Source: Methanofollis liminatans DSM 4140
GTDB lineage: Archaea; Halobacteriota; Methanomicrobia; Methanomicrobiales; Methanofollaceae
DNA length: 64,000 nt
Reading direction: 5' to 3'
Assembly (NCBI RefSeq): GCF_000275865.1
Contig: NZ_CM001555.1
Location: 1,948,967 to 2,012,966, forward strand
Positions 1 through 64,000 of this stretch are shown piece by piece. The stretch's first letter is position 1, and every line of letters begins with the position of its first letter. The position numbers were made by a program, and so were the translations under genes. The notes below the pieces were generated by a model, which was not told the DNA's origin, made no database searches, and saw only the letters and a list, made by a program, of their open reading frames with translations.

Positions 1-1
1 C

Positions 2-205
2 GTCGGGCTCTCCCTTGCGCTCCTGGGATCAGAGATCCTGGGGCCGGCAATCGTCATCGGGATCGTCACCGCCGCCCTCTCACTCCTCGGCTTCTGGATC
101 GGCACCGCCTTCGGCGACAGGAACCGCGACCGGGCTGCGATCCTCGGCGGGATCATCCTGATCCTGATCGGCATCAGGATCCTCGCCGAACACCTCCTCA
201 CCTGA
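2..205 (+). CDS. mntP: MntP-family manganese efflux pump, C-terminal fragment
   Basis: Only the last 67 codons are inside the window; the gene begins upstream. The visible part contains two hydrophobic helices separated by a short basic loop (GDRNRDR) and ends in a glycine/isoleucine-rich helix followed by EHLLT. The pattern GxxLGxxxG...[13 protein letters not shown] fits the last two transmembrane segments of the MntP (DUF204) family, which exports Mn(II) from the cytoplasm. The stop (203-205) overlaps the 3' end of the convergent msrA gene by a few bases. The call rests on a fragment and the family is inferred from the helix pattern. Confidence 0.6.
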
Positions 206-683
206 TCCGGCGGCTGCCCTGTTTTTCAAGGTAGCGCTGGTGGTACTCCTCGGCCCGGTAGAAGGGGCCGGCGGGAGAGATCACCGTTGCGATCGGTCGG
301 CTGTACCACCCCGAATGCTGCCGCCGTTCGAGGGAGGCGAGGGCCTCGGAGTGCTGTTCGGTCGACGTCGTGAAGATCGCCGATCTATACTGGGTCCCCA
401 CGTCCGGCCCCTGTCGGTCTCTCGTCGTCGGGTCGTGGATATCCCAGAAGACCTCCAGAAGGGAGGCATAAGAGACCACCAGCGGGTCGAATACCACCGC
501 CACCGTCTCGGCGTGCCCGGTCGCACCGGTGCAGACCTCTCCGTAGGTCGGGTTCTCTGTCGTACCTCCCATATACCCGACTGCCGTATCCACCACGCCC
601 GGCACCTCCCGAAAAGCCGCCTCGACCCCCCAGAAGCACCCCGCTGCAAAGTACGCGGTCTCACGCCCCGTCTCCCTGACCAT
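198..683 (-). CDS. msrA: Peptide-methionine (S)-S-oxide reductase MsrA
   Basis: Reduces the S-epimer of methionine sulfoxide in oxidised proteins. The catalytic signature GCFWG lies at residues 15-19 (nucleophile Cys16), and the family blocks GYMGG, TGHAE and YRSAIF follow. The C-terminus ([10 protein letters not shown]) is typical. The frame stays open to 755, but that would run into the divergent endonuclease V gene; the ATG at 683 has a G-rich ribosome binding site directly upstream and gives 161 residues, a normal core length. No C-terminal resolving cysteine is evident, so the recycling partner may differ from the E. coli type. Confidence 0.93.
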
Positions 684-739
684 ACCCCCCCTCTTGTCGC
701 CGGAGAGATATATCTTCCCGGACGTCCCCACCGGGATCG

Positions 740-1402
740 ATGCTCCCTCCCACATATCCCGAGGCGGCCATCGCCCTGCAGGAGGAGATCAGCCGCCTCG
801 TCGTCACCGAGGGCGATCCCTATCCCTCGCTCGTCGCCGGCCTCGACGCCGCCTATGCACGGGACGGACGGACCGTCTTCGGTGCTGCAGCTCTCCTCGT
901 ATTTCCGTCGCTCGAATTCGTCGAGGGGGCATGGGCAGCGTGCGAGATCGCCTTCCCGTACATCCCCGGCCTCTTCGCCTTCAGGGAGGGGCCGGCACTC
1001 ATCGAGGCGCTCGGTCGCCTCGCGCACACTCCAGACCTCCTGATCGTCGACGGCCACGGCATCGCTCACCCGCGGCGGTGCGGGATCGCCTCTCACATCG
1101 GTGTTGTGACCGGTATCCCCTCGATCGGGGTGGCAAAACACCTCCTCTGCGGGGCAGCAGCGGAGCCCGGCAGTGAGCGCGGATCAGCGGCGCCGGTGAC
1201 CGAGGGCGGGGCGACGATCGGCTGCGCCGTGCGGACAGTGACCGGGGTCCACCCGGTCTATGTCTCCGTTGGCCACCGCGTCGGGCTTGTTGAAGCGGTA
1301 CGTCTGGTGCTCGCACTCTCCGACGGCTACCGCCTGCCTGCGCCGATCCGGGCCGCCCACGCCCTCGCCAACCGGGTGCGGGAGAGAGGAGACGGCCTCT
1401 GA
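740..1402 (+). CDS. nfi: Endonuclease V (deoxyinosine 3' endonuclease)
   Basis: Cleaves DNA one base 3' of hypoxanthine (deaminated adenine) and starts its repair. The 220-residue length is typical. The metal-binding triad known from the family is visible: Asp36 in AGLDAAY, Glu83 in FREGP and Asp104 in VDGHG, with the wedge motif PYIPG just before the glutamate and HPRRCG after the last aspartate. The gene is divergent from msrA with about 56 bases between the starts, and its stop is immediately followed by the copA promoter. An EndoQ-like enzyme acting on similar lesions lies 15 kb away (16512-17630). Confidence 0.93.
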
Positions 1403-1406
1403 GGAG

Positions 1407-1417
1407 CTTTTATATCG
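1407..1417 (+). promoter_or_regulatory. TATA box of copA
   Basis: CTTTTATATCG lies just after the endonuclease V stop and about 29 bases before the copA ATG at 1440. Archaeal transcription usually starts about 25 bases after the TATA centre, so the copA mRNA is predicted to be almost leaderless. Confidence 0.55.
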
Positions 1418-1439
1418 AGAGACCCACAGATGGGCAGGT

Positions 1440-4043
1440 ATGAGCGGCGAAGACGGGGAAACGGACGAAACGACGCGGAAAGAAACCCTGAAAGTTTCGG
1501 GGATGCACTGCGCCACCTGCGCCGTCACCCTTGAGAAGGCCCTGAAAAATGTTGAAGGGGTGAAGAGCGCCTCGGTGAACCTGGGAGCCGAGCAGGCGGC
1601 GGTGGAGTACGACCCCGCCCGCGTCTCGGCGGCCAGCCTCCAGCAGGCCGTCACCGGGGCCGGATACGGGGTGATCACCGGAACGGCCGTCCTGAAAGTA
1701 GGGGGCATGATGTGCGCCACCTGCGTCCGGACGGTCGAGGCGGCCCTGGAGAGCCTTCCAGGCGTCTTCACGGCCACCGTGAACCTGGGATCGGAGCGCG
1801 CCTACGTCACCTACAACCCTGACGCCGTCACCGTGGCAGAGATGGCGAAGGCGATCGAGGAGGCGGGTTACCAGTATATCGGCACCGAAGAGGAGGAAAC
1901 CGGGGAGATTGAGCGGAAGGCGCGTGAGGCCGACCTGAACGACAAACGCTGGCGGATCGCCATCGGCGCCGTCGCCTCCGCGGTCCTGATGGGGATCATG
2001 TGGACCGCACCGCCGCTCCCCTTCGATATGGCCTACCTCATGCTCGTCATCGCCGCCCCGGCCTTCGCCTACCTTTCGTGGCCGATCTTTCTCGCCGCCT
2101 GGCGGGCCCTGCGGAACCGGACCCTGAACATGGACGTGATGTACTCGATGGGCATCGGGGTCGCCTTCGCCGCATCGGTCCTGGGCACCTTCGGCATCGT
2201 CCTCACCCAAGAATACCTCTTCTACGAGACAGCGGTGATGCTTGCCACCTTCCTCACCCTCGGCCGCTACCTCGAGGCAAGGGCAAAGGGGCGAACGGGC
2301 GAGGCGATCGCCGCCCTGATCCGCCTCAGGCCAAAGACCGCCACCGTCCTCGTCGACGGGAAGGAGGAAAAACGGCCGATCGACGAGGTGCTGCCCGGCG
2401 ACACCGTGCTCGTCAGGTCAGGCGAGCGCGTCCCGGTCGACGGCACAGTCAACCGCGGCGAGAGCTACGTGGACGAGTCGATGATCACCGGCGAACCCCT
2501 CCCGGTCAGGAAAGAGGCAGGCGAGGGAGTCGTGGGCGGAACCATCAACGGCGACGGCGTGCTCGAGGTTGCGGCCACACGGGTCGGCCGGGACACGGTG
2601 CTCGCCCAGATCATCAGGCTCGTCGAGGAGGCACAGGGAACAAAACCCCCGGTCCAGCGGATCGCAGACACGGCGGTGGCATACTTCATCCCGGCCGTGC
2701 TCTCCATCGCCGCGGCCGCCTTTCTCTTCTGGTACCTCGTTGCCGGGGCCACCCTGCTCTTCGCCCTCTCCACCCTGATCTCGGTCCTCGTCGTCGCCTG
2801 CCCGTGTGCCCTCGGCCTCGCCACCCCGACGGCGATCACTGTCGGTGTCGGCAGGGGCGCAGAACTCGGCATCCTGATCAAGAGCGGCGAGGCGCTGGAA
2901 GCAGCTGAACGCCTTGATACAGTCGCCTTCGACAAGACCGGCACCCTGACGGAGGGGAAGCCCCGGGTGACCGACATCGTCGGGCTCGCCCTCACGGCAG
3001 AGGAGAGCCTCGCCCTCGCCGCCGGTGCCGAACAGAACTCGAACCACCCGGTAGCGCGGGCTATCGTCGCCAGGGCACAGGAGCAGGGTATTTCGATCCC
3101 CGCAACCGACACCTTCGAGACAATCCGGGGTAAGGGGGTGCTCGCCACCGTCGGCGGCCGCCTGATCGCTCTCGGCAACCGGGCGATGCTCGCGGACGTG
3201 AACATCGTCCTCGATGAAGGGGCCGAGGCTGCGGTCGTCCACCTCGAAGAGGAGGGCAAGACCGTTGCCATCCTCGTCGCCGACAGTGTGGTCGCCGGCA
3301 TCATCGCCGTCGCCGACACCCTCAAGCCCACGGCGATGGCGGCAGTCGCAGGGCTGAAGGAGATGGGGCTCTCTGTTGCGATGATCACCGGAGACAATCC
3401 CGGGACCGCCAGGGCGATCGCCGGGATGATCGGGATCGACCGCGTCTTTGCCGGGGTGCTCCCCGACGTCAAAGCCGCCGAGATCAGGGCGTTTCAGGAG
3501 GAAGGCCGGAGGGTCGCCTTCGTCGGGGATGGGATCAACGACGCCCCGGCCCTTGCGCAGGCCGACCTCGGGATCGCCATCGGCGGCGGGACCGACGTCG
3601 CTATCGAGAGCGGCGGCGTGGTCCTGGTCAGGGACGACCTCACCGACGTCCCGGCAGCGATCCAGCTTGCGCAGAAAGTGATTGGACGGGTCAAAATCAA
3701 CCTCTTCTGGGCGTTCGCCTACAATGCTGCCCTCATACCGGTGGCGGCGGGGGTGCTCTACCCGACCTTCGGGATCACCTTCAGGCCCGAACTCGCCGGC
3801 CTCGCCATGGCGGCAAGTTCGGTCACCGTTGTCACTCTCTCCCTCCTGCTCAAAGGATATATACCAAAAGCAAAAAGAGAGAGGACGGAGGTATCGAAGA
3901 TGGAGACTGACCCGGTCTGCAAGATGAAGGTCGACCCGAAGACGGCGAAGTTCACAACAGATTACAAAGGAAAGACCTACTACTTCTGTGCACCCGGCTG
4001 CAAGAAGGAGTTCGAGAAGGACCCGGAAAAATACCTTGGATAA
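1440..4043 (+). CDS. copA: Copper-exporting P1B-type ATPase CopA with C-terminal YHS domain
   Basis: Membrane ATPase that exports Cu(I). From the ATG at 1440 it has 867 residues. Domains in order: two N-terminal heavy-metal-associated domains with GMHCATC (Cys24/Cys27) and MMCATC (about 92-95), eight predicted helices with the CPC metal site (ACPCALG, about 453), the actuator motif TGEP, the phosphorylation motif DKTGT (about 498), the HP motif SNHP and the hinge GDGINDAP (about 697). After the last helix and a basic linker, an in-frame YHS domain (about 822-867) begins METDPVCKM and contains [12 protein letters not shown]. The frame is open 180 bases further upstream inside the endonuclease V gene, but the TATA box and the domain start favour 1440. 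The YHS domain is a known metal-binding module whose appended position is notable. Confidence 0.95.
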
Positions 4044-4060
4044 CCCGGCATTTTTTCCGG
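4041..4060 (+). terminator. T-tract terminator after copA
   Basis: Six consecutive T (4051-4056) right after the copA stop, flanked by short CCGG arms. Archaeal termination generally relies on such T tracts. No larger hairpin is seen. Confidence 0.4.
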
Positions 4061-4143
4061 ATCCTTCCAGGCGACAATGCAGGCCGGTAGAAAATATCCC
4101 TTATAATCCCCTATATCCCAAAATCTCCCCATTATTCTGCGAA

Positions 4144-4157
4144 GATATATACTTTTA
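4144..4157 (+). promoter_or_regulatory. TATA box of the pdaD operon
   Basis: GATATATACTTTTAAG-type TATA element in an AT-rich stretch. Its centre lies about 50-60 bases upstream of the possible pdaD starts, leaving room for a leader with a ribosome binding site. Confidence 0.5.
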
Positions 4158-4197
4158 AGTATGGGGGGGACAAATAAAAAAGTGATTTATTCCACAG

Positions 4198-4713
4198 GTG
4201 AGAGAGAGGTTGACCAGAATATTTGTTCCAAAACGGGTGTTTTTTACCTGCGGCGTGGGGAGGGATTCGGAATATCTCGGTTCATTCGAGATGGCACTCA
4301 GAACGGCAAAGATCGAGTGCTACAATCTCGTGACCGTTAGTTCCATCCTGCCCCCGAAATGCCGGATCATCCCGCGTGAGGAAGGTCTTGCCGACCTCGA
4401 TCCAGGGAGCATCGTATTTACAGTAATGTCAAGGATCTCCTCCAACGAGTCGCACCGCCGGATATCGGCATCCATCGGGGTCGCAATCCCGGAGTCCATG
4501 GAGGAGCAGTGGGGCTACTTCGCCGAGCACCACGCCTTCGGCGACGGGAAAGAGAAGGCAGGAAAGTATGCCGAAGACCTTGCGTACCGGATGTACCAGA
4601 GTATCACCGACAAAACACCAGAAAAGACGCTCAACATCACTGAAAGCGCAATCGTAGATGAAGACGGCCACTGGACTACGGTCCTTGCCGCCGCCATCTT
4701 TCTCATGGAGTAA
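4198..4713 (+). CDS. pdaD: Pyruvoyl-dependent arginine decarboxylase
   Basis: Converts arginine to agmatine for polyamine (and agmatidine) synthesis. The proenzyme self-cleaves between two serines to form the pyruvoyl cofactor; the conserved cleavage block VSSILPP is at about residues 46-52. The later motifs ISASIGVAIP and TTVLAAAIFLME also match the family, and 171 residues is near the usual 160-170. Two starts are possible: GTG at 4198 (GTGAT about 11 bases upstream) or TTG at 4210 (GGTGA at 4197-4201); the conserved part begins after both. The zinc-ribbon gene follows after two bases. Confidence 0.92.
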   Translation: MRERLTRIFVPKRVFFTCGVGRDSEYLGSFEMALRTAKIECYNLVTVSSILPPKCRIIPREEGLADLDPGSIVFTVMSRISSNESHRRISASIGVAIPESMEEQWGYFAEHHAFGDGKEKAGKYAEDLAYRMYQSITDKTPEKTLNITESAIVDEDGHWTTVLAAAIFLME

Positions 4714-4715
4714 TT

Positions 4716-5177
4716 ATGACGTCACGTACACGTGCGCACCACACCACCTGCCCATACTGCAACGAAGAGGTTTATCTTGAGGAGCTGATCGGGGGTAAAT
4801 GCCCGCTCTGCGGCAGCACCCTCGAGGAGCCCGAGGACGAGTGCCTTGAGGTCGATGACGGCCTCGAGCGCTCAGACCTCTCGTGGCTCATCTGCCATTA
4901 CTTCCTCTTCAAAAAAATGGACGAACTCGGTGCCAACCCCCTCCAGATCATGGAGGTGATCTCCCGTCTCGACAGAGAAGGCGCATTCGAGGAGGAGAAC
5001 GAAGAGCACGTGTCCTTTGAACTGGAAGTGCCGTTCAGCCGCCTTGAGAGGATCCTGCCAAAGCGGTGCAGCTGCTGCGGCCGGTCGTTTTTCAGGGGCG
5101 GAAAAAAAGTATTTGCCGGGGAGAGCGGGCAGGCGGGTTACGCCATCTCGTACCGCTGCCCCCTCTGTTCTCAGTAA
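4716..5177 (+). CDS. Zinc-ribbon protein of unknown function
   Basis: A 153-residue acidic protein co-transcribed with pdaD (2-base gap). It has one zinc-ribbon knuckle pair near the N-terminus (CPYC...CPLC, about residues 12-35) and a second near the C-terminus (CSCC about 125-128 ... CPLC at the end). The middle is a helical acidic linker. I do not recognise a named family. The paired ribbons suggest nucleic-acid or protein binding, but nothing shows the partner. It is convergent with proS and overlaps its 3' end by 7 bases. Confidence 0.75.
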
Positions 5178-6607
5178 GTCCGTGCAATAACCGTCGAGGT
5201 GCCGGGGCGCCCGCAGACGATGCAGGCCCCCTCACTCTTTCCGATATGAGCGTTGCGCACTTCTGTTCCGAGCACACTCGCATTCGTCTCTTTTTCGATT
5301 GCTTCTGCACAGGCCTCGTCGCCGCACCAGTTGACGACGGCGATCCCGGTCTTCGTCGCCTCGACCGCCGCATCCACGCTCTCCGCCTGAACGATCCTGG
5401 AGGTGAGAGACGCTTCGGCCTGTTCGCGCAACCGCCCTGCAAACGCTGCCAGGACTGACGGGATCTCTCCGGCAAGACCGGCGCGCAAGAGCGTCATCTT
5501 CTCACCGTCCCGGGTAGCGGCGACGACGGTGCCGGCCGCAAGGTCTCTCGGGCCGACCTCGATGCGCAGGGGCACACCCCGCATCTCCCAGTGGTAATAC
5601 TTCGCCCCCGGCCGCAGTTCGCGGTCGTCGACCTTCACCCGGAGACCGGTCGCCTCAAGTTCGGCCTTGAGCGCCTCTGCAGCCGCCCTGACCTCCTCGG
5701 CCTGCTTTTTCATGATGATCGGGATGATCACAACCTGCACCGGCGCCACTTTCGGCGGGAGCACCAGACCGCGGTCATCGCCGTGGACACCGATCGCCGC
5801 TGCAATGCAGCGTTCCGAGATCCCGTAACAGGTCTGGGAGACAAACTGCTGTTCCCCTGTGGCGTCCTCGTAGGTGATGTTGAAGGTTTTTGAGAAATGG
5901 GTGCCGAGATGGTGGGCGGTGCCCACCTGCAGGGTGCGGCCGTCAGGCATCAGGGCGTCGACGGCCATCGTATAGTCGGCGCCGGGGAACTTATCCCAGT
6001 CCGGACGGCGGGATATGATCACCGGGATGCAGAGGTCGTCGTAGAACTGCGTATAGAGGGAGAGAGCGGTCTCAACCTGTGCCGCTGCCTCGTCCCAGGT
6101 TGCATGGGCAGTGTGGGCCTCCTTGAAGGAGGTGATCTCGCGGAGACGGATGAGCGGGCGCGTGTGCTTCGTCTCGTACCTGAAGGTGTTGACGATCTGG
6201 TAGATCTTGATCGGCAGGTCGGCGTGAGAGCGCACCCAGAGGGCGAACATCGGATACATGGCGGTCTCGCTCGTCGGCCGCAGGGCGAGCGGGACGTCGA
6301 GTTCGGTGAGGCCGCCATGGGTGACCCAGTAGACCTCCTCCTCAAACCCCTTGATGTGCTCGGCCTCTTTCATGAACTCGGTCTTCGGGATGAGGAGGGG
6401 AAACAGGGTCTCATCGTGGCCGGATCCATCGAGCAGGCCGCGGAGGATCGTATAGGTGTGCCGTCGCAACCCGAACCCGAAGGGAAACCAGACATACAGC
6501 CCCTTCACCGGGTAGCGGACGTCCATGATCTCGGCGCGCCAGAGCACGTCATTATACCAGGCTGAAAAATCGGATTTTGGGGGGAGTGAACCGCTCTCGT
6601 CTTCCAT
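5171..6607 (-). CDS. proS: Prolyl-tRNA synthetase (archaeal/eukaryotic type)
   Basis: Charges tRNA-Pro with proline. The 478-residue length without an editing insertion matches the archaeal/eukaryotic class. Class II motif 1 is in the [11 protein letters not shown] region, motif 2 is [17 protein letters not shown] (about residues 143-159) and motif 3 falls near [24 protein letters not shown]. An anticodon-binding domain and a C-terminal domain ending in Tyr (RTY) complete it. The ATG at 6607 is preceded by GAGGTACC. It follows the SpoIIM-like gene with a 9-base gap, so the DUF63-SpoIIM-proS genes may be one unit. Confidence 0.97.
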
Positions 6608-6616
6608 TGGGGTACC

Positions 6617-7183
6617 TCAGACCACTATCTGTAGGAGCGCGGGCGTAATAAATGCCTCTACAACAGCCGCTGCGGCGAGAAGCGGGACGACAGTGCGGAG
6701 AAAGAACCCACCAAGACGGGCTGCTTCGGCAGCGGCGTCACCGGCACCGGATATATCGGCAAGGAGAGAGCGGGCGAGGGCGAGTCCCAGGGCCGCCGCA
6801 ATGAACAGGGCCGGAAGCTCGAAGATCCCGTGGGGAATGAGCCCGACGGCAAGCCCGATCGGGCCGAGGCGTTCTGCGATCTCGCCGGCAAAGACCCCGA
6901 TGATCAGGCCGTTCGAGAGGAGGATGAACAGCGTCAGGAGGCCGAAGGTCGCCCCGCCCAGGAAGAGAAGAAGGCAGGCCTGCAGGTTGTTCAGGAAGAT
7001 CTTCAGAGCGAGCATCCCGGGGGAGTCTCCCAGGATATCAGCAAAGACACCGTTTTTGACCACCTCGATCAGCTGGTCGGCCACCGGATCGCCGGAGAGG
7101 AGAACGGCATAGCCGGCGGCGATCCCGAGGAGGAAGACGCCGACCGAGACGACGAGGTAGGTGCCGAACTCCCGCCTAGACAT
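6617..7183 (-). CDS. SpoIIM-like (stage II sporulation protein M family) membrane protein
   Basis: A 188-residue integral membrane protein with about five hydrophobic segments. The block FLNNLQACLLLFLGG...FGLLTLFILLSNG and the later VGLIPHGIFELPALFIAAALG are characteristic of the SpoIIM/DUF95 family, which is widespread in non-sporulating archaea and has no settled role there. The start overlaps the stop of the upstream DUF63 gene by 8 bases, so the two are probably translationally coupled. Confidence 0.88.
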   Translation of the reverse strand: MSRREFGTYLVVSVGVFLLGIAAGYAVLLSGDPVADQLIEVVKNGVFADILGDSPGMLALKIFLNNLQACLLLFLGGATFGLLTLFILLSNGLIIGVFAGEIAERLGPIGLAVGLIPHGIFELPALFIAAALGLALARSLLADISGAGDAAAEAARLGGFFLRTVVPLLAAAAVVEAFITPALLQIVV

Positions 7184-8021
7184 AGATAACCATCCGCATC
7201 ATGTCCCGGACGCCCGGCGCCATGCCAACGACAATCATGGCAAGGAGGACCAGATGCCAGAAGGCGACATTCCCCTCCTTCCGGTAGAGTTCGAGCACAT
7301 AGATCGCCGGGACGATCACGGCGAGTTTCAGCGGGAACATGGAAAAAGCCGTCCCGCTCCACTCGATCAGGGCCGAACCCACCACATGCTGCTCCACGTA
7401 GTGGAGGGAGTGAAGGTCGATGCCGAACGAGGTGGCAGAGGCGTCAAAGAGGTGGCCGACGATCAGCAGGAGATAGAGAGGATCGCTGACGTACTCCCAG
7501 CCGAGGACATAGCGGAGAAACGCAAAAACCGCCGCCGAGGAGACTGCGGCCATCGCCGGTATGGCAAGGAGCACGACCAGATCGACGCGGGTGTTTGCGG
7601 CGCCCCAGAGGATGAGGAGAACGAAGAAGGCAGCCGAAAGGGCAACCCCGATCAGCCCGTATGTCCGGGAATACTCGCGGACGACCCCCTTCACTTCGAG
7701 GAGGCGGGAGAGGAAGAGGGCGCCGACGGTGATGAAAAAGACGACGAAGAAGATGATCGGGGTGATCAGCAGGATGCGAAGGTCGGAAGCGATCATGCCG
7801 GTATCCTCGACGACCCGCAGGAGCCCGCCCAGGATGACAAAGGGGATTGTCGCCAGGACAAAGTCGCGGTCGATCTCGATCCCGAAACGTCTGAGACCGC
7901 GGTAGACGAGATAGACCGAGAGGATCAGGATGAGAGCGTAGGTGAGCGTATCGACGATCGTATACGGCTGACCGTACATGATCGGATCAATGTAATATTT
8001 GTAGAGGAACTCCCTAATCAT
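7176..8021 (-). CDS. DUF63 family membrane protein
   Basis: About 281 residues with 7-8 hydrophobic helices. The N-terminus (YKYYIDPI), the segment LRVVEDTG and the later LEWEY/HLFDASATSFGID-type block match the euryarchaeal DUF63 family, whose function is unknown. The frame is open to a TTG at 8033, but the ATG at 8021 fits better: a TATA element on this strand (8046-8054) lies about 29 bases upstream, predicting a leaderless mRNA. It is divergent from the G1P dehydrogenase gene, whose predicted start at 8033 is only 11 bases away. Confidence 0.85.
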   Translation of the reverse strand: MIREFLYKYYIDPIMYGQPYTIVDTLTYALILILSVYLVYRGLRRFGIEIDRDFVLATIPFVILGGLLRVVEDTGMIASDLRILLITPIIFFVVFFITVGALFLSRLLEVKGVVREYSRTYGLIGVALSAAFFVLLILWGAANTRVDLVVLLAIPAMAAVSSAAVFAFLRYVLGWEYVSDPLYLLLIVGHLFDASATSFGIDLHSLHYVEQHVVGSALIEWSGTAFSMFPLKLAVIVPAIYVLELYRKEGNVAFWHLVLLAMIVVGMAPGVRDMMRMVIYV

Positions 8022-8032
8022 CAGTGATCTCA

Positions 8033-9112
8033 ATGGGTGGAGCGAGTATAAAAGTGCTCAGGGAGAAGGTCTTTGACAAGTCCAGATGGATGCAGCTCCC
8101 GCGAGACGTCATCATCGGACACAACGTCCTCGGCGAGATCCCCTCGGTCTGCCGTGACTTAAACCTCGGCTCCCGTGCCCTCCTCATCGCCGGCGAGCAC
8201 ACGATGGGGATCGCCGGGGAGCGGATCGCCGCCCTCCTCGGCGAGACCTGCGAGGTCGAGACCTGTGTCACCCATGGCAATTCCCTCGAAGAGATTGCTG
8301 CCGTCGAAAAGGCCGGGGCTTCTGCCGATTTCATGGTCGGCGTCGGCGGTGGGCGGGTGATCGACACCGCAAAGATCGTCTCGTACAACCTCGACCGTCA
8401 GTTCATCTCCGTGCCGACGGCGGCGGCGCACGACGGCGTCGCCTCGTCGCGGGCGACCGTTCCCTCGCCTGAAGGGAACGTATCACTCAGCGCCCACCCC
8501 CCGATCGCCGTCGTCGCCGATACCGGGATCATCGCCGCCGCACCCAGGCGTCTGCTCGCATCGGGCTGCGCCGACATCATCTCCAACTACACCGCGATCC
8601 AGGACTGGGAACTTGCCCACCGCCTGAGAGGCGAGCCGCTCTCCGAGTATGCGATGGCGCTCTCGAAGATGACCGCTGAGATTACGGTCAAAAATGCCGC
8701 CGTCATCAGCGCCCACACCGAAGAGAGCGCATGGATGGTGATGAAGGCCCTTGTCTCCTCGGGCGTCGCCATGAGCATCGCTGGTTCCTCGCGGCCGGCA
8801 AGCGGGGGGGAGCACAAGTTCTCCCACGCCCTTGACCGGATCGCACCGGGGCAGGCGCTCCACGGCGAGCAGTGCGGCCTTGGAGCGATCATCACGATGT
8901 ACCTGCATGGCGGGGACTGGCGCTGGATCCGCGACTCCCTCAAAAAGATCGGCGCCCCGACCACACCGGCAGGCCTCGGCATTTCGGACGAAACCGCAGT
9001 CGAGGCGCTGCTTGCGGCACCCTCCATCAGGCCGGAACGCTTCACCATCCTTGATATGGGACTGTCCCGGGAGAGGGCCGAGGCGATCGTCAGAATGCTG
9101 TATGAGGAGTGA
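8033..9112 (+). CDS. egsA: sn-Glycerol-1-phosphate dehydrogenase
   Basis: NAD(P)-dependent reduction of dihydroxyacetone phosphate to sn-glycerol-1-phosphate, the stereo-defining first step of archaeal membrane lipids. Family blocks seen: FDKSRWMQLPRDV near the N-terminus, GVGGGRVIDTAK for nucleotide binding, SVPTAAAHDGVASSRA, and metal-ligand histidines in GGEHKFSHAL and LHGEQCG. The start is uncertain: ATG 8033 has GTGATC just upstream, GTG 8024 and GTG 8054 are alternatives, and ATG 8090 would remove the conserved FDKSRW. UPF0179 follows within 10 bases. Confidence 0.94.
   Translation: MGGASIKVLREKVFDKSRWMQLPRDVIIGHNVLGEIPSVCRDLNLGSRALLIAGEHTMGIAGERIAALLGETCEVETCVTHGNSLEEIAAVEKAGASADFMVGVGGGRVIDTAKIVSYNLDRQFISVPTAAAHDGVASSRATVPSPEGNVSLSAHPPIAVVADTGIIAAAPRRLLASGCADIISNYTAIQDWELAHRLRGEPLSEYAMALSKMTAEITVKNAAVISAHTEESAWMVMKALVSSGVAMSIAGSSRPASGGEHKFSHALDRIAPGQALHGEQCGLGAIITMYLHGGDWRWIRDSLKKIGAPTTPAGLGISDETAVEALLAAPSIRPERFTILDMGLSRERAEAIVRMLYEE
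8046..8054 (-). promoter_or_regulatory. TATA box of the DUF63-SpoIIM operon, possibly bidirectional
   Basis: Read on the minus strand the element is CTTTTATAC, centred about 29 bases before the DUF63 ATG. Read on the plus strand it is GTATAAAAG, which would start transcription near 8076, downstream of the likely egsA start. It therefore suits the minus-strand gene better, and the egsA promoter may lie inside the DUF63 coding region. Confidence 0.5.
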
Positions 9113-9117
9113 GTAAC

Positions 9118-9570
9118 ATGGCAGAGCAAAAACCCAAAGTAACCCTGATCGGGAGATGTCTTGCAGAAATGGGACTGGAATTCGTCTATGAAGGCGATGC
9201 GCAGGAGTGCAAAACCTGCAAACTCCTGAAGGTCTGCCATAACCTCCAGCCAGGGAAGAAGTATCAGGTCGTGGGCATCAGGAAGAACACCGATCAGGGG
9301 TGTCCCGTTCACCTGGGCGGCATCTGCGCCGTCGAGGTGATCGAGGCCCCGGTCGTCACCCTCATCCCGGCCGACCGCGCCATTCTCAACTCGCGCATCC
9401 ATTACGAGTCGCCCTGCACCAGGACCGACTGCCGGAGTTATGCTCTCTGCCATCCGGACGGCATCATCGACGGCGAGAAATATATGGTCGCCAGAGTCCT
9501 CGGCAACGCCCCGGAGATCTGCGAGAAGGGCAGGACGCTGAAGCTCGTCGAGCTGCGGCCGGTAGCCTGA
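9118..9570 (+). CDS. UPF0179 family protein
   Basis: A 150-residue cysteine-rich protein found mainly in methanogens and relatives. Cysteines cluster as CKTCKLLKVC (about 29-38), GCPVHLGGIC (about 61-70) and CTRTDCRSYALC (about 101-112), suggesting a metal or Fe-S site. The function is unknown. The ATG at 9118 has GGAGTGA upstream, whereas the GTG at 9109 overlaps the egsA stop; the first choice is better. Its stop TGA directly abuts the stop of the convergent ADP-ribosylglycohydrolase (TGATCA). Confidence 0.85.
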   Translation: MAEQKPKVTLIGRCLAEMGLEFVYEGDAQECKTCKLLKVCHNLQPGKKYQVVGIRKNTDQGCPVHLGGICAVEVIEAPVVTLIPADRAILNSRIHYESPCTRTDCRSYALCHPDGIIDGEKYMVARVLGNAPEICEKGRTLKLVELRPVA

Positions 9571-10461
9571 TCAGACGCGATCGGCCGCAGCCCAGAGCCG
9601 GTGCGCCACGGCGAGCACCTGGCCGGTGTGCCTGAAGTCCACGAGCCAGCGGTGGGGGATGGCGACGAGGCCGTAATGGGCCCCGGCAAGGGCCCCGGCA
9701 ATCGCACCGACCGTATCGGCATCCCCGCCCAGGTTGACAGCCCGGACAAGGGTCTGTTCGAAGGTCTCCGAACCCATGAAGACGGCAAGCGCGCAGTGGG
9801 TGGAGAGGACGGCGTCGAGAGAGGGCTCGAGCGGCCAGGCATGGAAGTCGCCGAACCGCTCGATAACCTCGTCACTCTCACAGGAGTCAAGGGCACGGCA
9901 GAACGCCTGCATTTTCGAGGTGCCCCGACACATTTCAGAGATCATCCGGTTCACAAATACCGAACACTCCCCTGCGATGCAGTCATAATGGGTAAGGGCC
10001 GAGCAGGCGAGGCTGGTCTCGCGCACTGCAGGCGGGGAATAGAAAATACCGATTGGCGGGCCACGCATCACACTTCCATTTGTTCTGCTCCCCTTGTTAT
10101 GGATATGAGCGATCCTTGCCGCCTCATCAGGCCGCACGCCCTCGCGGATGAGAGAGAAGACCATCCGTGAGGTCGGCCCATAGTATGCGGGCTCCTGTTC
10201 AAAGCCGGCAATAAGGCGAGATACGAAGTCTTCCGGGGAAAAGCCCCTGCAATGGACGAGCGATCGGGCGAGCCCCATGGCCTGCAGGGTGTCGTCGGTG
10301 TATTCGCCCCTGGAAACAGCGTGGATTCCGCCGCTCTGCATTTTTGTTACCTTTTTTTCCGGCGGGGGCAGCCCTTCGAGGGGCGCACCCAGAGCGTCCC
10401 CCACAGCAAGCCCAAGGAGCGTACCGGCAGCCTGAGCGAAGTGCGATATAAAGATCACCAA
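9571..10461 (-). CDS. ADP-ribosylglycohydrolase family protein
   Basis: Predicted Mg-dependent hydrolase that removes ADP-ribose from proteins, of the DraG/ARH superfamily. Metal-site motifs are present: GLAVGDALGAPLE near the start, EYTDDTLQ (about 53-60) and the C-terminal GGDADTVGAIAGALAGA. The length of 296 residues is usual. The start is TTG at 10461 or GTG at 10458; a SD-like GGTGATC overlaps the first codons, and a TATA-like AAATACATTTTT (about 10484-10497) would give a leaderless mRNA at the TTG. No DraT-like transferase is seen nearby, so the target is unknown. Confidence 0.88.
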   Translation of the reverse strand: MVIFISHFAQAAGTLLGLAVGDALGAPLEGLPPPEKKVTKMQSGGIHAVSRGEYTDDTLQAMGLARSLVHCRGFSPEDFVSRLIAGFEQEPAYYGPTSRMVFSLIREGVRPDEAARIAHIHNKGSRTNGSVMRGPPIGIFYSPPAVRETSLACSALTHYDCIAGECSVFVNRMISEMCRGTSKMQAFCRALDSCESDEVIERFGDFHAWPLEPSLDAVLSTHCALAVFMGSETFEQTLVRAVNLGGDADTVGAIAGALAGAHYGLVAIPHRWLVDFRHTGQVLAVAHRLWAAADRV

Positions 10462-10464
10462 TAA

Positions 10465-10472
10465 GGTATATC
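10465..10472 (+). promoter_or_regulatory. TATA box of the UPF0058-elp3 operon
   Basis: GGTATATC lies about 45 bases before the GTG at 10513. Transcription would start near 10495, which leaves GGTGATT (10504-10510) in the leader as a ribosome binding site. Confidence 0.5.
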
Positions 10473-10512
10473 AATCGGGGAAAAAATGTATTTTTTGACG
10501 TTAGGTGATTGC

Positions 10513-10785
10513 GTGCAGAAGGAAGAATTGCTCCACGTGCATATGCTCCTGATGCATATCAGGAAGTATTATGAGACAACTACAGGAGAGGAGGTCTATA
10601 CCCCCGACTACGATCTTCTCGGTGTCTCCCCGGCCCACATTCATAAAAACAAAGTCTCCCACAAAAAAGCCATTCTTGCACTCGGTGAAGACCTCATCCA
10701 CCAGCTGCGGACATCCCCACATCTCCAGCAGGTGGAGTACCCCCACAAAGCCACCCATAATGAGGGTATAGTACAAGAACATTAG
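10513..10785 (+). CDS. UPF0058 family protein
   Basis: A 90-residue archaeal protein starting MQKEELLHVHMLLMHIRKYYE, the hallmark of UPF0058, with HKNKVSHKKAI further on. It has no assigned function; it is helical and histidine-rich. The frame is open to 10486, but GTG at 10513 is the likely start because GGTGATT sits at 10504-10510 and the conserved family N-terminus begins exactly here. elp3 starts three bases after its stop, so it heads the elp3-priS operon. Confidence 0.87.
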   Translation: MQKEELLHVHMLLMHIRKYYETTTGEEVYTPDYDLLGVSPAHIHKNKVSHKKAILALGEDLIHQLRTSPHLQQVEYPHKATHNEGIVQEH

Positions 10786-10788
10786 ACA

Positions 10789-12363
10789 ATGGATGACGTC
10801 GACCTCTGCCGGGAGATCATCTCCCGGATCTCTTCTGATTCGTGCAGCCCTGCCGATCTTCAGCGGGTCAAGATTGCAGTCTGCCGCGCGTACAGGGTGG
10901 CTGCCATCCCGAAAAACTCGGCGATTCTTGCAGCCGCAACTCCGGACGAGGCGCGGGCCCTCAGGAAAATCCTCATGGTAAAGCCGACGCGGACGCTCTC
11001 AGGCGTCGCACCGGTGGCGGTAATGACCTCTCCGGCACCATGCCCGCACGGGAAATGCCTCCCCTGCCCTGGCGGGCCCGACCACCCCTTCCAGTCCCCC
11101 CAGAGTTATACAGGGCAGGAGCCCGCCGCCCTCCGCGGCGCCCAGAACGAATATGATCCCTGCCGCCAGGTCGAGGCGAGACTCTCGCAGTTCGAGGCGC
11201 TCGGCCACCATGTGGACAAGGCCGAGCTGATCGTGATGGGCGGGACGATCACCGCCCGCACCCCCCAGTATCAGGAATGGTTCGTCACATCCTGCGTCCA
11301 TGCGATGAACTCTTATCGCAGTGCCGAACAAAGCCCTCTCCCCCCAAGAGACGAGGTCTTTACCGCAAACGAGACGGCAGCCGTCCGCTGCATCGCCACG
11401 ACCTTCGAGACCCGGCCTGACTGGTGCAGGGAGGAGCATATCGCCGGGATGCTCGACCTCGGGGTGACGAAGGTCGAACTCGGCGTCCAGCACACTGAAG
11501 ACGACATCCTCGCCTTCAACCGCCGGGGGTGCACGGTGGCCGACGCCGTCGGGGCGAACACGATGCTGCGGGACGCCGGGATCAAGGTTGGTTTCCATAT
11601 CATGCCAAACCTTCCCGGGAGCACGATAGAAGAGGACCGGGAGATGTTCCGGACCCTCTTCGCCGATGAACGATTCCGCCCGGATTTTCTGAAGATTTAC
11701 CCGACGCTGGTCACGCCGGGGTCTGAAATCGAGGCGCTCTGGCAGCGGGGGGAGTACGCACCCTACCCTGAGGAGGCGCTCGTGGACCTGATTGCATATG
11801 CAAAATCGCTCCTCCCGGAGTACGTCCGTCTCCAGCGGGTGCAGCGCGACATCCCGGCGCGGCTGATCGTCGCAGGGTCACGCCACTCGAACTTCAGGCA
11901 GCTGGCGCAGGAGCAACTCCGCCAGAACGGCGGCGAGTGCCGGTGCATCAGGTGCCGCGAGGCCGGACGCCGGCCTTCAGAGGCCGAAGCCTCGATCCAT
12001 GATCTCGTCTACCGCTGTTGCGGCGGCGAGGAACATTTTATCCAGGCGGAGGCTGGAGACACCCTTATAGGATTTGCACGCCTCCGGTACCCCGGAGAGA
12101 CCTTCAGGCACGAGCTTGAGGGTGCGGCCCTGCTCAGGGAGCTGCACGTCTATGGAATGATGGTGCCCCTCGGCGAGAGCGGAGAGGAAGGAGAGTACCA
12201 GCACCGCAGGTTTGGAAAAGAACTTCTTTTCAGAGCGGAAGAGACGGCAAGGAGTGCAGGATGGGAGAGGATCGCCGTCAACAGCGGGATCGGCGTCCGC
12301 CCCTACTACCGGGGGCAGGGCTATGAACGCGAAGGGCCATATATGGTAAAGAGGCTGAGATGA
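10789..12363 (+). CDS. elp3: Elp3 tRNA uridine-34 carboxymethylation enzyme (radical SAM/GNAT)
   Basis: Modifies U34 in the tRNA anticodon (cm5U-type derivatives). The 524-residue protein carries the radical SAM block with the Fe-S cysteines in PCPHGKCLPCPGG (about residues 84-96), the GGTIT and GVQHTEDD segments, and a C-terminal GNAT acetyltransferase domain with the cofactor loop near HRRFGKELLFRAEE (about 465-478) and the ending YYRGQGYEREGPYMVK. Its stop overlaps the priS ATG (ATGA). Confidence 0.96.
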   Translation: MDDVDLCREIISRISSDSCSPADLQRVKIAVCRAYRVAAIPKNSAILAAATPDEARALRKILMVKPTRTLSGVAPVAVMTSPAPCPHGKCLPCPGGPDHPFQSPQSYTGQEPAALRGAQNEYDPCRQVEARLSQFEALGHHVDKAELIVMGGTITARTPQYQEWFVTSCVHAMNSYRSAEQSPLPPRDEVFTANETAAVRCIATTFETRPDWCREEHIAGMLDLGVTKVELGVQHTEDDILAFNRRGCTVADAVGANTMLRDAGIKVGFHIMPNLPGSTIEEDREMFRTLFADERFRPDFLKIYPTLVTPGSEIEALWQRGEYAPYPEEALVDLIAYAKSLLPEYVRLQRVQRDIPARLIVAGSRHSNFRQLAQEQLRQNGGECRCIRCREAGRRPSEAEASIHDLVYRCCGGEEHFIQAEAGDTLIGFARLRYPGETFRHELEGAALLRELHVYGMMVPLGESGEEGEYQHRRFGKELLFRAEETARSAGWERIAVNSGIGVRPYYRGQGYEREGPYMVKRLR

Positions 12364-13505
12364 AACCTGCAACCCTGGAATTCGTCAGGCAACGCTTCAG
12401 ATCGTATTACCGGGACAGTTACCTCGCCGCACCTCCGTCCCTCCCCCAGAGGGAGTGGGGATTCATCTTCTTCGATCAGAAGCCCGAGGTGCGGATGCGG
12501 CGGCACCTGGGTTTCGGCTCCCGCGAGGAGTGCCACGAATATATCAGGTCGATGGCGCCGGCGCACGCCTACTACTCCACGGCCTATTATGCAAACCCGG
12601 GTGCGGGCACGATGGGAGAGAAGGGGTGGAGCGGCGCCGATCTCATCTTCGACATCGATGCAGACCATCTTTTCACCTCCATGAAGGGGATCACCTATGA
12701 CGTGATGCTGGGGCGCGCAAAGGACGAGACGGAAAAACTCGTCGCCATGCTCACCGACGAACTCGGGTTCTCTCCAAAGATGATCACCGCCGTCTTTTCG
12801 GGAGGGCGGGGCTACCATGTCCATGTGCGCGATCACCGGGTCCTCGCATGGGGGAGCGGCGAGCGCCGCGAGATCGTCGACTACCTCTGCGGCACCGGGA
12901 TGGAACCGCAACTCCTCTTCGACACCGGCGATAACGGCGGGTGGCAGGGGCGGTTTGCCGGCGCCCTCCGGGAGTACGCCCGCACTCTGCTGGCCGACGG
13001 GAGAGGGGGCGCGGAGAAGAAGCTCTGTGCCATGGACGGTATCGGAAAAAAGTACGCCGGACGGTTTCTCTCGGCCCTTGAAGCGGCCGATGAGGATCTC
13101 AAGGCAGGAAAAGTGCCCCGTGCGGTGCTCTCATCCCCGGCCCTCCGGACCCTTCTCTCACCCGAGGGAGGAGAACTCCTCCAGAGGATCAAAGAGCGCG
13201 GGGCGGCGGTCGACGAACCGGTGACAACCGATATAAAACGGCTGATCAGGATGCCTACCTCCCTCCACGGCGGGAGCGGGCTGCGGGTCGTCGAGGTGCC
13301 GCTCAGGGATCTCCCCTCCTTCGATCCCCTCGAGGACGCCGTCGTCTTCGGCGATCGCGAGGTGAAGATCGACGCAGCCTTCGACCTCTCCGTCCCGATG
13401 CTTGGAAACATGTATCCGATACGGAAAGGCCAGAACCTCATTCCGGAGGCCGTGGCGGTCTACCTCTGCTGCCGCGGGATCGCCGAGTACGGGGGGTCTG
13501 CATAA
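12360..13505 (+). CDS. priS: DNA primase small (catalytic) subunit PriS
   Basis: Synthesises RNA/DNA primers together with PriL. The catalytic acidic motif is visible as IFDIDADHL (about 95-103). FSGGRGYHVHV (about 146-156) forms the second active-site block, and LIRMPTSLHGGSGL is the third (about 295-308). The length of 381 residues is normal. The gene overlaps elp3 by 4 bases and gins51 by 1 base, which indicates tight coupling. No priL is in the window. Confidence 0.96.
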   Translation: MKPATLEFVRQRFRSYYRDSYLAAPPSLPQREWGFIFFDQKPEVRMRRHLGFGSREECHEYIRSMAPAHAYYSTAYYANPGAGTMGEKGWSGADLIFDIDADHLFTSMKGITYDVMLGRAKDETEKLVAMLTDELGFSPKMITAVFSGGRGYHVHVRDHRVLAWGSGERREIVDYLCGTGMEPQLLFDTGDNGGWQGRFAGALREYARTLLADGRGGAEKKLCAMDGIGKKYAGRFLSALEAADEDLKAGKVPRAVLSSPALRTLLSPEGGELLQRIKERGAAVDEPVTTDIKRLIRMPTSLHGGSGLRVVEVPLRDLPSFDPLEDAVVFGDREVKIDAAFDLSVPMLGNMYPIRKGQNLIPEAVAVYLCCRGIAEYGGSA

Positions 13506-14194
13506 TGGATCTCGACGATCTGCGGATCATCGTCTGGAATGAGCGCGAGAGCGGGAAACTCTCCGAGGTTCCAGCAGAACTTTTTGCAACGGGCAGGGCC
13601 TCACTCAAAGAGATCCAGAACGAGATCCATGCAATCGGGGATCCCTTCTCAGAAAACGGTGCCGTGTTGCAGGACCGCTACCACAGCATAAAAGAGACGT
13701 TGAGCACCATCGTCAAACTCCGCCTCAAAAAGATCCTGAAGCTTGCTGAGGCGCAGATCGAAGGGGGCTATCTGGACCGGGACGAGATGAAGACGATGCT
13801 CCCGCAGGAACGGGCAATGTTCGATGCAGTCCGCCAGGAGATCGCCCTCTGCCGCGACCAGATGCTTGAGGGGGCGGCCGGGGCGAGCGCACCCGCCGAA
13901 AAGGCAAAAGAGCCCGGGCCCTTCAGTGAGAGGGAGGGGGAAGATGAGGCCTTCGTTTCGTTCGTGGAAGAGGTCTTCAAGGAAGAGGAGGAGAAACGGG
14001 CCGCAGCGGCACCGGTGCAGACGACACCGGGTGACGTCTCCCTTGTCCTCGTCAATGAGGGGATCCCGCCGTTCATGGGTCTGGACGGCCGGACCTATGC
14101 CCTGGAGGCCGGAGACCTTGTCACGCTCCCGAAAGGGAACGCCGGGGTGCTCGGCGAACGCAACATAGCCTTAAATATAAGGCTTATCAAATAA
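13505..14194 (+). CDS. gins51: GINS complex subunit (Gins51/Gins15 type)
   Basis: Component of the archaeal replicative helicase complex (Cdc45/RecJ-MCM-GINS). The 229-residue protein has an N-terminal helical A domain (about 1-120), an acidic linker and a C-terminal beta-rich B domain beginning near VLVNEGIPPFMGLDGRTY and ending LGERNIALNI. That A-then-B order defines the Gins51 type. Placement right after priS supports the assignment. An inverted repeat GCCTTA-AATA-TAAGGC (14168-14183) lies in its last codons and may contribute promoter or mRNA-processing signals for the ribosomal genes downstream. Confidence 0.85.
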   Translation: MDLDDLRIIVWNERESGKLSEVPAELFATGRASLKEIQNEIHAIGDPFSENGAVLQDRYHSIKETLSTIVKLRLKKILKLAEAQIEGGYLDRDEMKTMLPQERAMFDAVRQEIALCRDQMLEGAAGASAPAEKAKEPGPFSEREGEDEAFVSFVEEVFKEEEEKRAAAAPVQTTPGDVSLVLVNEGIPPFMGLDGRTYALEAGDLVTLPKGNAGVLGERNIALNIRLIK

Positions 14195-14348
14195 TACAGG
14201 TATTCGAGAGAATGGCTCCGGAGTGTGCATGAGGGAGAAATTCGGCAAATACTGCCAGAAATTACCGATCCCAGAAAAATCATGCATATTCCGGTGCTGC
14301 CGCTCTGGCCCGCACCGGGCTGCATAAACATCGTGAGGGGCTTATTTC

Positions 14349-14627
14349 ATGAAGATGCCAGCAAAGTTCAGGGCCTACTGCCCACACTGCAGATCGCACG
14401 AGATCCAGGAAGTTGAAAAGGTAAAGAAGGGGCGGACCAGCCACCTGCACTGGATCGACCGGCAGAAGGCGCGGAGAGGCAAAGTCGGAAACATGGGCAA
14501 GTTCTCCAAGGTACCCGGCGGCGACAAGCCGACCAAGAGGGTGAACGTCAGATACCGCTGCACAAAATGCGGTAAGGCGCACCTCCGTGCGGGCTGGAGA
14601 GCAGGCAAATTTGAGATTGTGGAGTGA
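14349..14627 (+). CDS. rpl44e: 50S ribosomal protein L44e
   Basis: Zinc-ribbon protein of the large subunit, near the E site. It is 92 residues with the two knuckles CPHC (about 11-14) and CTKC (about 73-76) and a basic middle. It is preceded by a 154-base gap after gins51. The AUG at 14349 has GAGGGG about 10 bases upstream; an internal ATG two codons later is an alternative. It heads the translation half of the operon. Confidence 0.97.
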
Positions 14628-14633
14628 GAGATA

Positions 14634-14822
14634 ATGGTACGTCAGCACCGCGAGAACAGGAGCAAATTTTACCGGGTCAAGTGCCCGGACTGCGAGAATG
14701 AACAGGTGATCTTTGAGAAGGCCAGCACCGTCGTGGACTGCGCGGTCTGCGGGCATGTGCTCGCTGAGCCGACCGGCGGAAAGGCCGTCATCAAGGCGGA
14801 AATCAAAGCAGAACTCCAGTGA
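14634..14822 (+). CDS. rps27e: 30S ribosomal protein S27e
   Basis: A 62-residue zinc-ribbon protein of the small subunit. The knuckles are CPDC (about 18-21) and CAVC (about 37-40). It begins 6 bases after rpl44e and sits in the conserved archaeal order L44e-S27e-aIF2alpha-Nop10. Confidence 0.96.
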
Positions 14823-14831
14823 GACAGTTAG

Positions 14832-15620
14832 ATGCACGAGATTAATGAATGGCCGGAGGAGGGCGAACTCGTCGTCTGCACGGTTGAGGACGTCAAAGAC
14901 TTCGTGGCATTTGTGCGTCTGGACGAATACGAGAACAAAAAAGGACTCATCCATATCTCCGAGATCGCCACCGGCTGGATCAAATATATCCGTGATTTTG
15001 TCCGTGAAGGCCAGAAAATCGTCTGCAAGGTCCTCAACGTCGATACCGACAGGGGTCATATCGACCTCTCCTTAAAGGATGTCAACGAGCACCAGCGCCG
15101 CGAGAAGATCCAGGAGTGGAAGAACGAGCAGAAGGCCGAGAAATGGATTGGTTTTGTCGCCGAGGCGACCGGAACCGAACCGCACGCCGTCAAGGAGGCA
15201 TTCTACACCCATTTCGGGCTCCTCTACCCCGCATTTGAGGAGATCGTCACAGAAGGCGACGCCGCCCTGAAGAAGTTCGGCTTCTCAAAGAGTGTTAACG
15301 AAGCCCTCAAGACGGTTGCCGCGGAGAACGTGAAGATATCGAAGGTGACGATCACCGGCACCCTCGTCCTCACGTCCATGAAGCCGGACGGCGTCAACAT
15401 CATTCGCCGCGCCCTCAGGAGCGCACAGCCGAAGATCGATGACGTGGAGATCGATCTCACCTATCTGGGTGCACCGAACTACCGGATCAAAGTCACCGCA
15501 CCGGATTATAAACGGGGTGAGCGGGCGATCGAGAAGGCAGCGAAGGCCGCGATCGGCGTCATGGAGCGTGCAGGCGACGCCGCAAAATTCGTGAGAAAGC
15601 AGAAGGCAAAGAGTGCATGA
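14832..15620 (+). CDS. aif2a: Translation initiation factor 2 subunit alpha
   Basis: Alpha subunit of the heterotrimeric aIF2 that brings initiator Met-tRNA to the small subunit. The 262 residues comprise an N-terminal S1/OB RNA-binding domain (about 1-85, with FVAFVRLDEYENKKGLIHISEI and HIDLSLKDV), a helical middle and a C-terminal alpha/beta domain that contacts the gamma subunit. The stop overlaps the nop10 ATG. Confidence 0.96.
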   Translation: MHEINEWPEEGELVVCTVEDVKDFVAFVRLDEYENKKGLIHISEIATGWIKYIRDFVREGQKIVCKVLNVDTDRGHIDLSLKDVNEHQRREKIQEWKNEQKAEKWIGFVAEATGTEPHAVKEAFYTHFGLLYPAFEEIVTEGDAALKKFGFSKSVNEALKTVAAENVKISKVTITGTLVLTSMKPDGVNIIRRALRSAQPKIDDVEIDLTYLGAPNYRIKVTAPDYKRGERAIEKAAKAAIGVMERAGDAAKFVRKQKAKSA

Positions 15621-15778
15621 GCGGGCGGATCCGGTACTGTGAGCGGGATCACCGCTATACTCTTTTTATCTGCTGTCCGGTCTGCGGAGAGCCGACACGG
15701 ACCGCCCATCCCGCGCGATATTCGCCTGAAGACCGCTACGGCGCCTACAGGAGAGAGGCACAATCATGGACGAGATAG
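15617..15778 (+). CDS. nop10: Ribosome biogenesis protein Nop10
   Basis: A 53-residue H/ACA ribonucleoprotein component needed with Cbf5 for RNA-guided pseudouridylation. Translation from ATG 15617 gives a protein starting MSGRIRYCERDHRYTL with a CPVC knuckle, then the family ending PARYSPEDRYGAYRRE. It overlaps aif2a by 4 bases and the following PAC2 gene by 13 bases. The order aIF2alpha-Nop10-PAC2 is conserved in archaea. Confidence 0.93.
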   Translation: MSGRIRYCERDHRYTLFICCPVCGEPTRTAHPARYSPEDRYGAYRREAQSWTR

Positions 15779-16509
15779 AGATCGAGTTCGATACCGATGA
15801 CGAGGTAAAGGCCGATGTGCTCGTCGAGGGCCTGCCAGGCATAGGACAGGTAGGCAAACTCGTCGTCGAGCACCTGATCCAGGAACTGAAAGCCGAGCGG
15901 ATCGTCGAGATCACCTCCATATTCTTCCCGCCGCAGGTGCTCATCGAGCCAGGCGGCGTTGTGCGCCTGCCGAACAACGAGATCTATCTCTGGAAAGGCA
16001 AAGAGCAGTCGATCGCCTTTCTGATCGGCGACTACCAGAGCACCTCGAACGAGGGGCACTACCTCCTCTGCGAGTCATATCTCGACGCGGCCGAGGAACT
16101 CGGCGTCAAACGGGTGTACACCCTCGGCGGCTACGGCGTCGGTCAGATCATCGATGAGCCGCGGGTGCTCGGGGCGGTGAACGACGATGACCTCGTCGCC
16201 GAGATCACGGCGGCAGGGGCAGTCATGACCGGCGGAGAGCCTGGCGGCATCGTCGGGGCGTCCGGCCTTCTTCTCGGCCTTGCAAAGCGCCACGGGATCG
16301 AGGGGGTCTGCCTGATGGGCGAGACCCCGGGCTACCTTGTCGACCCGAAGAGCGCCACCGAGGTGCTCACCGTCCTCTCCAGACTTCTCGGGATCAGGGT
16401 CGATCCGGCGCGGCTTGCCGAGCACGCCGCGGAGATGGAGAAGATCCTGGAGAAGTACCAGGAGATCGAGAAGGGCCACGAAGAGGAGTCCCTCAACTAC
16501 ATCGGGTAA
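15766..16509 (+). CDS. PAC2-family proteasome assembly chaperone homologue
   Basis: A 247-residue protein of the PAC2/PbaB-like family, proposed to help assemble archaeal 20S proteasomes or related complexes. The family blocks are VLVEGLPGIGQVGKLVVEHLI (about 18-38), the IFFPPQV segment and GGYGVGQ, with a C-terminal coiled coil (EKILEKYQEIEKGHEEES). It overlaps nop10 and is followed after 2 bases by the EndoQ-like gene. Confidence 0.9.
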   Translation: MDEIEIEFDTDDEVKADVLVEGLPGIGQVGKLVVEHLIQELKAERIVEITSIFFPPQVLIEPGGVVRLPNNEIYLWKGKEQSIAFLIGDYQSTSNEGHYLLCESYLDAAEELGVKRVYTLGGYGVGQIIDEPRVLGAVNDDDLVAEITAAGAVMTGGEPGGIVGASGLLLGLAKRHGIEGVCLMGETPGYLVDPKSATEVLTVLSRLLGIRVDPARLAEHAAEMEKILEKYQEIEKGHEEESLNYIG

Positions 16510-16511
16510 AT

Positions 16512-17630
16512 ATGGACGTCTACGCCGACCTCCATATCCACTCACCCTTTTCTATGGCGACCTCCCCGGCGGTTTCGCCCTCTTCGCTCCTTGCTGGCGC
16601 CGCCATCAAGGGGATCGGCGTGCTCGGGAGCGGGGACGCCCTCCACCCTGAATGGCGGCGCACCTGGGAGGCGTTCGAGAACAATGCCGGGATCGTCGTC
16701 CTGCCCACCGCCGAGGTCGAGGGGAAAGGACGCGTCCATCACCTCATCATCATGGAGGGGTTTGCGCAGTTCGCCGAACTCCATGGAAGCCTTGCCCCGC
16801 ATTCCCGGGACATCGCCACCTCAGGCCGCCCCCATGTAAAACTCACCGGCGAAGCGATCGCCGCGGTCGTCCACGACCTCGGCGGCCTGATCGGCCCGGC
16901 CCATGCCTTCACCCCATGGACCTCCCTGTATGCCGCCCATAACTCGGTTGCCTCCTGCTACGGGGAAGAGCCGATTGATTTTCTTGAACTCGGCCTCTCG
17001 GCCGATTCGTCCTACGGGGCCGGGATCCCTGACCTCGACGGCGTGCCCTTCCTCACGAACTCAGACGCCCACTCTGTTCACCCGACAAAACTCGGGCGGG
17101 AGTTCAACCGTCTCGACGTCGCAGGGGCAACGCCGAAGGCCGCCTTCGATGCCGTGCGGCAGGGACGGATCACCCTGAACGCCGGGTTTTTCCCGGAGGA
17201 GGGGAAGTACAACCGGACCGCCTGCACCCGGTGCTACCGCCAGTACACCCTCGAAGAGGCCGCAGCTGCCGGGTGGACCTGTCCGGACGACGGCGGTGCG
17301 ATCAAGAAAGGAGTCTGTGACCGGGCGCGGGAACTCGGCGGTATGCACGCCCCGCGGGATCGCCCGCCGTATTACCATGTGATCCCCCTGGGAGAGATCG
17401 TCAGGGTGGTCTGCGGCACATGCTCGGCCTTCACAAAGGGGGTTGAGGAGCGCTACCGGCGCCTCACCGACACACTCGGCACCGAGATCGCCATCCTCAC
17501 CGAGGTCCCAATCGACAGGATCGCCGCCATCGACCCCGCGGTCGCCGCCGGGATCGCCGCCTTCAGAGAGGGGCGGGTGGCACTCGTACCCGGTGGCGGC
17601 GGAAAATACGGCACCTTCACCCTGCCGTGA
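16512..17630 (+). CDS. PHP-domain nuclease of the EndoQ type (TIGR00375-like)
   Basis: The N-terminus YADLHIHSPFS is the first metal motif of a PHP phosphoesterase; further ligands lie in HPEW, AHAFTPW and NSDAHS. A zinc-ribbon region with CTRCYRQY (about 239-246), WTCPDDGGAIKKGVCDRA and CGTC follows, an arrangement known from archaeal endonuclease Q, which nicks 5' of uracil, hypoxanthine or xanthine in DNA. At 372 residues the length is compatible. Substrate activity is inferred from family resemblance. It ends the elp3-priS-ribosomal operon, and endonuclease V is also present in this window. Confidence 0.75.
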   Translation: MDVYADLHIHSPFSMATSPAVSPSSLLAGAAIKGIGVLGSGDALHPEWRRTWEAFENNAGIVVLPTAEVEGKGRVHHLIIMEGFAQFAELHGSLAPHSRDIATSGRPHVKLTGEAIAAVVHDLGGLIGPAHAFTPWTSLYAAHNSVASCYGEEPIDFLELGLSADSSYGAGIPDLDGVPFLTNSDAHSVHPTKLGREFNRLDVAGATPKAAFDAVRQGRITLNAGFFPEEGKYNRTACTRCYRQYTLEEAAAAGWTCPDDGGAIKKGVCDRARELGGMHAPRDRPPYYHVIPLGEIVRVVCGTCSAFTKGVEERYRRLTDTLGTEIAILTEVPIDRIAAIDPAVAAGIAAFREGRVALVPGGGGKYGTFTLP

Positions 17631-17784
17631 ATGCGCCCCTGCACCAAAGAGAAGCGATTTGAAGCGCCCTGCCGACCGGGAAAGTCCAGGGGGATCCAGG
17701 ATGTTCTACTCTTTTTTCTGCACTGACCAGCGATTGAAGCAGCAAACAAAAATCGCACAAAAGGGCCAATCTTAAATAGGCGTA

Positions 17785-17799
17785 CAGAGATATAAAATA
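17785..17799 (+). promoter_or_regulatory. TATA box of the cbiMNQO operon
   Basis: AGATATAAAATAAAG lies about 45 bases upstream of the cbiM ATG. Downstream of it a weak dyad (ACATT...AATATGT, about 17807-17825) falls near the predicted transcription start and could be an operator. No known archaeal cobalamin riboswitch pattern was seen. Confidence 0.5.
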
Positions 17800-17839
17800 A
17801 AGTTTACATTAAAACAAAATATGTTGTAGTGGTGTCATC

Positions 17840-18535
17840 ATGCATATCATGGAAGGATTTCTCCCACCGGAATGGTGCCTGTTCTGGTTCATCGTATCGG
17901 CCCCGTTCATCATTTACGGGATGTATCAGATGAGAATACTCATACGGGAAAACCGTGAGACGCTCCCCCTCCTCGCTGTTGCCGGGGCCTTCGTCTTCGT
18001 CCTCTCCTCCCTGAAGTTGCCCTCGGTGACCGGGAGCTGCTCCCACCCGACCGGCACCGGCCTCGGGGCGATCCTCTTTGGCCCCTTCATCACCTCGGTG
18101 CTCGGGTTGATCGTCCTGCTCTACCAGGCGATCTTCCTCGCCCACGGCGGACTCACCACCCTCGGGGCGAACGTCTTCTCGATGGGCATTGCCGGACCGA
18201 TCGTCGGATGGGCAATATATAAAACCTGCACGAAGGCAGACCTCAACACCTACGTCACCGTCTTCCTTGCAGCGGCCCTCGCCGACCTCTTCACCTACGT
18301 CGTCACCTCGGTGCAGCTCGCCCTCGCCTTCCCGGCCGAGAGCGGTGGGTTCGTCACCTCCTTCATCGCCTTCGCCACGGTCTTCGCCGTCACCCAGGTG
18401 CCGCTTGCGATCATCGAAGGCGTGGTCATCGCCTTGGTCTTCAAGTATATCATTGCCGTGCGCGGCGAGATCCTGACAAAACTCGACGTCCTCTCGGCAT
18501 CGGCGGTCGCCCGCCTGAGGGGGGCGATGGCATGA
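17840..18535 (+). CDS. cbiM: Cobalt ECF transporter substrate-binding subunit CbiM
   Basis: Membrane S component for Co(II) uptake. The N-terminus [12 protein letters not shown] carries the hallmark MHI(M)EG metal-binding sequence, with His2 as ligand after Met removal. A second ligand region is [12 protein letters not shown]. There are about 6-7 helices in 231 residues. It starts the cbiMNQO operon, which would feed cobalt to corrinoids needed for methyl transfer in methanogenesis. cbiN begins 4 bases before its stop. Confidence 0.96.
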
Positions 18536-18825
18536 AGTATCTCGCCGAGATCGCAGCGCTCCTGATCATTCTCCTCTTTGCGGGATCGTTCATTGTCGTC
18601 CTCAACACCGGGGAGCACGAATGGGGCGGAGCCGACGGTGAGGCCGAAGACGTGATCATGGAGATGAGCGGGAACAGTTACGAGCCATGGGCGTCGCCCG
18701 TGTACGAACCCCCCAGCGGCGAGATCGAGTCCCTGTTCTTCAGCCTCCAGACAGCGATCGGGGCGATCGTCATCGGATTCTTCTTCGGGTATTATTACCG
18801 AGGACGTCAGATCACTACAGAATAA
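18532..18825 (+). CDS. cbiN: Cobalt transporter small subunit CbiN
   Basis: A 97-residue protein with two transmembrane helices (about 5-25 and 72-90) separated by an extracytoplasmic acidic loop, the standard CbiN topology. It partners CbiM and is essential for its transport. It overlaps cbiM by 4 bases (ATGA). A T6 tract about 10 bases after its stop could weaken read-through into cbiQ. Confidence 0.9.
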
Positions 18826-18877
18826 AATCTCCCCCCATTTTTTCAATCGCCGGGGCGCAGAGGAGACTGACCAATTG

Positions 18878-19660
18878 ATGGATAACATACTGGAGGACCA
18901 GGCCCACCGGAGCGCCCTGCGCCATCTGGACACACGTCTCAAACTCCTCATCGGCGGCGGCGCCATCCTCCTCGGCCTCCTCTCTCCCTCCCCCCTCGGC
19001 CCGGCGTTTATCGCCGCCACCATGGCGGCAATCACCGTCGGCGTCGCCCTGACCCCGATCAGGTTCTACGCACACCTCCTCACCATCCCGCTCTCCTTTG
19101 CGACGATCTCGGCGGCGGTGATCCTCTTCCTCTCAGGCGGCGGGGAGACACTCTGGGCCGCGGCGATCGGCCCGCTCACCCTGACGGCGACGACCGGATC
19201 GGCAAACCTTGCCGCCCTCATCCTTGCCCGAACCTTTTCCGGGATGTGCGCCCTCTTCTTCATCGCCCTCACCACCCCGATGGCGGAGATCTTCACGGTG
19301 ATGCGGTCGCTTCGCCTGCCGCGGGAGTTCGTCGACCTTTCCATGCTCATCTACCACTTCATCTTCGTCCTAATCGGCGAGGCGGTGGCGACCCGCAACG
19401 CCCAGGAGATGCGCCACGGTTATGTCAGTTTCACCAACGCGATCGCCTCGTTTGCGATGCTGGCCGGAATGCTCTTTGTGCGGGCGTGGGAGAAAGGAGA
19501 AGAACTGATCGTCGCCATGGACGCCCGGTGTTACGACGGCGTCTTCGCCGCTGGCGAGGAGACGGAGGGGGCGAGTCGCCGCCAGATCGCCCTCGTCGCC
19601 GCATATCTCTGCCTCTGCACGGCGGTGACGATCGCCGCGCGGGGCGCCACGATATTCTGA
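18878..19660 (+). CDS. cbiQ: Cobalt ECF transporter transmembrane subunit CbiQ
   Basis: T component coupling CbiMN to the ATPase. It has 260 residues, five or six helices and two cytoplasmic coupling motifs, of which the Ala-Arg-Gly type is seen as ATRNAQEMRHGY and AMDARCYDG. The ATG at 18878 is preceded by AGGAG; a TTG one codon earlier is less likely. The cbiO ATG follows 8 bases after its stop. Confidence 0.92.
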   Translation: MDNILEDQAHRSALRHLDTRLKLLIGGGAILLGLLSPSPLGPAFIAATMAAITVGVALTPIRFYAHLLTIPLSFATISAAVILFLSGGGETLWAAAIGPLTLTATTGSANLAALILARTFSGMCALFFIALTTPMAEIFTVMRSLRLPREFVDLSMLIYHFIFVLIGEAVATRNAQEMRHGYVSFTNAIASFAMLAGMLFVRAWEKGEELIVAMDARCYDGVFAAGEETEGASRRQIALVAAYLCLCTAVTIAARGATIF

Positions 19661-19668
19661 GGATTACC

Positions 19669-20823
19669 ATGACCTGCGCGATTGAATTCCAGGACGTCCA
19701 CTTCGCCTATCAGGACGGATCCGAGTCCCTCAGAGGGATCAGCATCGCCGTGAAAAAAGGGGAGAAGATCGCACTCGTCGGCCCGAACGGGGCCGGAAAG
19801 ACCACTCTTCTCCTGATGTGCAACGGCACCCTGAGGCCGACGAAGGGCCGGGTGCTCCTCGACGGTGAGGCGATCGCCTACGATGCCAGGTCTCTGCGGG
19901 AGGTCCGCCGGAAGGTGGGGCTTGTATTCCAGAACTCAGACGCCCAGCTCTTCGCCCCGACGGTCTGGCAGGACGTGGCCTTCGGGCCGGTAAACCTGGG
20001 GATGCCGGCGGACCGGGTGAAAAGCGTCGTCGCCAGGGCCCTGCACGATGTCGGGCTCGTCGGCTTCGAGAAACGCCCCCCACACCACCTCTCGGGCGGG
20101 GAAAAAAAGAGGGTGGCGATCGCCGGCGTGCTTTCCATGGATCCGGAAGTGATCGTCTTCGACGAACCGACGAGTTCGCTGGACCCGGCGACCGCCGAGG
20201 AGGTGATGGACCTGCTCGACGAGGTGAACCACAGCGGGCGTACGGTGATCCTCTCGACGCACGACGTGGAACTCGCGTACCGCTGGGCCGACACCGTGGT
20301 CCTGATGGACCGGGGCGAGGTGCTCAGCACGGGCACGGCAGAGGCGCTCTTTTCCGACGTCGCACTCCTGCACCGGGCGAGGCTCAAGCCCCCGGTGGTG
20401 ATGGATCTCTTCAGGGAACTTGCCGGGCGCGGCGTCCTTTCGCGGGAGGCGCCGCCCGGAAACGCTCTCGCCTTCACCGACCTCGTCGAGCGGCAGGTGC
20501 TCGGCCGCGTCTCCCCTGACGGTCACGGCAGGATCTACATCGCCGACGTCGGCGACGGGGCGGCGGACCGGGTGAAAACGCTCCTCTCTTCCGGGACGGT
20601 GGAGCGGGTCGGAGCGATGGGCACGAAGGCGAAACGGTTCGCCGGTGACGAGAAGATCGACCTCGACTTTACCTACGGCGTCATAGACAAGTGCCTGCTG
20701 CGGGCGGTGAACGGCGAGAACTCCCTGGTCCTCACCTCGGGCGGGATGGTCGAGCACACCGTCGGGCGTATCGCCGCCTATATGGAAGAGAGCGGACGGG
20801 AGATCGAGGTCCACCTGATCTGA
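19669..20823 (+). CDS. cbiO: Cobalt ECF transporter ATPase CbiO with C-terminal extension
   Basis: ABC ATPase energising cobalt uptake. Walker A is GPNGAGKTT (about 36-44), the signature is LSGGEKKR (about 141-148), and Walker B is VIVFDEPTS (about 162-170) with the switch His in STHD. The ABC domain ends near residue 240. A further 120-140 residues follow, containing GRIYIADVGDG, YGVIDKCLLRAVNGENSLVLTSGGMVEHT and the ending EIEVHLI, which I cannot assign to a named domain. The frame is open 423 bases further upstream inside cbiQ, but the ATG at 19669 is the natural start. Confidence 0.95.
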   Translation: MTCAIEFQDVHFAYQDGSESLRGISIAVKKGEKIALVGPNGAGKTTLLLMCNGTLRPTKGRVLLDGEAIAYDARSLREVRRKVGLVFQNSDAQLFAPTVWQDVAFGPVNLGMPADRVKSVVARALHDVGLVGFEKRPPHHLSGGEKKRVAIAGVLSMDPEVIVFDEPTSSLDPATAEEVMDLLDEVNHSGRTVILSTHDVELAYRWADTVVLMDRGEVLSTGTAEALFSDVALLHRARLKPPVVMDLFRELAGRGVLSREAPPGNALAFTDLVERQVLGRVSPDGHGRIYIADVGDGAADRVKTLLSSGTVERVGAMGTKAKRFAGDEKIDLDFTYGVIDKCLLRAVNGENSLVLTSGGMVEHTVGRIAAYMEESGREIEVHLI

Positions 20824-20870
20824 ACCGACCGCGTCTGCATATTTCCCGGCATCCCCTGACCGTCCCTTCT

Positions 20871-20910
20871 CACAGGTTTCCGTGTTAATGAAACCCTGTG
20901 AACGGTTTCA
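20871..20910 (+). promoter_or_regulatory. Overlapping inverted repeats upstream of ferredoxin/GGR
   Basis: Three arms share one sequence. CACAGGTTTC (20871-20880) pairs with GAAACCCTGTG (20890-20900, one bulged base), and TGAAACC (20889-20895) pairs perfectly with GGTTTCA (20904-20910). The two hairpins exclude each other. They lie between cbiO and the predicted TATA of the ferredoxin gene, so they could be a multi-site operator or the cbiO terminator. Confidence 0.45.
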
Positions 20911-20924
20911 GAGCGGATCGGAAG

Positions 20925-20934
20925 ATACTATTAA
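20925..20934 (+). promoter_or_regulatory. Candidate TATA box for ferredoxin/GGR
   Basis: ATACTATTAA is centred about 25 bases before the TTG at 20954. If this is the TATA box, the mRNA would start at or very near the start codon. Confidence 0.35.
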
Positions 20935-20953
20935 TGGACGGGGAGGATAATTA

Positions 20954-21142
20954 TTGAGTACAATGCTTACGATTCACCGGGAGATATGTGGCTATTGCGG
21001 TGCCTGCGTATCGGTCTGCCCTGAAGGGGCTCTCGAACTGGTCGATGCCTACCTGACCGTCGATACCGGCGCCTGCATCGGCTGCGGGCTGTGTACGAAG
21101 GCCTGCCCGCTCGGAGCCCTGGAGGTGACCGATGAAGAGTGA
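20954..21142 (+). CDS. 2x[4Fe-4S] ferredoxin
   Basis: A 62-residue ferredoxin with two cluster motifs: [12 protein letters not shown] (about 12-23) and [12 protein letters not shown] (about 40-51). The start is TTG 20954, with GGGAGGAT seven bases upstream, or ATG 20963. It overlaps the geranylgeranyl reductase gene by 11 bases. In Methanosarcina a ferredoxin encoded beside GGR is reported to be its electron donor for full lipid saturation; the same pairing here suggests that role. Confidence 0.93.
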
Positions 21143-22328
21143 ATACGATATTCTCGTCATCGGCGGCGGCCCCGGCGGAGCGCTCGCGGCATGGACCGCC
21201 GCAAAGGCCGGTCTCTCCGCATGTATCATCGAGAAGCGGCCGGCGATAGGTGCGCCGGTCCGCTGTGCCGAAGGGATCGGAAAAGAACTCTTAAAAGAGT
21301 TCATGGAGCCCGACCCCCGCTGGATCTCTGCCGATATCCAGCGGGCCAGGATCGTCGCCCCTGACGGCACCTCCATCGCCCTCGACGAGGGGCGGGCCGG
21401 CACCGAGGTCGGCTATGTCCTCGACCGGAAGTTCTTCGACCGGGAACTTGTCTGGAAGGCATCTGAGGCAGGTGCCGATGTCTTTGTGAAGACACGGGCA
21501 GTGGCGCCGATCATCGAAGAGGGACGCGTCTGCGGGGCGACGGTGGAGTTCTGCGGGAAGCGGTGCGACATCAGGGCGAAGGTCACCATCGCCGCCGACG
21601 GTGTCGAATCGAAGTTCGCCCGCTGGTGCGGGATCGATACGACCCTGCCCCTCCGTGAGATGATGAGCTGCGCCCAGTACCTCGTCACCGGGATCGACAT
21701 CGACCCCCATTCCAACGACTTCTATCTCGGCGAGGAGGTCGCCCCCCAGGGCTACCTATGGGTGTTTGCCAAGGGGGAGCGGAGCGCGAATATCGGCGTC
21801 GGTATCCCGGCGTCGAAGTCAAAGCCCGGCATGAGGGCGAAAGACTACCTCGACCGCTTCATGAAAGAGCGCTATCCTGAGGGCAGAATCATCGAGTGCG
21901 TCTTTGGCGGAGACCCGGTGAGCAGGCCCCTCTCCTGCACGGTCGCTGACGGCCTGATGATCGTGGGCGACGCTGCACGGGTCGTCGACCCGATCACCGG
22001 CGGCGGTATCGGCAACGCCATGATCACCGGCAGGATGGCTGCCGAAGTGGCGGCAAAGGCGATCGCTGCCGGCGACACCTCGAAGGCGGCCCTGATGCCC
22101 TACGACGAGGGCTGGCGGAGTTCAAAAATGGGCCGGACTCTTGAGCGCAACTACCGGGTGAAAGAGTATTTCATCACCCTCTCTGACGAGAAGATGAACA
22201 CCCTCGCCCGCTCCATCGAAGGGATCAACTTCAGCGAGATCACCGTGATGGCCCTCCTGAAGGAGATCATCAAGCGCAACCCGAAGCTCCTCCTCGAACT
22301 CAAGCACCTCAAGGACTCCCTCGGGTGA
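21132..22328 (+). CDS. Digeranylgeranylglycerophospholipid (geranylgeranyl) reductase
   Basis: Flavoprotein that saturates the isoprenoid chains of archaeal membrane lipids. It is 398 residues. The FAD-binding GxGxxG region is [19 protein letters not shown] (about 8-26), the PxxFxWxFP-like block is [11 protein letters not shown], and the second flavin motif is [21 protein letters not shown] (about 277-297). The gene is coupled to the ferredoxin gene. A T8 terminator follows 55 bases later. Confidence 0.94.
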
Positions 22329-22350
22329 AACAGGGATCGACAGCACCATC

Positions 22351-22390
22351 AAACCCCGGCAGGTCTCTGCGGGTTTCCTTCCTTTTTTTT
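22351..22390 (+). terminator. Hairpin plus T8 terminator after GGR
   Basis: An imperfect stem of about 10 base pairs (AAACCCCGGCAG against CTGCGGGTTT) with a 4-base loop is followed by a run of eight T at 22383-22390. This is unusually bacterial-looking for an archaeal terminator. Confidence 0.55.
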
Positions 22391-22599
22391 ACACCATCGT
22401 GGCGCGCCCGGCTCCTTTTCGTCATCGCCTCCTTCTTATTACAATAATTTTGCGCAGGAATATGATGCGCATACGGTTCCGTGAGGGGCGGCCAGGAGGC
22501 CCTCTTCACCCTCCCCCTCAACCCGATCGGCAGTGCCTTGATCCCGGACGTTCAACTATGGTCGAGTTTTTCCTCTCGTCGTTACCACGTAGCTTGAGA
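22391..22599. other. Intergenic stretch with no gene
   Basis: Together with the terminator this makes a gap of about 300 bases between GGR and the beta-solenoid protein. It mixes G+C-rich and AT-rich segments. No convincing ORF, RNA or repeat was seen apart from the TATA box at its end. Confidence 0.5.
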
Positions 22600-22609
22600 A
22601 TTATAAATT
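22600..22609 (+). promoter_or_regulatory. TATA box of the beta-solenoid gene
   Basis: ATTATAAATT is centred about 28 bases before the ATG at 22633, the expected archaeal distance for a short leader. Confidence 0.5.
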
Positions 22610-22632
22610 CCCGGGCAGAAAAGTGAATAGAC

Positions 22633-24492
22633 ATGAAGAAGATCCTTGCGCCGGCAGTTGTGGTGTTGCTGGCGATCGCTCTTGTCTTTTCACTGTTCAC
22701 TTTTTTCGGCATGAATAATGCATCCGGTACACCCCCGGGCACGACGCCCGGAGAGGTCGGCACCATCTCCGTTGCATATGACAGAGACGACCTGGATGCA
22801 GGATGGAGCGATTCTGAAGTCTCCTCTATTGCACTGAAGGGCAATGCGATCACCATGGAAGGAAGCGGCGCAACGGTTGAAGGAACGATCATCACCATCA
22901 CCTCTGCCGGAACCTACAGCATCAGCGGCACGCTGGACGACGGGCAGATCATCGTCGACACCGATGACAAAGAGACAGTAAAACTCGTCCTGAATGGAGC
23001 GGCGATCTCCTGTTCCACAAGCGCTCCGATCTCTGTCATCAATGCGGAAAAAACCGTGATCACTCTGGCAGACGGCACGGAGAATACCGTGACTGACGGG
23101 AGCGTCTATATCTTCGAAGATACGGAATCCAACGAGCCCAACGCGGCAATCTTCAGCAAGGACGACCTCACGATCAACGGTGCCGGTTCGCTGACGGTCA
23201 ATGCGCACTACAACAACGGCATCCAGAGCAAAGACGACCTCCGGATCACCGGCGGCAAAATCATCGTCACCGCCGTAAACGACGGGATCAAAGGCAAGGA
23301 CGCGGTTGCGATCAGGGACGGGATCATCACGATCGAAGCGGGTGGCGATGGGATTCAGTCCACCAACGATGAAGACGCCGAGAAGGGATATGTCGCCATC
23401 GAAGGCGGCACTATCACCATCACGGCTGGAACTGACGGCATTCAGGCAGAGACCGGCGTCCTCATCAGCGGCGGCACGATCGCGATCTCATCGGGCGGGG
23501 GCAGCACCAACAGCAGCAGCGGAACCACCCCGGGCAGATGGGAGGGGGGAACCACTGCCGATGAGGGCGACACCTCCAGCAGCGCGAAGGGCATAAAAGC
23601 CGGTGTCGCCGTTACCATCACGGGCGGCACGATCACGGTGGACTCTTCCGACGACGCGGTTCATTCAAACGGCAGCATCACAATCAGCGGCGGAACGATT
23701 GTTCTGGCCTCGGGAGACGACGGCATGCACGCGGACGCTTCCCTGGAAATAAACGGCGGAGACCTTCGCATCACAAAATGCTACGAGGGCCTTGAGAGCG
23801 CGGTCATCACCATCAATGGCGGAACGATCAGGATCGTCGCACGCGATGACGGCATAAACGTCGCGGGGGGCAACGACGGCTCCTCAACAAACGGCCGGCC
23901 CGGACAGAACACCTTTGAAGCCTCAGGCACCTATCACCTGTACATCAACGGCGGATATGTTGTCATCGATGCCACGGGCGACGGCCTCGATTCAAACGGT
24001 TCCATCGATATGACCGGCGGGAGGGTCATCGTCAACGGCCCCACAAACAGCGGCAACGGCGCCCTCGATTATAACGGCGCCTTCAAAATGACCGGCGGGT
24101 TCCTCGTTGCAGCAGGCAGCGCGGGTATGGCGCAGGCACCGGATACGTCGTCCACCCGGTATTCGGTGATGGTGACATATTCATCGGTACAGGCGGCGGG
24201 GACGATGGTTCACATCGAGTCGGCAGACGGCGAAGACATTCTCACCTTCGCACCGGCAAAGGCCTACCAGTCGGTGGTGGTGTGCTCGCCCGACCTGAAA
24301 GAGGGCTCAACCTATGGGGTGTACTCGGGCGGCAGTTCGACCGGCACGGTCGCCGACGGCCTGTACGCGGGGGGAACCTACACCGCCGGCACTCAGGTGA
24401 CCGGGGTGACGATCTCGGGCATCGTCTCCTATGCGGGCTCCTCCAGAGCCGCTCAGCCCGGTGGCAGGTCCCCGGGCGGCATGCCGCAGTGA
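22633..24492 (+). CDS. Secreted or membrane-anchored carbohydrate-binding beta-solenoid protein (DUF4353-like)
   Basis: A 619-residue protein with an N-terminal hydrophobic signal or anchor (about 4-27). The rest is built of short repeats of the type (I)xGGTIxIxSxxDGI, such as ISGGTIVLASGDDGMHADA and INGGTIRIVARDDGINVAGG, predicting a right-handed beta-helix. Asp/Asn/Gly turns could bind calcium or sugar. The family is annotated as a carbohydrate-binding domain in bacteria and archaea. The C-terminus is Ser/Gly/Pro-rich (AQPGGRSPGGMPQ). The coding sequence is slightly less G+C-rich than its neighbours. It probably acts at the cell surface; the ligand is unknown. Confidence 0.8.
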   Translation: MKKILAPAVVVLLAIALVFSLFTFFGMNNASGTPPGTTPGEVGTISVAYDRDDLDAGWSDSEVSSIALKGNAITMEGSGATVEGTIITITSAGTYSISGTLDDGQIIVDTDDKETVKLVLNGAAISCSTSAPISVINAEKTVITLADGTENTVTDGSVYIFEDTESNEPNAAIFSKDDLTINGAGSLTVNAHYNNGIQSKDDLRITGGKIIVTAVNDGIKGKDAVAIRDGIITIEAGGDGIQSTNDEDAEKGYVAIEGGTITITAGTDGIQAETGVLISGGTIAISSGGGSTNSSSGTTPGRWEGGTTADEGDTSSSAKGIKAGVAVTITGGTITVDSSDDAVHSNGSITISGGTIVLASGDDGMHADASLEINGGDLRITKCYEGLESAVITINGGTIRIVARDDGINVAGGNDGSSTNGRPGQNTFEASGTYHLYINGGYVVIDATGDGLDSNGSIDMTGGRVIVNGPTNSGNGALDYNGAFKMTGGFLVAAGSAGMAQAPDTSSTRYSVMVTYSSVQAAGTMVHIESADGEDILTFAPAKAYQSVVVCSPDLKEGSTYGVYSGGSSTGTVADGLYAGGTYTAGTQVTGVTISGIVSYAGSSRAAQPGGRSPGGMPQ

Positions 24493-24587
24493 ACTGACCT
24501 GCAGCAGGGAAAACCCCTGCCCTCTCCGGTGAAAATAAGGGATCTGAAAAGAGTGCCCGGAGATGTGTACTCCGCCAGGCGTCGGTT

Positions 24588-25256
24588 TTAGTCCTCAGCT
24601 TTTTTCAGCTGCCGGTTCAGGATATCAAGGCACTCGCGTTCGGCCTCTTTCTTCGTGAAAACCGTGATCGTGTCGCCCGGCCGGATCCTCACGTTCCCGC
24701 TCGGGATGATCAGTTCGCCGCCGGCACGGCGGATGGCGATGAAAACGAAGTTTTTCACCTCGAGTTCCCTGATCTCGTGGTCGATGAAGGGCGCCCCGTC
24801 CTCGGCCACGAACTCGAAGATCGTCCCGCCGGGGATCGAGGCGAGCTGCTGCAGGTTCGGGTTCTCGGCCCAGTAATAGAGACGGGTCGCCACGAGCTCG
24901 TCGGGGTTCTCGCTGATCTTCACCCCGACCTCCTTGAAAAATGCGGAGTGCTGCTTCTGGTTCACGATGGAGACGACGTTCGTGACGTTGTAGCGCTTTG
25001 CGAGCCAGCAGGTCATCAGGTTCACCGCATCGTCGCTCGTCGTCGCAACAAGGCTCTGGGCCCGGTCGATGCCGGCGTCGTCCAGCACCGAACTGTCGGT
25101 GGAGTCCCCGGTGATCGCAAGCACGTCGTAGTGGTCGAGGATATCGTTGCACTTCGACTCGTCCTGATCGATGACAACGACGCTATCGCCATGTTCCGCC
25201 GAGATCGCCGCCAGGTTTCTCCCGATCCCGCCGAGGCCAACGATGATGATGTACAT
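24588..25256 (-). CDS. trkA: TrkA-type potassium transport regulatory protein
   Basis: Regulatory NAD-binding (RCK) subunit of a K+ channel or transporter. The 222 residues hold a TrkA-N Rossmann domain (IIIVGLGGIGRNLA, about 3-16, with acidic VVVIDQDE) and a TrkA-C domain in the last 80 residues (SGNVRIRPGDTITVF). The frame is open to 25301, but ATG 25256 places the Rossmann strand at the N-terminus and has GGTG upstream. No TrkH-like membrane subunit is adjacent. It is divergent from rnhB, with 56 bases between the starts. Confidence 0.9.
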   Translation of the reverse strand: MYIIIVGLGGIGRNLAAISAEHGDSVVVIDQDESKCNDILDHYDVLAITGDSTDSSVLDDAGIDRAQSLVATTSDDAVNLMTCWLAKRYNVTNVVSIVNQKQHSAFFKEVGVKISENPDELVATRLYYWAENPNLQQLASIPGGTIFEFVAEDGAPFIDHEIRELEVKNFVFIAIRRAGGELIIPSGNVRIRPGDTITVFTKKEAERECLDILNRQLKKAED

Positions 25257-25312
25257 CCACACCAGTTTGCCGCCCCACGCTTGAAATATCTTGTGCATCA
25301 ACCCCTGTACCG

Positions 25313-25951
25313 ATGATCTGCGGGGTCGACGAAGCGGGAAAAGGGGCGGTGCTCGGGCCGATGGTCGTGGGAGGGGTCGGGTGCGAGGAGATGGGCGACC
25401 TGCCGCCCGGCGTGAAGGACTCCAAGGCCCTCACGCCGAAACGCCGGGCGACGCTGTACGACGAGATCACCGGTTCGTTCCCCTGGACCGTGATCGAGGT
25501 TTCGGCCGCGGAGATCGACCATCTCAGAGAGGAGATGAGCATGAACACAATCGTGGCGCGGGCGCACGCCGGGGTGATCGCCGCCCTCGCCCCGCAGACC
25601 GCCTATGTCGATGCCTGCGACGTCAACGAAGAGCGCTACGCCGCCACGGTCACCGCCCTCGGATCGCCGTGCCCGGTCATTGCCCGACACCACGCCGACG
25701 CCCTCTTCCCGGTCGTCAGCGCCGCCTCTATCGTCGCCAAGGTGAGCCGCGACCGGCGGATCATAGAACTTCAGGAAGCGTTCGGCGCGATCGGGAGCGG
25801 TTATCCCTCCGACACCGTCACCATCGCCTATCTGAGGGAACAGATCAGGGCCGACGGCGTGCCGCCGGTCTTCGCCCGGAGGAGCTGGAAGACGGTGGAG
25901 GAGATGATGAAGGACCGCCGCCAGCGAAGCCTCGGGGACTTTTTTGCCTGA
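25313..25951 (+). CDS. rnhB: Ribonuclease HII
   Basis: Removes ribonucleotides and RNA primers from RNA:DNA hybrids. The 212 residues include the active-site segments VDEAGKGAVLGP (Asp5, Glu6), YVDACDVN and HHADALFPVVSAASIVAKVSRD. The usual GRG after the first acid pair reads GKG here. Co-location with the replication genes of the window is loose. Confidence 0.95.
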   Translation: MICGVDEAGKGAVLGPMVVGGVGCEEMGDLPPGVKDSKALTPKRRATLYDEITGSFPWTVIEVSAAEIDHLREEMSMNTIVARAHAGVIAALAPQTAYVDACDVNEERYAATVTALGSPCPVIARHHADALFPVVSAASIVAKVSRDRRIIELQEAFGAIGSGYPSDTVTIAYLREQIRADGVPPVFARRSWKTVEEMMKDRRQRSLGDFFA

Positions 25952-25970
25952 ACACTGCCAGAATACAGCG

Positions 25971-26222
25971 TTATTCACCGCCAAAAATGGCGCGCTTCAG
26001 GAGGGCAAGGTCTATGACCGAGAGGGCAAGCCCGGGCACGAGAACCGTCGTGACAAAACCCGGCGGGGTTATGACATATCCTGCAAGTGCAGGGAGGAAG
26101 GGAGCAGCATCAGAGAAGATCATCAGATCGATACCGGTGTGCTGGAGCAGAACCGTCAACGATGCCGTCAGGAAAACGCACCCGAGGAGGGCAGCACAGG
26201 GCTTCACATCGGAGAATTTCAT
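25971..26222 (-). CDS. Small two-helix membrane protein, unknown
   Basis: An 83-residue protein from the ATG at 26222, which has GGTGAT six bases upstream. It has two or three hydrophobic segments (PCAALLGCVFLTASLTVLL and a longer one in the middle) and ends RAIFGGE. The frame extends to 26318, but the extra residues are poorly supported. I do not recognise a family. A TATA-like AT-rich stretch (about 26310-26330) lies upstream on this strand. Confidence 0.55.
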   Translation of the reverse strand: MKFSDVKPCAALLGCVFLTASLTVLLQHTGIDLMIFSDAAPFLPALAGYVITPPGFVTTVLVPGLALSVIDLALLKRAIFGGE

Positions 26223-26521
26223 CATATCACCTGTCATCCAGGACCGCCCTGCCGGAGAGAAGATCCCCATCGTCACCGGGCCGGTGAGGCCGTCCAGATA
26301 GATAGTGCCAATACACAATATAATATATAATGGTTTCTATAATTCAAAGCACTATTTACAGACGCCTCTAAAAAATACCCCATCCTGGCAACGGAAATCT
26401 CCATTCTCCCCATTCTACAGGACAACGATCCAAGAACCCGATCGTATTCCCGGATTCCTGGAGATTGCCTGATCCAGGCAAGAACCCTTTATCAGGATGC
26501 GGCGACCACCACTAATCTCAG

Positions 26522-27826
26522 ATGGACTGGACACTGATCGTTGCATTTCTCATCGTGACCTACATACTCGCCGTCGCATATGTACGGAAGACCGGGCGTT
26601 TTGGGGACCATATCGGATTTTACGGCCCCATCATGATGATCCGCACAACAAAGGTGCGGATTTTCGACGTCTTTGTACCCTATTCACGAGTATTGCGGGC
26701 ATACGGCACCTTCGGCGTCGTGATGGTGGTTATCGCCGCCGTGCTGATGACGCTGCTGCTCGTCCTCTCCTTCAGGCTCACGCTCCTCGTCCAGCCCGAG
26801 CCCACCGGGATCTACAAACCCCAGAATATCCTCCTCCTCCCCGGCATCAACGAGTACGTCCCCTCCACCTTCGCCGTCTGGTTCGCTTTCTTCCTCACCC
26901 TTGCGATCCACGAGTTCGGCCATGGGGTGCTCTGCAGGATCGAGCATATCCGGGTGAAAAGCGCCGGTCTCCTCTATGCGGTGATCCCGATCGGTGCCTT
27001 CGTCGAACCCGACGAGGAGGACGCAGAGAAGGTCCGCGGCCTCCCCAAGGCGCGAATGCTCGGCGCCGGGATCACGAACAACATCGTCGTCGGGGTCGTC
27101 TGTTTCGCTCTCTTCATCGGGGCCGTGGGGATGGCGACGCCCCTGGCTCTCCCGGCGATCTACGGCGTCTACGAAGGGGGCCCAGCAAATGCCGCCGGGG
27201 TACCGACGCAGAGCGTGATCACGGAGGTGAACGGGATCGACGTCGCCACGCGTCAGGACGTGAGCGCCCTCCTCAACGCCACAGAGCCCGGCGATCAAAT
27301 CAGCCTCACCGTCGAGAAAGACGGCGCCATCTCCTCCTACCCCGTCACCCTGGCCGAATGGCCCGAAGAGATCACCAACGTCTCCGGGCCGCGGGACTCA
27401 GGCTATATGGGTATCTACTACTATGACGCCGGGGCCGTGCAGGAGACGGTCGGCCAGATGTTCTCACCGATAGGCTTTCTGCGCTTCGTGACCATTCCCT
27501 TCGACATGTCCATCGGCGGTCAGCAACTCAAGGTGCTCGCCTTCGCCACGCCGGCGACCGCATACTTCGAGGAGCCCTTCCCCCTCTTCTGGGGGATCGT
27601 CCACCTTCTCTTCTGGTCGGCCTGGATCAACATCAACGTGGGGATCTTCAACGCGATCCCGATGGTGCCGCTCGACGGCGGCTATATCCTTAAGGAAGGG
27701 GTGGACCGCGTGCTCGAGCCGCGGGGGCTCGGGCGCTATGGTCAGACGATCGTCTTTGTGGTCTCGTGGCTCCTCCTCTCGATGATGATCGGGCTTATTG
27801 CATTGCCCTATCTTCTTCACCTCTAA
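26522..27826 (+). CDS. Site-2 protease family (M50) membrane metalloprotease with PDZ domain
   Basis: Intramembrane zinc protease. The 434 residues have an N-terminal helix, the HEXXH motif in LAIHEFGHGVL (about 130-140), a PDZ-like domain inserted between the catalytic helices (YEGGPANAAGVPTQSVITEVNGIDV, about 219-243) and the second catalytic motif NAIPMVPLDGGYI (about 377-389) that supplies the metal-binding Asp. The layout matches archaeal S2P relatives; substrate and any partner anti-sigma-like protein are unknown. TTTATCA about 30 bases upstream could be the TATA box. Confidence 0.92.
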   Translation: MDWTLIVAFLIVTYILAVAYVRKTGRFGDHIGFYGPIMMIRTTKVRIFDVFVPYSRVLRAYGTFGVVMVVIAAVLMTLLLVLSFRLTLLVQPEPTGIYKPQNILLLPGINEYVPSTFAVWFAFFLTLAIHEFGHGVLCRIEHIRVKSAGLLYAVIPIGAFVEPDEEDAEKVRGLPKARMLGAGITNNIVVGVVCFALFIGAVGMATPLALPAIYGVYEGGPANAAGVPTQSVITEVNGIDVATRQDVSALLNATEPGDQISLTVEKDGAISSYPVTLAEWPEEITNVSGPRDSGYMGIYYYDAGAVQETVGQMFSPIGFLRFVTIPFDMSIGGQQLKVLAFATPATAYFEEPFPLFWGIVHLLFWSAWININVGIFNAIPMVPLDGGYILKEGVDRVLEPRGLGRYGQTIVFVVSWLLLSMMIGLIALPYLLHL

Positions 27827-27835
27827 AAAGAGCAA

Positions 27836-27848
27836 ACCTTTTTTTAAC
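27836..27848 (+). terminator. T-tract terminator after the M50 protease
   Basis: Seven T at 27839-27845 shortly after the stop codon. Confidence 0.4.
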
Positions 27849-28161
27849 GCCGTACCCACCCCCCTCTCCGGTGGAGAACGGTTTTACCCGGAGCGGCAGC
27901 CTCGGCATGGCGGTGGCGGCTGCCTTCGCCGTCGGCGACATCGCTGAGGTCAGCCGTAGCGCGATAGGCTGTACGAAGAACTTCACGAGAGAAGGATGAC
28001 CATAAGTTTATCCTGAGCATATGTTTTCCAGGAATATTTGCAGGAATAAAGAGGCAGAAGGGATGAACGGAGTACCGAACAGATCTTTTCAAGAAGTTTG
28101 ATCTAACGGTTCGTTGACACTATCTGTATTCTTTGTTTTGGATTGGTCATTAACTCAAAGA

Positions 28162-28185
28162 GCAACGATCGTTATAGATCGTTGC
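28162..28185 (+). repeat. Perfect 9-bp inverted repeat
   Basis: GCAACGATC (28162-28170) and GATCGTTGC (28177-28185) are separated by GTTATA. It lies 210 bases upstream of the CopB-like gene in noncoding DNA, which fits a regulator site or an RNA hairpin. Confidence 0.6.
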
Positions 28186-28256
28186 CCTATTCAGGGATCG
28201 GTCTATCAGATGATTTCAACGAAGCCAGAATGATCTTAACCGGCTCATTAAAAGGG

Positions 28257-28284
28257 TAAAAGATATATCCAGCAGGTTATATCT
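28257..28284 (+). promoter_or_regulatory. TATA element within a 7-bp inverted repeat, upstream of copB
   Basis: AGATATA (28261-28267) and TATATCT (28278-28284) form a perfect dyad with a 10-base spacer. The left arm is also a good TATA box (AAAAGATATATCC). A protein bound to the dyad would block TBP, so this looks like a repressor-controlled promoter. The distance to the ATG (about 125 bases) implies a long leader. Confidence 0.4.
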
Positions 28285-28394
28285 GATACAACCATGGCTA
28301 TTTTCAGTGAATGCAGTGGATCAGGCAGTGTCTGCAATTTTATGTATGGGAAAGTCCGATGCTCAGCATATCCATGCCGGTCTGAGGTAGGATC

Positions 28395-30452
28395 ATGAAT
28401 CATGGCGGAAAAGAACCAGGGAGGAAAGGGGGTCACGCCTCTCACGAGGGACATTCGGAACCGAAGACCTCCGGTGGAAACGGTGACCGTTACACTGGAA
28501 AACAGAGCGGACACCTACACATGCTCGAGGATTTCCGGAAACGCTTTATCATCTCGATCCTCCTCACGGTGCCGATCCTGATCCTTTCCCCCTCTATCCA
28601 GTCGTTTTTCGGATTTTCCTTTGTTTTTGCCGGATCAGAACTGGCACTCCTGGCCCTTGCAACCACAATATACGCGTACGGTGGCTACCCGTTCCTGAAA
28701 GGGATCGTGCAGGAGTTCCGCTCCCGGCTCCCGGGCATGATGACCCTCATTGCGGTGGCCATCACCGTCGCCTATGTGTTCAGTGCAGCAATTGTCCTCG
28801 GCATGGTTTCCGGCAAACCGTTCTTCTGGGAACTTGCCACCCTGATAGACATCATGCTGCTCGGTCACTGGATCGAGATGCGATCGGTCCTCGGTGCCTC
28901 CCGCGCTCTTGAGGAGCTGGTGAAGATCATGCCCTCGGAAGCCCATCTGATGAAAGAAAGCGGTGAGACTGAGGATGTGAGTATCGAAACCCTCAAACTC
29001 GGAGACCTTGTGCTGATAAGACCCGGTGAGAAAATTCCAGTCGACGGAGTGGTCATCGAAGGGACATCAAGCCTGAATGAGTCGATGCTCACCGGCGAGT
29101 CAAAGCCAGTCTCCAGAAAACCCGGCGATACCGTCACCGGCGGATCCATCAACGGCGAGGGATCTCTTGTTGCCGAGGTGAAGAAGACCGGGAAAGACAC
29201 CTATCTGAACCAGGTGATCGATCTCGTCCAGAAGGCCCAAGAGAGCAAGTCCCGTGCACAGGACCTCGCGAACCGGGCAGCACTCCTTCTTACCGTCATC
29301 GCCCTCTCTGTCGGGGCGATCACCTTCATCGCCTGGTACCTCCTCGGCCCGAGCCTCGACTTTGCGGTGGAACGTGCAGCGACGGTCATGGTCATCGCAT
29401 GCCCCCATGCCCTCGGCCTTGCCGTCCCCCTCGTCGTTGCGGTCTCAACCGCACTGGCAGCACAGTCAGGGCTTCTCATCCGAAACCGCCAGGCGTTCGA
29501 GGGGGCAAGAAACCTGCAGGCAATAGTCTTTGACAAGACCGGCACTCTCACCCGTGGCGTGTTTGGTGTGACGGATATCCTCGCGTTCGGGGATGTGAGT
29601 GAGGAGGAGATCCTCAGGAGGGCTGCATCGCTCGAAGAGAACTCTGAACATCCCATTGCAAGAGGAATTGTGCAGAGTGCAGGCGAGCGAGATATCAGCC
29701 TCAGCCAGCCTCAAGAGTTCCGGGCGATATCAGGAAAAGGTGTTGAAGGCCGTGTCGACGGTATTCTCACACGGGTCGTGAGTCCGGGCTACCTGAAAGA
29801 AGAGGACATCACTGTCGTGGACTCCAGGGTGGAAAAGACTCTTTCCCAGGGAAAAACGGTCGTTTTTGTTCTTCAGGACCGGACGGTCCTTGGTGCACTC
29901 GCCCTGGCCGATATCGTCAGGGAAGAGTCACGGGACGCCATCTCCCACCTGAAGGAGATGGGTGTCAGATGCATGATGCTCACCGGTGACAACCAATTCG
30001 TGGCGAAATGGGTTGCTGAAGAGATCGGCCTTGACGACTATTTTGCCGAAGTCCTGCCGCATGAGAAAGCTGAAAAGATCAAGGAAGTCCAGAAACAGTA
30101 CCGGGTCGCCATGGTCGGAGACGGGATCAACGACGCCCCGGCCCTTGTCCAGGCTGACGTGGGGATTGCCATAGGGGCAGGAACGGACGTGGCGGTGGAG
30201 AGTGCCGATATCGTGCTCGTCCGGAGTGACCCGAGGGACGTGGTGGACATAATCGTACTTTCGAAGAAGACTTACTCCAAGATGGTCCAGAACCTGCTCT
30301 GGGCCACCGGTTACAACACCTTTGCCATCCCGCTGGCAGCAGGTGTCGCCATCGGGTACGGGATCATCCTCACGCCCACAATAGGGGCCGCCCTGATGAG
30401 CGCCAGTACGGTTATCGTCGCTATTAATGCCAGGATGCTTCGTATGAACTGA
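28395..30452 (+). CDS. copB: CopB-like heavy-metal P1B-type ATPase (CPH motif)
   Basis: Second metal-transporting ATPase of the window. The 685 residues begin with a His-rich cytoplasmic tail (NHGG...HASHEGHSEP...SGHLHM, within about 1-45) and no HMA domain. The membrane metal site is CPH (IACPHALGLAVP, about 334-345), typical of the CopB/P1B-3 group proposed to move Cu(II) or Cu(I). The TGES, DKTGT (about 379), SEHP and GDGINDAP (about 575) motifs are all present. The gene is alone behind a long palindrome-bearing leader, unlike copA. Confidence 0.93.
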   Translation: MNHGGKEPGRKGGHASHEGHSEPKTSGGNGDRYTGKQSGHLHMLEDFRKRFIISILLTVPILILSPSIQSFFGFSFVFAGSELALLALATTIYAYGGYPFLKGIVQEFRSRLPGMMTLIAVAITVAYVFSAAIVLGMVSGKPFFWELATLIDIMLLGHWIEMRSVLGASRALEELVKIMPSEAHLMKESGETEDVSIETLKLGDLVLIRPGEKIPVDGVVIEGTSSLNESMLTGESKPVSRKPGDTVTGGSINGEGSLVAEVKKTGKDTYLNQVIDLVQKAQESKSRAQDLANRAALLLTVIALSVGAITFIAWYLLGPSLDFAVERAATVMVIACPHALGLAVPLVVAVSTALAAQSGLLIRNRQAFEGARNLQAIVFDKTGTLTRGVFGVTDILAFGDVSEEEILRRAASLEENSEHPIARGIVQSAGERDISLSQPQEFRAISGKGVEGRVDGILTRVVSPGYLKEEDITVVDSRVEKTLSQGKTVVFVLQDRTVLGALALADIVREESRDAISHLKEMGVRCMMLTGDNQFVAKWVAEEIGLDDYFAEVLPHEKAEKIKEVQKQYRVAMVGDGINDAPALVQADVGIAIGAGTDVAVESADIVLVRSDPRDVVDIIVLSKKTYSKMVQNLLWATGYNTFAIPLAAGVAIGYGIILTPTIGAALMSASTVIVAINARMLRMN

Positions 30453-31001
30453 TTCCACTCCTGTTTTCCTCAGGTCCGGAGCAATCCGGCAGCCGCCTTA
30501 TTTTCTGGTTTCTTATCCGGGACGAACCATCCTGTATCATGTCAGGCTGACTTTTTTCTATGGGCTTTTAGCACATATCACATATTTTCAAGCGTCTAAC
30601 GGCGAATTGAGGACACATAGAGATATAACACCCCAGGAACAGCTGCAGCACAATCCAGGTCGTTCGCAGGGTTGCAGTGTTTCAGACAGGGTAAAAAAGA
30701 GATCGCAGTATTTTCTCCTCATCATTCGATGTGGTTAGTGTCCCCCCAGACCCACTGTGCAGGTGATCACGAATGCAAGGACTTCTGCGGGGACCAGCGG
30801 ATCGAGCGGGGAGTGCCGGGCCAGATCCTGCAAAACAAGCGGAACCATAACAGGCATCTGCGGGGGGATTGCACGGCTGGAAATACCGGAAGACAGCGTT
30901 ATCCGCAGGGTGAAGAGACTACAGGAGCAGGGGGTGCCGGCATCGCGATCTCTGCGGCGGCGGGGGGACGAGAAAGATCGCCGTAGCCCTGCCCGCCCCA
31001 T
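30453..31001. other. Gene-poor region, possible gene remnant
   Basis: About 550 bases with no intact gene. GGTGATC followed by ATG (30761-30775) opens a frame that closes after 25 codons. A second frame over 30839-30940 encodes a helix-turn-helix-like piece (see the next entry). TATA-like AGATATAAC is at about 30620. The base composition drops toward the copB side. Confidence 0.4.
30773..30950 (+). pseudogene. Possible remnant of a winged-helix regulator
   Basis: A frame at 30839-30940 reads GTITGICGGIARLEIPEDSVIRRVKRLQEQGV, which resembles the helix-turn-helix and wing of Lrp/AsnC- or MarR-type archaeal regulators. The in-phase start of such a protein seems to lie in another frame (MQGLLRGPADRAG from the ATG at 30773), so one or more frameshifts would be needed. 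The segment is short and the reading is tentative. Confidence 0.25.
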
Positions 31002-31638
31002 TCACTCCTTCATCGTTCCTGCCGTCGGATCGACCGCATCGACATTCAGGTAGCCGGTCTTGATGGTACGCACCCAGAACTCCAGAAACCCGGGCAAAAA
31101 TACATCCAGTGTCCGTATGATATCGGCGGCAAACTCCACGAAACCGAAGGGGTTCGCCGTGATGATGCCGCCGTCGGCGACGCTGGGCGCAGGGACATAA
31201 TACGCCTCCCCGCGATAGGCGGGAGCGTTCTGTTTCAGCCACCCGGGGCCGCAGCTGGTGTGGCGGACGGTGTCAAGAAAGCCGTGCCGCGCGAGAAACA
31301 GCGTCCCCCCACAGATCGCCGCCACCGGGATCCGCTGCCGTACGCACTCGCCGACCAGGGAGGCCAGCTCCGCCCGGATCTTTCGTCTCGTAGAACGAGG
31401 AGCCGGGGAGGATCACCATCGCCGCATCCGCGAGATCGACGCTGGCGACGTCCGTGTCGGGAAGCACCCTCATGCCACCAAGCGACATGACCGGCTCTTT
31501 TGAAAGCCCGAAGGTGACCACCCGGTAACTCCTGTTCTTCGGGAAATTCCTGTTCGTATCCGAGATCATCGAGACCGCGAGCGGGAGCTCCCAGTCGGCA
31601 AAAGAGAGGCATGCAAAGAGATAGACGGTATTTGTCAT
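31002..31638 (-). pseudogene. DJ-1/PfpI family protein, frameshifted
   Basis: Two overlapping frames together make one DJ-1/PfpI (class I glutamine-amidotransferase-like) protein of about 210 residues. The N-terminal part (31638 to about 31390) reads MTNTVYLFACLSFADWE ... AAMVILPGSSFYETK. The C-terminal part (about 31388 to 31002) continues IRAELASLVGECVRQRIPVAAICGG and holds the nucleophile-elbow Cys in AAICGGTLF. The join needs a one-base shift at about 31380-31392 (minus-strand GAAAGATCCGG). It is either a real inactivation, programmed frameshifting (no classic slippery site seen), or a sequence error. The function is unknown. Confidence 0.75.
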
Positions 31639-31810
31639 CCGTTCACCGTAAATAGGGGTTCGCAGACTGACGTAAATAATTATACTCCCGGATTTAAATC
31701 CAATGATTTGTAAAATAATAACGAAAAAATTGAGATTTCAATGTTTCAAAAAGAGGAGAGGCATTATCTTTGCCTCTCCTAATCTCAGCATATTCCTGAA
31801 AGGGGGCACC

Positions 31811-32755
31811 TTAGATTTTGGAACCAGATTTATCAATAAATTCATGATACGTATGGAAGAAATGGAATTCTATTTCATTTTTCTTATACCCTAATGCCTC
31901 GGTCACTTTATTGATAATCGGATTCAGGCAGAGGACAACATTTGCACTCTGGGATTCACCACAGATTATCAAATCATCCGCAAAATCACCATCACTCCAG
32001 ATTGCATGACGGCCGTTAAGATCAGACATGAGAAATACCTGAAAGCCACCAGCAGCAACTTGGAATCCGTAAGGAATTGCTTTTTGTAACCAGGCATGCA
32101 GAGAACGGAGTCGTTCCGCTGGAATTCCCATCTTTCGTAATTCTTGAATTATAAGAAGTGACGCAATCTGATATCCAGTAAGATCTTCTACATTAAAATT
32201 TCGAGGGGAGTGCACCCCTATTTTTTCTTTTATCAGTTGAATTTGATTTTTAAAGTGAAGCTCTATCGCTTCTCCCACGGGACTTGAAAGAAGGGGGCGT
32301 AACTGAACTATTACAGATTCTTCATCGATCAACTCGCGTAATCTTTGAAGACAAATCATTTCGAATTCGGGATTCATTATCCACTTTAACCAGATGAAAG
32401 GAAATGAATCCGGCCTCTTTCTGAAGTATTCAGTCGATAATTTTGAATTAATTTCATCATCGAGGAGGATTGCAATTTTAATTTCTGCACTTGATTGTTC
32501 AAGAAGGCGGAGATCTTGAGCAACTTGAGACGGTGAGAAAAATAACTCAAATAAAACTCGACGCCCCGTAAACGAATACAACAACAGATCGTTCCTACCT
32601 CCAAGTACTCCCGATACTTCCAGAACAGGACAATCATCCGGATAAATTTTGTTAAGTAATACGCTCAAACGTGACTCTACAATGGGATGCAGTTGTTTTT
32701 TCCTCTTGAATTTTTTAATAGATTCTATATAATCATCAGAAGTCTCCAGTTTCAT
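31811..32755 (-). CDS. AT-rich orphan protein, possible nuclease-like N-terminal domain
   Basis: A 314-residue protein whose base composition (about 38% G+C) is far below the neighbours. I do not recognise a family. The N-terminal half has a GGRND...VLFELFFS...QVAQDLRLLE...IAILLDDE pattern (about 52-100), reminiscent of the D...E core of restriction-endonuclease-like folds, although the catalytic lysine is missing (ELF). The C-terminal half includes DLTGYQIASLLIIQELRKMGIPAERLR (about 191-217), which looks like a helix-turn-helix of MerR flavour. It is likely horizontally acquired. A dispersed-looking inverted repeat lies upstream. Confidence 0.7.
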   Translation of the reverse strand: MKLETSDDYIESIKKFKRKKQLHPIVESRLSVLLNKIYPDDCPVLEVSGVLGGRNDLLLYSFTGRRVLFELFFSPSQVAQDLRLLEQSSAEIKIAILLDDEINSKLSTEYFRKRPDSFPFIWLKWIMNPEFEMICLQRLRELIDEESVIVQLRPLLSSPVGEAIELHFKNQIQLIKEKIGVHSPRNFNVEDLTGYQIASLLIIQELRKMGIPAERLRSLHAWLQKAIPYGFQVAAGGFQVFLMSDLNGRHAIWSDGDFADDLIICGESQSANVVLCLNPIINKVTEALGYKKNEIEFHFFHTYHEFIDKSGSKI

Positions 32756-32777
32756 GATATCACCGTAATGTCATTTC

Positions 32778-32844
32778 CTCACGCGAAGACCACAAAGAAA
32801 CAGAACCCCGATTAAATCCTCGTAACTTCGCGTCTTAGCGTGAG
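32778..32844. repeat. Interspersed-type inverted repeat (CTCACGCGAAGAC / GTCTTAGCGTGAG)
   Basis: Two 13-base arms (32778-32790 and 32832-32844) pair with one mismatch across a 41-base AT-rich centre. The arms resemble a short repetitive intergenic motif seen in many prokaryotic genomes. It lies at the upstream edge of the AT-rich orphan gene and may be the end of a non-autonomous element. Confidence 0.5.
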
Positions 32845-32996
32845 ACGCTCGTGAAAACCCTGCGAACGTCAAGAAGCGCCCCCTACATCTTCAGTCTGTT
32901 GTGTAAGATCATTCCCATTGTACGTATTTGCGTGGGGAGAAGTTAGATGAAAGTATCCTGACCACCCACACATAGTTGCGAAGAGCCAAAAAAAGA

Positions 32997-34073
32997 TCAC
33001 GGGGCCTTGCCGACCGCCCCGGTCTTCAACTCCTCGATCGTCTCACCACTCTCGACCTCTTTTGCGAGCTGCTTGAGAAGGCGCTCGACCTCCTCTGGCT
33101 TCGGGATCGTGCCGATAATCGCCTCGTCAAGGGCGCCCGCGGCCTCGACGCCCTCCTCTTCGGGCATCTCCTCGGTCGCCCCGAGGAACCGTGCGCTCTG
33201 TTTTATAAGGCTCGTCAATTCAAACGGGAAGATGATCTTCGTCGCCTGCCCGTCGGCCATCTGCCGCAGGGCATCCAGGGAGAGGACGGTGATCGATTTT
33301 TTGTCCAGAGGTTGAGAGCCCAGGGAGAGGATGCGCAGCCCCTGTGCCTGCCCCTGCGCCTGCAGGATCCTGGAGAGGCGCTCGCCCTCGGCACGGAGAA
33401 TCTTGCTCTGCCGCTCGCCCTCCGCTTCGAGGATGATGCTCTGCCGGTTCCCCTCGGCCCGCAGGATCGCGGACCGCTTGTCGCCCTCGGCCCGCAGGAT
33501 CGCCGCACGCCGTTCACGCTCCGCAGCAGTCTGCTCGGTCATCGCGTTCTTCACCGCACCGACCGGGTCGACCTCCTTGATCTCCACGCGCTCGACCTTC
33601 ACGCCCCACTGGTCGGTCTCCCGGTCCAGGATGTCCCTCAGTTTGGTGTTGATCAACTCCCGGTTGTAGAGCACCTCGTCGAGCTCCATGTCGCCGATGA
33701 TGCCGCGCAGGGACGTCTGGGCGAGGGCGACCGTCGCCATCCGGTAGTTCGAGACCTCGAAAAAGGCCTTTTCCGGGTCGATGACACGAGTATAGACGAT
33801 CGCGTCGACATTCGTCGGCGAGTTGTCTTTCGTGATCACCTCCTGCGAGGGCACGTCCATCACCGTCGTCCGTAGATCGAGTTTTTCGACGGTGGTGATC
33901 AGGGGTATCACCCACCGAAAACCCGGGTTCAGCCGTCCGATATATTTTCCGAGGCGTATCTGCAGGCCCTGCTGGTAGGGCTGGATGATCACGACACCCC
34001 GGGACATAATGAAGATGATCACCAGGATCAGAAAGATCGTGATCAGGTTATTGAGAATCTCGGCTAACACCAT
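32997..34073 (-). CDS. Stomatin/prohibitin-like (SPFH/band 7) membrane protein
   Basis: A 358-residue membrane-scaffold protein with one N-terminal helix (about 5-25), the SPFH domain starting RGVVIIQPYQQGLQIRLGKY (about 25-44) and a long Ala/Glu/Arg coiled coil with near-repeats RAEGDKRSAIL, RAEGNRQSIIL, EAEGERQSKIL and RAEGERLSRIL. The C-terminus is acidic. Its start overlaps the stop of the NfeD gene by one base (TAATG). SPFH-NfeD pairs are a known operon type, and the NfeD partner may bind or process it. The frame is open to 34172, but the ATG at 34073 fits the domain. Confidence 0.94.
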   Translation of the reverse strand: MVLAEILNNLITIFLILVIIFIMSRGVVIIQPYQQGLQIRLGKYIGRLNPGFRWVIPLITTVEKLDLRTTVMDVPSQEVITKDNSPTNVDAIVYTRVIDPEKAFFEVSNYRMATVALAQTSLRGIIGDMELDEVLYNRELINTKLRDILDRETDQWGVKVERVEIKEVDPVGAVKNAMTEQTAAERERRAAILRAEGDKRSAILRAEGNRQSIILEAEGERQSKILRAEGERLSRILQAQGQAQGLRILSLGSQPLDKKSITVLSLDALRQMADGQATKIIFPFELTSLIKQSARFLGATEEMPEEEGVEAAGALDEAIIGTIPKPEEVERLLKQLAKEVESGETIEELKTGAVGKAP

Positions 34074-34528
34074 TATCGTACCTCCTCGACGATGACGTGC
34101 ACCCCTTCCGAGCGCACGACCACCACCTCTGTCCCTGCCGGGAGGACACCCGCGACAGAACGCGCCGACCACTCGACGCCACCGATCGCCACCTTGCCGG
34201 AGATGTTTTCCGGGACAACCTCCCTGACCACCCGCCCACCATGACCGACGATCGAGTCCCGGCTGATCGTTGTCGGCCGCTCGTCAGGCGTGATCCTGGC
34301 ATAGAGCCAGACGGTTACGGCGGCCGCTGCGAGGGCGGTCGCCACACCCACGGCAACACCGAGGGTCGAACCAAAGACGTCGAAACCCATCACGAAGAGC
34401 ACACCCAGAATGATCATCACCGTCCCGGGAACAGCAATGAAAAAACCAGGGTTGAAGGTCTCGATCAGGAGAAAGAGCGCCCCGAGCACGATCAGGATCC
34501 AGCCGATGGAGATGCCCAGCAGTTCCAT
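34073..34528 (-). CDS. NfeD-family membrane protein (short, NfeD1b type)
   Basis: A 151-residue protein with three to four hydrophobic helices (about 5-75) and a C-terminal OB-fold domain (IVGHGGRVVREVVPENISGKVAIGGVEWSARS). It lacks the ClpP-like protease domain of the long form. It is the operon partner of the stomatin homologue downstream. The ATG at 34528 is 27 bases from a TATA box. Confidence 0.92.
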   Translation of the reverse strand: MELLGISIGWILIVLGALFLLIETFNPGFFIAVPGTVMIILGVLFVMGFDVFGSTLGVAVGVATALAAAAVTVWLYARITPDERPTTISRDSIVGHGGRVVREVVPENISGKVAIGGVEWSARSVAGVLPAGTEVVVVRSEGVHVIVEEVR

Positions 34529-34549
34529 GGATGAGCATTCGGGCAGGAG

Positions 34550-34560
34550 GCATATATACC
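34550..34560 (-). promoter_or_regulatory. TATA box of the NfeD-stomatin operon
   Basis: On the minus strand the sequence reads GGTATATATGC, centred about 27 bases before the NfeD ATG, predicting a leaderless transcript. Confidence 0.55.
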
Positions 34561-34791
34561 TGTCTGGCTGAAGATGAACCCATCTTTATCCCGATCCGAC
34601 GCTCAACAGGGCCAGTCAGAGACGTGATGCGGATAGCCACATCAGAGCAGAGGGCCAAAAAGGCCGAAATAAATGATTCATGCTAAAAAAATAGAGATAA
34701 TCATAGATAATAATAAAATCAATTTTGAAAGTGAACAAAATAATTAAATGAAAGAACATCAATCAAATACATTACCCATTCCTGTGATCTA

Positions 34792-35493
34792 ATGGTACAC
34801 ATCCCCCCTCAGAAGAGGTATGCACTCGGCTGGTACAACGAAGGGGTGACCCACCTCTCGATGCATGAATACGAGGAATCCCTCTCCTTCTTTGATCGAG
34901 CCCTCCGGGCCGTCCCAGACCACCCGGACTTCCTTGTCGGCAAGGGCGAGGTGCTGATGGCAGTGGGGGATTATTATGAGGCGTACCAGCTCTTTATCCA
35001 GGCGGCGACGAGCGAACCTGAGAACATCAGGGCGCTTGTCATGCTCGGCAACGCTCTTCTCAAACTTGACAGACCCGAACCTGCAGACGAAGCATTTCTC
35101 GCAGCCCTCACTCTCAATCGGTATGAAGGCGAGGCATGGCTCGGCCACGGCATCGCCTGCCATCTCCTCGGGAAGGATGAGGACGCCAGAAAAGCATTTC
35201 AAAAAGCCCTCAACATGAGCCCAAATCAGCCGGAACTGATGTATTACCTCGCAAAAACCTCCAGCACCGACAACGAGGCGATCGAGTACCTGATCCGGGG
35301 GTGCCGGCTCGACCCGGAGAATATCGACCTGCTCACCGAAATGGCCGAACGGTTGATCAGGCTGGGAAGATACCGTGAGGCGGCCCTCTTCTGTACTAAG
35401 GCCGAGAAACGCTGCCCTGGCAATACCCGCATCGAGGCGTTGATTGGACGGTGCATGGATGCGATGATACAGGGCGCGGGCGTCACTCCCTGA
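34792..35493 (+). CDS. TPR-repeat protein
   Basis: A 233-residue protein of about six tetratricopeptide repeats, for example WYNEGVTHLSMHEYEESLSFFDRALRAVPDHPDF and WLGHGIACHLLGKDEDARKAFQKALNMSPNQPEL. It is probably a protein-interaction scaffold; the partner is unknown. It is preceded by about 110 bases of AT-rich DNA with GTGATCTA just before the ATG. It is convergent with the DUF89 gene and overlaps its end by 11 bases. Confidence 0.88.
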   Translation: MVHIPPQKRYALGWYNEGVTHLSMHEYEESLSFFDRALRAVPDHPDFLVGKGEVLMAVGDYYEAYQLFIQAATSEPENIRALVMLGNALLKLDRPEPADEAFLAALTLNRYEGEAWLGHGIACHLLGKDEDARKAFQKALNMSPNQPELMYYLAKTSSTDNEAIEYLIRGCRLDPENIDLLTEMAERLIRLGRYREAALFCTKAEKRCPGNTRIEALIGRCMDAMIQGAGVTP

Positions 35494-36340
35494 GGAGCGC
35501 CACCACCGAACCCCGGGACACGCCGGTCATCTCTGCAATCGTATCGCACTTCACCGCCATCAGGTGCGCAACCGGAGGAAAATCAGAGATATCGGTCAGA
35601 GACTCGTAGTTCGCCATCCCTTTGGCGATCACAAGGGTGCAGCGATCAAGGGCGCAGACCAGGTCGTCCGGAAGGAGGAGGGGGTTGATACCGAGTTCGG
35701 CTTCACCCCGCGTCGTCGTGGTCAGACGGTCGACGATCAGATCCAGCCCGAGGGCGCGGGCGTCCTCAAGGGTGGCGTCGTTGAGGATCGGGGCCCCCCT
35801 GACGGCGAGGGTCACCTCCGCCCCCATCGCTTTCAGGAAGAGGATGAGGAGACGGTCGAAGACGATCTCACCGCAATTATCAGTGATATAGACGACACGC
35901 CTGCAGAGCGGAAGGATCCGATCGGTGTCGTCGATCGCGAGGCCCTTCTCAAACTCCTCGAGAAAAAACGAGAGGAAGTCATCGGTCACCTGATGCGCCA
36001 GGACCCCGTAGTCAAAGGTGTTCCCGAGAACCGCCGCCATCACAGTATCATGGAACGACGAGAGCCGCGGGGCGATCACCTCAGCGGCGGCAAGAGCGTC
36101 GCGGTTGTTCTGCCGCTTCAAGTCCAGATAGGGATCGTCGCTCCCGATCAGGCGGTACGCGCAGCGGTGCACCCGGCTCGCAAGCACCGGCGCGGCAACC
36201 CCCTCACCCCGCCCCACAGAGAGAACTTCCGCTGCGGTGCGCCTGATCTCCTCGATCCGATCAGGATCGTCGAGCACCAGGGCGGCCTCGTAGGCGACCC
36301 GCGAGAGAAGACACTCTGTACATCGTGGCTGAAATTTCAT
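35483..36340 (-). CDS. DUF89/ARMT1-type metal-dependent phosphatase
   Basis: A 285-residue protein of the DUF89 family, a metal-dependent damage-control phosphatase group acting on phosphosugars or other phosphometabolites. The N-terminal cysteines in PRCTECLL and the block VVYITDNCGEIVFDRLL (about 150-166, with Asp and Asn as expected metal ligands), LAVRGAPILNDAT and VIAKGMANYE are family features. The substrate is not predictable. The tRNA-Pro gene lies just upstream. Confidence 0.88.
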   Translation of the reverse strand: MKFQPRCTECLLSRVAYEAALVLDDPDRIEEIRRTAAEVLSVGRGEGVAAPVLASRVHRCAYRLIGSDDPYLDLKRQNNRDALAAAEVIAPRLSSFHDTVMAAVLGNTFDYGVLAHQVTDDFLSFFLEEFEKGLAIDDTDRILPLCRRVVYITDNCGEIVFDRLLILFLKAMGAEVTLAVRGAPILNDATLEDARALGLDLIVDRLTTTTRGEAELGINPLLLPDDLVCALDRCTLVIAKGMANYESLTDISDFPPVAHLMAVKCDTIAEMTGVSRGSVVALLRE

Positions 36341-36362
36341 AAAACACCGGATTAAAAAGAAA

Positions 36363-36437
36363 TGGGGTCACCGCGATTTGAACGCGGGTCAGAAGACCCC
36401 CAGTCTCCTAGGATGGTCCAGGCTACCCTATGACCCC
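36363..36437 (-). tRNA. tRNA-Pro (GGG)
   Basis: 75 bases without an encoded CCA. The acceptor stem GGGGTCA/TGACCCC and the T stem CCGCG/CGCGG pair perfectly; the T loop is TTCAAAT. The anticodon stem GGAGA/TCTTC frames the loop CTGGGGG, with U33 and anticodon GGG. The D arm GGGTAGCCTGGACCATCC is of the kind seen in archaeal proline tRNAs. The discriminator is A. Confidence 0.9.
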
Positions 36438-36463
36438 ACTTGACTCTATACATTTTGACCTCT

Positions 36464-36477
36464 GCCTATATGTATTC
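36464..36477 (-). promoter_or_regulatory. TATA box of tRNA-Pro
   Basis: On the minus strand the sequence is GAATACATATAGGC, about 33 bases before the mature 5' end. Confidence 0.45.
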
Positions 36478-36550
36478 TTCCATCAGGCCGGCGATTTACG
36501 GCCCGGCACAAAAAGAGAGGACAGGAGCGAAACGCCGCCGCGCTGGCGGA

Positions 36551-36757
36551 TCAGATCCTGAGCTGTTTGAACTTCTCCACATTCTTCGTGAGGGCCTCAA
36601 GCTCGCTGTCGGTGATCCGCATCCTGCTCCCGAGGACATCTACTTCGGAGAGGAGCTGCTGGATCCGCACATACATGATGTACATGATGAAGAGCTGAAG
36701 GACGATCACGATTCCCAGAATAATAAGGAGGATCCCTCCCATATCAAACGCATCCAT
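36551..36757 (-). CDS. Small membrane protein with coiled coil, unknown
   Basis: 68 residues: an N-terminal transmembrane helix (GGILLIILGIVIVLQLFIMYIMYV, about 7-30) followed by a heptad-like helix (VRIQQLLSEVDVLGSRMRITDSELEALTKNVEKFKQL). Its start directly follows the stop of the MinD-like gene, so the two are translationally coupled. The architecture (anchor plus short coiled coil) suits a membrane recruiter or effector of that ATPase. No family is recognised. Confidence 0.7.
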   Translation of the reverse strand: MDAFDMGGILLIILGIVIVLQLFIMYIMYVRIQQLLSEVDVLGSRMRITDSELEALTKNVEKFKQLRI

Positions 36758-37543
36758 TTATCTTTTCCCCCTGAAAATAGCCTTTGCAAGTCTGTCTATG
36801 AAACCTTCGCGCGCCGAAGCGGTGTCGTCGTGGTATTCGCACCCGGAAATTTCTGCCGCGATCCTCTTTATCGCCCGTGAAGAGCCAGAAGTCGGGTACT
36901 TTATCACAACAGGCGTCTTGTACGCTGCCGATTCACGGACATGGTTGTCTTCAGGAACCGACCCAAGAGACTTGACGCCAAGCGATTTTTCTATTTTTTT
37001 CTCAACGAAGTCGAGATTGTCCTTGCCCGCCCGGTTGATGATCGCATACTGGACATGGCCGCCGACCAGTTCGGTAAGGATCTTGGTCTTGAGGGCGTCG
37101 ACGATCGAGGAAAGCTCGGGGTTCACCACCAGGATTACCTCATCTGCGATTGCAAGGGGCACCACGCCGTCACGGCTGATCCCCGCCGGGGCGTCGATGA
37201 GGAGGTAATCGCAGCGATCGACAAGATCGTGCATCACCTCGCGCAACCGGTCGGGGTTTGCGTCCTGGAACCCCTGCAGTGATATGCCGCTCGGCACCAC
37301 TTTCAGTCCGGCCGGCCCGTCATAGATCGCCTCATCGACCTTTGCCTTGCCGGCGAGCACCTCATGCAGGGTCACCGGGACGTTTTCAAGCCCGAGCAGA
37401 ATCCCGATGTTTGCCATGCCGACATCAGCGTCGAGGATGTACGTTTCTTTTCCAAGTTGTGCAAGGGCGGTCCCAAGATTGACCGTGACGGTCGTCTTGC
37501 CCGTCCCCCCCTTGCCTGATGCAATGGTATATGCTCTTATCAT
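36758..37543 (-). CDS. MinD/ParA-like ATPase
   Basis: 261 residues. The deviant Walker A motif KGGTGKTT (about 11-18), the switch I Asp in DADVGMANIG (about 39-48), Walker B LLIDAPAG and NRAGKDN all match MinD. The last residues (REGFIDRLAKAIFRGKR) form a basic amphipathic helix like a MinD membrane-targeting sequence. It sits between a membrane-anchored LC7 protein (42-base gap) and a membrane coiled-coil protein (no gap). A role in spatial organisation of a membrane signalling complex is inferred. No minC or minE is nearby. Confidence 0.88.
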   Translation of the reverse strand: MIRAYTIASGKGGTGKTTVTVNLGTALAQLGKETYILDADVGMANIGILLGLENVPVTLHEVLAGKAKVDEAIYDGPAGLKVVPSGISLQGFQDANPDRLREVMHDLVDRCDYLLIDAPAGISRDGVVPLAIADEVILVVNPELSSIVDALKTKILTELVGGHVQYAIINRAGKDNLDFVEKKIEKSLGVKSLGSVPEDNHVRESAAYKTPVVIKYPTSGSSRAIKRIAAEISGCEYHDDTASAREGFIDRLAKAIFRGKR

Positions 37544-37585
37544 CTCATCCCTCGTCCAGATCTGTGGATTGTACGCAGCATATCC

Positions 37586-38185
37586 TCACAACCACCGCTT
37601 CAGGATTGAAACGGCATCGTTTTCCATGCTCTCCACCCATTTTTCAGGAATGTTGCGATCGGTGCGGATGATGCCGACAAGCGGCGATCCTTTGTGCCTG
37701 ACACCGAAGAGCATCACCTGCGGGTCGTCGGGGAGCGTGCCCGCGGTGAATGCGTGGCTGTACTTTGCAGCATCGGCGGCGGCATCCTCCATCGAGGAGG
37801 CAACGACGAGTCCGTCATCGGTTGCGATCGTAAAGGCGTCCAGATAGTACTTTTCGCAGAGTGCCTTCATGCTCCCCATGATATCGTTCTGGCCCACGAC
37901 CACTTCGACATCCTGCGGCGGTTTATCCCACTCCACTTCCCGCGACTTCTGGATATGCTTGAAGAGTTTGAAGAGGTCCACCGGTTCCCTGGGGGTTCCG
38001 CCAATCATATCACGCAACTGGGTTATCTGATGCCGTTCTGAGAACTCTTTGAGGATCTCGTCCATCTGGTCTCTGATCCGGACCAGATACAGCACGCATC
38101 CGGCAACCCCCACACCTATCAGGGCAAGGAGGACGACCATAATCTCCCCCAGTGCCACAAGCATTGCTCCATCTTCCATCGTCAT
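37586..38185 (-). CDS. Membrane-anchored roadblock/LC7-like protein
   Basis: 199 residues with one N-terminal helix (about 8-35), a charged linker and a C-terminal roadblock/LC7-type domain (about 95-199: IMGSMKALCEKYYLDAFTIATDDGLVVASS...). LC7 proteins are dimeric regulators of small GTPases or signalling ATPases. It overlaps the upstream tandem-domain gene by 4 bases and precedes the MinD-like gene. The LC7 assignment rests on the LDAFTIATDDGLVVASS pattern and the domain length. Confidence 0.7.
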   Translation of the reverse strand: MTMEDGAMLVALGEIMVVLLALIGVGVAGCVLYLVRIRDQMDEILKEFSERHQITQLRDMIGGTPREPVDLFKLFKHIQKSREVEWDKPPQDVEVVVGQNDIMGSMKALCEKYYLDAFTIATDDGLVVASSMEDAAADAAKYSHAFTAGTLPDDPQVMLFGVRHKGSPLVGIIRTDRNIPEKWVESMENDAVSILKRWL

Positions 38186-39183
38186 TCACACTCCTTTTCC
38201 TCTTTCCTATCGATCAGGTGGCCAAGATCGAGGCGGCCGAGGATCGAGACATAGCTGGATTTCAGATCAGCCGCCATCGCCGCAGGGTCGATCGAATCGA
38301 GGCCCTCGATGTAGAGAAGGTCCAGATCTGACATTCGAGACGAGACCGGCTCGTCCTTTCTCCGGGTCTCCCGGCCCTGCCCTTCTGCAGCTGGACGAGG
38401 TGCAGGACCGAAGGAAGGAGGCACAGCGCCACCGTCAGCAACGGTTCTCCGGGACCCGGCCCCGGAAACGGACTCAGCAGGGGCGGCGCCATAGCCCTCG
38501 TTGAACTCAAGGGCAAGGGAGATCTGCCGGTCTGACAAACCATAGAGACTCACCTCAGAGATGCGTTCAATAGTCTTTGCCAGCTTCAGGGCTGCAGACC
38601 CCGGTTCGCCACCGCAGTCGGCAAGAATGCAGACGCCACCGGAGAACACCAGGGTGAACGTACCGGGGCCCCCGGAGAAGAGACCATAGCCGGAAAAGCC
38701 GCGCTTCCCCAGATCATCGATCACCTCATTGACCGGGAGGTCGCGCCTGATCTCGCAGAAAGTGCCGCGAGGAACCCTGAGACGGCCTGCCACTCCGGGG
38801 CTCTTCTTCGCCGGCGGCATGTCTGCCCGGGCATTTCGGCCCCCATCCGCTCTTCCAGCCTGCCGGGGAGGAGGCACCACAGAGACTGCCGCTTTTTTGT
38901 TGAATTCTGATGCAAGTCTGATCTGCTGGGGGGTGAGAAGATGCATCCCGGCCTCGACCGTCTCACCGCCCCGCACCTGGATTTCCTGCCAGGCCGCATG
39001 ACCCTGCAGGCCCTGGTACTCGGCGAGAATGCAAGTCCCTTCAGAGAAAACGAGGGAACCGGGAACTCCCCCGCAACTCACCGTCACATACCCGGAAAAC
39101 GATGTCTCACGGATCTCGGAGAGTATGGCGGATAAGAGTATATCCCGTCTGATAGAAGAGAAGGTACCTCTCGGAATATCCAT
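38182..39183 (-). CDS. Tandem PATAN/DUF4388-like domain protein
   Basis: 333 residues with two homologous domains (about 4-94 and 137-228). Both begin PRGTF.(S/E)IRRD and share SFSGY or GFSGY, LVFS.G.CILA and (L)(T/S).(R/Q)QI.LA.EFN. The SFSGYV...LVFSEGTCILA pattern resembles PATAN/DUF4388 domains, which occur in signalling proteins of bacteria and archaea. A proline-rich linker separates the repeats, and a third C-terminal region (about 280-333) contains SDLDLLYIEGLDSIDPAAMAADLKSSYVSIL. It is the first gene of a four-gene minus-strand operon. The function is unknown, probably signal input. Confidence 0.65.
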   Translation of the reverse strand: MDIPRGTFSSIRRDILLSAILSEIRETSFSGYVTVSCGGVPGSLVFSEGTCILAEYQGLQGHAAWQEIQVRGGETVEAGMHLLTPQQIRLASEFNKKAAVSVVPPPRQAGRADGGRNARADMPPAKKSPGVAGRLRVPRGTFCEIRRDLPVNEVIDDLGKRGFSGYGLFSGGPGTFTLVFSGGVCILADCGGEPGSAALKLAKTIERISEVSLYGLSDRQISLALEFNEGYGAAPAESVSGAGSRRTVADGGAVPPSFGPAPRPAAEGQGRETRRKDEPVSSRMSDLDLLYIEGLDSIDPAAMAADLKSSYVSILGRLDLGHLIDRKEEKECE

Positions 39184-39536
39184 TAATATGGATTAGGTAT
39201 TGTACATATTATAACTCTATGTTAATCATCAAAAATCGAATTGTATATATACTATTAATTATGACTATCGCCGTGCCCATTAAAGACTACGTATTTTGCA
39301 ATCATGACATAATAGAACCTATCGATCAAAAGCACAATTTAAAGAGAGAACACGGCACAGAAAGAGACAAAAGAGGCGAAGAAGGAACAAAAAGTGGCGG
39401 AGAGAAAATATTCAGAAAATTTTGCCAGAAAATAGGCCCTGGCGAGTATAACCAACCCGTATTGGAAAAGGCAAAGATACTCAAAGATAAAGGAAACCAA
39501 AAAATGTTATATGAACAGGGATAAGGTAAGGTGGGC
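39184..39536. other. AT-rich divergent promoter region of the signalling cluster
   Basis: 353 bases separating the two divergent units. On the minus strand TTATAATA (about 39207-39214) is well placed as TATA box for the tandem-domain gene. An AT-rich half is followed by a strongly purine-rich tract (about 39343-39420). A 101-codon forward frame (39219-39524) is present, but its composition does not look coding. AAGGTGGGC before 39537 is the ribosome binding site of the free LC7 gene. Confidence 0.5.
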
Positions 39537-39911
39537 ATGTCAGAACATCTGGGACTCAAAGAGAGGATCAACCAGTTCATCAAGGAGATCACAGGCGTCG
39601 AAGGAGTAAAGGCCTGCGTGATCACCTCGCGTGACGGGATCCTGATGGGCAGGGCATTCACCGGCGGCGTATCTGTTCCTTCTTTTGCAGCAATGAGCGC
39701 AACGATGCTCGCGTCAGCCGAAGCGGCGGCCAGCATATCTCATATCCAGCCACCCGAGCGGATCACGGTCATGAGCCCCGACGCCACCATCATGGTGATC
39801 AGCGCGGGCGAACGCACCCTCCTCGCCGTCGTTCTTGAAGATAAAGCAGACCTCGAGGCGACATACACGGCTCTGACGAAGATTGCGGCAGATATTGCGG
39901 AGGTACTCTGA
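39537..39911 (+). CDS. Roadblock/LC7 domain protein (MglB-like)
   Basis: 124 residues making one whole roadblock/LC7 domain: KERINQFIKEITGVEGVKACVITSRDGILMGRAF ... IMVISAGERTLLAVVLEDKADLEATYTALTKIAADIAEVL. The fold is shared with MglB, the GAP of polarity GTPases, but no MglA-like GTPase is in the window. ATG 39537 is preferred over GTG 39531 because of GGTGGGC. The response regulator gene follows with a 1-base overlap. Confidence 0.88.
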   Translation: MSEHLGLKERINQFIKEITGVEGVKACVITSRDGILMGRAFTGGVSVPSFAAMSATMLASAEAAASISHIQPPERITVMSPDATIMVISAGERTLLAVVLEDKADLEATYTALTKIAADIAEVL

Positions 39912-40546
39912 TGTACACCGTGCTCGTCGTGGATGACAGCCCCTTCATCGTGGACGTCTTCGTCACCATGCTGGAGCGGGGCGGTTATCAGGCGATCGCG
40001 GCATATAGTGGAGAGGAAGGACTCGAAATTCTCAAGACCGTCGCACCTGATCTGATCCTCCTCGATATCATGATGGAGCCGATGGACGGCTGGGAAACCC
40101 TGGAAAACATCAAGATCAACCCGAAGACCCGCGAGATCCCGGTGCTCATGCTGACGGCGAAACAGCTGACCCCGGACGAAGCAGAGGGGTATGGCTCCTA
40201 TATCGAGGACTACATCCTCAAACCTATCACACACCGCGAGCTCTACGAGGCGATCGAACGAGTGCTGAAACGGCGAGAGATCATCAGGAGCGACGTCGAG
40301 CGTGCAAAAGAGGCAGGACTCGACAGATCTCTGGTCGACGAGTACGCCCGCCTTGCAAAGGGAGTCGACGTGAACAATCGCCTGCTCCGCATCCTGGAGA
40401 CGACCTATAACATCAATGATTCGCGGGCGAGCGAGAAGATCTCCCTCGCCATCAGGAATATGGAGAACAGCATAAGGTTCCAGCAGGAGCGCCTCGCCCA
40501 GATCAAAGCCGAGATCGAGAGCACCCCTGCGAAAAAATCAGAATAA
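39911..40546 (+). CDS. Response regulator (REC) with helical C-terminal region
   Basis: 211 residues. The REC domain (about 1-125) has the acidic pocket VVDDS (Asp9, Asp10), the phospho-acceptor Asp in LLDIMM (about 54), Thr in MLTAK and Lys in LKPI. The remaining 85 residues are helical (SLVDEYARLAKGVDVNNRLLRIL and IRNMENSIRFQQERLAQIKAEIE), with no DNA-binding domain recognised. It is coupled to the LC7 gene. No histidine kinase is adjacent. Confidence 0.92.
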   Translation: MYTVLVVDDSPFIVDVFVTMLERGGYQAIAAYSGEEGLEILKTVAPDLILLDIMMEPMDGWETLENIKINPKTREIPVLMLTAKQLTPDEAEGYGSYIEDYILKPITHRELYEAIERVLKRREIIRSDVERAKEAGLDRSLVDEYARLAKGVDVNNRLLRILETTYNINDSRASEKISLAIRNMENSIRFQQERLAQIKAEIESTPAKKSE

Positions 40547-40556
40547 CTTTTTTGGC
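40546..40556 (+). terminator. T6 terminator after the response regulator
   Basis: Six T (40548-40553) directly follow the stop codon. Confidence 0.35.
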
Positions 40557-40647
40557 CCCTCGCCCTTTCACCCGGGCAATTCCCCCATTCTCACCACTCA
40601 GGCGAACCTCCGGCGTACCTTTTCAGGTCCGCCCCCCCCCAAAAAAA

Positions 40648-41082
40648 TCACGCCTCCCGCTCTCTCCCCACCACCGCTATCGCCGCCGTCAGCACGGCGA
40701 TAACGGCAACCGTCCCAACAACGTCGATCAGATCGGTCGGTTCGAGGCCATAGACCAGAACCTTCCGTACCATCGCCGTCAACCCTGCGATAAGGATGGG
40801 CCTGACCTGGAGCTGGTTTGTCCGGAAATATGCCGTCACTGTTTCCAGGATCTCAATGATGATGATGGTCACCAGCAGGGCGTGGAGCACCTGAAGGATG
40901 CCGTTTGTCGTGACGAAACCGCCATCAAAAGCCTGCAGGAACTCCAGGGCGACATCATAAAAAGAGGCAACGGCAAGAAGAACCAGAACGATCGCGATAC
41001 AGAAGTAGATAACATAATTGGCGCGCATGATAGCACCGATCGCCCATTGCATCTGCGGAATTTCTTCGTCCGGTCCGGTCAT
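40648..41082 (-). CDS. PsiE-like (phosphate-starvation-inducible E family) membrane protein
   Basis: 144 residues from ATG 41082 (GGTG just upstream), or 163 from 41139. Four hydrophobic segments are visible (YVIYFCIAIVLVLLAVASFYD, ILQVLHALLVTIIIIEILETV, ILIAGLTAMVRKVLV and VVGTVAVIAVLTAAIAVV). The ALLVTIIIIEILETV...YFR and LIAGLTAMVRK signatures match the PsiE family. The physiological role is unclear. It is divergent from tRNA-Lys and the RNA polymerase operon. Confidence 0.8.
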   Translation of the reverse strand: MTGPDEEIPQMQWAIGAIMRANYVIYFCIAIVLVLLAVASFYDVALEFLQAFDGGFVTTNGILQVLHALLVTIIIIEILETVTAYFRTNQLQVRPILIAGLTAMVRKVLVYGLEPTDLIDVVGTVAVIAVLTAAIAVVGREREA

Positions 41083-41174
41083 CACCGAATAATCAGAATC
41101 GGAGCAGTTAAATCTTATCATGACATATGTGAGAATCAACCAGCAAAACCACAGCAGGACCGGGCAGGTCCGAT

Positions 41175-41187
41175 ACTTTTATAACTC
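41175..41187 (+). promoter_or_regulatory. TATA box of tRNA-Lys
   Basis: ACTTTTATAACTC lies about 40 bases before the mature tRNA 5' end; a primary transcript starting near 41207 would carry a short leader. Confidence 0.5.
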
Positions 41188-41220
41188 GAGACGTCATTGT
41201 AATAATGCTGTCTGCACAAT

Positions 41221-41294
41221 GGGCCCATAGCTCAGTTAGGTAGAGCGTCTGGCTTTTAACCAGATGGTCGGGGGTTCAAATCCCTCTAGGCCCG
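41221..41294 (+). tRNA. tRNA-Lys (TTT)
   Basis: 74 bases without CCA. The anticodon stem TCTGG/CCAGA frames CTTTTAA (anticodon TTT). The D stem GCTC/GAGC and the T stem GGGGG/CCCTC (one G-U) are good. The acceptor stem GGGCCCA/TAGGCCC has a C6-A67 mismatch. The discriminator is G73. Confidence 0.93.
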
Positions 41295-41369
41295 CTGCCA
41301 TGGCGCAGACTGTGGTTTTTGCGTGGTGATACATCTGAATTTAACTCTTTCTCGTCCGGGGGGATCAAG

Positions 41370-41621
41370 ATGAGCACCAGATTTAATGTTCTGGATCATG
41401 TAATGGTGCCTGATCATCAGAAAATGAGCGAAGAGGAAGTAGGGGATCTCCTCTCCCGCTACCAGATAACACTCGATCAGCTTCCCCGCATCTACAGCGA
41501 CGACCCCGCCGTAAAATCGATCGGGGCAAAGATCGGAGACGTTATCAAAATAACACGGAACAGCCAGACGGCCGGCATCGCCGAATCCTATCGGCATGTG
41601 GTCAAGAGACCAAAGAAGTGA
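41370..41621 (+). CDS. rpoH: DNA-directed RNA polymerase subunit H (Rpo5)
   Basis: 83 residues, the archaeal counterpart of the C-terminal Rpb5 assembly domain. The sequence [22 protein letters not shown] and the ending [15 protein letters not shown]...SYRHVVKR are canonical. ATG 41370 has GGGGGGATC upstream. It heads the polymerase operon. A possible TATA (ATTTAACT, about 41337-41344) suggests its own promoter behind tRNA-Lys. Confidence 0.96.
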
Positions 41622-43203
41622 ATCGGGGCGGATAAACCTGTTAGACAGAAGTATTTTATCGAGGGCGTACTTCTCAGGTGAACATGTCGCCCGTCACCAG
41701 CTGGACTCGTTCAACCATTTTCTTGAGTACAATCTCCAGAAAGTGGTCGACGAACAGCGGATCATCGAGACCGACATCGAAAACCGGGGAAAGAACAGCG
41801 AGGCAGTCTGGGTGGAGCTCGGCACAATCCGGATCTTAAAACCGACCGTCAGAGAGGCCGACGGCTCCCAGAGCATGCTGTACCCCGCCGAGGCGCGGCT
41901 GCGCAACCTCACCTATGCGGCGCCGATCGAGCTGGACATGACACTTGTCCAGGGAGAGATGCGCGGCGAACCATTCACCACCACGATCGGACAGCTGCCG
42001 ATCATGGTCGGATCAGTGGCCTGCAACCTTGCCGGTCTTTCCGATACCGATCGGGTGAATTACGGCGAGGACGGACTGGATCCAGGCGGCTATTTCATCG
42101 TGAACGGCTCAGAGCGCGTGCTGATGACGCTCGAGGATCTTGCATCAAACAAGATCATGACCGAGTTCACTGAGCGCTACAACGAACGGATCTACGTGGC
42201 AAAAGTATTCTCACAGTTCCGCGGCTACCGTGCGCTCGTTGTTGTGGAGAAAAACAAGAAGAACCTTCTTGAAATCTCGTTCCCGTCAGTTGCCGGACAT
42301 CTCAGATTCGTCGATCTGATGAGGGCGCTCGGCCTGGGCAGCGACCGGGAGATTGTGGAAGCGGTCTCGACCGACGAGGAGATTCTCACCTACATGATGC
42401 AGAACCTTGAGGAGTCCGACTGCAGCACCATCGAGGACGGCGTCATGTATGTAGGTAAGAAGCTCGCCCCGAACCAGACGCGCGAGTACCAGCGCCGGAG
42501 GGCCGAGTTCGTACTCGATTCCTACCTGCTGCCCCACCTCAACTACCTGATGCCTGAGAGCCTCAAAGAGGGCGATCCGGGCTATGAAGACGCGGTGATC
42601 GGCGTCAGGCTCGCAAAGGCACACTTCCTCGGCCGCATGGCGGAAGCCTGCTTCGATCTCGTGCTCGGCCGGAGAAAGATCGACGACAAGGACCACTACT
42701 CCAACAAACGGCTGAAACTTGCCGGCGATCTCATGGAGGACCTCTTCAGGATCTCGTTGAACCGCCTGACCAGGGATATCAAGTACCAGCTCGAGCGGGC
42801 GAGCATGCGCCACCGCGACCTCTCCATCAGCACGGCGGTGCGCGCCGACGTGCTCACCGAGCGCCTCCTCCACCCGCTCGCCACCGGCAACTGGGTCGGC
42901 GGGCGGACCGGCGTCTCCCAGCTGATGGACCGCACCGACCGGATGAGCGTGCTCTCCCACCTGCGGCGCGTCATCTCCCCGCTCTCGCGGTCCCAGCCGC
43001 ACTTCGAAGCCCGTGACCTGCACCCCACCCAGTGGGGGCGGATCTGTCCCTCCGAAACACCAGAAGGTCCAAATTGTGGTCTTGTGAAAAACTTCGCCCA
43101 GATGGTAGAGATCTCAAAGGGCTATGACAACACCGAAGAGGTCAAGAGCATCTTCTACAACCTCGGCGTCGAACCGCTGAGCATCGGGAGGATCAGACTA
43201 TGA
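41596..43203 (+). CDS. rpoB2: DNA-directed RNA polymerase subunit B'' (Rpo2N)
   Basis: N-terminal half of the beta-like subunit, split as usual in methanogens. It includes the lobe and protrusion domains and ends before the hybrid-binding part ([43 protein letters not shown] near the C-terminus). The only standard in-frame start is ATG 41596, which would overlap rpoH by 26 bases and add 14 unusual residues. The family usually begins MLDR.(T/A)LSRAYF, which is matched exactly by CTG at 41638 followed by [11 protein letters not shown], with GGGGCGGAT seven bases upstream. The true start is therefore probably CTG 41638. Confidence 0.95.
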
Positions 43204-45014
43204 AGAAGTCACGCGTCTTTCTTGACGGTTCTCTGATCGGACTCGTTGAGAACCCGGAGGAACTCGTCGAAAAGGGGCGCGCCATGCGCCGCCACGGTGC
43301 GATCTCGTCCGAAGTGAACATCGCCTACGAGGAGTTCAACGGCGATGTGGTCATCAACACCGACCGCGGCAGGGCCAGAAGGCCGCTGATCGTGATAAAG
43401 GATGGAAAGCCGCTGATCACCAGCGCCGACCTCGCCCTCGTCCAGAACGGCGAGAACACCTTCGGCGATATCGTGCGGCGCGGCCTGATCGAGTTTGTCG
43501 ATGCCGAGGAGGAGGAGAATCTCTTTATCGCCATCCGCGAGGACGAGATCACCCCGGAGCACACGCATCTCGAGATCGACCCCTCCCTGATTCTGGGAAT
43601 CGGCGCCGCCCACGTCCCCTTCCCCGAGCACAACGCATCGCCCCGTGTCACGATGGGCGCAGGCATGGTCAAGCAGGCGCTCGGTTTTGCGGCGGCCAAC
43701 ATGAAGCTGCGACCGGATACCAGGGCCAACCTCCTTCACTACTGCCAGAAGCCGATGGTCTACACCCAGGCCTCCGACCTGATCGGGTCCGACGACCGGC
43801 CGGCCGGCCAGAACTTCGTCGTCGCCATTCTCTCATACGAAGGTTACAACATTGAAGATGCGCTCATCTTCAACAAGGCCTCGATCGAGCGCGGCCTTGG
43901 TCGTTCCCACTTCTTCAGGACCTACGAAGGAGAGGAGCGCCGGTACCCGGGCGGTCAGGTGGACCGCATCCAGATCCCGGACGAAGAGGTCTCAGGCGCC
44001 CACGGCGCCGAGTACTATCAGAACCTCGACGACGACGGCGTCATCAACCCGGAGACGAACGTCCACGAGAAAGACGTGCTCATCGGCAAGACCTCCCCGC
44101 CCAGGTTCCTCGAAGAACCGAGCGGTGAGTTGATCGCCGTTGAAAAGCGGCGCGACACCTCGGTGACGATGCGCTCGAACGAACACGGCATTGTGGACAC
44201 CGTGATCATCACCGAGGGCGAGAACTCGTCGCGCCTCGTGAAGGTCCGGACCCGTGACATCAGGGTTCCTGAGGTCGGCGACAAGTTTGCGTCCAGACAT
44301 GGGCAGAAAGGTGTCGTCGGCTGGATCGTTCCGCAGGAGAACATGCCGTTCTGCGAGATGGGCATCGCACCCGACCTCGTCATCAACCCCCACGCCGTCC
44401 CGAGCCGGATGACCATCGGGCATATGCTCGAGATGATCGGCGGCAAGATCGGGGCCCTCGAAGGGCGCAGGATCGACGCCACGCCGTTTCGGGGCGAGCG
44501 CGAGGAGGACATGCGCGAGTCTCTCAAGCGGCTTGGTTTCTCGCATACCGGCCGTGAGGTGATGTACGACGGCTTCACCGGGAAACAGTTCCACGCCGAC
44601 ATCTATATGGGCGTGATCTATTACCAGAAACTCTACCACATGGTCTCCTCGAAGATGCATGCGCGCTCGCGCGGCCCCATTCAGGTGCTCACCAGGCAGC
44701 CGACTGAAGGGCGTGCACGTGAGGGCGGTCTGCGTTTCGGTGAGATGGAGCGCGATGTGATGATCGGCCATGGCGCCGCCATGGCGCTGAAGGAGCGTCT
44801 GCTCGACGAGTCCGACAAGGTGCAGCAGTACGTCTGCGCAAAGTGCGGTATGGTGGCGATGCTCGATCGGAAACGGAACATCACACGCTGCCTCAACTGC
44901 GGCTCAGAAACCGACATCTACTCGGTCGAGATGAGTTACGCCTTCAAACTCCTGCTCGATGAGATGAAGAGCATGGGCATCGCACCGCGTCTGCGGCTTG
45001 AGGACATGGTATAA
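43200..45014 (+). CDS. rpoB1: DNA-directed RNA polymerase subunit B' (Rpo2C)
   Basis: C-terminal half of the beta-like subunit, 604 residues. It carries the hybrid-binding and wall regions ([32 protein letters not shown]), the flap-like region and the zinc-binding clamp part ([25 protein letters not shown]) near the C-terminus. It starts with a 4-base overlap with rpoB''. Confidence 0.97.
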
Positions 45015-45028
45015 AGGGGGGAGAGAAT

Positions 45029-47671
45029 ATGACAAGCCCGAAGAGAATTGGAAAGATAGAGTTCGGTCTCCTCTCGCCCAAGGAGATCCGTCAGATGAGC
45101 GTGCGAAAGATCATCTGGGCGGACACCTACGACGACGACGGATATCCGTATTCACAGGGGTTGATGGACCTCCACCTCGGCGTCATCGATCCGGGCATGC
45201 GGTGCAAGACCTGCGCCCAGAAGGCCAGCGATTGTCCAGGCCACTTCGGCCACATCGAACTCGCAAAGCCGGTGATCCATGTCGGCTACACGCGGCTGAT
45301 CAGAAAACTGCTCCGCGTTTCGTGCCGGAGTTGCGGCAGGCTTCTCCTCTCGCCCGACGAGATCACAAAGATCGTCGGGACCGAGGAGGACGAGAGCGGC
45401 GACCTCGTTACCGAGAAGGACATCAAGAAGGAGCGCGTCTGCCCGTATTGCGGCGAGCAGCAATTGAAGGTGAACTTCGAGAAACCCACGACCTTTTCCG
45501 AGGTCGTGGTCGAGGAGAACGGCAAGAAGGGCGAGCATAAACTCACCCCGGCGGACATCCGCGCCCGATTGGAGCGGATCCCGGACGATGACCTCAGGCT
45601 CCTCGGGATCAACCCGGACGTGGCGCGGCCCGAGTGGACGATCCTGACCGTGCTGCCGGTGCCGCCGGTGACCATGCGCCCCTCGATCATCCTGGAAAAC
45701 GGTCAGCGCTCAGAGGACGACCTCACCCACAAACTCGTGGACATCATCAGGATCAACCAGCGGTTCAAGGAAAACCAGGACGCCGGCGCCCCGCAGCTGA
45801 TCATCGAGGATCTCTGGGAACTCCTGCAGTACCATGTCACCACCTACATGGACAACGAGGTGGCCGGATGCCCGCCGGCGCGGCACCGTTCGGGCCGACC
45901 GTTAAAGACTCTATCCCAGCGGTTGAAAGGGAAAGACGGGCGTTTCAGAGGGTCTCTCTCCGGTAAGCGTGTGAACTTCTCCGCACGTACCGTCATCTCC
46001 CCTGACCCGTTCCTTGATGTAAACGAGGTCGGCGTGCCCCTTGCCATTGCGAACGAGATGAGCGTGCCGGTGCGGGTGACAAACTACAACCTTGAGGCCG
46101 CGCGGTTCTACGTGCGAAACGGCGTCGATCGCAAGAACTTAATCGACCCTCCGGGCGCAAACTACGTGATCCGCCCGGATCAGAGGCGCATCCGGCTTTC
46201 AGATGAGAACAAAAGCGATGTCGCCGACCAGATCGAACCGGGATGGACAGTCGAGCGTCAGCTGCGGGACGGGGACATCGTGCTCTTCAACCGTCAGCCC
46301 TCTCTGCACCGGATGTCGATCATGGCCCACCACATCAAGATCATGGGAGGCAAGACCTTCAGGCTGAATCCTGCAGTCTGCCCGCCATACAACGCCGACT
46401 TCGACGGGGACGAGATGAACCTCCATGTCCCGCAGACCGAGGAGGCAATGGCTGAGGCCGAGATCCTGGTGAACGTGGAGGAAAATATCCGGTCGCCCCG
46501 CTTCGGCGGGCCGATCATCGGCGGTATCCACGATCATATCTCCGGGATCTTCCTGTTGACCCACGAAGTCCGCTGGTTCACGAAGGAGGAGGCGCTCTAC
46601 CTCCTGAGGCATGCCGAGGTCGAACACCTGCCCGAGCCCGGAAAGGTCGAGAACGGCGTGGCCTACTGGAGCAACAAGCAGGTCTTCTCGGCGATCCTCC
46701 CGCCCGGGATCAACATGATCTTCAAGGCGTCCTCCTGCAAGCACTGCGATACCTGCAAAAAAGAGCTCTGCGACCAGGATACCTACGTAAAGATGCGGGA
46801 CGGCGAACTGATCACCGGCACCATCGATAAAAAGGCAATCGGCGCCTTTGACGGTGAGATCGTCAACCGGATCATCCGCCAGTACTCGCAGAAGCGGGCG
46901 GCGCAGTTCATCAACGACGTGACCCGCCTCTCGATCAGAGCGATCATGTTCGATGGGTTCTCGTTCGGGATCGACGACGAAGACCTGACCAAGACCGAGT
47001 ACGGCCAGATCAAGGAGGTGCTGGACAACGCCGAGAAGGATGTCCGCCGCCGGATCGCGATCTACGAGGATGGACAACTCGAGCCGATGCCAGGCCGTAC
47101 CGAAGAAGAGACCCTTGAAATGCAGATCATGCAGGTGCTCGGCAAGGCCCGTGACCGCACCGGTGAGATCGCATCCCGTCACCTCGGTCTCTCGAACTCT
47201 GCTGTGGTGATGGCCGTCTCGGGTGCCAGAGGTTCGATCCTGAACCTGACCCAGATGGCCGGGTGCGTCGGACAGCAGTCGGTGCGTGGCGAGCGTATCG
47301 TCCGTGGTTACGACCAGCGGACCCTCCCGCACTTCAAGCGGGGCGACCGCGGATCGGCAGCGCACGGGTTTGTCCGCTCGTCGTACAAGAGCGGGCTCAA
47401 CCCGACCGAGTTCTTCTTCCACGCCATCGGTGGCCGTGAAGGTCTGGTGGACACGGCGGTTCGTACATCGCAGAGCGGCTACCTGCAGCGGCGGATGATC
47501 AACGCCCTGCAGGACCTGAAGGTGGAATACGACCGTTCAGTGAGAACGACCGGAGGGCGCATGCTCCAGTTCAAGTACGGCGAGGACGGCACCGATCCGG
47601 TAAAAAGCAACTACGGTGCACCGGTGGACGTGAAAGGCGTGATTGAGAATGTGCTCAAGGAGGAGGTCTGA
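45029..47671 (+). CDS. rpoA1: DNA-directed RNA polymerase subunit A' (Rpo1N)
   Basis: N-terminal part of the beta-prime-like subunit, 880 residues. The clamp-core zinc motif [17 protein letters not shown] (about 53-69), a second zinc knuckle pair (CRSCGR...CPYCGEQ) and the catalytic Mg motif [11 protein letters not shown] (about 454-464) are visible. The bridge-helix region near the C-terminus includes [35 protein letters not shown]. No intein is present. rpoA'' starts at its last base. Confidence 0.98.
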
Positions 47672-48840
47672 TGGACGAATCGATGCTGGATACCATCCAT
47701 GCGGCCGATCTTCCCGAGGCGACAAAGAACGAACTGATCGAGAGCCTCGAAGGCAGGCAGATCAGCAGCGAAGCGTTCGAGGCGATCATGAAAGGTGTCT
47801 GGGCGGAGTATGCCCAGACCAGGATTGAACCCTGTGAGGCATGCGGAGTCATCGCCGCCCAGTCCCTCGGGGAACCAGGCACGCAGATGACGATGCGTAC
47901 CTTCCACTACGCCGGTGTGGCCGAGATCAACGTCACCCTCGGTCTGCCCCGTCTGATCGAGATCATGGACGCCCGCAAGGAGCCCTCGACCCCGACGATG
48001 ACCATCCATCTCGATGTAGAATATGCCATCGACCGGGATAAGGCCCGTGAAGTCTCCTGGCAGATCGAAGCGGCCCCCCTCCACGAGTTTGGAGACATCG
48101 TCACCGACATGGCGAACATGAAGGTCGAGATGCGCCTGAACCCGCAGGTCTGCGATAAGAGGAAGATCTCGATGGCCGAGATCATGGAGCGGGCGCCACA
48201 GAAGATCCGGGACCGCCGCCACTACCGCGACTTCGAGTCTGAGGGGAACCCTGCAGACGGAACGATCGTCTTCACACCCAAAAATGAGAGTTATCAGAAC
48301 CTCTTCCAGCTGGCCGAACATGTACGCAATGTGATCGTACAGGGTATCGACGACATTGAGCGTGTCGTTGTCCGGAAAGAGGGAGGAGAGTATATACTTT
48401 ATACTGAAGGCTCCAACATTAAGGACGTGTTCGAGATCGAGGGTGTCGACACCACCCGGACCCGCACGAACAACATCAACGAGATCTCTCAGATCCTTGG
48501 GATCGAGGCGGCGAGGAATGCCATCATCGATGAGATGAAGAGCACCCTTGGCGAGCAGGGTATCTCAGTTGATGTGCGTCACATCATGCTCATTGCCGAC
48601 ATGATGTGCATGGACGGCGAGGTCAAGCAGATCGGACGGCACGGGATTGCAGGCGAGAAGGAGAGCGTGCTTTCCCGTGCCGCATTCGAGGTGACGGTGA
48701 ACCACCTCCTCGACGCGGCGGTTGCAAATGAAACCGATATCCTCAACGGCGTGACCGAGAACGTCATTGTCGGTCAGCCGATCCAGATGGGAACTGGGGA
48801 TATCAAGTTGATCGCCAAACCCATAAACCAGGAGAATTGA
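47671..48840 (+). CDS. rpoA2: DNA-directed RNA polymerase subunit A'' (Rpo1C)
   Basis: C-terminal part of the beta-prime-like subunit, 389 residues, forming the trigger-loop, cleft and jaw regions. [35 protein letters not shown] (about 60-94) is the trigger-loop segment; the ending [17 protein letters not shown] is typical. It is coupled to rpoA' and the L30e gene follows after one base. Confidence 0.97.
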
Positions 48841-48841
48841 T

Positions 48842-49132
48842 ATGGACTTTAACGAGTCTTTGAGAAGAGCCATAAAAACCGGAAAGGTCTTCCTTGGACA
48901 GAACTCAACCGAAGAATGTGTCAACGCCGGAAAGGCCCAGCTTGTGGTAATCGCCCGGAATTGTCCCGCAGCATTCAAAGAAGCCATGATGGCCCGTGAA
49001 GACGTCTCGACCTATGTCTATGAGGATTCGGGCAAGCAGCTCGGGAAAGCGTGCGGAAGGCCGCATGTCGTCAGTGCACTCGCCATCGTTGAGGCCGGCG
49101 AGTCAGACATCCTCAGCATCAAGAGGGCCTAG
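48842..49132 (+). CDS. rpl30e: 50S ribosomal protein L30e
   Basis: A 96-residue L7Ae/L30e-fold protein. It shows DFNESLRRAIKTGKVFLGQNSTEECVNAGKAQLVVIARNCP, a classical L30e N-terminal half. Its place between rpoA'' and nusA is conserved in archaea. Confidence 0.94.
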   Translation: MDFNESLRRAIKTGKVFLGQNSTEECVNAGKAQLVVIARNCPAAFKEAMMAREDVSTYVYEDSGKQLGKACGRPHVVSALAIVEAGESDILSIKRA

Positions 49133-49585
49133 ATGGTAGAGATTAAGCTAACAGAAGACTGCATGCGGCTGATCTCCCAGTTCGAGAACCTGACCGGCGC
49201 GGGAAGCCGCGACTGCGTCGTCGACGAGCGGAACGACCGTATCATCTTTGTGATCAATCCTGGCGATATGGGTCTTGCAATCGGGAAGAAGGGCGCCACC
49301 ATCAAGAAGGCGTCGGACACCTTCGGGAAGAGGATCGAGGTCGTCGAGTACTCCGCCGACCCCGAACAGTTTCTGAAGAACTGCTTCCTCCCGGCTCAGG
49401 TCCTTTCGATCTCGTTTGAGGAGAACGAGGACGGCGAGAAAGTGGCGATCGTGGACGTAAAGCCCGAGGACCGCGGCCTTGCCATCGGCAAGGAAGGAAA
49501 GAACATCTTCAAGGCAAAGAAACTCGCCGGACGCCAGCACGACATCGCCGATGTCCAGCTCGTTCAGGACGACGAGGGCTTCTGA
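49133..49585 (+). CDS. nusA: NusA-like transcription termination factor
   Basis: 150 residues with two KH domains, each marked by a G..G loop: MGLAIGKKGATIKKAS (about 43-58) and RGLAIGKEGKNIFKAKKLA (about 111-129). It lacks the N-terminal and S1 domains of bacterial NusA, as normal in archaea. It begins at the base after the rpl30e stop. In many archaea rps12 follows, but here a short T-rich gap and an unrelated VOC gene do. Confidence 0.95.
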   Translation: MVEIKLTEDCMRLISQFENLTGAGSRDCVVDERNDRIIFVINPGDMGLAIGKKGATIKKASDTFGKRIEVVEYSADPEQFLKNCFLPAQVLSISFEENEDGEKVAIVDVKPEDRGLAIGKEGKNIFKAKKLAGRQHDIADVQLVQDDEGF

Positions 49586-49663
49586 GCCCTTCCCTTTTTC
49601 AACAATTCTGACACCAGACTCAACCGGATATCTTTTATCTCCCGGGTGCAGAGTTCAATTCTC

Positions 49664-50152
49664 ATGGACATCACCTTCAGGAGCACGGTTCTCTTCGTCA
49701 ACAATATCGAACGCTCCAAGGCCTTCTATGTCGATCTGCTCGGACAGGAGATGGATATGGACCTCGGCGTGAATGTCGGGTTTATCGGCGGGCTTGCCCT
49801 CTGGGAACGCACCTATGTGAACGGCCTGCTGTACGCCGGGAAGATGCCGCAGGGCGAGGCGTCGGCCCCGCCGATGGAGGTCTATTTCGAGACGACGGAG
49901 ATCGAAGCGCTGGCCAGGCGGGTCGCAGAAGCCGGCGTCCGCCTCCTCCATCCCCTGCAGGAGCAGCCCTGGGCCCAGCGCGCGATCCGGTTCTTTGACC
50001 CTGACGGCCACCTGGTCGAGGCGGCCGAGCCAATGCCGGCAGTGGTCGCACGTCTTGCAGCCGAGGGAATGTCTGAGGCCGCGATCAGCGAGCGGACGAC
50101 GCTTCCGCCACATATCGTCTCGGCAATGCTGGAGAACGAGTTCTGTGACTGA
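49664..50152 (+). CDS. VOC-family (glyoxalase/bleomycin-resistance-like) protein
   Basis: 162 residues from ATG 49664. The vicinal-oxygen-chelate half-domains are visible: TVLFVNNIERSKAFYVDLLGQ at the start and IRFFDPDGHLVEAAEPM at about 110-126, with Glu as a likely metal ligand. About 35 extra residues at the C-terminus (VVARLAAEGMSEAAISERTTLPPHIV) look like a small helix-turn-helix. A TATA element (ATATCTTTTATC, 49626-49638) lies 30 bases upstream. The substrate is unknown. Confidence 0.85.
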   Translation: MDITFRSTVLFVNNIERSKAFYVDLLGQEMDMDLGVNVGFIGGLALWERTYVNGLLYAGKMPQGEASAPPMEVYFETTEIEALARRVAEAGVRLLHPLQEQPWAQRAIRFFDPDGHLVEAAEPMPAVVARLAAEGMSEAAISERTTLPPHIVSAMLENEFCD

Positions 50153-50696
50153 ACGTGTCCTGTTCAGGGAGCGGCAGCACTTCAGACAGATATGGCTCTG
50201 GCTGCTCCTCCTTGCCATCGCCCTCATCTCATGGTTGGGGGCGGTGCAGCAGGTGGTCCTCGGAATGCCTTTCGGAGCAAACCCTGGTCCGGACTGGATG
50301 GTTGTCCTGATCGCCCTCGTATTCGGGACCGCCTTTCCCCTTTTCTTCGTCGTGCTCGCCCTCCAGGTCGAAGTAAGGGGCGACGGGCTGCACTACCGTT
50401 TTTTTCCGTTCCACCTCAGATACCGCCGAATCGGATGGAATGAGATGTCGGCCTATGCGCCGGTCTCGTACAGCCCCCTCTCGACCTATGGAGGATGGGG
50501 GATTCGGTGGGGCGCGGGCGGAAAGGCCTATAACGTCGCGGGCAATCTGGGTGTTCGGTTCTGTCTCGCCGACGGCCGTAAGATCCTCTTCGGATCAGCC
50601 GATCCTTCCGGCTTCGCGGAAGCGGTATACATGGCATCGGGTATAGGTGCGGACCCTTCGGGCGTCTGCGACAACGCACACCGGCCCCCCGTTTAG
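50145..50696 (+). CDS. Two-helix membrane protein with PH-like domain, unknown
   Basis: 183 residues from GTG 50145, overlapping the VOC stop by 8 bases. Two helices (about 15-40 and 55-80) are followed by a soluble part with VRGDGLHYRFFPFHLRYRRIGWNEMSAYAPVSYSP and ADGRKILFGSADP, reminiscent of bacterial PH-like DUFs. I do not recognise a specific family. Coupling to the VOC gene suggests a shared role. Confidence 0.7.
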   Translation: MTERVLFRERQHFRQIWLWLLLLAIALISWLGAVQQVVLGMPFGANPGPDWMVVLIALVFGTAFPLFFVVLALQVEVRGDGLHYRFFPFHLRYRRIGWNEMSAYAPVSYSPLSTYGGWGIRWGAGGKAYNVAGNLGVRFCLADGRKILFGSADPSGFAEAVYMASGIGADPSGVCDNAHRPPV

Positions 50697-50708
50697 CGGT
50701 ACCCGACC

Positions 50709-51644
50709 TCATGCCCCGTGGCGCCGCTCCATATAGCGCGCAAACCTCACCGATTTGTACAGGAAATACCCGACGATCCCGAAGGTGATCACCGGCGAGA
50801 GCCACGAAGGAATGTGAAAGCCGAAGGAGTCGAGGAGCATGATCGTGCCCAGACAGAGGATGGAATACATCGCCCCGTTCTTGAGATAGACATAGTGCTT
50901 GATCCGCTCGATATTACCGACGGTGATCTGGCGCACGACGATCGCCCCGAGGCCGTTGCCCAGGATGATCAGCGGCACCGAGAGGGTGAAGGCGAAGGCG
51001 CCGAGGACGCCGTCGATGGAGAAGGTGGCGTCGATCACCTCCAGGTAGAAGATCTTGCTGACATCTGAGAGGTGCTGCTCCTTGAGCTGCTGCTCTTTTA
51101 CGTCGGCGTTCATCCTGAAGCCCTGGACGATGAAAAACGCAGTGGAACCCATAACGGCGCCGAACGCCATGAGAGGCCGCATGCCGAGGGCAAACCAGAC
51201 GATCAGGGCGAGAACGATCGAGACCGCTGCATAGAACCAGACTCCTTTCTCCGCAAAATAACGCTCACCCTTCAGCCCGAACTGCTTGGGCTCAAGGAAG
51301 AGCCAGTGCAGGAAGAGAAAGACGAGGAAGGTCCCGCCGCCGATGAGCAGCACCGGCGCCGACTCCTCGATCGCCGCGATGACCGCCGGGTCGTTTGAGA
51401 AGGTGGCGGTGAGCGCCCCCACCGGCCCGAGCGCCGGGGTCGTCGCCCAGACGATCAACCAGGGCAGAATGCCCCGCACCACGAAGACCGCAAAGAGGAG
51501 ACCCCAGACCAGGAACCACCGGCGCGCCCGCTCCCCCATCGTCCCGAGCACCTCGGCGTTGATGATGGCGTTGTCGATGGAGCTGATCGTCTCGAAGAGG
51601 CAGAGACCGGCGACCGTGAGGATGAGGGCGAGGAGATCGAGCAT
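50709..51644 (-). CDS. DUF475 (TerC-like) membrane protein
   Basis: 311 residues with about nine helices. ETISSIDNAIINAEVLG (about 20-36) and YLEVIDATFSIDGVLGAFA (about 204-222) contain the paired acidic/Asn ion-binding motifs of the TerC superfamily in its DUF475 branch. The role may be metal handling at the membrane. The frame extends to 51776 without support; ATG 51644 fits the first helix. Confidence 0.88.
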   Translation of the reverse strand: MLDLLALILTVAGLCLFETISSIDNAIINAEVLGTMGERARRWFLVWGLLFAVFVVRGILPWLIVWATTPALGPVGALTATFSNDPAVIAAIEESAPVLLIGGGTFLVFLFLHWLFLEPKQFGLKGERYFAEKGVWFYAAVSIVLALIVWFALGMRPLMAFGAVMGSTAFFIVQGFRMNADVKEQQLKEQHLSDVSKIFYLEVIDATFSIDGVLGAFAFTLSVPLIILGNGLGAIVVRQITVGNIERIKHYVYLKNGAMYSILCLGTIMLLDSFGFHIPSWLSPVITFGIVGYFLYKSVRFARYMERRHGA

Positions 51645-51711
51645 GGTCGGGAACCAGATTGGGACAGGGAGGGGATAAAGAATGCGGAGAAAAAAGGGTG
51701 GTCGGAGCGGT

Positions 51712-52173
51712 TCAGTCCATTCCCCGCTTCCCGGCCAGATTACGGACCCTGATCCTGAATACGGCGACGGCGGCAAGTTGCTTCTCCGTGAAGACGTGGT
51801 CGCCCCTTCCGGAGTACTTCGCCATGATCAGGTTCAGGGCCCATGCTTTTTCCGCAAGGTCCTCGACGGCTTCTGCGGTCCCCACTCCGTTCACGCTGCG
51901 GTAGCGCATGTCCCAGGCGCACGGCGCTTCGGCGGAGGTGAACTCCGCACCGAGTACTGCACTGAACCCGACCGACGAATTTTTCCTGATGACATCCACC
52001 TTCCTGCCCTCACAGGCTGAATGGACATACAGGGCCCCGTCGCGATAGGCAAAATTAAGCGGCACCGCATAGGGCTCATTCCCGTCGCAGAGGGCAAAGG
52101 TGGCGTAGACCGCATCGTTCAGGACCTCCTCCATCCAGGCCCGATCCGTTATCTCCCTGTCAGTCCGTCGCAT
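51712..52173 (-). CDS. Pyridoxamine 5'-phosphate oxidase-like flavoprotein
   Basis: 153 residues (176 if TTG/other starts up to 52242 are used). Split-barrel flavin fold: ATFALCDGNEPYAVPLNFAYRDGALYVHSACEGRKVDVIRKNSSVGFSA is typical of the FMN-binding PPOX-like (NimA-type) group. The family reduces or binds flavins and cofactors, and the actual substrate here is open. It is divergent from the HNH gene. Confidence 0.85.
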   Translation of the reverse strand: MRRTDREITDRAWMEEVLNDAVYATFALCDGNEPYAVPLNFAYRDGALYVHSACEGRKVDVIRKNSSVGFSAVLGAEFTSAEAPCAWDMRYRSVNGVGTAEAVEDLAEKAWALNLIMAKYSGRGDHVFTEKQLAAVAVFRIRVRNLAGKRGMD

Positions 52174-52290
52174 AGAACATCGGAACTGGTTCGGCTTCAG
52201 GGGAGAAATATCAGACCGGTCCGCGTCCGGCCTCCATACCAACCCTTATGCAGGACTGCGGCCAACCTCCGGTGATCTGATCAAAAGCCC

Positions 52291-52983
52291 ATGACACCCT
52301 CAGTCCAGCTCCCCCTCGCAGCCTTCGACCCCGAGGGCCCGCCCCTCTGCAGGGGGAACCATGCCCTCAACGGTTTTGCCGCCCTCTGCATCCGCTGCCC
52401 GCACATCTCGCGCGGCGGCGGGAGCCTCTTCTGCACCCGGTTTTCGGTCAGGATCACGGCGAAGGAGAAGTACGCCCTCGGCGCATGGAAACGCCTGCGC
52501 GACCGGATCCTCGACCGTGAAGGCGGCCGGTGCGCTGTCTGCAGCAGCGGCGAGCACCTCCACGTTCACCATATCAATGGCGACGCCACCCACGACGACC
52601 CCGCAAACCTCGTCGCCCTCTGCGAGCGCTGCCACGCAACAGCTCACATCCAGATGCGGCGGGGCGGGAAGGAGGGGGTCGGGCGGTTCCTCACCCGTTC
52701 ACGGCGCCGGCGGCAGGAGAAGACGGGCAAGCGCACGCACGCCGGTGGAGAAGGGGGTCTCCTGATCGAGGAGCGGGGTGACGTCGGGCTCGGTCCTGAC
52801 AACGGCCCCGTCGTGCGGGAGATAGGTGACCGAGGCGAACCGGCCGGGGTCTCCGATCAGATCGCCGGCGCGGATCCTGTCCCGCTCGTCCCGCACGCGG
52901 TTTACAACGAGGTGTACGGCCGGGATCCCGAGGTCAGTGGAAAGGGACGCCGCATGGAGGGCGACGGCGACGGCGTTGTATGA
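52291..52983 (+). CDS. HNH endonuclease-like protein with run-on C-terminus
   Basis: The HNH core is clear at about residues 81-118: CAVC...HVHHINGDATHDDPANLVALCERCHATAH, with two CxxC zinc pairs. An extra Cys-rich piece (CIRCPHIS) is near the N-terminus. After about residue 125 the frame runs on for another 105 codons, most of it antisense to cooC (52699-53553), and the translation becomes low-complexity (RSRRRRQEKTG). The original stop is probably lost. The functional protein may end near 52690. Confidence 0.7.
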   Translation: MTPSVQLPLAAFDPEGPPLCRGNHALNGFAALCIRCPHISRGGGSLFCTRFSVRITAKEKYALGAWKRLRDRILDREGGRCAVCSSGEHLHVHHINGDATHDDPANLVALCERCHATAHIQMRRGGKEGVGRFLTRSRRRRQEKTGKRTHAGGEGGLLIEERGDVGLGPDNGPVVREIGDRGEPAGVSDQIAGADPVPLVPHAVYNEVYGRDPEVSGKGRRMEGDGDGVV

Positions 52984-53553
52984 GGGGTCGGCGACCACGA
53001 CCGCATCGGAAAAGCCGCCGGCAAGGGCGCGGCCGAAGTGCTCGACCCCGGCCTGGGTGTCCAGGACCACCGCATCCTCCGCACCGAGGGCGACCGATCT
53101 GACCACCCCCTGCAGAAGGGCGTTCTCCGGGCAGAGACAACCGCTCCCGGCGCGGCCGACCGTCCCCATCACCAGGAGGACAAGGCCGTCAGGAAACCGG
53201 ATCCCGAAACGCTCGACGGCGTCCCCGGTATCGGGGTTGAGGGTCAGAAGCCCGCCCCACCCGCCGGGCCGCGCCCCGACCTTCTCCTCGATGTAACCGG
53301 CGTTCTCGGCAAGCGGGACGATCCGATCCCCCGGCGGAAGGCCGAGGGCATAGGCGAGGTTTTCCTGCGGATCGGCGTCGACGGCGAGGACGCGGCGCCC
53401 CTCCCGGAGAAGGGTTCGGGCGAGCAGGGCAGCGATCGTGGTCTTGCCCACACCGCCTTTTCCGGCGATCACCACCCGCAGCCCCGCGGCTCCGGCCTGC
53501 GTCCGTCCTTTAAAGGCGCCGGCCGCCCGCCTGACTTCGGACTTTTCCGCCAT
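52699..53553 (-). CDS. cooC: CooC-type CO dehydrogenase nickel-insertion ATPase
   Basis: 284 residues. P-loop GKGGVGKTT (about 31-39), DADPQENLAYALG (about 59-71) and the CLC pair in GSGCLCPENAL (about 136-146) that in CooC dimers binds metal. DTQAGVEHFGRALAGG is typical as well. It inserts nickel into the C-cluster of CooS. It follows cooS with a 1-base gap. The first 20 residues are extra compared with usual CooC. Confidence 0.93.
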   Translation of the reverse strand: MAEKSEVRRAAGAFKGRTQAGAAGLRVVIAGKGGVGKTTIAALLARTLLREGRRVLAVDADPQENLAYALGLPPGDRIVPLAENAGYIEEKVGARPGGWGGLLTLNPDTGDAVERFGIRFPDGLVLLVMGTVGRAGSGCLCPENALLQGVVRSVALGAEDAVVLDTQAGVEHFGRALAGGFSDAVVVADPSYNAVAVALHAASLSTDLGIPAVHLVVNRVRDERDRIRAGDLIGDPGRFASVTYLPHDGAVVRTEPDVTPLLDQETPFSTGVRALARLLLPPAP

Positions 53554-53554
53554 C

Positions 53555-55513
53555 TTAGATCCCGAGCCCGTTGCGCTTTTTCCTGATATGCGCCTCGATC
53601 AGATCGGCCGCCCGCACCGGATCGGGCTCGACCGCAAACGAGGCATGGACGAGGCCGTTGAGCCCTCTGGTGAGGAGATCGGCGACGTTCCCGCTCCCCG
53701 CGATCTTCGGCATCACCCCGAGGACGGTAAAGACGCCCGAGGCCACGAAATACGAACCGATGGAAACCGCTTTCTGGGAGTACCACTCAGGAGCGGCGCC
53801 GGCGATCGGGAGCTGGTGGATGCCCACGCCGAGTTCGCGCCCCAGCCCTGCGGCAAGCACCAGGATCCTGGAGCAGTCCACGCACGAGCCCATGTGGAGC
53901 ACCGGCGGGATCCCGAACGTCCGGCAGACATTCGCAAGGCCGGGGGCGGCGAGGTCGGCCGCTTCAGGACGGAGGAGACCGGCCTTCCCGGAGGCGATGG
54001 CAGCGCACCCGGTCTCGACCACCAGGATCCCACGCCGGATCAGCTCCTTCGTGAGGGTGACGTGCCCCTCGTCCTGGCGCACCTTCGGGTTGTTGCAGCC
54101 GACGACCCCGGCGGCGCCCAGGATGGAGCCCTCCGCGATCGCGTCGATGACCGGTTTGAACCCGCCGAAGAGATGGCCGATCGCCTCCACCGAGAACCCG
54201 GTCATCGCCTCCACCGGTTCGCCCGGGATGAGCACCTTCCCGGGGTCGCGGTTCGGGAAGTTCGCGATCGCCAGGCTGACGATCTCCCGCGCCGTCTCGA
54301 GCGCCGATTCCGGGTAAAAGGGATAGTAGAGCGAGCCAGGCACCTTCGACTTCGGGCTTGTGGAGACGATGTGGGTGTGGAAACAGCTCGCCGTCCTGGG
54401 CAGGGACGGGAATATGCACTGGTAATCGACGATCATCACCTCCAGGGCGCCCGTCGCGATGATCAGCTCCTGGTTGAGATGGTTGCCGGCCTGCGGGATC
54501 CCTTTGCGCATCAGGAGTTCGTTTCCCGTGCAGCAGAGCCCGACCAGGTTTATCCCTGCGGACCCGGCCTCTTCGGCGAGTTCAAGCATCGCGGGCTCGG
54601 CCGCCGCCCGCACGATCATCTCGGAGAGCACAGGGTTGTGGCCGTGGAGGGCGATGTTCACCCGGTCGTCCTTCAGCACGGCGAGGTTTACCCGTGACAT
54701 ATTCACCTGCGGCGTCCCGAAGAGGATGTCCGAGGTTTCGGTCGCCATCAGGGATCCGCCCCACCCGTCGCCCAGGGAGGCACGCAGCCCCTGCAGGAGG
54801 ACGTTGGCGTAGTCCGCCCCCACGCCCATATGGACGCGGTGCATCGCCTCCACGATCTCGCGGTCCACGCTCCTGGGCGTGATCCCGGCCGCCTCCCAGA
54901 GGTCCAGGGTCTGCGGCGGCGCCCGCTGCACAAACTGGATCGCATTTTTCACCGTCCCGAACTCTTCGAGCATGGCAAGGGCGACGTCGCCGGCAACGGC
55001 GCTGTCGTCCCGATCGCCGGTCTCGATGCGGTACTCTTCAGCAATCCGCCGGAGTTTTTCGGGATCGGTGATTCCATACCCCACGGCCTCGCCCCGGGCG
55101 GCCTTATACAGGGTCTCGACGATCTCGCGGCCGTGATCTGAGTGCGCCGCCGCGCCCGTGGCGATCATGTCCAGCAGGTTCCTGGCGACGACCAGGTCGG
55201 CGTCGGCCCCGCAGACCCCGCGGAAACGCTGGCGTTCCGGGATGATCCGGCACGGCCCCATGGCGCACCGGTTACACGAGAGCCCTGAGGCGCAGTAGCG
55301 GCACGGCGGCTGCTGCTGTTCGTACCTATCCCATGCTGTCTCGATCCCCTCTTCGAGGGCGAGCCGGATCAGCGGTTTCGCCGTTTCGTCGATCGTCCGC
55401 TCCTCCACCTTCGCCTCGATCAGGGCCGGGTTCATCAGGGATAGTTTCGCCCGTTCCAGAATCGTGCAGGCGATCCGCTCCCTGACATACGCTCCTCTCT
55501 TCTCCTCCATCAC
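53555..55513 (-). CDS. cooS: Carbon monoxide dehydrogenase, monofunctional Ni catalytic subunit
   Basis: Oxidises CO to CO2 (reversible) in the cytoplasm. 652 residues. Cluster B/D cysteines are in CRYCASGLSCNRCAMGPC (about 71-88). C-cluster ligands are visible in LHGHNPVL (His), GLCCTGNE, YQCIFPS, VVGCNNPK, ETGCAAIASGKAG and HMGSCVDCSR, and the catalytic Lys is in YSQKAVSIG. It is of the CooS type, not the acetyl-CoA synthase CdhA. No CooF ferredoxin or Ech hydrogenase is adjacent. The promoter region has a TATA box and a palindrome. Confidence 0.96.
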   Translation of the reverse strand: MMEEKRGAYVRERIACTILERAKLSLMNPALIEAKVEERTIDETAKPLIRLALEEGIETAWDRYEQQQPPCRYCASGLSCNRCAMGPCRIIPERQRFRGVCGADADLVVARNLLDMIATGAAAHSDHGREIVETLYKAARGEAVGYGITDPEKLRRIAEEYRIETGDRDDSAVAGDVALAMLEEFGTVKNAIQFVQRAPPQTLDLWEAAGITPRSVDREIVEAMHRVHMGVGADYANVLLQGLRASLGDGWGGSLMATETSDILFGTPQVNMSRVNLAVLKDDRVNIALHGHNPVLSEMIVRAAAEPAMLELAEEAGSAGINLVGLCCTGNELLMRKGIPQAGNHLNQELIIATGALEVMIVDYQCIFPSLPRTASCFHTHIVSTSPKSKVPGSLYYPFYPESALETAREIVSLAIANFPNRDPGKVLIPGEPVEAMTGFSVEAIGHLFGGFKPVIDAIAEGSILGAAGVVGCNNPKVRQDEGHVTLTKELIRRGILVVETGCAAIASGKAGLLRPEAADLAAPGLANVCRTFGIPPVLHMGSCVDCSRILVLAAGLGRELGVGIHQLPIAGAAPEWYSQKAVSIGSYFVASGVFTVLGVMPKIAGSGNVADLLTRGLNGLVHASFAVEPDPVRAADLIEAHIRKKRNGLGI

Positions 55514-55526
55514 TCATCCCCCCATA

Positions 55527-55543
55527 GGCCGCACAATGCGGCC
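55527..55543 (-). promoter_or_regulatory. Perfect palindrome at the cooS transcription start
   Basis: GGCCGCA-CAA-TGCGGCC, 14 bases upstream of the cooS start. The TATA box (next entry) predicts transcription to begin near 55545, so the palindrome would be at the very 5' end of the mRNA or overlap the start site, as for a repressor operator. Confidence 0.5.
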
Positions 55544-55565
55544 CCGGCACTCCATGACACGCCGG

Positions 55566-55578
55566 GAGATAAAAGAGC
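55566..55578 (-). promoter_or_regulatory. TATA box of the cooSC operon
   Basis: On the minus strand the element reads CTCTTTTATCTC, about 58 bases from the cooS start codon and 25 from the palindrome. Confidence 0.45.
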
Positions 55579-55617
55579 TCCGGCACCACTGGAGAGTGGG
55601 AGGGGCCGGGAAAACCC

Positions 55618-56799
55618 TCACGCCAGGCCGCGGACGACGCGGGCGAGCCGCTCCATTCCTTCGGCGATGCTTGTTTCATCTGCGTTCGAGAAGTTCAGCC
55701 TGATCGTCTCTTCCCCGCCGCCGCCCGCATAGAAGGGGACGCCGGGCAGGACCGCAACCCCCTGGCGGACGCCTTCACGGAAGACGTCCATCGAGGAGAC
55801 GCCGGGAGGCAGGAAGACCATCAGGAACATCCCCCCCTCCGGCGTCGTGCGGGCGGTGCCGGGAGGGAGGAGGTCGTCGATGATGTCACACATCGTCCGG
55901 CAGCGCTCGCCGTATATCCCGGCGACTCGCCGCACATGGGCATCGAGATCGGTGCCTGAAAGGTAACGGTGGAGGACAACCTGGCAGAAGAAGTTGGAGT
56001 GGAGGTCGGCCGCTTGCTTTGCGGCGTTGAACTGCCGTAGCACCGGCTGAGGTGCCAGGATCCAACCAATCCGCATTCCGGGGGCGACAATCTTCGAAAA
56101 CGAGCCCGAGAGTACCGCACCCTCGGGGAGATATTTTTTCACCGGCTCCCGTGGCCTCCCGTCGAAGAAAAGATCGCCGAAGGCGTCGTCCTCGTAAAAA
56201 AGTGTCCCGGTGCCATCGAGAAGGCGGGCGATCTCTCGCCGGGCGGCCTCGGGATAGGTGATCCCGGACGGGTTCTGCGAGTTCGGGATGCCGTAGAAGA
56301 ACTTCGGGGCGCGGTCGCGGACCATCGCCGCGAACGCCTGCAGATCGGGCCCCTCCTCATCGAGCGGGACGGTGCAGATCTCGGGCTCGTACAGGGAGAA
56401 GGCCTCGATGGCCCCGAGGTAGCCTGGACGCTCCATGCCGACGACGTCGCCAGGGTTGAGAAAGATCTTCGCCATCAGGTCGAGGCACTGCTGCGAACCG
56501 TTGACGATCTGGATATCGTCGGCCTCCGCGGGGATCCCGAGGCGCCGGCGGTAACGGGCGGCGATGTACTCCCGTAGCGGACGGTAGCCGTCGGTCGTCG
56601 AGTACTGGAGGGCACAGCGCCCTTCTTCCTCCATCACCGCCGCGACGGCGCGGGCGATCCCCTCCACATCGATGAGGGCGGCGTCGGGGAGTCCGCCGGC
56701 GAACGAGATCACGCCGGGCTCGCCAGACACCCTGAAGAGTTCGTCGATGAACGATGCGGGCGCATGGATCATGCGGTCGGCAAACCTGTAGTGCGTCAT
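55618..56799 (-). CDS. PLP-dependent class I/II aminotransferase
   Basis: 393 residues, fold-type I. ISFAGGLPD near the N-terminus, YSTTDGYRPLREYIA, NGSQQCLDLMAKIFLNPGDVV, the aspartate-bearing YEDDAFGDL, and the PLP lysine in SGSFSKIVAPGMRIGW. These are features of the aspartate/2-aminoadipate (LysN-like or MocR-like) group. The amino-acid substrate cannot be told. It is divergent from the next candidate small ORF. Confidence 0.93.
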   Translation of the reverse strand: MTHYRFADRMIHAPASFIDELFRVSGEPGVISFAGGLPDAALIDVEGIARAVAAVMEEEGRCALQYSTTDGYRPLREYIAARYRRRLGIPAEADDIQIVNGSQQCLDLMAKIFLNPGDVVGMERPGYLGAIEAFSLYEPEICTVPLDEEGPDLQAFAAMVRDRAPKFFYGIPNSQNPSGITYPEAARREIARLLDGTGTLFYEDDAFGDLFFDGRPREPVKKYLPEGAVLSGSFSKIVAPGMRIGWILAPQPVLRQFNAAKQAADLHSNFFCQVVLHRYLSGTDLDAHVRRVAGIYGERCRTMCDIIDDLLPPGTARTTPEGGMFLMVFLPPGVSSMDVFREGVRQGVAVLPGVPFYAGGGGEETIRLNFSNADETSIAEGMERLARVVRGLA

Positions 56800-57177
56800 G
56801 GGTCTTCCTGCCGTCGCCGGGCACGGTCAGCCCGGAAACATCCATTCATTCTCGGCGAAGAGGGAGAAATATCTATTCCCGTGGCGGGACAGGGGAGAGA
56901 ACGACACGCTTAATGCCGGCAAAATGGACTCTCTCTTCCATGAAAGGGCAGCATATTCATCTCTTCATCGCCGCCCTCCTCGCAGCCGGGTGCATGGGGA
57001 GCACGGAGCACGCGTGGACCGTGGAAGCGCTTACAGCCATGACATGCTCCTTCCGCACCTATCCGCTGGCACCCCTGCAGTCAGCCCTTTGACAATAAGA
57101 ATTCTTTTTCCATCACCCTGAAGGGGGCGTGACACAAAGCCCATCCCTTATATGGGAGGCGCAATCAAGGGTGTGCC
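56800..57177. other. Intergenic region with one candidate short ORF
   Basis: 378 bases. AATATCTATTCC (about 56867-56878) is TATA-like. The only candidate gene is the short lipoprotein-like ORF described next. T-rich ATTCTTTTTCC (about 57099-57110) follows it, and CTTATATGGG (about 57148) is likely the TATA box of the SDR gene. Confidence 0.4.
56940..57092 (+). CDS. Short lipoprotein-like ORF, doubtful or truncated
   Basis: 50 residues (or 59 from ATG 56913). The start MKGQHIHLFIAALLAAGCMGS looks like a lipoprotein signal with lipobox LAAGC. After the cysteine only 33 residues follow, with no recognisable domain. It may be a degraded surface lipoprotein or a small real one. Confidence 0.3.
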   Translation: MKGQHIHLFIAALLAAGCMGSTEHAWTVEALTAMTCSFRTYPLAPLQSAL

Positions 57178-57954
57178 ATGTATGATGAGTTCAAAAACCG
57201 GGTCGCCCTGATCACTGGTGGAAGCTCCGGCATCGGGGGCGCAGCGGCGCGGGCCTTCGCCACCCACGGTGCGAAGGTCGTGCTGGGGAGCAGAGGCGAG
57301 GAGGCCGGGCGCAAGACTGAACAGGAGATCAGGGAGGCCGGTGGAGAGGCGGTCTGGATCAGGACCGACGTCAGCCGCGAGGCCGAAGTCGAGGGCTTCG
57401 TCGCCGGGGCGGCAGATCAGTTCGGCCGGATCGATTACGCCTTCAACTGTGCCGGAACGAGCGGCGCAATCCGCTACCTCCCGATGCAGGCCGGCGACGA
57501 CTTCGACCGGACTGTGGCAACGAACCTGCTGGGAGTGTTCCTCTGCATGAAACACGAGATCCCGGCAATGGTGCGGCAGGGCGGTGGAGCAATCGTGAAC
57601 ATCTCCGCGGTCGCCGGGCTCACCGGCTCTGCCGGGGCGTCGATATACGCGGCGACGAAGGCCGGAAGCCTCGCCCTGACGCGCTCGGCCGCCCTCGAGT
57701 TCTCGGCAAACGGCATCAGGGTCAACGCTGTCTGCCCCGGGATCATCCAGACCGAAGGCCTCGACGTCGCATGGCAGGACATCCCCGGGTTCACGATCGA
57801 AGAGGCGAAGCGCCGCTTCGTCGCAGAGGTGCCGGCAGGGCGGTTCGGCCGTCCCGGGGAGGTGGCGGCGGCGGTGCTCTGGCTCTGCTCTGACGCCGCC
57901 TCCTATGTCACCGGGCAGACGATCGTCGTTGACGGCGGCCTCTCGATCCGGTGA
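57178..57954 (+). CDS. Short-chain dehydrogenase/reductase (SDR)
   Basis: 258 residues of the classical SDR family. The cofactor loop is TGGSSGIGG (about 13-21), NCAG motif at about 90, catalytic Ser in NISAVAG, Tyr/Lys in YAATKAG (about 159-165) and the C-terminal [12 protein letters not shown]. The NAD/NADP preference is unclear: SRGEE after the second strand hints at NADP. The substrate is unknown. Confidence 0.92.
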
Positions 57955-58020
57955 TAGGCCAGCTGCACTGGCGGGGGTGGGCAAGCGCTATCTCCCCCGG
58001 GCCCGAACACCCCTATAGCC

Positions 58021-59013
58021 ATGGACTATCTCACCCCGGATCCCGGCACCGTTGTGGTCCTGCAGACGCATCTCGGCTGGCTCGCCCCCCTGATGAACGC
58101 CGTCTCCTTCACCGGGACAGCCGTTTTTTTCTTTGCGGTCCTTCCGGCGATCTGGTGGTGTGTAAGCCCGCGGTTTGGGCTGCGGCTTGGCGTGATCGTC
58201 TCGCTCTCTGGCTGCATCAACGCCATACTGAAGGTGTTCTTTCATACACCGCGGCCGTACTGGGTGAGCACAGAGGTGCAGGCATTCTCCACCCACCAGA
58301 CCTTCTCATTGCCCTCGGGCCATGCACAGAACGCCGTGTGTTTCTTCGGGGCTGCGGCCGTATGGATCCATAAACGCTGGTTCTGGGCGGTTGCAACGGC
58401 GTTCATCATCCTCACCGGGCTGTCAAGGCTCATTCTCGGCGTCCACTTTCCCGTCGACGTCCTCGCCGGATGGACCATCGGGATCGTAGTGCTTCTTCTC
58501 TTCACAGCGGCAGACCGCCGCCTCTCTCCCGGGATTCTAGCGCTCAGCCCGGCGGTGCAGGCGGCAGGCGTCACCACCGCGTCATTGCTCCTTGCCGCCA
58601 TAGGAATCGCCCTTATCGTAAACGGGGGCGATATCCCGCTCTCCTGGACCGAGACCGCCGTCGCCGCCTCCGGCCTCCCGGCAACGAGGGCGATTGACCC
58701 GTACGATCCGTCCACCCTGCTCTCGTCGGCAGGCACACTCCTCGGCATCGGCCTCGGGGCAGTATGGACTGGGGGGAGGTTCTCGGCAGAAGGGAGCGTC
58801 AGTGCAAAGTTGGGGCGATACGCCATCGGCATGGCAATCGCGGCCCTCATCTACGCGGCTACGGGGCTCGTCCCTGACGGAGGCCTGGCGGCGGCCGGAT
58901 GGAGCATCGAGTACCTGAGAGCGGCGGTCCTCGGACTCTGGGTATCAGGGGGTGCCCCGGCGCTCTTCAAATACCTGGGCATCGCCGGAGGAAACACCAG
59001 GCCACCGGCATGA
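58021..59013 (+). CDS. PAP2-family membrane phosphatase
   Basis: 330 residues, about 8 helices. The three PAP2 motifs are seen: KVFFHTPRP (about 76-84), SLPSGHAQN (about 97-105) and SRLILGVHFPVDVLAG (about 137-152). It probably hydrolyses a lipid or polyprenyl phosphate on the outer face of the membrane. It begins 66 bases after the SDR stop; ACACCCCTATAGCC just upstream could hold a promoter. Confidence 0.93.
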   Translation: MDYLTPDPGTVVVLQTHLGWLAPLMNAVSFTGTAVFFFAVLPAIWWCVSPRFGLRLGVIVSLSGCINAILKVFFHTPRPYWVSTEVQAFSTHQTFSLPSGHAQNAVCFFGAAAVWIHKRWFWAVATAFIILTGLSRLILGVHFPVDVLAGWTIGIVVLLLFTAADRRLSPGILALSPAVQAAGVTTASLLLAAIGIALIVNGGDIPLSWTETAVAASGLPATRAIDPYDPSTLLSSAGTLLGIGLGAVWTGGRFSAEGSVSAKLGRYAIGMAIAALIYAATGLVPDGGLAAAGWSIEYLRAAVLGLWVSGGAPALFKYLGIAGGNTRPPA

Positions 59014-59021
59014 CCGGCGGT

Positions 59022-59801
59022 TCACAGCATCTTTCCCTGAACCTCTTCCAGTCTGACGATGTACCCGATCACCTGTTCTGAACGGTCCTTGATCGGTTTC
59101 ACACTCAGTTTCGCGGTTTTAACCTTGCGGTTCCTGGACACGGCCCGCACCACATAGATCTGGTTCAGGATACCTGCCGTCCCGATATCCCTGATCAGAG
59201 TCTGCTTTGAAAACCTGATCTCGGACTGCCGGTCCTTCATCACGAGCACATCGCCGAGGCCGGCGAGAAAGGCCTCTTCATAGGAGAACCCGGTCATGTG
59301 CCCGGCATACCCATTCATGAATATGATCGTGCCCTTCTCGTCGATGAGAAAATAGGCGTCGTCTCCGGCGATCGTTTCCAGAAATTTCTTCCTGATCCGA
59401 TCGATCTCGGGTTTATTCATCTGGAACGAACTGTATGCAATCTCGATCGCCGCACACAGCCCTTCCCTGGTGAACGGTTTGGTGACGTAACCGAACGGCT
59501 CCGCCGTCTTTGCCCGATCGAGAACGTCAGGTTCAGCCGTCCCGGTCAGAAACACGACTGGCGTATTAAAGCAGTGATAGATATAGTTCGCCGCGTCGAT
59601 GCCGTCGAATGTTGTGCCGAGGTTGATGTCCATCAGCACAAGATCGGGAATCTTCTCCACTACCGAACCGAGCGCTTCCCTGACGGTCGAGACAGTTCCG
59701 ACCACCTCATATCCCATGCGGATGAGCATGGTTTTTGTGAGGGCTGACAGAATGGCGTCGTCCTCGACGATGAGAATTCTCGGCTTATCTAAAGAAATCA
59801 T
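59022..59801 (-). CDS. Response regulator with PAS domain
   Basis: 259 residues from ATG 59801. A REC domain (about 8-125) with VEDDA, phospho-Asp in LMDINLG (about 55), TGT and YVTKPF is followed by a PAS sensor domain (about 138-259: LETIAGDDAYFLIDEKGTIIFMNGYAGHMTGFSYEEAFLAG). It lacks kinase and output DNA-binding domains, a combination common in methanogen regulatory networks. GTG 59813 is an alternative start. Confidence 0.9.
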   Translation of the reverse strand: MISLDKPRILIVEDDAILSALTKTMLIRMGYEVVGTVSTVREALGSVVEKIPDLVLMDINLGTTFDGIDAANYIYHCFNTPVVFLTGTAEPDVLDRAKTAEPFGYVTKPFTREGLCAAIEIAYSSFQMNKPEIDRIRKKFLETIAGDDAYFLIDEKGTIIFMNGYAGHMTGFSYEEAFLAGLGDVLVMKDRQSEIRFSKQTLIRDIGTAGILNQIYVVRAVSRNRKVKTAKLSVKPIKDRSEQVIGYIVRLEEVQGKML

Positions 59802-59899
59802 AATCAAGGACACCAGACGTGATATGAAAAATAATAAAAGCCGATACTATATAAAATGAAGGGCTTTTGGCCCACCAGGATAAAAACAGAACTCATTTA

Positions 59900-60931
59900 T
59901 TACACTAAACCGGCGTTTCTCCTCTTCCAGATCTCGATGAGCCCGAAACAGCCGGTCAGCATCATGTCGCCAGAGGGGGCGGCCTGCCATGCGCCCGGCA
60001 GGAGATGCTGCCGGTTCGGGCCGGTGACCGCCACCGGCGTCTTGCCGACCGCCTCCCGCACCGCCGCACCGTGACCCCCGTCGTCGAAGACCTCCGCATT
60101 CGTCAGCCTCCCCTCCTGAAGTTTTCTGATATAGCCGGTCAGTCTCTCTGTGTCCAGAGCGGCGGTGTGGTGTTCGAAGATCCCGCAGACCTGGCTGCCC
60201 CTGAGGGTGAAGCAGAGGGTATGGCCGTTTCCGGCGTTGACCAGGGTGATGCCGTCCTCGAAACGGTCAGCCACCCATGGATCGAGGAGGGCGCCGATCG
60301 CCGCCGCCGGGCCGGTGTCGGTGACGAGAGCGCCCGGCGCTGCCGCCAGCACCGCCTGCATCCGGCTCATGGAGGGGTGCGGGGGATCCGGGGCGAGGGC
60401 AAAGAGGTCCCAGTCCCCGGCCTCAAGGAGTGAGGTGAAGACAGAAAAGCGGTGGACGCGGTTAGAAATGTGGGGGGAGAAGCCGTGGTCCTGCACGGCG
60501 ATCGCCACCTGCCCGGGATACTCGACACCGAAGAGGGAGAGGGCCGTCCGCAGTTCACTCTCCATATAGTCGGCGGTCCGCACCACGGCAGCGCCATCGG
60601 GTGCTTCCTCCGTTATGACGACACCAAGCGCCCGGACGCGCTCCGGGTTGTCATGGATCGTCAGCGCCGCAGAGGGCGTCGCCGTCACCCTGAGACCGGC
60701 GGCGAGCGCCTCCCTGACCGCGGCGACGCTCCCTCCGCCGCCCATGCAGGGGCCTTCGAGGTGCACCGGCCTTCCCGCAGTCGCCGCCCCTCTGATTGCC
60801 CGGCCCACGACGACTGTCGGGGAGGGGAGGACGAGTTTTGTTGAGTTCTCGATCGGCTGTGCGGGATCGTAGACGAGGACGTCCTGCGTCCCCCGACCGA
60901 TATCGATGGCGAGGATGCGGCCGTCACCCAT
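59900..60931 (-). CDS. DUF1786 family protein (ASKHA-like)
   Basis: 343 residues. ILAIDIGRGTQDVLVYD at the start is an actin/sugar-kinase-like phosphate-1 loop, and LVNAGNGHTL (about 224-233) looks like a second. The family (DUF1786) is sometimes labelled pyruvate formate-lyase activating enzyme, but the sequence has no radical SAM CxxxCxxC motif. It lies 3 bases downstream of nrdD, so it probably belongs to that operon. The function is unknown. Confidence 0.85.
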   Translation of the reverse strand: MGDGRILAIDIGRGTQDVLVYDPAQPIENSTKLVLPSPTVVVGRAIRGAATAGRPVHLEGPCMGGGGSVAAVREALAAGLRVTATPSAALTIHDNPERVRALGVVITEEAPDGAAVVRTADYMESELRTALSLFGVEYPGQVAIAVQDHGFSPHISNRVHRFSVFTSLLEAGDWDLFALAPDPPHPSMSRMQAVLAAAPGALVTDTGPAAAIGALLDPWVADRFEDGITLVNAGNGHTLCFTLRGSQVCGIFEHHTAALDTERLTGYIRKLQEGRLTNAEVFDDGGHGAAVREAVGKTPVAVTGPNRQHLLPGAWQAAPSGDMMLTGCFGLIEIWKRRNAGLV

Positions 60932-60934
60932 GGT

Positions 60935-63118
60935 TCAGGCCTCTGTCGGGGCGTCGACCTCCAGCTGCCCGGGCACCTTGCGGCTGCCGTGGTACTCCTT
61001 ATACCGTTTCAGGGAGACGGTGAGGTCCCGGGTGAAGGCGAAGTAGCCGATCTGGGTCTTCTTGCAGAGATTCATCGCCATGTCCATCAGGCCGCGAGGG
61101 TCGGGGCGGGCCTCGCCGAGCCAGATATGGAAGATGTTGCCGCCGTCGACGATCGGGAAGAAGACGTGCTCGATCTCCATCCGTTTTGTGAGCGGGACCG
61201 GAGCGCCGGGCGCCACATGGGTGCCGTTCGTATAATAGACCGGGAGGTCCCGGGTGGTCCCGCATTCGGCCACCGCAGTCTCGACATCGCCTTTCATCAC
61301 CGTGAGGGCGGCCGTCCTGAACTGCTCTTCGATCATGTCGGCGACGGCGAAACGCTGCCCTGTCGTCTCGGCAGGGGTGCGGGCGAGGGCGATGGTCATC
61401 CCGGTCCGCTGCGAGATCTCACGGGCGTAGAGTTCCAGTTCGGTCATCGCCCGAACCGCCATACGGAACGCCGCCTTCGATTCATGGAGCTGGCTGCCCG
61501 TGTGGTGCTGGACCATCTCGTTCACGCCGACGACGCCGATCGTGTAGACGAGGCCGGTGAGGTCGACGGCCACCTGCCCGCGCTCGCCGGTGTTCGGGTC
61601 TTTCGGACGCTGCATCGCAAAGGGCATCCGGCCGTTCGTCCGGATCGTCTCCATCCAGCGTCGTTTGATCGTGAAGACCTCGACGGCGACGTCCATAAGG
61701 GCCTTCAGTTCGGCAAAGAGCCGCTGATCGTCCCCTTCGGCCCTGAAGGCGGCGCGTGGACAGTTGATCGAGACGACCTGCCATGAACCCATAGAGAAGT
61801 GCTTTCCGTCCCTGAAAAAGAGTTTTTCTTCAAATTCAGAGTCTTTATCGAAGGTAGCGGAAAACTGATACGCGCAACATTGATAGCACGAGATCCCGTT
61901 TCCGGCCCCGCGGTACGATGGGAGCTGGTTGTCGTAATAAGGGGTGCCGAACTTGCTTGCCAGTTCGAAGGTGAGGAGATAGAGGTCGCGGTAGGTGGGA
62001 AGGTCGGGGTGATCCCGGTTGAACTCTTCGTCCTCGTCCATGAAGTCGGGCTCGATAGAGACTTCGGGCTTGGGGAAGGAGAAGGGCTTGCCCCAGGAGT
62101 CCCCTTCGAGCATCACCTCCATCATTGCCTTGAAGAGGAGGCGGACCTCCCGTTCGAACTCCCCATAGGTCCGTTTCGGCGCCTGCGTGCCGTCCCAGAC
62201 CTTGCCCTTGTAGACGCAGGGTTTCTCTTTCCAGAGGGAAGGGACGCCCGGGGAGAGCTGGACCGAGGAGAAGACCAGCTGCCCGCCGCGGGCGACCATC
62301 ATCTGGGTCATCTCGTAGACGAACATCTGCATCAGCTGCTTGATCTCGTCATAGGCCAGCCCTTCGAAATACGGGGCCATGAAGGTGAGGAAGTTGTAGT
62401 AGCCCTGCCCGCCGGCAAAGTTCGTCTGGGCGCTCCCGAGGGCCTTGACGGCGTGAAGGACGGCGACCTCGGCGCGTTTCGCCGGACCGGCCACGCTCGC
62501 CTTCGTGCCGTTGCCGTCGGGCATCAGGCCGTAATAGAAGAAGTAGCGGAGGTCCCAATCTTGACAAAACGGTCTGGATCCGAAGTATTCGAGGTCGTGG
62601 ATATGGAGGTCGCCGGCAAGGTGGCGGTCGGCGAGCTCGGGCGGGAGCTGGAGGAGGTACTGCTCCTTGGAGATCTTGTCGGCCTTCTTCTTATGCGAGG
62701 TCTCGGCGTTTTCCTGCAGGTTGGCGTTGTCGTGCGCTTCGAACCCCCGGCCAACGTCGATGAGGTGGGCGTCGAAGACCGGGGTGCCGACGCGGGTGCA
62801 GACATTTCTATACTGCACCATCCCCTGCTCAAGGAGGGTTATGTTCACGATCTCCCTGATCAGGGGACCGGAGAGGGCGCGCAGACCCAGTTTTCTGATC
62901 CGGTCCTCGACCGTCCGGGCGATCTCTTCGGCCTGCTCATGGGTCGCCCCTACATACCCGTAAAACTCCTCGACAAGCCGGGTCTCCTTCACGATCTGGG
63001 CGACGATCCTGGAACGGTCCCAGTCGAAGATATGCCCCTCGGACGAGCGGACCTTCGGCATGGGGGGAACGAAGACGCCGTCAAGGGTCGCCTGCTTCGT
63101 CTGCCGGTCCACGGTCAC
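60935..63118 (-). CDS. nrdD: Anaerobic (class III) ribonucleoside-triphosphate reductase
   Basis: 727 residues. An N-terminal ATP-cone (about 20-110), then the glycyl-radical barrel with GNGISCYQCCAYQF (about 406-419), SINCPRAAF, VGVNEMVQHHTGSQLHESK and TQIGYFAFTRDLTVSLKRY near the end. It makes dNTPs in the strict anaerobe. Unlike most NrdD it has no CxxC...CxxC zinc ribbon and no RxxGY before the C-terminus. The final residues contain SRKVPGQLE (Gly717), a possible radical site with Gln for Tyr. The upstream NrdH-like redoxin overlaps its start by 4 bases. No nrdG is nearby. Confidence 0.95.
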   Translation of the reverse strand: MTVDRQTKQATLDGVFVPPMPKVRSSEGHIFDWDRSRIVAQIVKETRLVEEFYGYVGATHEQAEEIARTVEDRIRKLGLRALSGPLIREIVNITLLEQGMVQYRNVCTRVGTPVFDAHLIDVGRGFEAHDNANLQENAETSHKKKADKISKEQYLLQLPPELADRHLAGDLHIHDLEYFGSRPFCQDWDLRYFFYYGLMPDGNGTKASVAGPAKRAEVAVLHAVKALGSAQTNFAGGQGYYNFLTFMAPYFEGLAYDEIKQLMQMFVYEMTQMMVARGGQLVFSSVQLSPGVPSLWKEKPCVYKGKVWDGTQAPKRTYGEFEREVRLLFKAMMEVMLEGDSWGKPFSFPKPEVSIEPDFMDEDEEFNRDHPDLPTYRDLYLLTFELASKFGTPYYDNQLPSYRGAGNGISCYQCCAYQFSATFDKDSEFEEKLFFRDGKHFSMGSWQVVSINCPRAAFRAEGDDQRLFAELKALMDVAVEVFTIKRRWMETIRTNGRMPFAMQRPKDPNTGERGQVAVDLTGLVYTIGVVGVNEMVQHHTGSQLHESKAAFRMAVRAMTELELYAREISQRTGMTIALARTPAETTGQRFAVADMIEEQFRTAALTVMKGDVETAVAECGTTRDLPVYYTNGTHVAPGAPVPLTKRMEIEHVFFPIVDGGNIFHIWLGEARPDPRGLMDMAMNLCKKTQIGYFAFTRDLTVSLKRYKEYHGSRKVPGQLEVDAPTEA

Positions 63119-63384
63119 TCACCCGCTGCAATACCGTCGATAACGTCTTCCCGCACGCGGCCGCCCGCAAAGAGGTCGGCGGAGGTGTAGAAGTCGTCTC
63201 CCAGACGCAGGACCGGCGCCTCGTTCACAAAGACGCCGTTCACCCGCAGCTCGGTCAGGTTCTCCGCGGTGGACATGTCCTGCTCCTCATAGGAGTGGCC
63301 CTTTGCCGTGAGGCAGGCCTTCAGGAGTTCGCAGTTCGGGCAGAATTCAAGGGTATATATGATAAAACGCAGGTCTTCAGCCAT
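63115..63384 (-). CDS. NrdH/glutaredoxin-like redoxin
   Basis: 89 residues, thioredoxin fold. The redox motif is CPNC (about 15-18), and the cis-Pro is in EAPVLRL. It overlaps nrdD by 4 bases. In Methanosarcina barkeri the class III reductase is reported to use an NrdH-type redoxin as reductant; this neighbourhood fits the same mechanism. Confidence 0.88.
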   Translation of the reverse strand: MAEDLRFIIYTLEFCPNCELLKACLTAKGHSYEEQDMSTAENLTELRVNGVFVNEAPVLRLGDDFYTSADLFAGGRVREDVIDGIAAGE

Positions 63385-63470
63385 GGATACTCTCCCGCCA
63401 TCCTCGGCTCGATGCCGATATCAGCCCATAACTATCGGGATGATCCCATATGGATTCTTCCCGGACAGAA

Positions 63471-63507
63471 TGCAACACCTTGCATGTGAGAACGCATGAA
63501 GGTTGTG
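63471..63507. repeat. Imperfect inverted repeat between nrdH and thpR
   Basis: The left arm GCAACACCTTGCATG and the right arm CATGAAGGTTGTGC pair with two mismatches and one bulge around an 8-base loop. It lies in the divergent promoter region of the nrd genes and thpR. Confidence 0.35.
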
Positions 63508-63552
63508 CTTTTGCGATGATGATTTTAACTCTGGCGGCGATACCATGCAGAT

Positions 63553-64000
63553 ATGGTGAGGGCTTTTGTCGCGATCGAACTCTCTGACGCCGTCAAGGAA
63601 GGGCTTGGACGTGCGCAGGAAAGGTTGCGCACCGTCGGTGGTCGGCTGAATCTGGTGGACCCCGCCCTTGCGCACATCACTCTCAAGTTTCTCGGCGATG
63701 TTGAACCGGAAAACCTTGAGCGCGTGAAAACAGCGCTCCTCAATATCAGAGGAAGCATCTACGATCTCACGCTCGTCGGGGTGTCGGGGAACAACCTCCG
63801 GCGCCCACGGGTCGTCTGGTTCGAGGTGAGGGACGGCGGCAGAACGGCACGACTCGCCGGGGCGGTGGAGGAGGCCCTCTCCCCCCTGGGGTTCGAGCCG
63901 GAGAGGCGCAGTTTCACCGCCCATGTCACCCTTGCACGGGTGAAGGAGTTCGATCCCTCGCTGTCCGGAACAATCGCAGCGATCGCCGGCATGGAGGCCG
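63553..64000 (+). CDS. thpR: RNA 2',3'-cyclic phosphodiesterase (ThpR/LigT), N-terminal part
   Basis: 149 codons are visible before the window ends; the usual length is about 180. The protein starts MVRAFVAIELSD. Both catalytic HxTx motifs are present: HITLKFLGD (about 42-50) and HVTLARVKEF (about 122-131). It acts on RNA 2',3'-cyclic phosphate ends. A TATA-like TTTTAACT lies about 30 bases upstream of the ATG. Confidence 0.92.
   Translation, partial: MVRAFVAIELSDAVKEGLGRAQERLRTVGGRLNLVDPALAHITLKFLGDVEPENLERVKTALLNIRGSIYDLTLVGVSGNNLRRPRVVWFEVRDGGRTARLAGAVEEALSPLGFEPERRSFTAHVTLARVKEFDPSLSGTIAAIAGMEA

Follow-up and report, generated by a model that had tools for sequence, protein, structure and literature searches.

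The window, a stretch of 64,000 nucleotides from Methanofollis liminatans DSM 4140, carries a conserved gene unit, T-A-D, encoding a protein of predicted tandem domains (T), a membrane-anchored protein of predicted LC7 fold (A) and an archaeal MinD ATPase (D); the gene for a short membrane protein (C) abuts D, and a divergent gene pair, L-R, is a looser partner of the unit. We give an even chance to the reading that T-A-D-C is a MinD positioning cassette in which LC7 proteins serve as scaffolds and PATAN-like proteins as adaptors, and which places or gates a type IV filament.

Gene content and organization of the locus

A sequence-only reading had proposed six open reading frames in two divergent units, and all six were recovered, with the claimed junctions, when the reading frames were re-checked. 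The minus unit runs T-A-D-C, with a 4-base overlap between T and A, a 42-base gap between A and D, and D abutting C, and the two members of the divergent plus unit, L-R, overlap by one base:

T: 38182..39183, minus strand, tandem PATAN-like protein, 333 aa; open reading frame starting at 39183
A: 37586..38185, minus strand, membrane-anchored LC7 protein, 199 aa; hydrophobic segment and predicted LC7 topology
D: 36758..37543, minus strand, archaeal MinD ATPase, C-terminus putatively amphipathic, 261 aa; TIGR01969 above cut-off
C: 36551..36757, minus strand, single-pass membrane coiled-coil protein, 68 aa; hydrophobic segment 9-27
Inter-unit gap: 39184..39530, no strand, TATA-like stretch about 20-30 bases 5' of each start codon
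L: 39531..39911, plus strand, free Roadblock/LC7 protein, 126 aa; PF03259; start probably ATG 39537
R: 39911..40546, plus strand, REC-MetOD2 response regulator, 211 aa; PF00072 and PF18548 above cut-off

The dN/dS values between the window and a same-genus relative (L068) were 0.42 for T, 0.15 for A, 0.06 for D, 0.055 for C, 0.185 for L and 0.08 for R, indicating purifying selection on all six genes, weakest on T; these ratios, together with conservation, rule out that the genes are misread frames. Because GTG 39531 is missing in G021, one of four relatives whose alignment reaches this codon, L probably starts at ATG 39537. The gap that was taken to regulate both units is present, but in same-genus relatives its two ends are conserved and its middle is not, so that it resembles a pair of promoters more than a single common site. 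Neighbors identified by Pfam encode TPR, ARMT1-like and PsiE proteins, accompanied by two tRNAs, and between 36000 and 41400 no RNA feature other than tRNA-Lys reached the gathering score.

Identity of the encoded proteins

The description of D as a MinD-like ATPase is borne out by its score of 315.5 bits against the archaeal MinD family TIGR01969 (curated cut-off 201.75), and its nearest solved chain is 1hyq MinD-1 (E 2.8e-74), followed by FleN/FlhG. Residues 248-258, FIDRLAKAIFR, near the C-terminus have the top hydrophobic moment of D, which is not the case for the C-terminal tail of its paralogue D2. A and C have one strong hydrophobic segment apiece (residues 17-35 and 9-27), and C comes immediately after D in 33 of the 50 T-A-D loci.

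Both genes of the plus unit are what they had been called, a free LC7 protein and a REC protein: L scores 35.8 bits against Robl_LC7 (PF03259, cut-off 23), and R exceeds the cut-offs for Response_reg (86.4 bits) and MetOD2 (93.8 bits), with the REC residues D8, D9, D52, T82 and K104, as read from the sequence, all kept. A has no match to PF03259 at E up to 1 and no Pfam family above cut-off, and its profile link to LC7 is weak (prob 37.8, E 3.4e-4). Its model, however, has a predicted LC7 topology (VIA Z 10.2 over 98 residues, rmsd 3.0, to 3kye_A), and every VIA match with a Z of at least 8 was an LC7-type chain; on the strength of this predicted fold we count A as an LC7 protein.

No Pfam family exceeded its cut-off for T. 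The prediction for this protein is a single small domain present twice and followed by helices at the C-terminus, in keeping with the tandem arrangement proposed for it. T gave no match at E up to 1 to PATAN/DUF4388 (PF14332, cut-off 25 bits), relatives of T scored below this cut-off at 20.5 and 19.9 bits, and across the phylum DUF4388 matched in 2 of 148 genomes, both times a T-family protein below the cut-off. T is only weakly PATAN-like, and we use that label rather than PATAN. Window T likewise did not match DUF2226 (PF09987, cut-off 22 bits), members of which occur at comparable places (43.9 bits in L256, 36 bits in L138). At the profile level T resembles the N-terminal half of L2 (prob 94.6) and a haloarchaeal protein encoded directly after MinD (prob 90.4), and among the matches listed a T-like gene follows MinD in four of seven haloarchaeal loci inspected. 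Searches of solved structures gave no match to T (Foldseek best E 0.037, prob 0.05; VIA best Z 5.6; profile best E 0.18), which does not amount to a new fold.

Conservation and linkage across genomes

The sequence-only reading had staked its proposal on the genes occurring together elsewhere, and T, A and D do so in 86 of the 120 genomes of the order; all three are missing from 32, and T or A is never found without D. At the 51 loci that contain A, chosen from matches to A or T, T lies directly upstream of A every time, and D lies directly downstream at 50. T-A-D is a real unit. The regions compared (56) were picked by hand from matches to earlier searches, and in the scan of genome contigs L131-L149 were scored, L150 was viewed only and L151-L210 were left out. 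The labels Methanofollis-, Methanoculleus-, Methanoregula- and Archaeoglobus-like are our guesses at genus.

As a six-gene module, the proposal holds for T-A-D, but the tie to L-R is loose. MetOD2 is present in 83 of the 86 genomes with T, A and D (absent in 3). Of the 51 loci, 14 have L-R facing T-A-D and 3 have R alone there. MetOD2 is, on the other hand, also kept in 5 of the 8 non-f6 genomes lacking T, A and D and in 8 f6 genomes without them, and, among the matches listed, L-R remains at the rpoB site where T-A-D is elsewhere. L-R is a looser, dissociable partner of T-A-D. A possible but unlikely explanation is that T-A-D(-C) and L-R are separate neighbors, with L-R a two-component output in its own right that has only the rpoB site in common with the cassette. 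The 5 non-f6 and 8 f6 genomes with MetOD2 but not T, A and D, the 3 genomes out of 120 with T, A and D but not MetOD2, the persistence of L-R at the rpoB site and the conservation of the gap mainly at its ends all agree with this explanation; the presence of MetOD2 in 83 of the 86 genomes with T, A and D, the 14 loci with L-R opposite and the 3 with R alone, and the LC7 proteins that accompany the cassette at other sites also, speak against it.

A second module with pilus and hydrogenase genes

The same genome contains a second module, comprising ferredoxin, a V4R-like gene, a [NiFe] hydrogenase, two LC7 genes (one of which encodes a PATAN-like/LC7 fusion), T2, MinD2 (D2), and then pilB, pilF1 and pilF2, which give it a type IV pilus ATPase of PilB type and a T2SSF platform; the hydrogenase, both LC7 genes, T2, D2 and the three pilus genes all point in one direction. 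Elsewhere, T-A-D faces LC7-LC7-pilB-pilF1-pilF2 in 17 of the 51 loci, all in family f5, and adjoins hydrogenase genes in 13. Two f18 genomes have A-D-C opposite pilB, and Methanocella and an Archaeoglobus-like genome also carry loci of a comparable kind.

The placement of MinD copies has itself changed. A tree with one MinD clade per site was rejected (p-AU 8.3e-6 and 8.4e-10), so copies changed site; the trees comprised 89 rows (profile matches above 150 bits, 235-400 aa, long N-termini trimmed) and 65 rows (22 named loci dropped), and the groups by site were tested on the latter, after the first tree was seen. T-A-D lies at the rpoB site in 17 of the 51 loci, and among the matches listed f4, some f2 and G064 have a second MinD there that is accompanied by neither T nor A.

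Two explanations would tie the cassette to the hydrogenase instead of the filament. By the first, which we consider improbable, MinD, LC7 proteins and T tether or position an enzyme complex, holding the Vhu/Mvh-like hydrogenase and ferredoxin at the membrane in a metabolic role, with the pilus neighbors incidental. The hydrogenase, ferredoxin, V4R-like, LC7 and MinD genes are indeed co-directional in f1-f4 and in two Methanocella loci, and both nickel-ligand motifs are kept in all 21 LC7-linked HydA proteins. The enzyme type, moreover, is filed as a metabolic F420-non-reducing hydrogenase in the parts consulted of PMC2686161 and PMC3146512; the second-module enzyme, Vhu/Mvh-like, falls below the NCBIfam equivalog cut-offs (VhuA 390.8 of 800 bits, VhuG 244.3 of 450 bits). 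Against the tether, the window copy has no hydrogenase nearby, other loci are linked to pilus genes, and the f5 module is intact although its genomes gave only weak, Frh-level HydA matches (1e-27 to 1e-33 in the phylum search).

By the second, D would be a nickel or Fe-S maturation ATPase for the hydrogenase, a CooC/NBP35-like use of the MinD fold. A MinD-family ATPase does lie beside a [NiFe] hydrogenase, and NUBPL/ParA and NifH are among the further Pfam families matched by D. The best family of D is nevertheless archaeal MinD, above cut-off, with no better NubpL-like or CooC-like match; its putative C-terminal amphipathic helix, its co-occurrence with A, T and C, and f5 modules that lack a hydrogenase of the second-module type also tell against a maturation enzyme, which we regard as very improbable.

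Relation to known systems

The comparisons below draw on portions of the cited papers. An association of archaeal type IV pili with the MinD/FleN and LC7 families has been described (Makarova et al. 2016, PMC4858521): in that system FleN/MinD (arCOG00589) and LC7 (arCOG02603) accompany a pilus ATPase and TadC-like genes, the likeness of D and L being at the level of family, whereas T, A, C, the hydrogenase and REC-MetOD2 are not described as partners in the portion seen. R belongs, by Pfam cut-offs, to the REC-MetOD2 regulators (Galperin et al. 2018, PMC5847659), a paper whose main text has no occurrence of MinD. In cyanobacteria the pilus motor PilB1 is a target of PATAN regulators, among them PATAN-REC proteins such as PixE (PMC7690835), and the parallel would lie in PATAN-like domains and a REC protein connected with a type IV pilus motor; T differs in having no REC domain, in reaching DUF4388 through relatives alone and below cut-off, and in being accompanied by MinD and LC7. 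In Myxococcus, LC7 (MglB-type) proteins of the MglA/MglB system control the placement of PilB-driven pili (PMC11580455), but here the role of the switch would fall to a MinD ATPase, and by eye there was no small GTPase among the fetched loci.

Among archaea, MinD has been studied in cells only in Haloferax, with partners unclear (excerpts of PMC11588486). Haloferax volcanii MinD2-HVO_0596 also pairs MinD with a small downstream protein, and the haloarchaeal protein after MinD in four fetched loci is profile-related to T, but A, C, LC7, REC and hydrogenase are not reported in those excerpts. The gene after MinD in Haloferax marinum (L143), we infer from its position, is HVO_0596. The minD2 gene has a cobalamin-gene context. 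MinD2 and MinD4 affect the placement of motility machines, and their deletion misplaces chemotaxis arrays and archaellum motors (PMC11588486), which, with the resemblance of T to the gene after haloarchaeal MinD, would fit a cassette whose cargo is not the type IV pilus but the archaellum, the chemotaxis array or a protein of cell shape. At the loci compared, however, the recurrent neighbors are type IV pilus and hydrogenase genes, and we think this role quite improbable. In f4 genomes R seemed to lie within a chemotaxis/archaellum cluster, but this was ruled out as such a link: the ATPase 16-19 kb away adjoins, by eye, KaiC-like genes and an A-type ATP synthase.

Searches of the open-access PMC library listed no paper that describes the whole module. 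The proposal of a candidate new module holds for the combination of genes and not for each part, MinD and LC7 having already been linked to archaeal pili.

A model for the cassette

In the positioning reading, the ATP form of D would bind the membrane through a putative amphipathic helix at its C-terminus, with C and membrane-tethered A as its membrane partners, and T, through its tandem PATAN-like domains, would serve as adaptor to the cargo. The most likely cargo would be a type IV filament machine (a PilB-type ATPase with a TadC-like platform), placed or gated by the cassette. Scaffolding or modulation of the cassette would be the part of the free LC7 protein L and of the two LC7 proteins in the second module. 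At the rpoB site a phospho-input would come from R, and in the second module the Vhu/Mvh-like hydrogenase may supply a hydrogen or redox input. We infer every interaction in this model, as well as the cargo and both inputs; its observed basis is the gene set and order, the co-occurrence, the family of D, the LC7 fold predicted for A, the change of MinD site, and the linkage to pilus and hydrogenase genes.

Several observations count against this model. The window copy of T-A-D has no pilus or hydrogenase gene nearby, and a third of the loci sit at the rpoB site, where a second MinD can also occur without T and A. In f6 genus g6, in f4, and in single genomes of f2 and f5 (L278-L283 examined), the pilus genes remain with no T-A-D close by, and T, A and D are all absent from f6 g6 and from G047. 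The want of a solved-fold match for T and the sub-cut-off DUF4388 scores of its relatives weigh in the same direction. So does the deletion of HVO_0596, the likely Haloferax homologue of T, which had no phenotype in PMC11588486, whose authors observed no direct interaction either.

A more specific form of the positioning reading, which we advance tentatively and consider doubtful, is a polarity switch responsive to H2 or redox state, in which a dedicated [NiFe] hydrogenase with ferredoxin and the V4R-like protein would act through an LC7/PATAN-like relay on the state of MinD and hence on type IV filament placement or activity; the window copy would then be a phospho-input branch acting via REC-MetOD2.

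The locus offers a defined set of candidate MinD partners (T, A, C and the LC7 proteins), with a co-occurrence record, an LC7 fold predicted for A, and a probable cargo. Through the T-like gene of Haloferax, some of this could be put to the test in a strain that is tractable. In addition, a hydrogenase type filed as a metabolic F420-non-reducing enzyme turns up in a locus that is conserved and looks regulatory, a setting relevant to H2 sensing by hydrogenotrophic methanogens and to the route of heterodisulfide reduction. If the H2/redox switch is real, methanogens would attach or move according to H2.

Gene identities and order in the window

Reading of the open frames bears out the six genes, four on the minus and two on the plus strand, and the junctions proposed in the sequence-only reading. 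The minus unit encodes a tandem PATAN-like protein (T), a membrane-anchored LC7 protein (A), a MinD (D) and a membrane coiled coil (C), and the plus unit a free LC7 protein (L) and a REC-MetOD2 protein (R). D scores above the curated cut-off for archaeal MinD, its closest solved chain being MinD-1 (1hyq), with further archaeal MinD and FleN/FlhG chains next in rank; L and R exceed the Pfam cut-offs for LC7 and REC-MetOD2. The 347-base gap between T and L has conserved blocks adjoining both gene starts and a variable middle, and each block comes with a TATA-like stretch roughly 20–30 bases before the start codon; this pattern suggests two putative promoters.

A matches no Pfam family above cut-off. 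Its AlphaFold model predicts a long N-terminal helix containing a membrane segment, followed by an LC7 topology. In VIA-align, A matches a Roadblock/LC7 crystal structure at Z 10.2 (98 residues, rmsd 3.0); the remaining matches at Z ≥ 8 are LC7, MglB or Ragulator-type chains, with CodY GAF and profilin next at about Z 7.3, and the best Foldseek E-value is 7e-3. Profile comparison gives a weak link to LC7 (prob 37.8, E 3.4e-4; two unrelated families as control, 0.1 and 0.15).

Other genes of the window
Window 1260-4043: P-type (E1-E2) ATPase, also with HMA domains and a C-terminal YHS domain
Window 28395-30452: second P-type (E1-E2) ATPase
Window 53555-55513: prismane/CO dehydrogenase family protein, 652 aa

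Relatives of the tandem protein

T is predicted to contain one small domain twice (pLDDT about 92 for the first copy, about 77 for the second), disordered linkers and C-terminal helices. It has no fold match among solved structures, and window T no Pfam match at E up to 1. A phylum search for DUF4388/PATAN found matches in 2 of 148 genomes, at 20.5 and 19.9 bits (cut-off 25), and the T profile matches both places. Another module in this genome has two LC7 proteins, and T also resembles the N-terminal half of the second, L2 (prob 94.6, E 6.8e-8). The LC7 part of L2 is above the Pfam cut-off; from this profile tie, L2 is a predicted PATAN-like/LC7 fusion. At one locus (L118 8411-10297), L2 is much longer (628 aa), with LC7 near the C-terminus (545-600). 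A haloarchaeal protein encoded directly after MinD is a further relative (prob 90.4, E 1.4e-6, from a profile of only four rows). The T counterpart at an Archaeoglobus-like locus is a DUF2226 protein (43.9 bits, cut-off 22), and a Hydrothermarchaeota protein encoded upstream of MinD starts with DUF2226 (36 bits).

Distribution within Methanomicrobiales

The RNA polymerase genes, MetOD2 and the relatives assign the window to Methanomicrobiales; of the family codes used here (f1-f31), f1 is its own family. We scored 58 loci: 56 regions selected from matches to A or T, the window, and the second locus of its genome. A is present in 51, always with T on the same strand immediately upstream, and with D directly downstream in 50 (the exception being L078); C directly follows D in 33 of the 50. 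Among the 120 genomes of the order, A occurs in 86, the T profile in 87 and MinD (E up to 1e-60) in 88, and the co-occurrence that the sequence-only reading had proposed checking is found for T, A and D together in 86. One genome (G031) has D alone, another (G084) D and a 49-residue T remnant, and none of the 120 has T or A without D. All three are absent from 32 genomes, some of them incomplete assemblies: all 24 of family f6, and G047, G068, G076, G086, G090, G098, G112 and G116. MetOD2 occurs in 98 of the 120, comprising 83 of the 86 with T, A and D, 5 of the 8 non-f6 genomes without them, and 8 of the 24 in f6. By these counts, T-A-D acts as a single unit, with L-R more loosely associated, such that the core of the proposed six-gene module stands but L-R is not a fixed member. 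In f4, some f2 and G064, the rpoB site holds a second MinD followed by C, without T and A. Tandem doubling of a REC-MetOD2-type gene beside LC7 was seen at four rpoB-site loci (L223, L224, L225, L134).

Three genomic sites

The 51 A-bearing loci fall at an rpoB/ARMT1 site (17, of which 14 have L and R and 3 R only), a hydrogenase site (13) and a pilus site (17); one has only L1-L2 (LC7 proteins) as partners, and three have none of these neighbours in the fetched flank. At the pilus site (f5), L1-L2-pilB-pilF1-pilF2 is divergent from T-A-D, and the hydrogenase site (f4, part of f2) has all its genes in one direction, as T-A-D-(C)-Fd-V4R-hydG-hydA-L1-L2.

Single groups uniting all rpoB-site MinD copies (p-AU 8.3e-6) or all hydrogenase/pilus-site copies (p-AU 8.4e-10) were rejected. 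The copies are not grouped by site in either MinD tree (89 and 65 sequences), and parsimony requires four site changes. Since the trees do not sort by site, we read T-A-D as a cassette that probably moved between sites, each offering LC7 partners.

The genome is a single contig (C1) of 2.475 Mb, on which the window spans C1:1948967-2012966, and it carries a second module:

About C1:1784-1795 kb (L120), one direction: Fd-V4R-hydG-hydA-L1-L2-T2-D2-X208-pilB-pilF1-pilF2

D and D2 share 72% identity. HydG and HydA resemble Vhu/Mvh proteins but score under the curated equivalog cut-offs; pilB is T2SSE/PilB3-like and both pilF genes are T2SSF. "V4R-like" is our label for a protein whose sole domain evidence is a weak ATC_hydrolase match. 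Locus L284 (G019, C24) has the hydrogenase-LC7-L2-X208-pilB-pilF1-pilF2 string without T2 and D2; MinD is missing from the string, yet hydrogenase, LC7 and pilus genes remain together. By eye, cobyric-acid-synthase-like genes lie near the second module (L120 17460-18941) and near a Haloarcula MinD (L145 8462-9940), maybe by coincidence. Elsewhere on the contig (C1:2068.9-2074.1 kb; L211 8953-14113), A-type ATP synthase genes and a pair of KaiC-like genes (by eye) lie next to a further PilB-type ATPase, which is accompanied by a T2SSF-type protein of 647 aa; this layout is repeated at L212 and L215.

Beyond the order

Across the phylum, the A profile matches 66 of 294 genomes, including 25 that do not belong to Methanomicrobiales (f14, 4; f18, 2; f9, 19). 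Two Methanocella (f14) loci, L265 and L266, read Fd-V4R-hydG-hydA-L1-L2-T-x-D-C, x being an intervening gene, and A is encoded elsewhere in those genomes. The f18 loci (L251, L252) place pilB opposite A-D-C; one f9 locus (L256) reads V4R-hydG-Fd-hydA-...-A-...-D-C-L1-DUF2226, and other f9 loci hold only parts, such as A near D-C. On a Hadesarchaea contig (L139 1-6692), short pilin-like proteins are encoded in a row (by eye) next to two MinD genes on opposite strands.

In the HydA tree, 20 LC7-linked rows from Methanomicrobiales and Methanocella form a clade (support 95/94), and L256, on a long branch, falls outside it; both nickel-ligand motifs are conserved throughout the 21 LC7-linked rows. 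At 11 further HydA loci from the phylum (L267-L277), profiles found no LC7 or MinD, and most have nearby a ferredoxin-like match of 630-690 aa, which we take as putative HdrA. Memar_1007-1008 is described as the only F420-non-reducing hydrogenase among three Methanomicrobiales in the relevant section of PMC2686161, and that of PMC3146512 gives M. paludicola two Mvh sets, MCP_2492-2493 being one; from position rather than locus tags, we infer that both are LC7-linked copies.

A possible role in filament placement

Archaeal MinD, LC7 and REC-MetOD2 are already known, as is MinD with LC7 near archaeal pili. In searches of the open literature, the complete T-A-D-C unit was not found; nor were its link to hydrogenase, the PATAN-like/LC7 fusion, or the resemblance between T and the product of the haloarchaeal gene that follows MinD.

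ATP-dependent dimerisation and an activating partner allow MinD/ParA ATPases to position cargo on surfaces. In T-A-D-C, A and C could serve as membrane partners and the conserved, PATAN-like T as adaptor; LC7 proteins would act as scaffolds, and there are two possible inputs. Against a role at a type IV filament, the genomes examined from f6 g6 and f4, and one each from f2 and f5, have pilus genes with no T-A-D close by, and Haloferax deleted for the likely T homologue showed no phenotype in the part of PMC11588486 that concerns it. However, cyanobacterial PATAN regulators are described as acting on the pilus motor PilB1 (excerpt of PMC7690835), archaeal type IV pili as linked to MinD/FleN and LC7 families (excerpt of PMC4858521), and Haloferax MinD2 and MinD4 as influencing the placement of motility machines (PMC11588486, same part). 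Given these precedents, the best reading by analogy is that T-A-D-C would place or gate a type IV filament.
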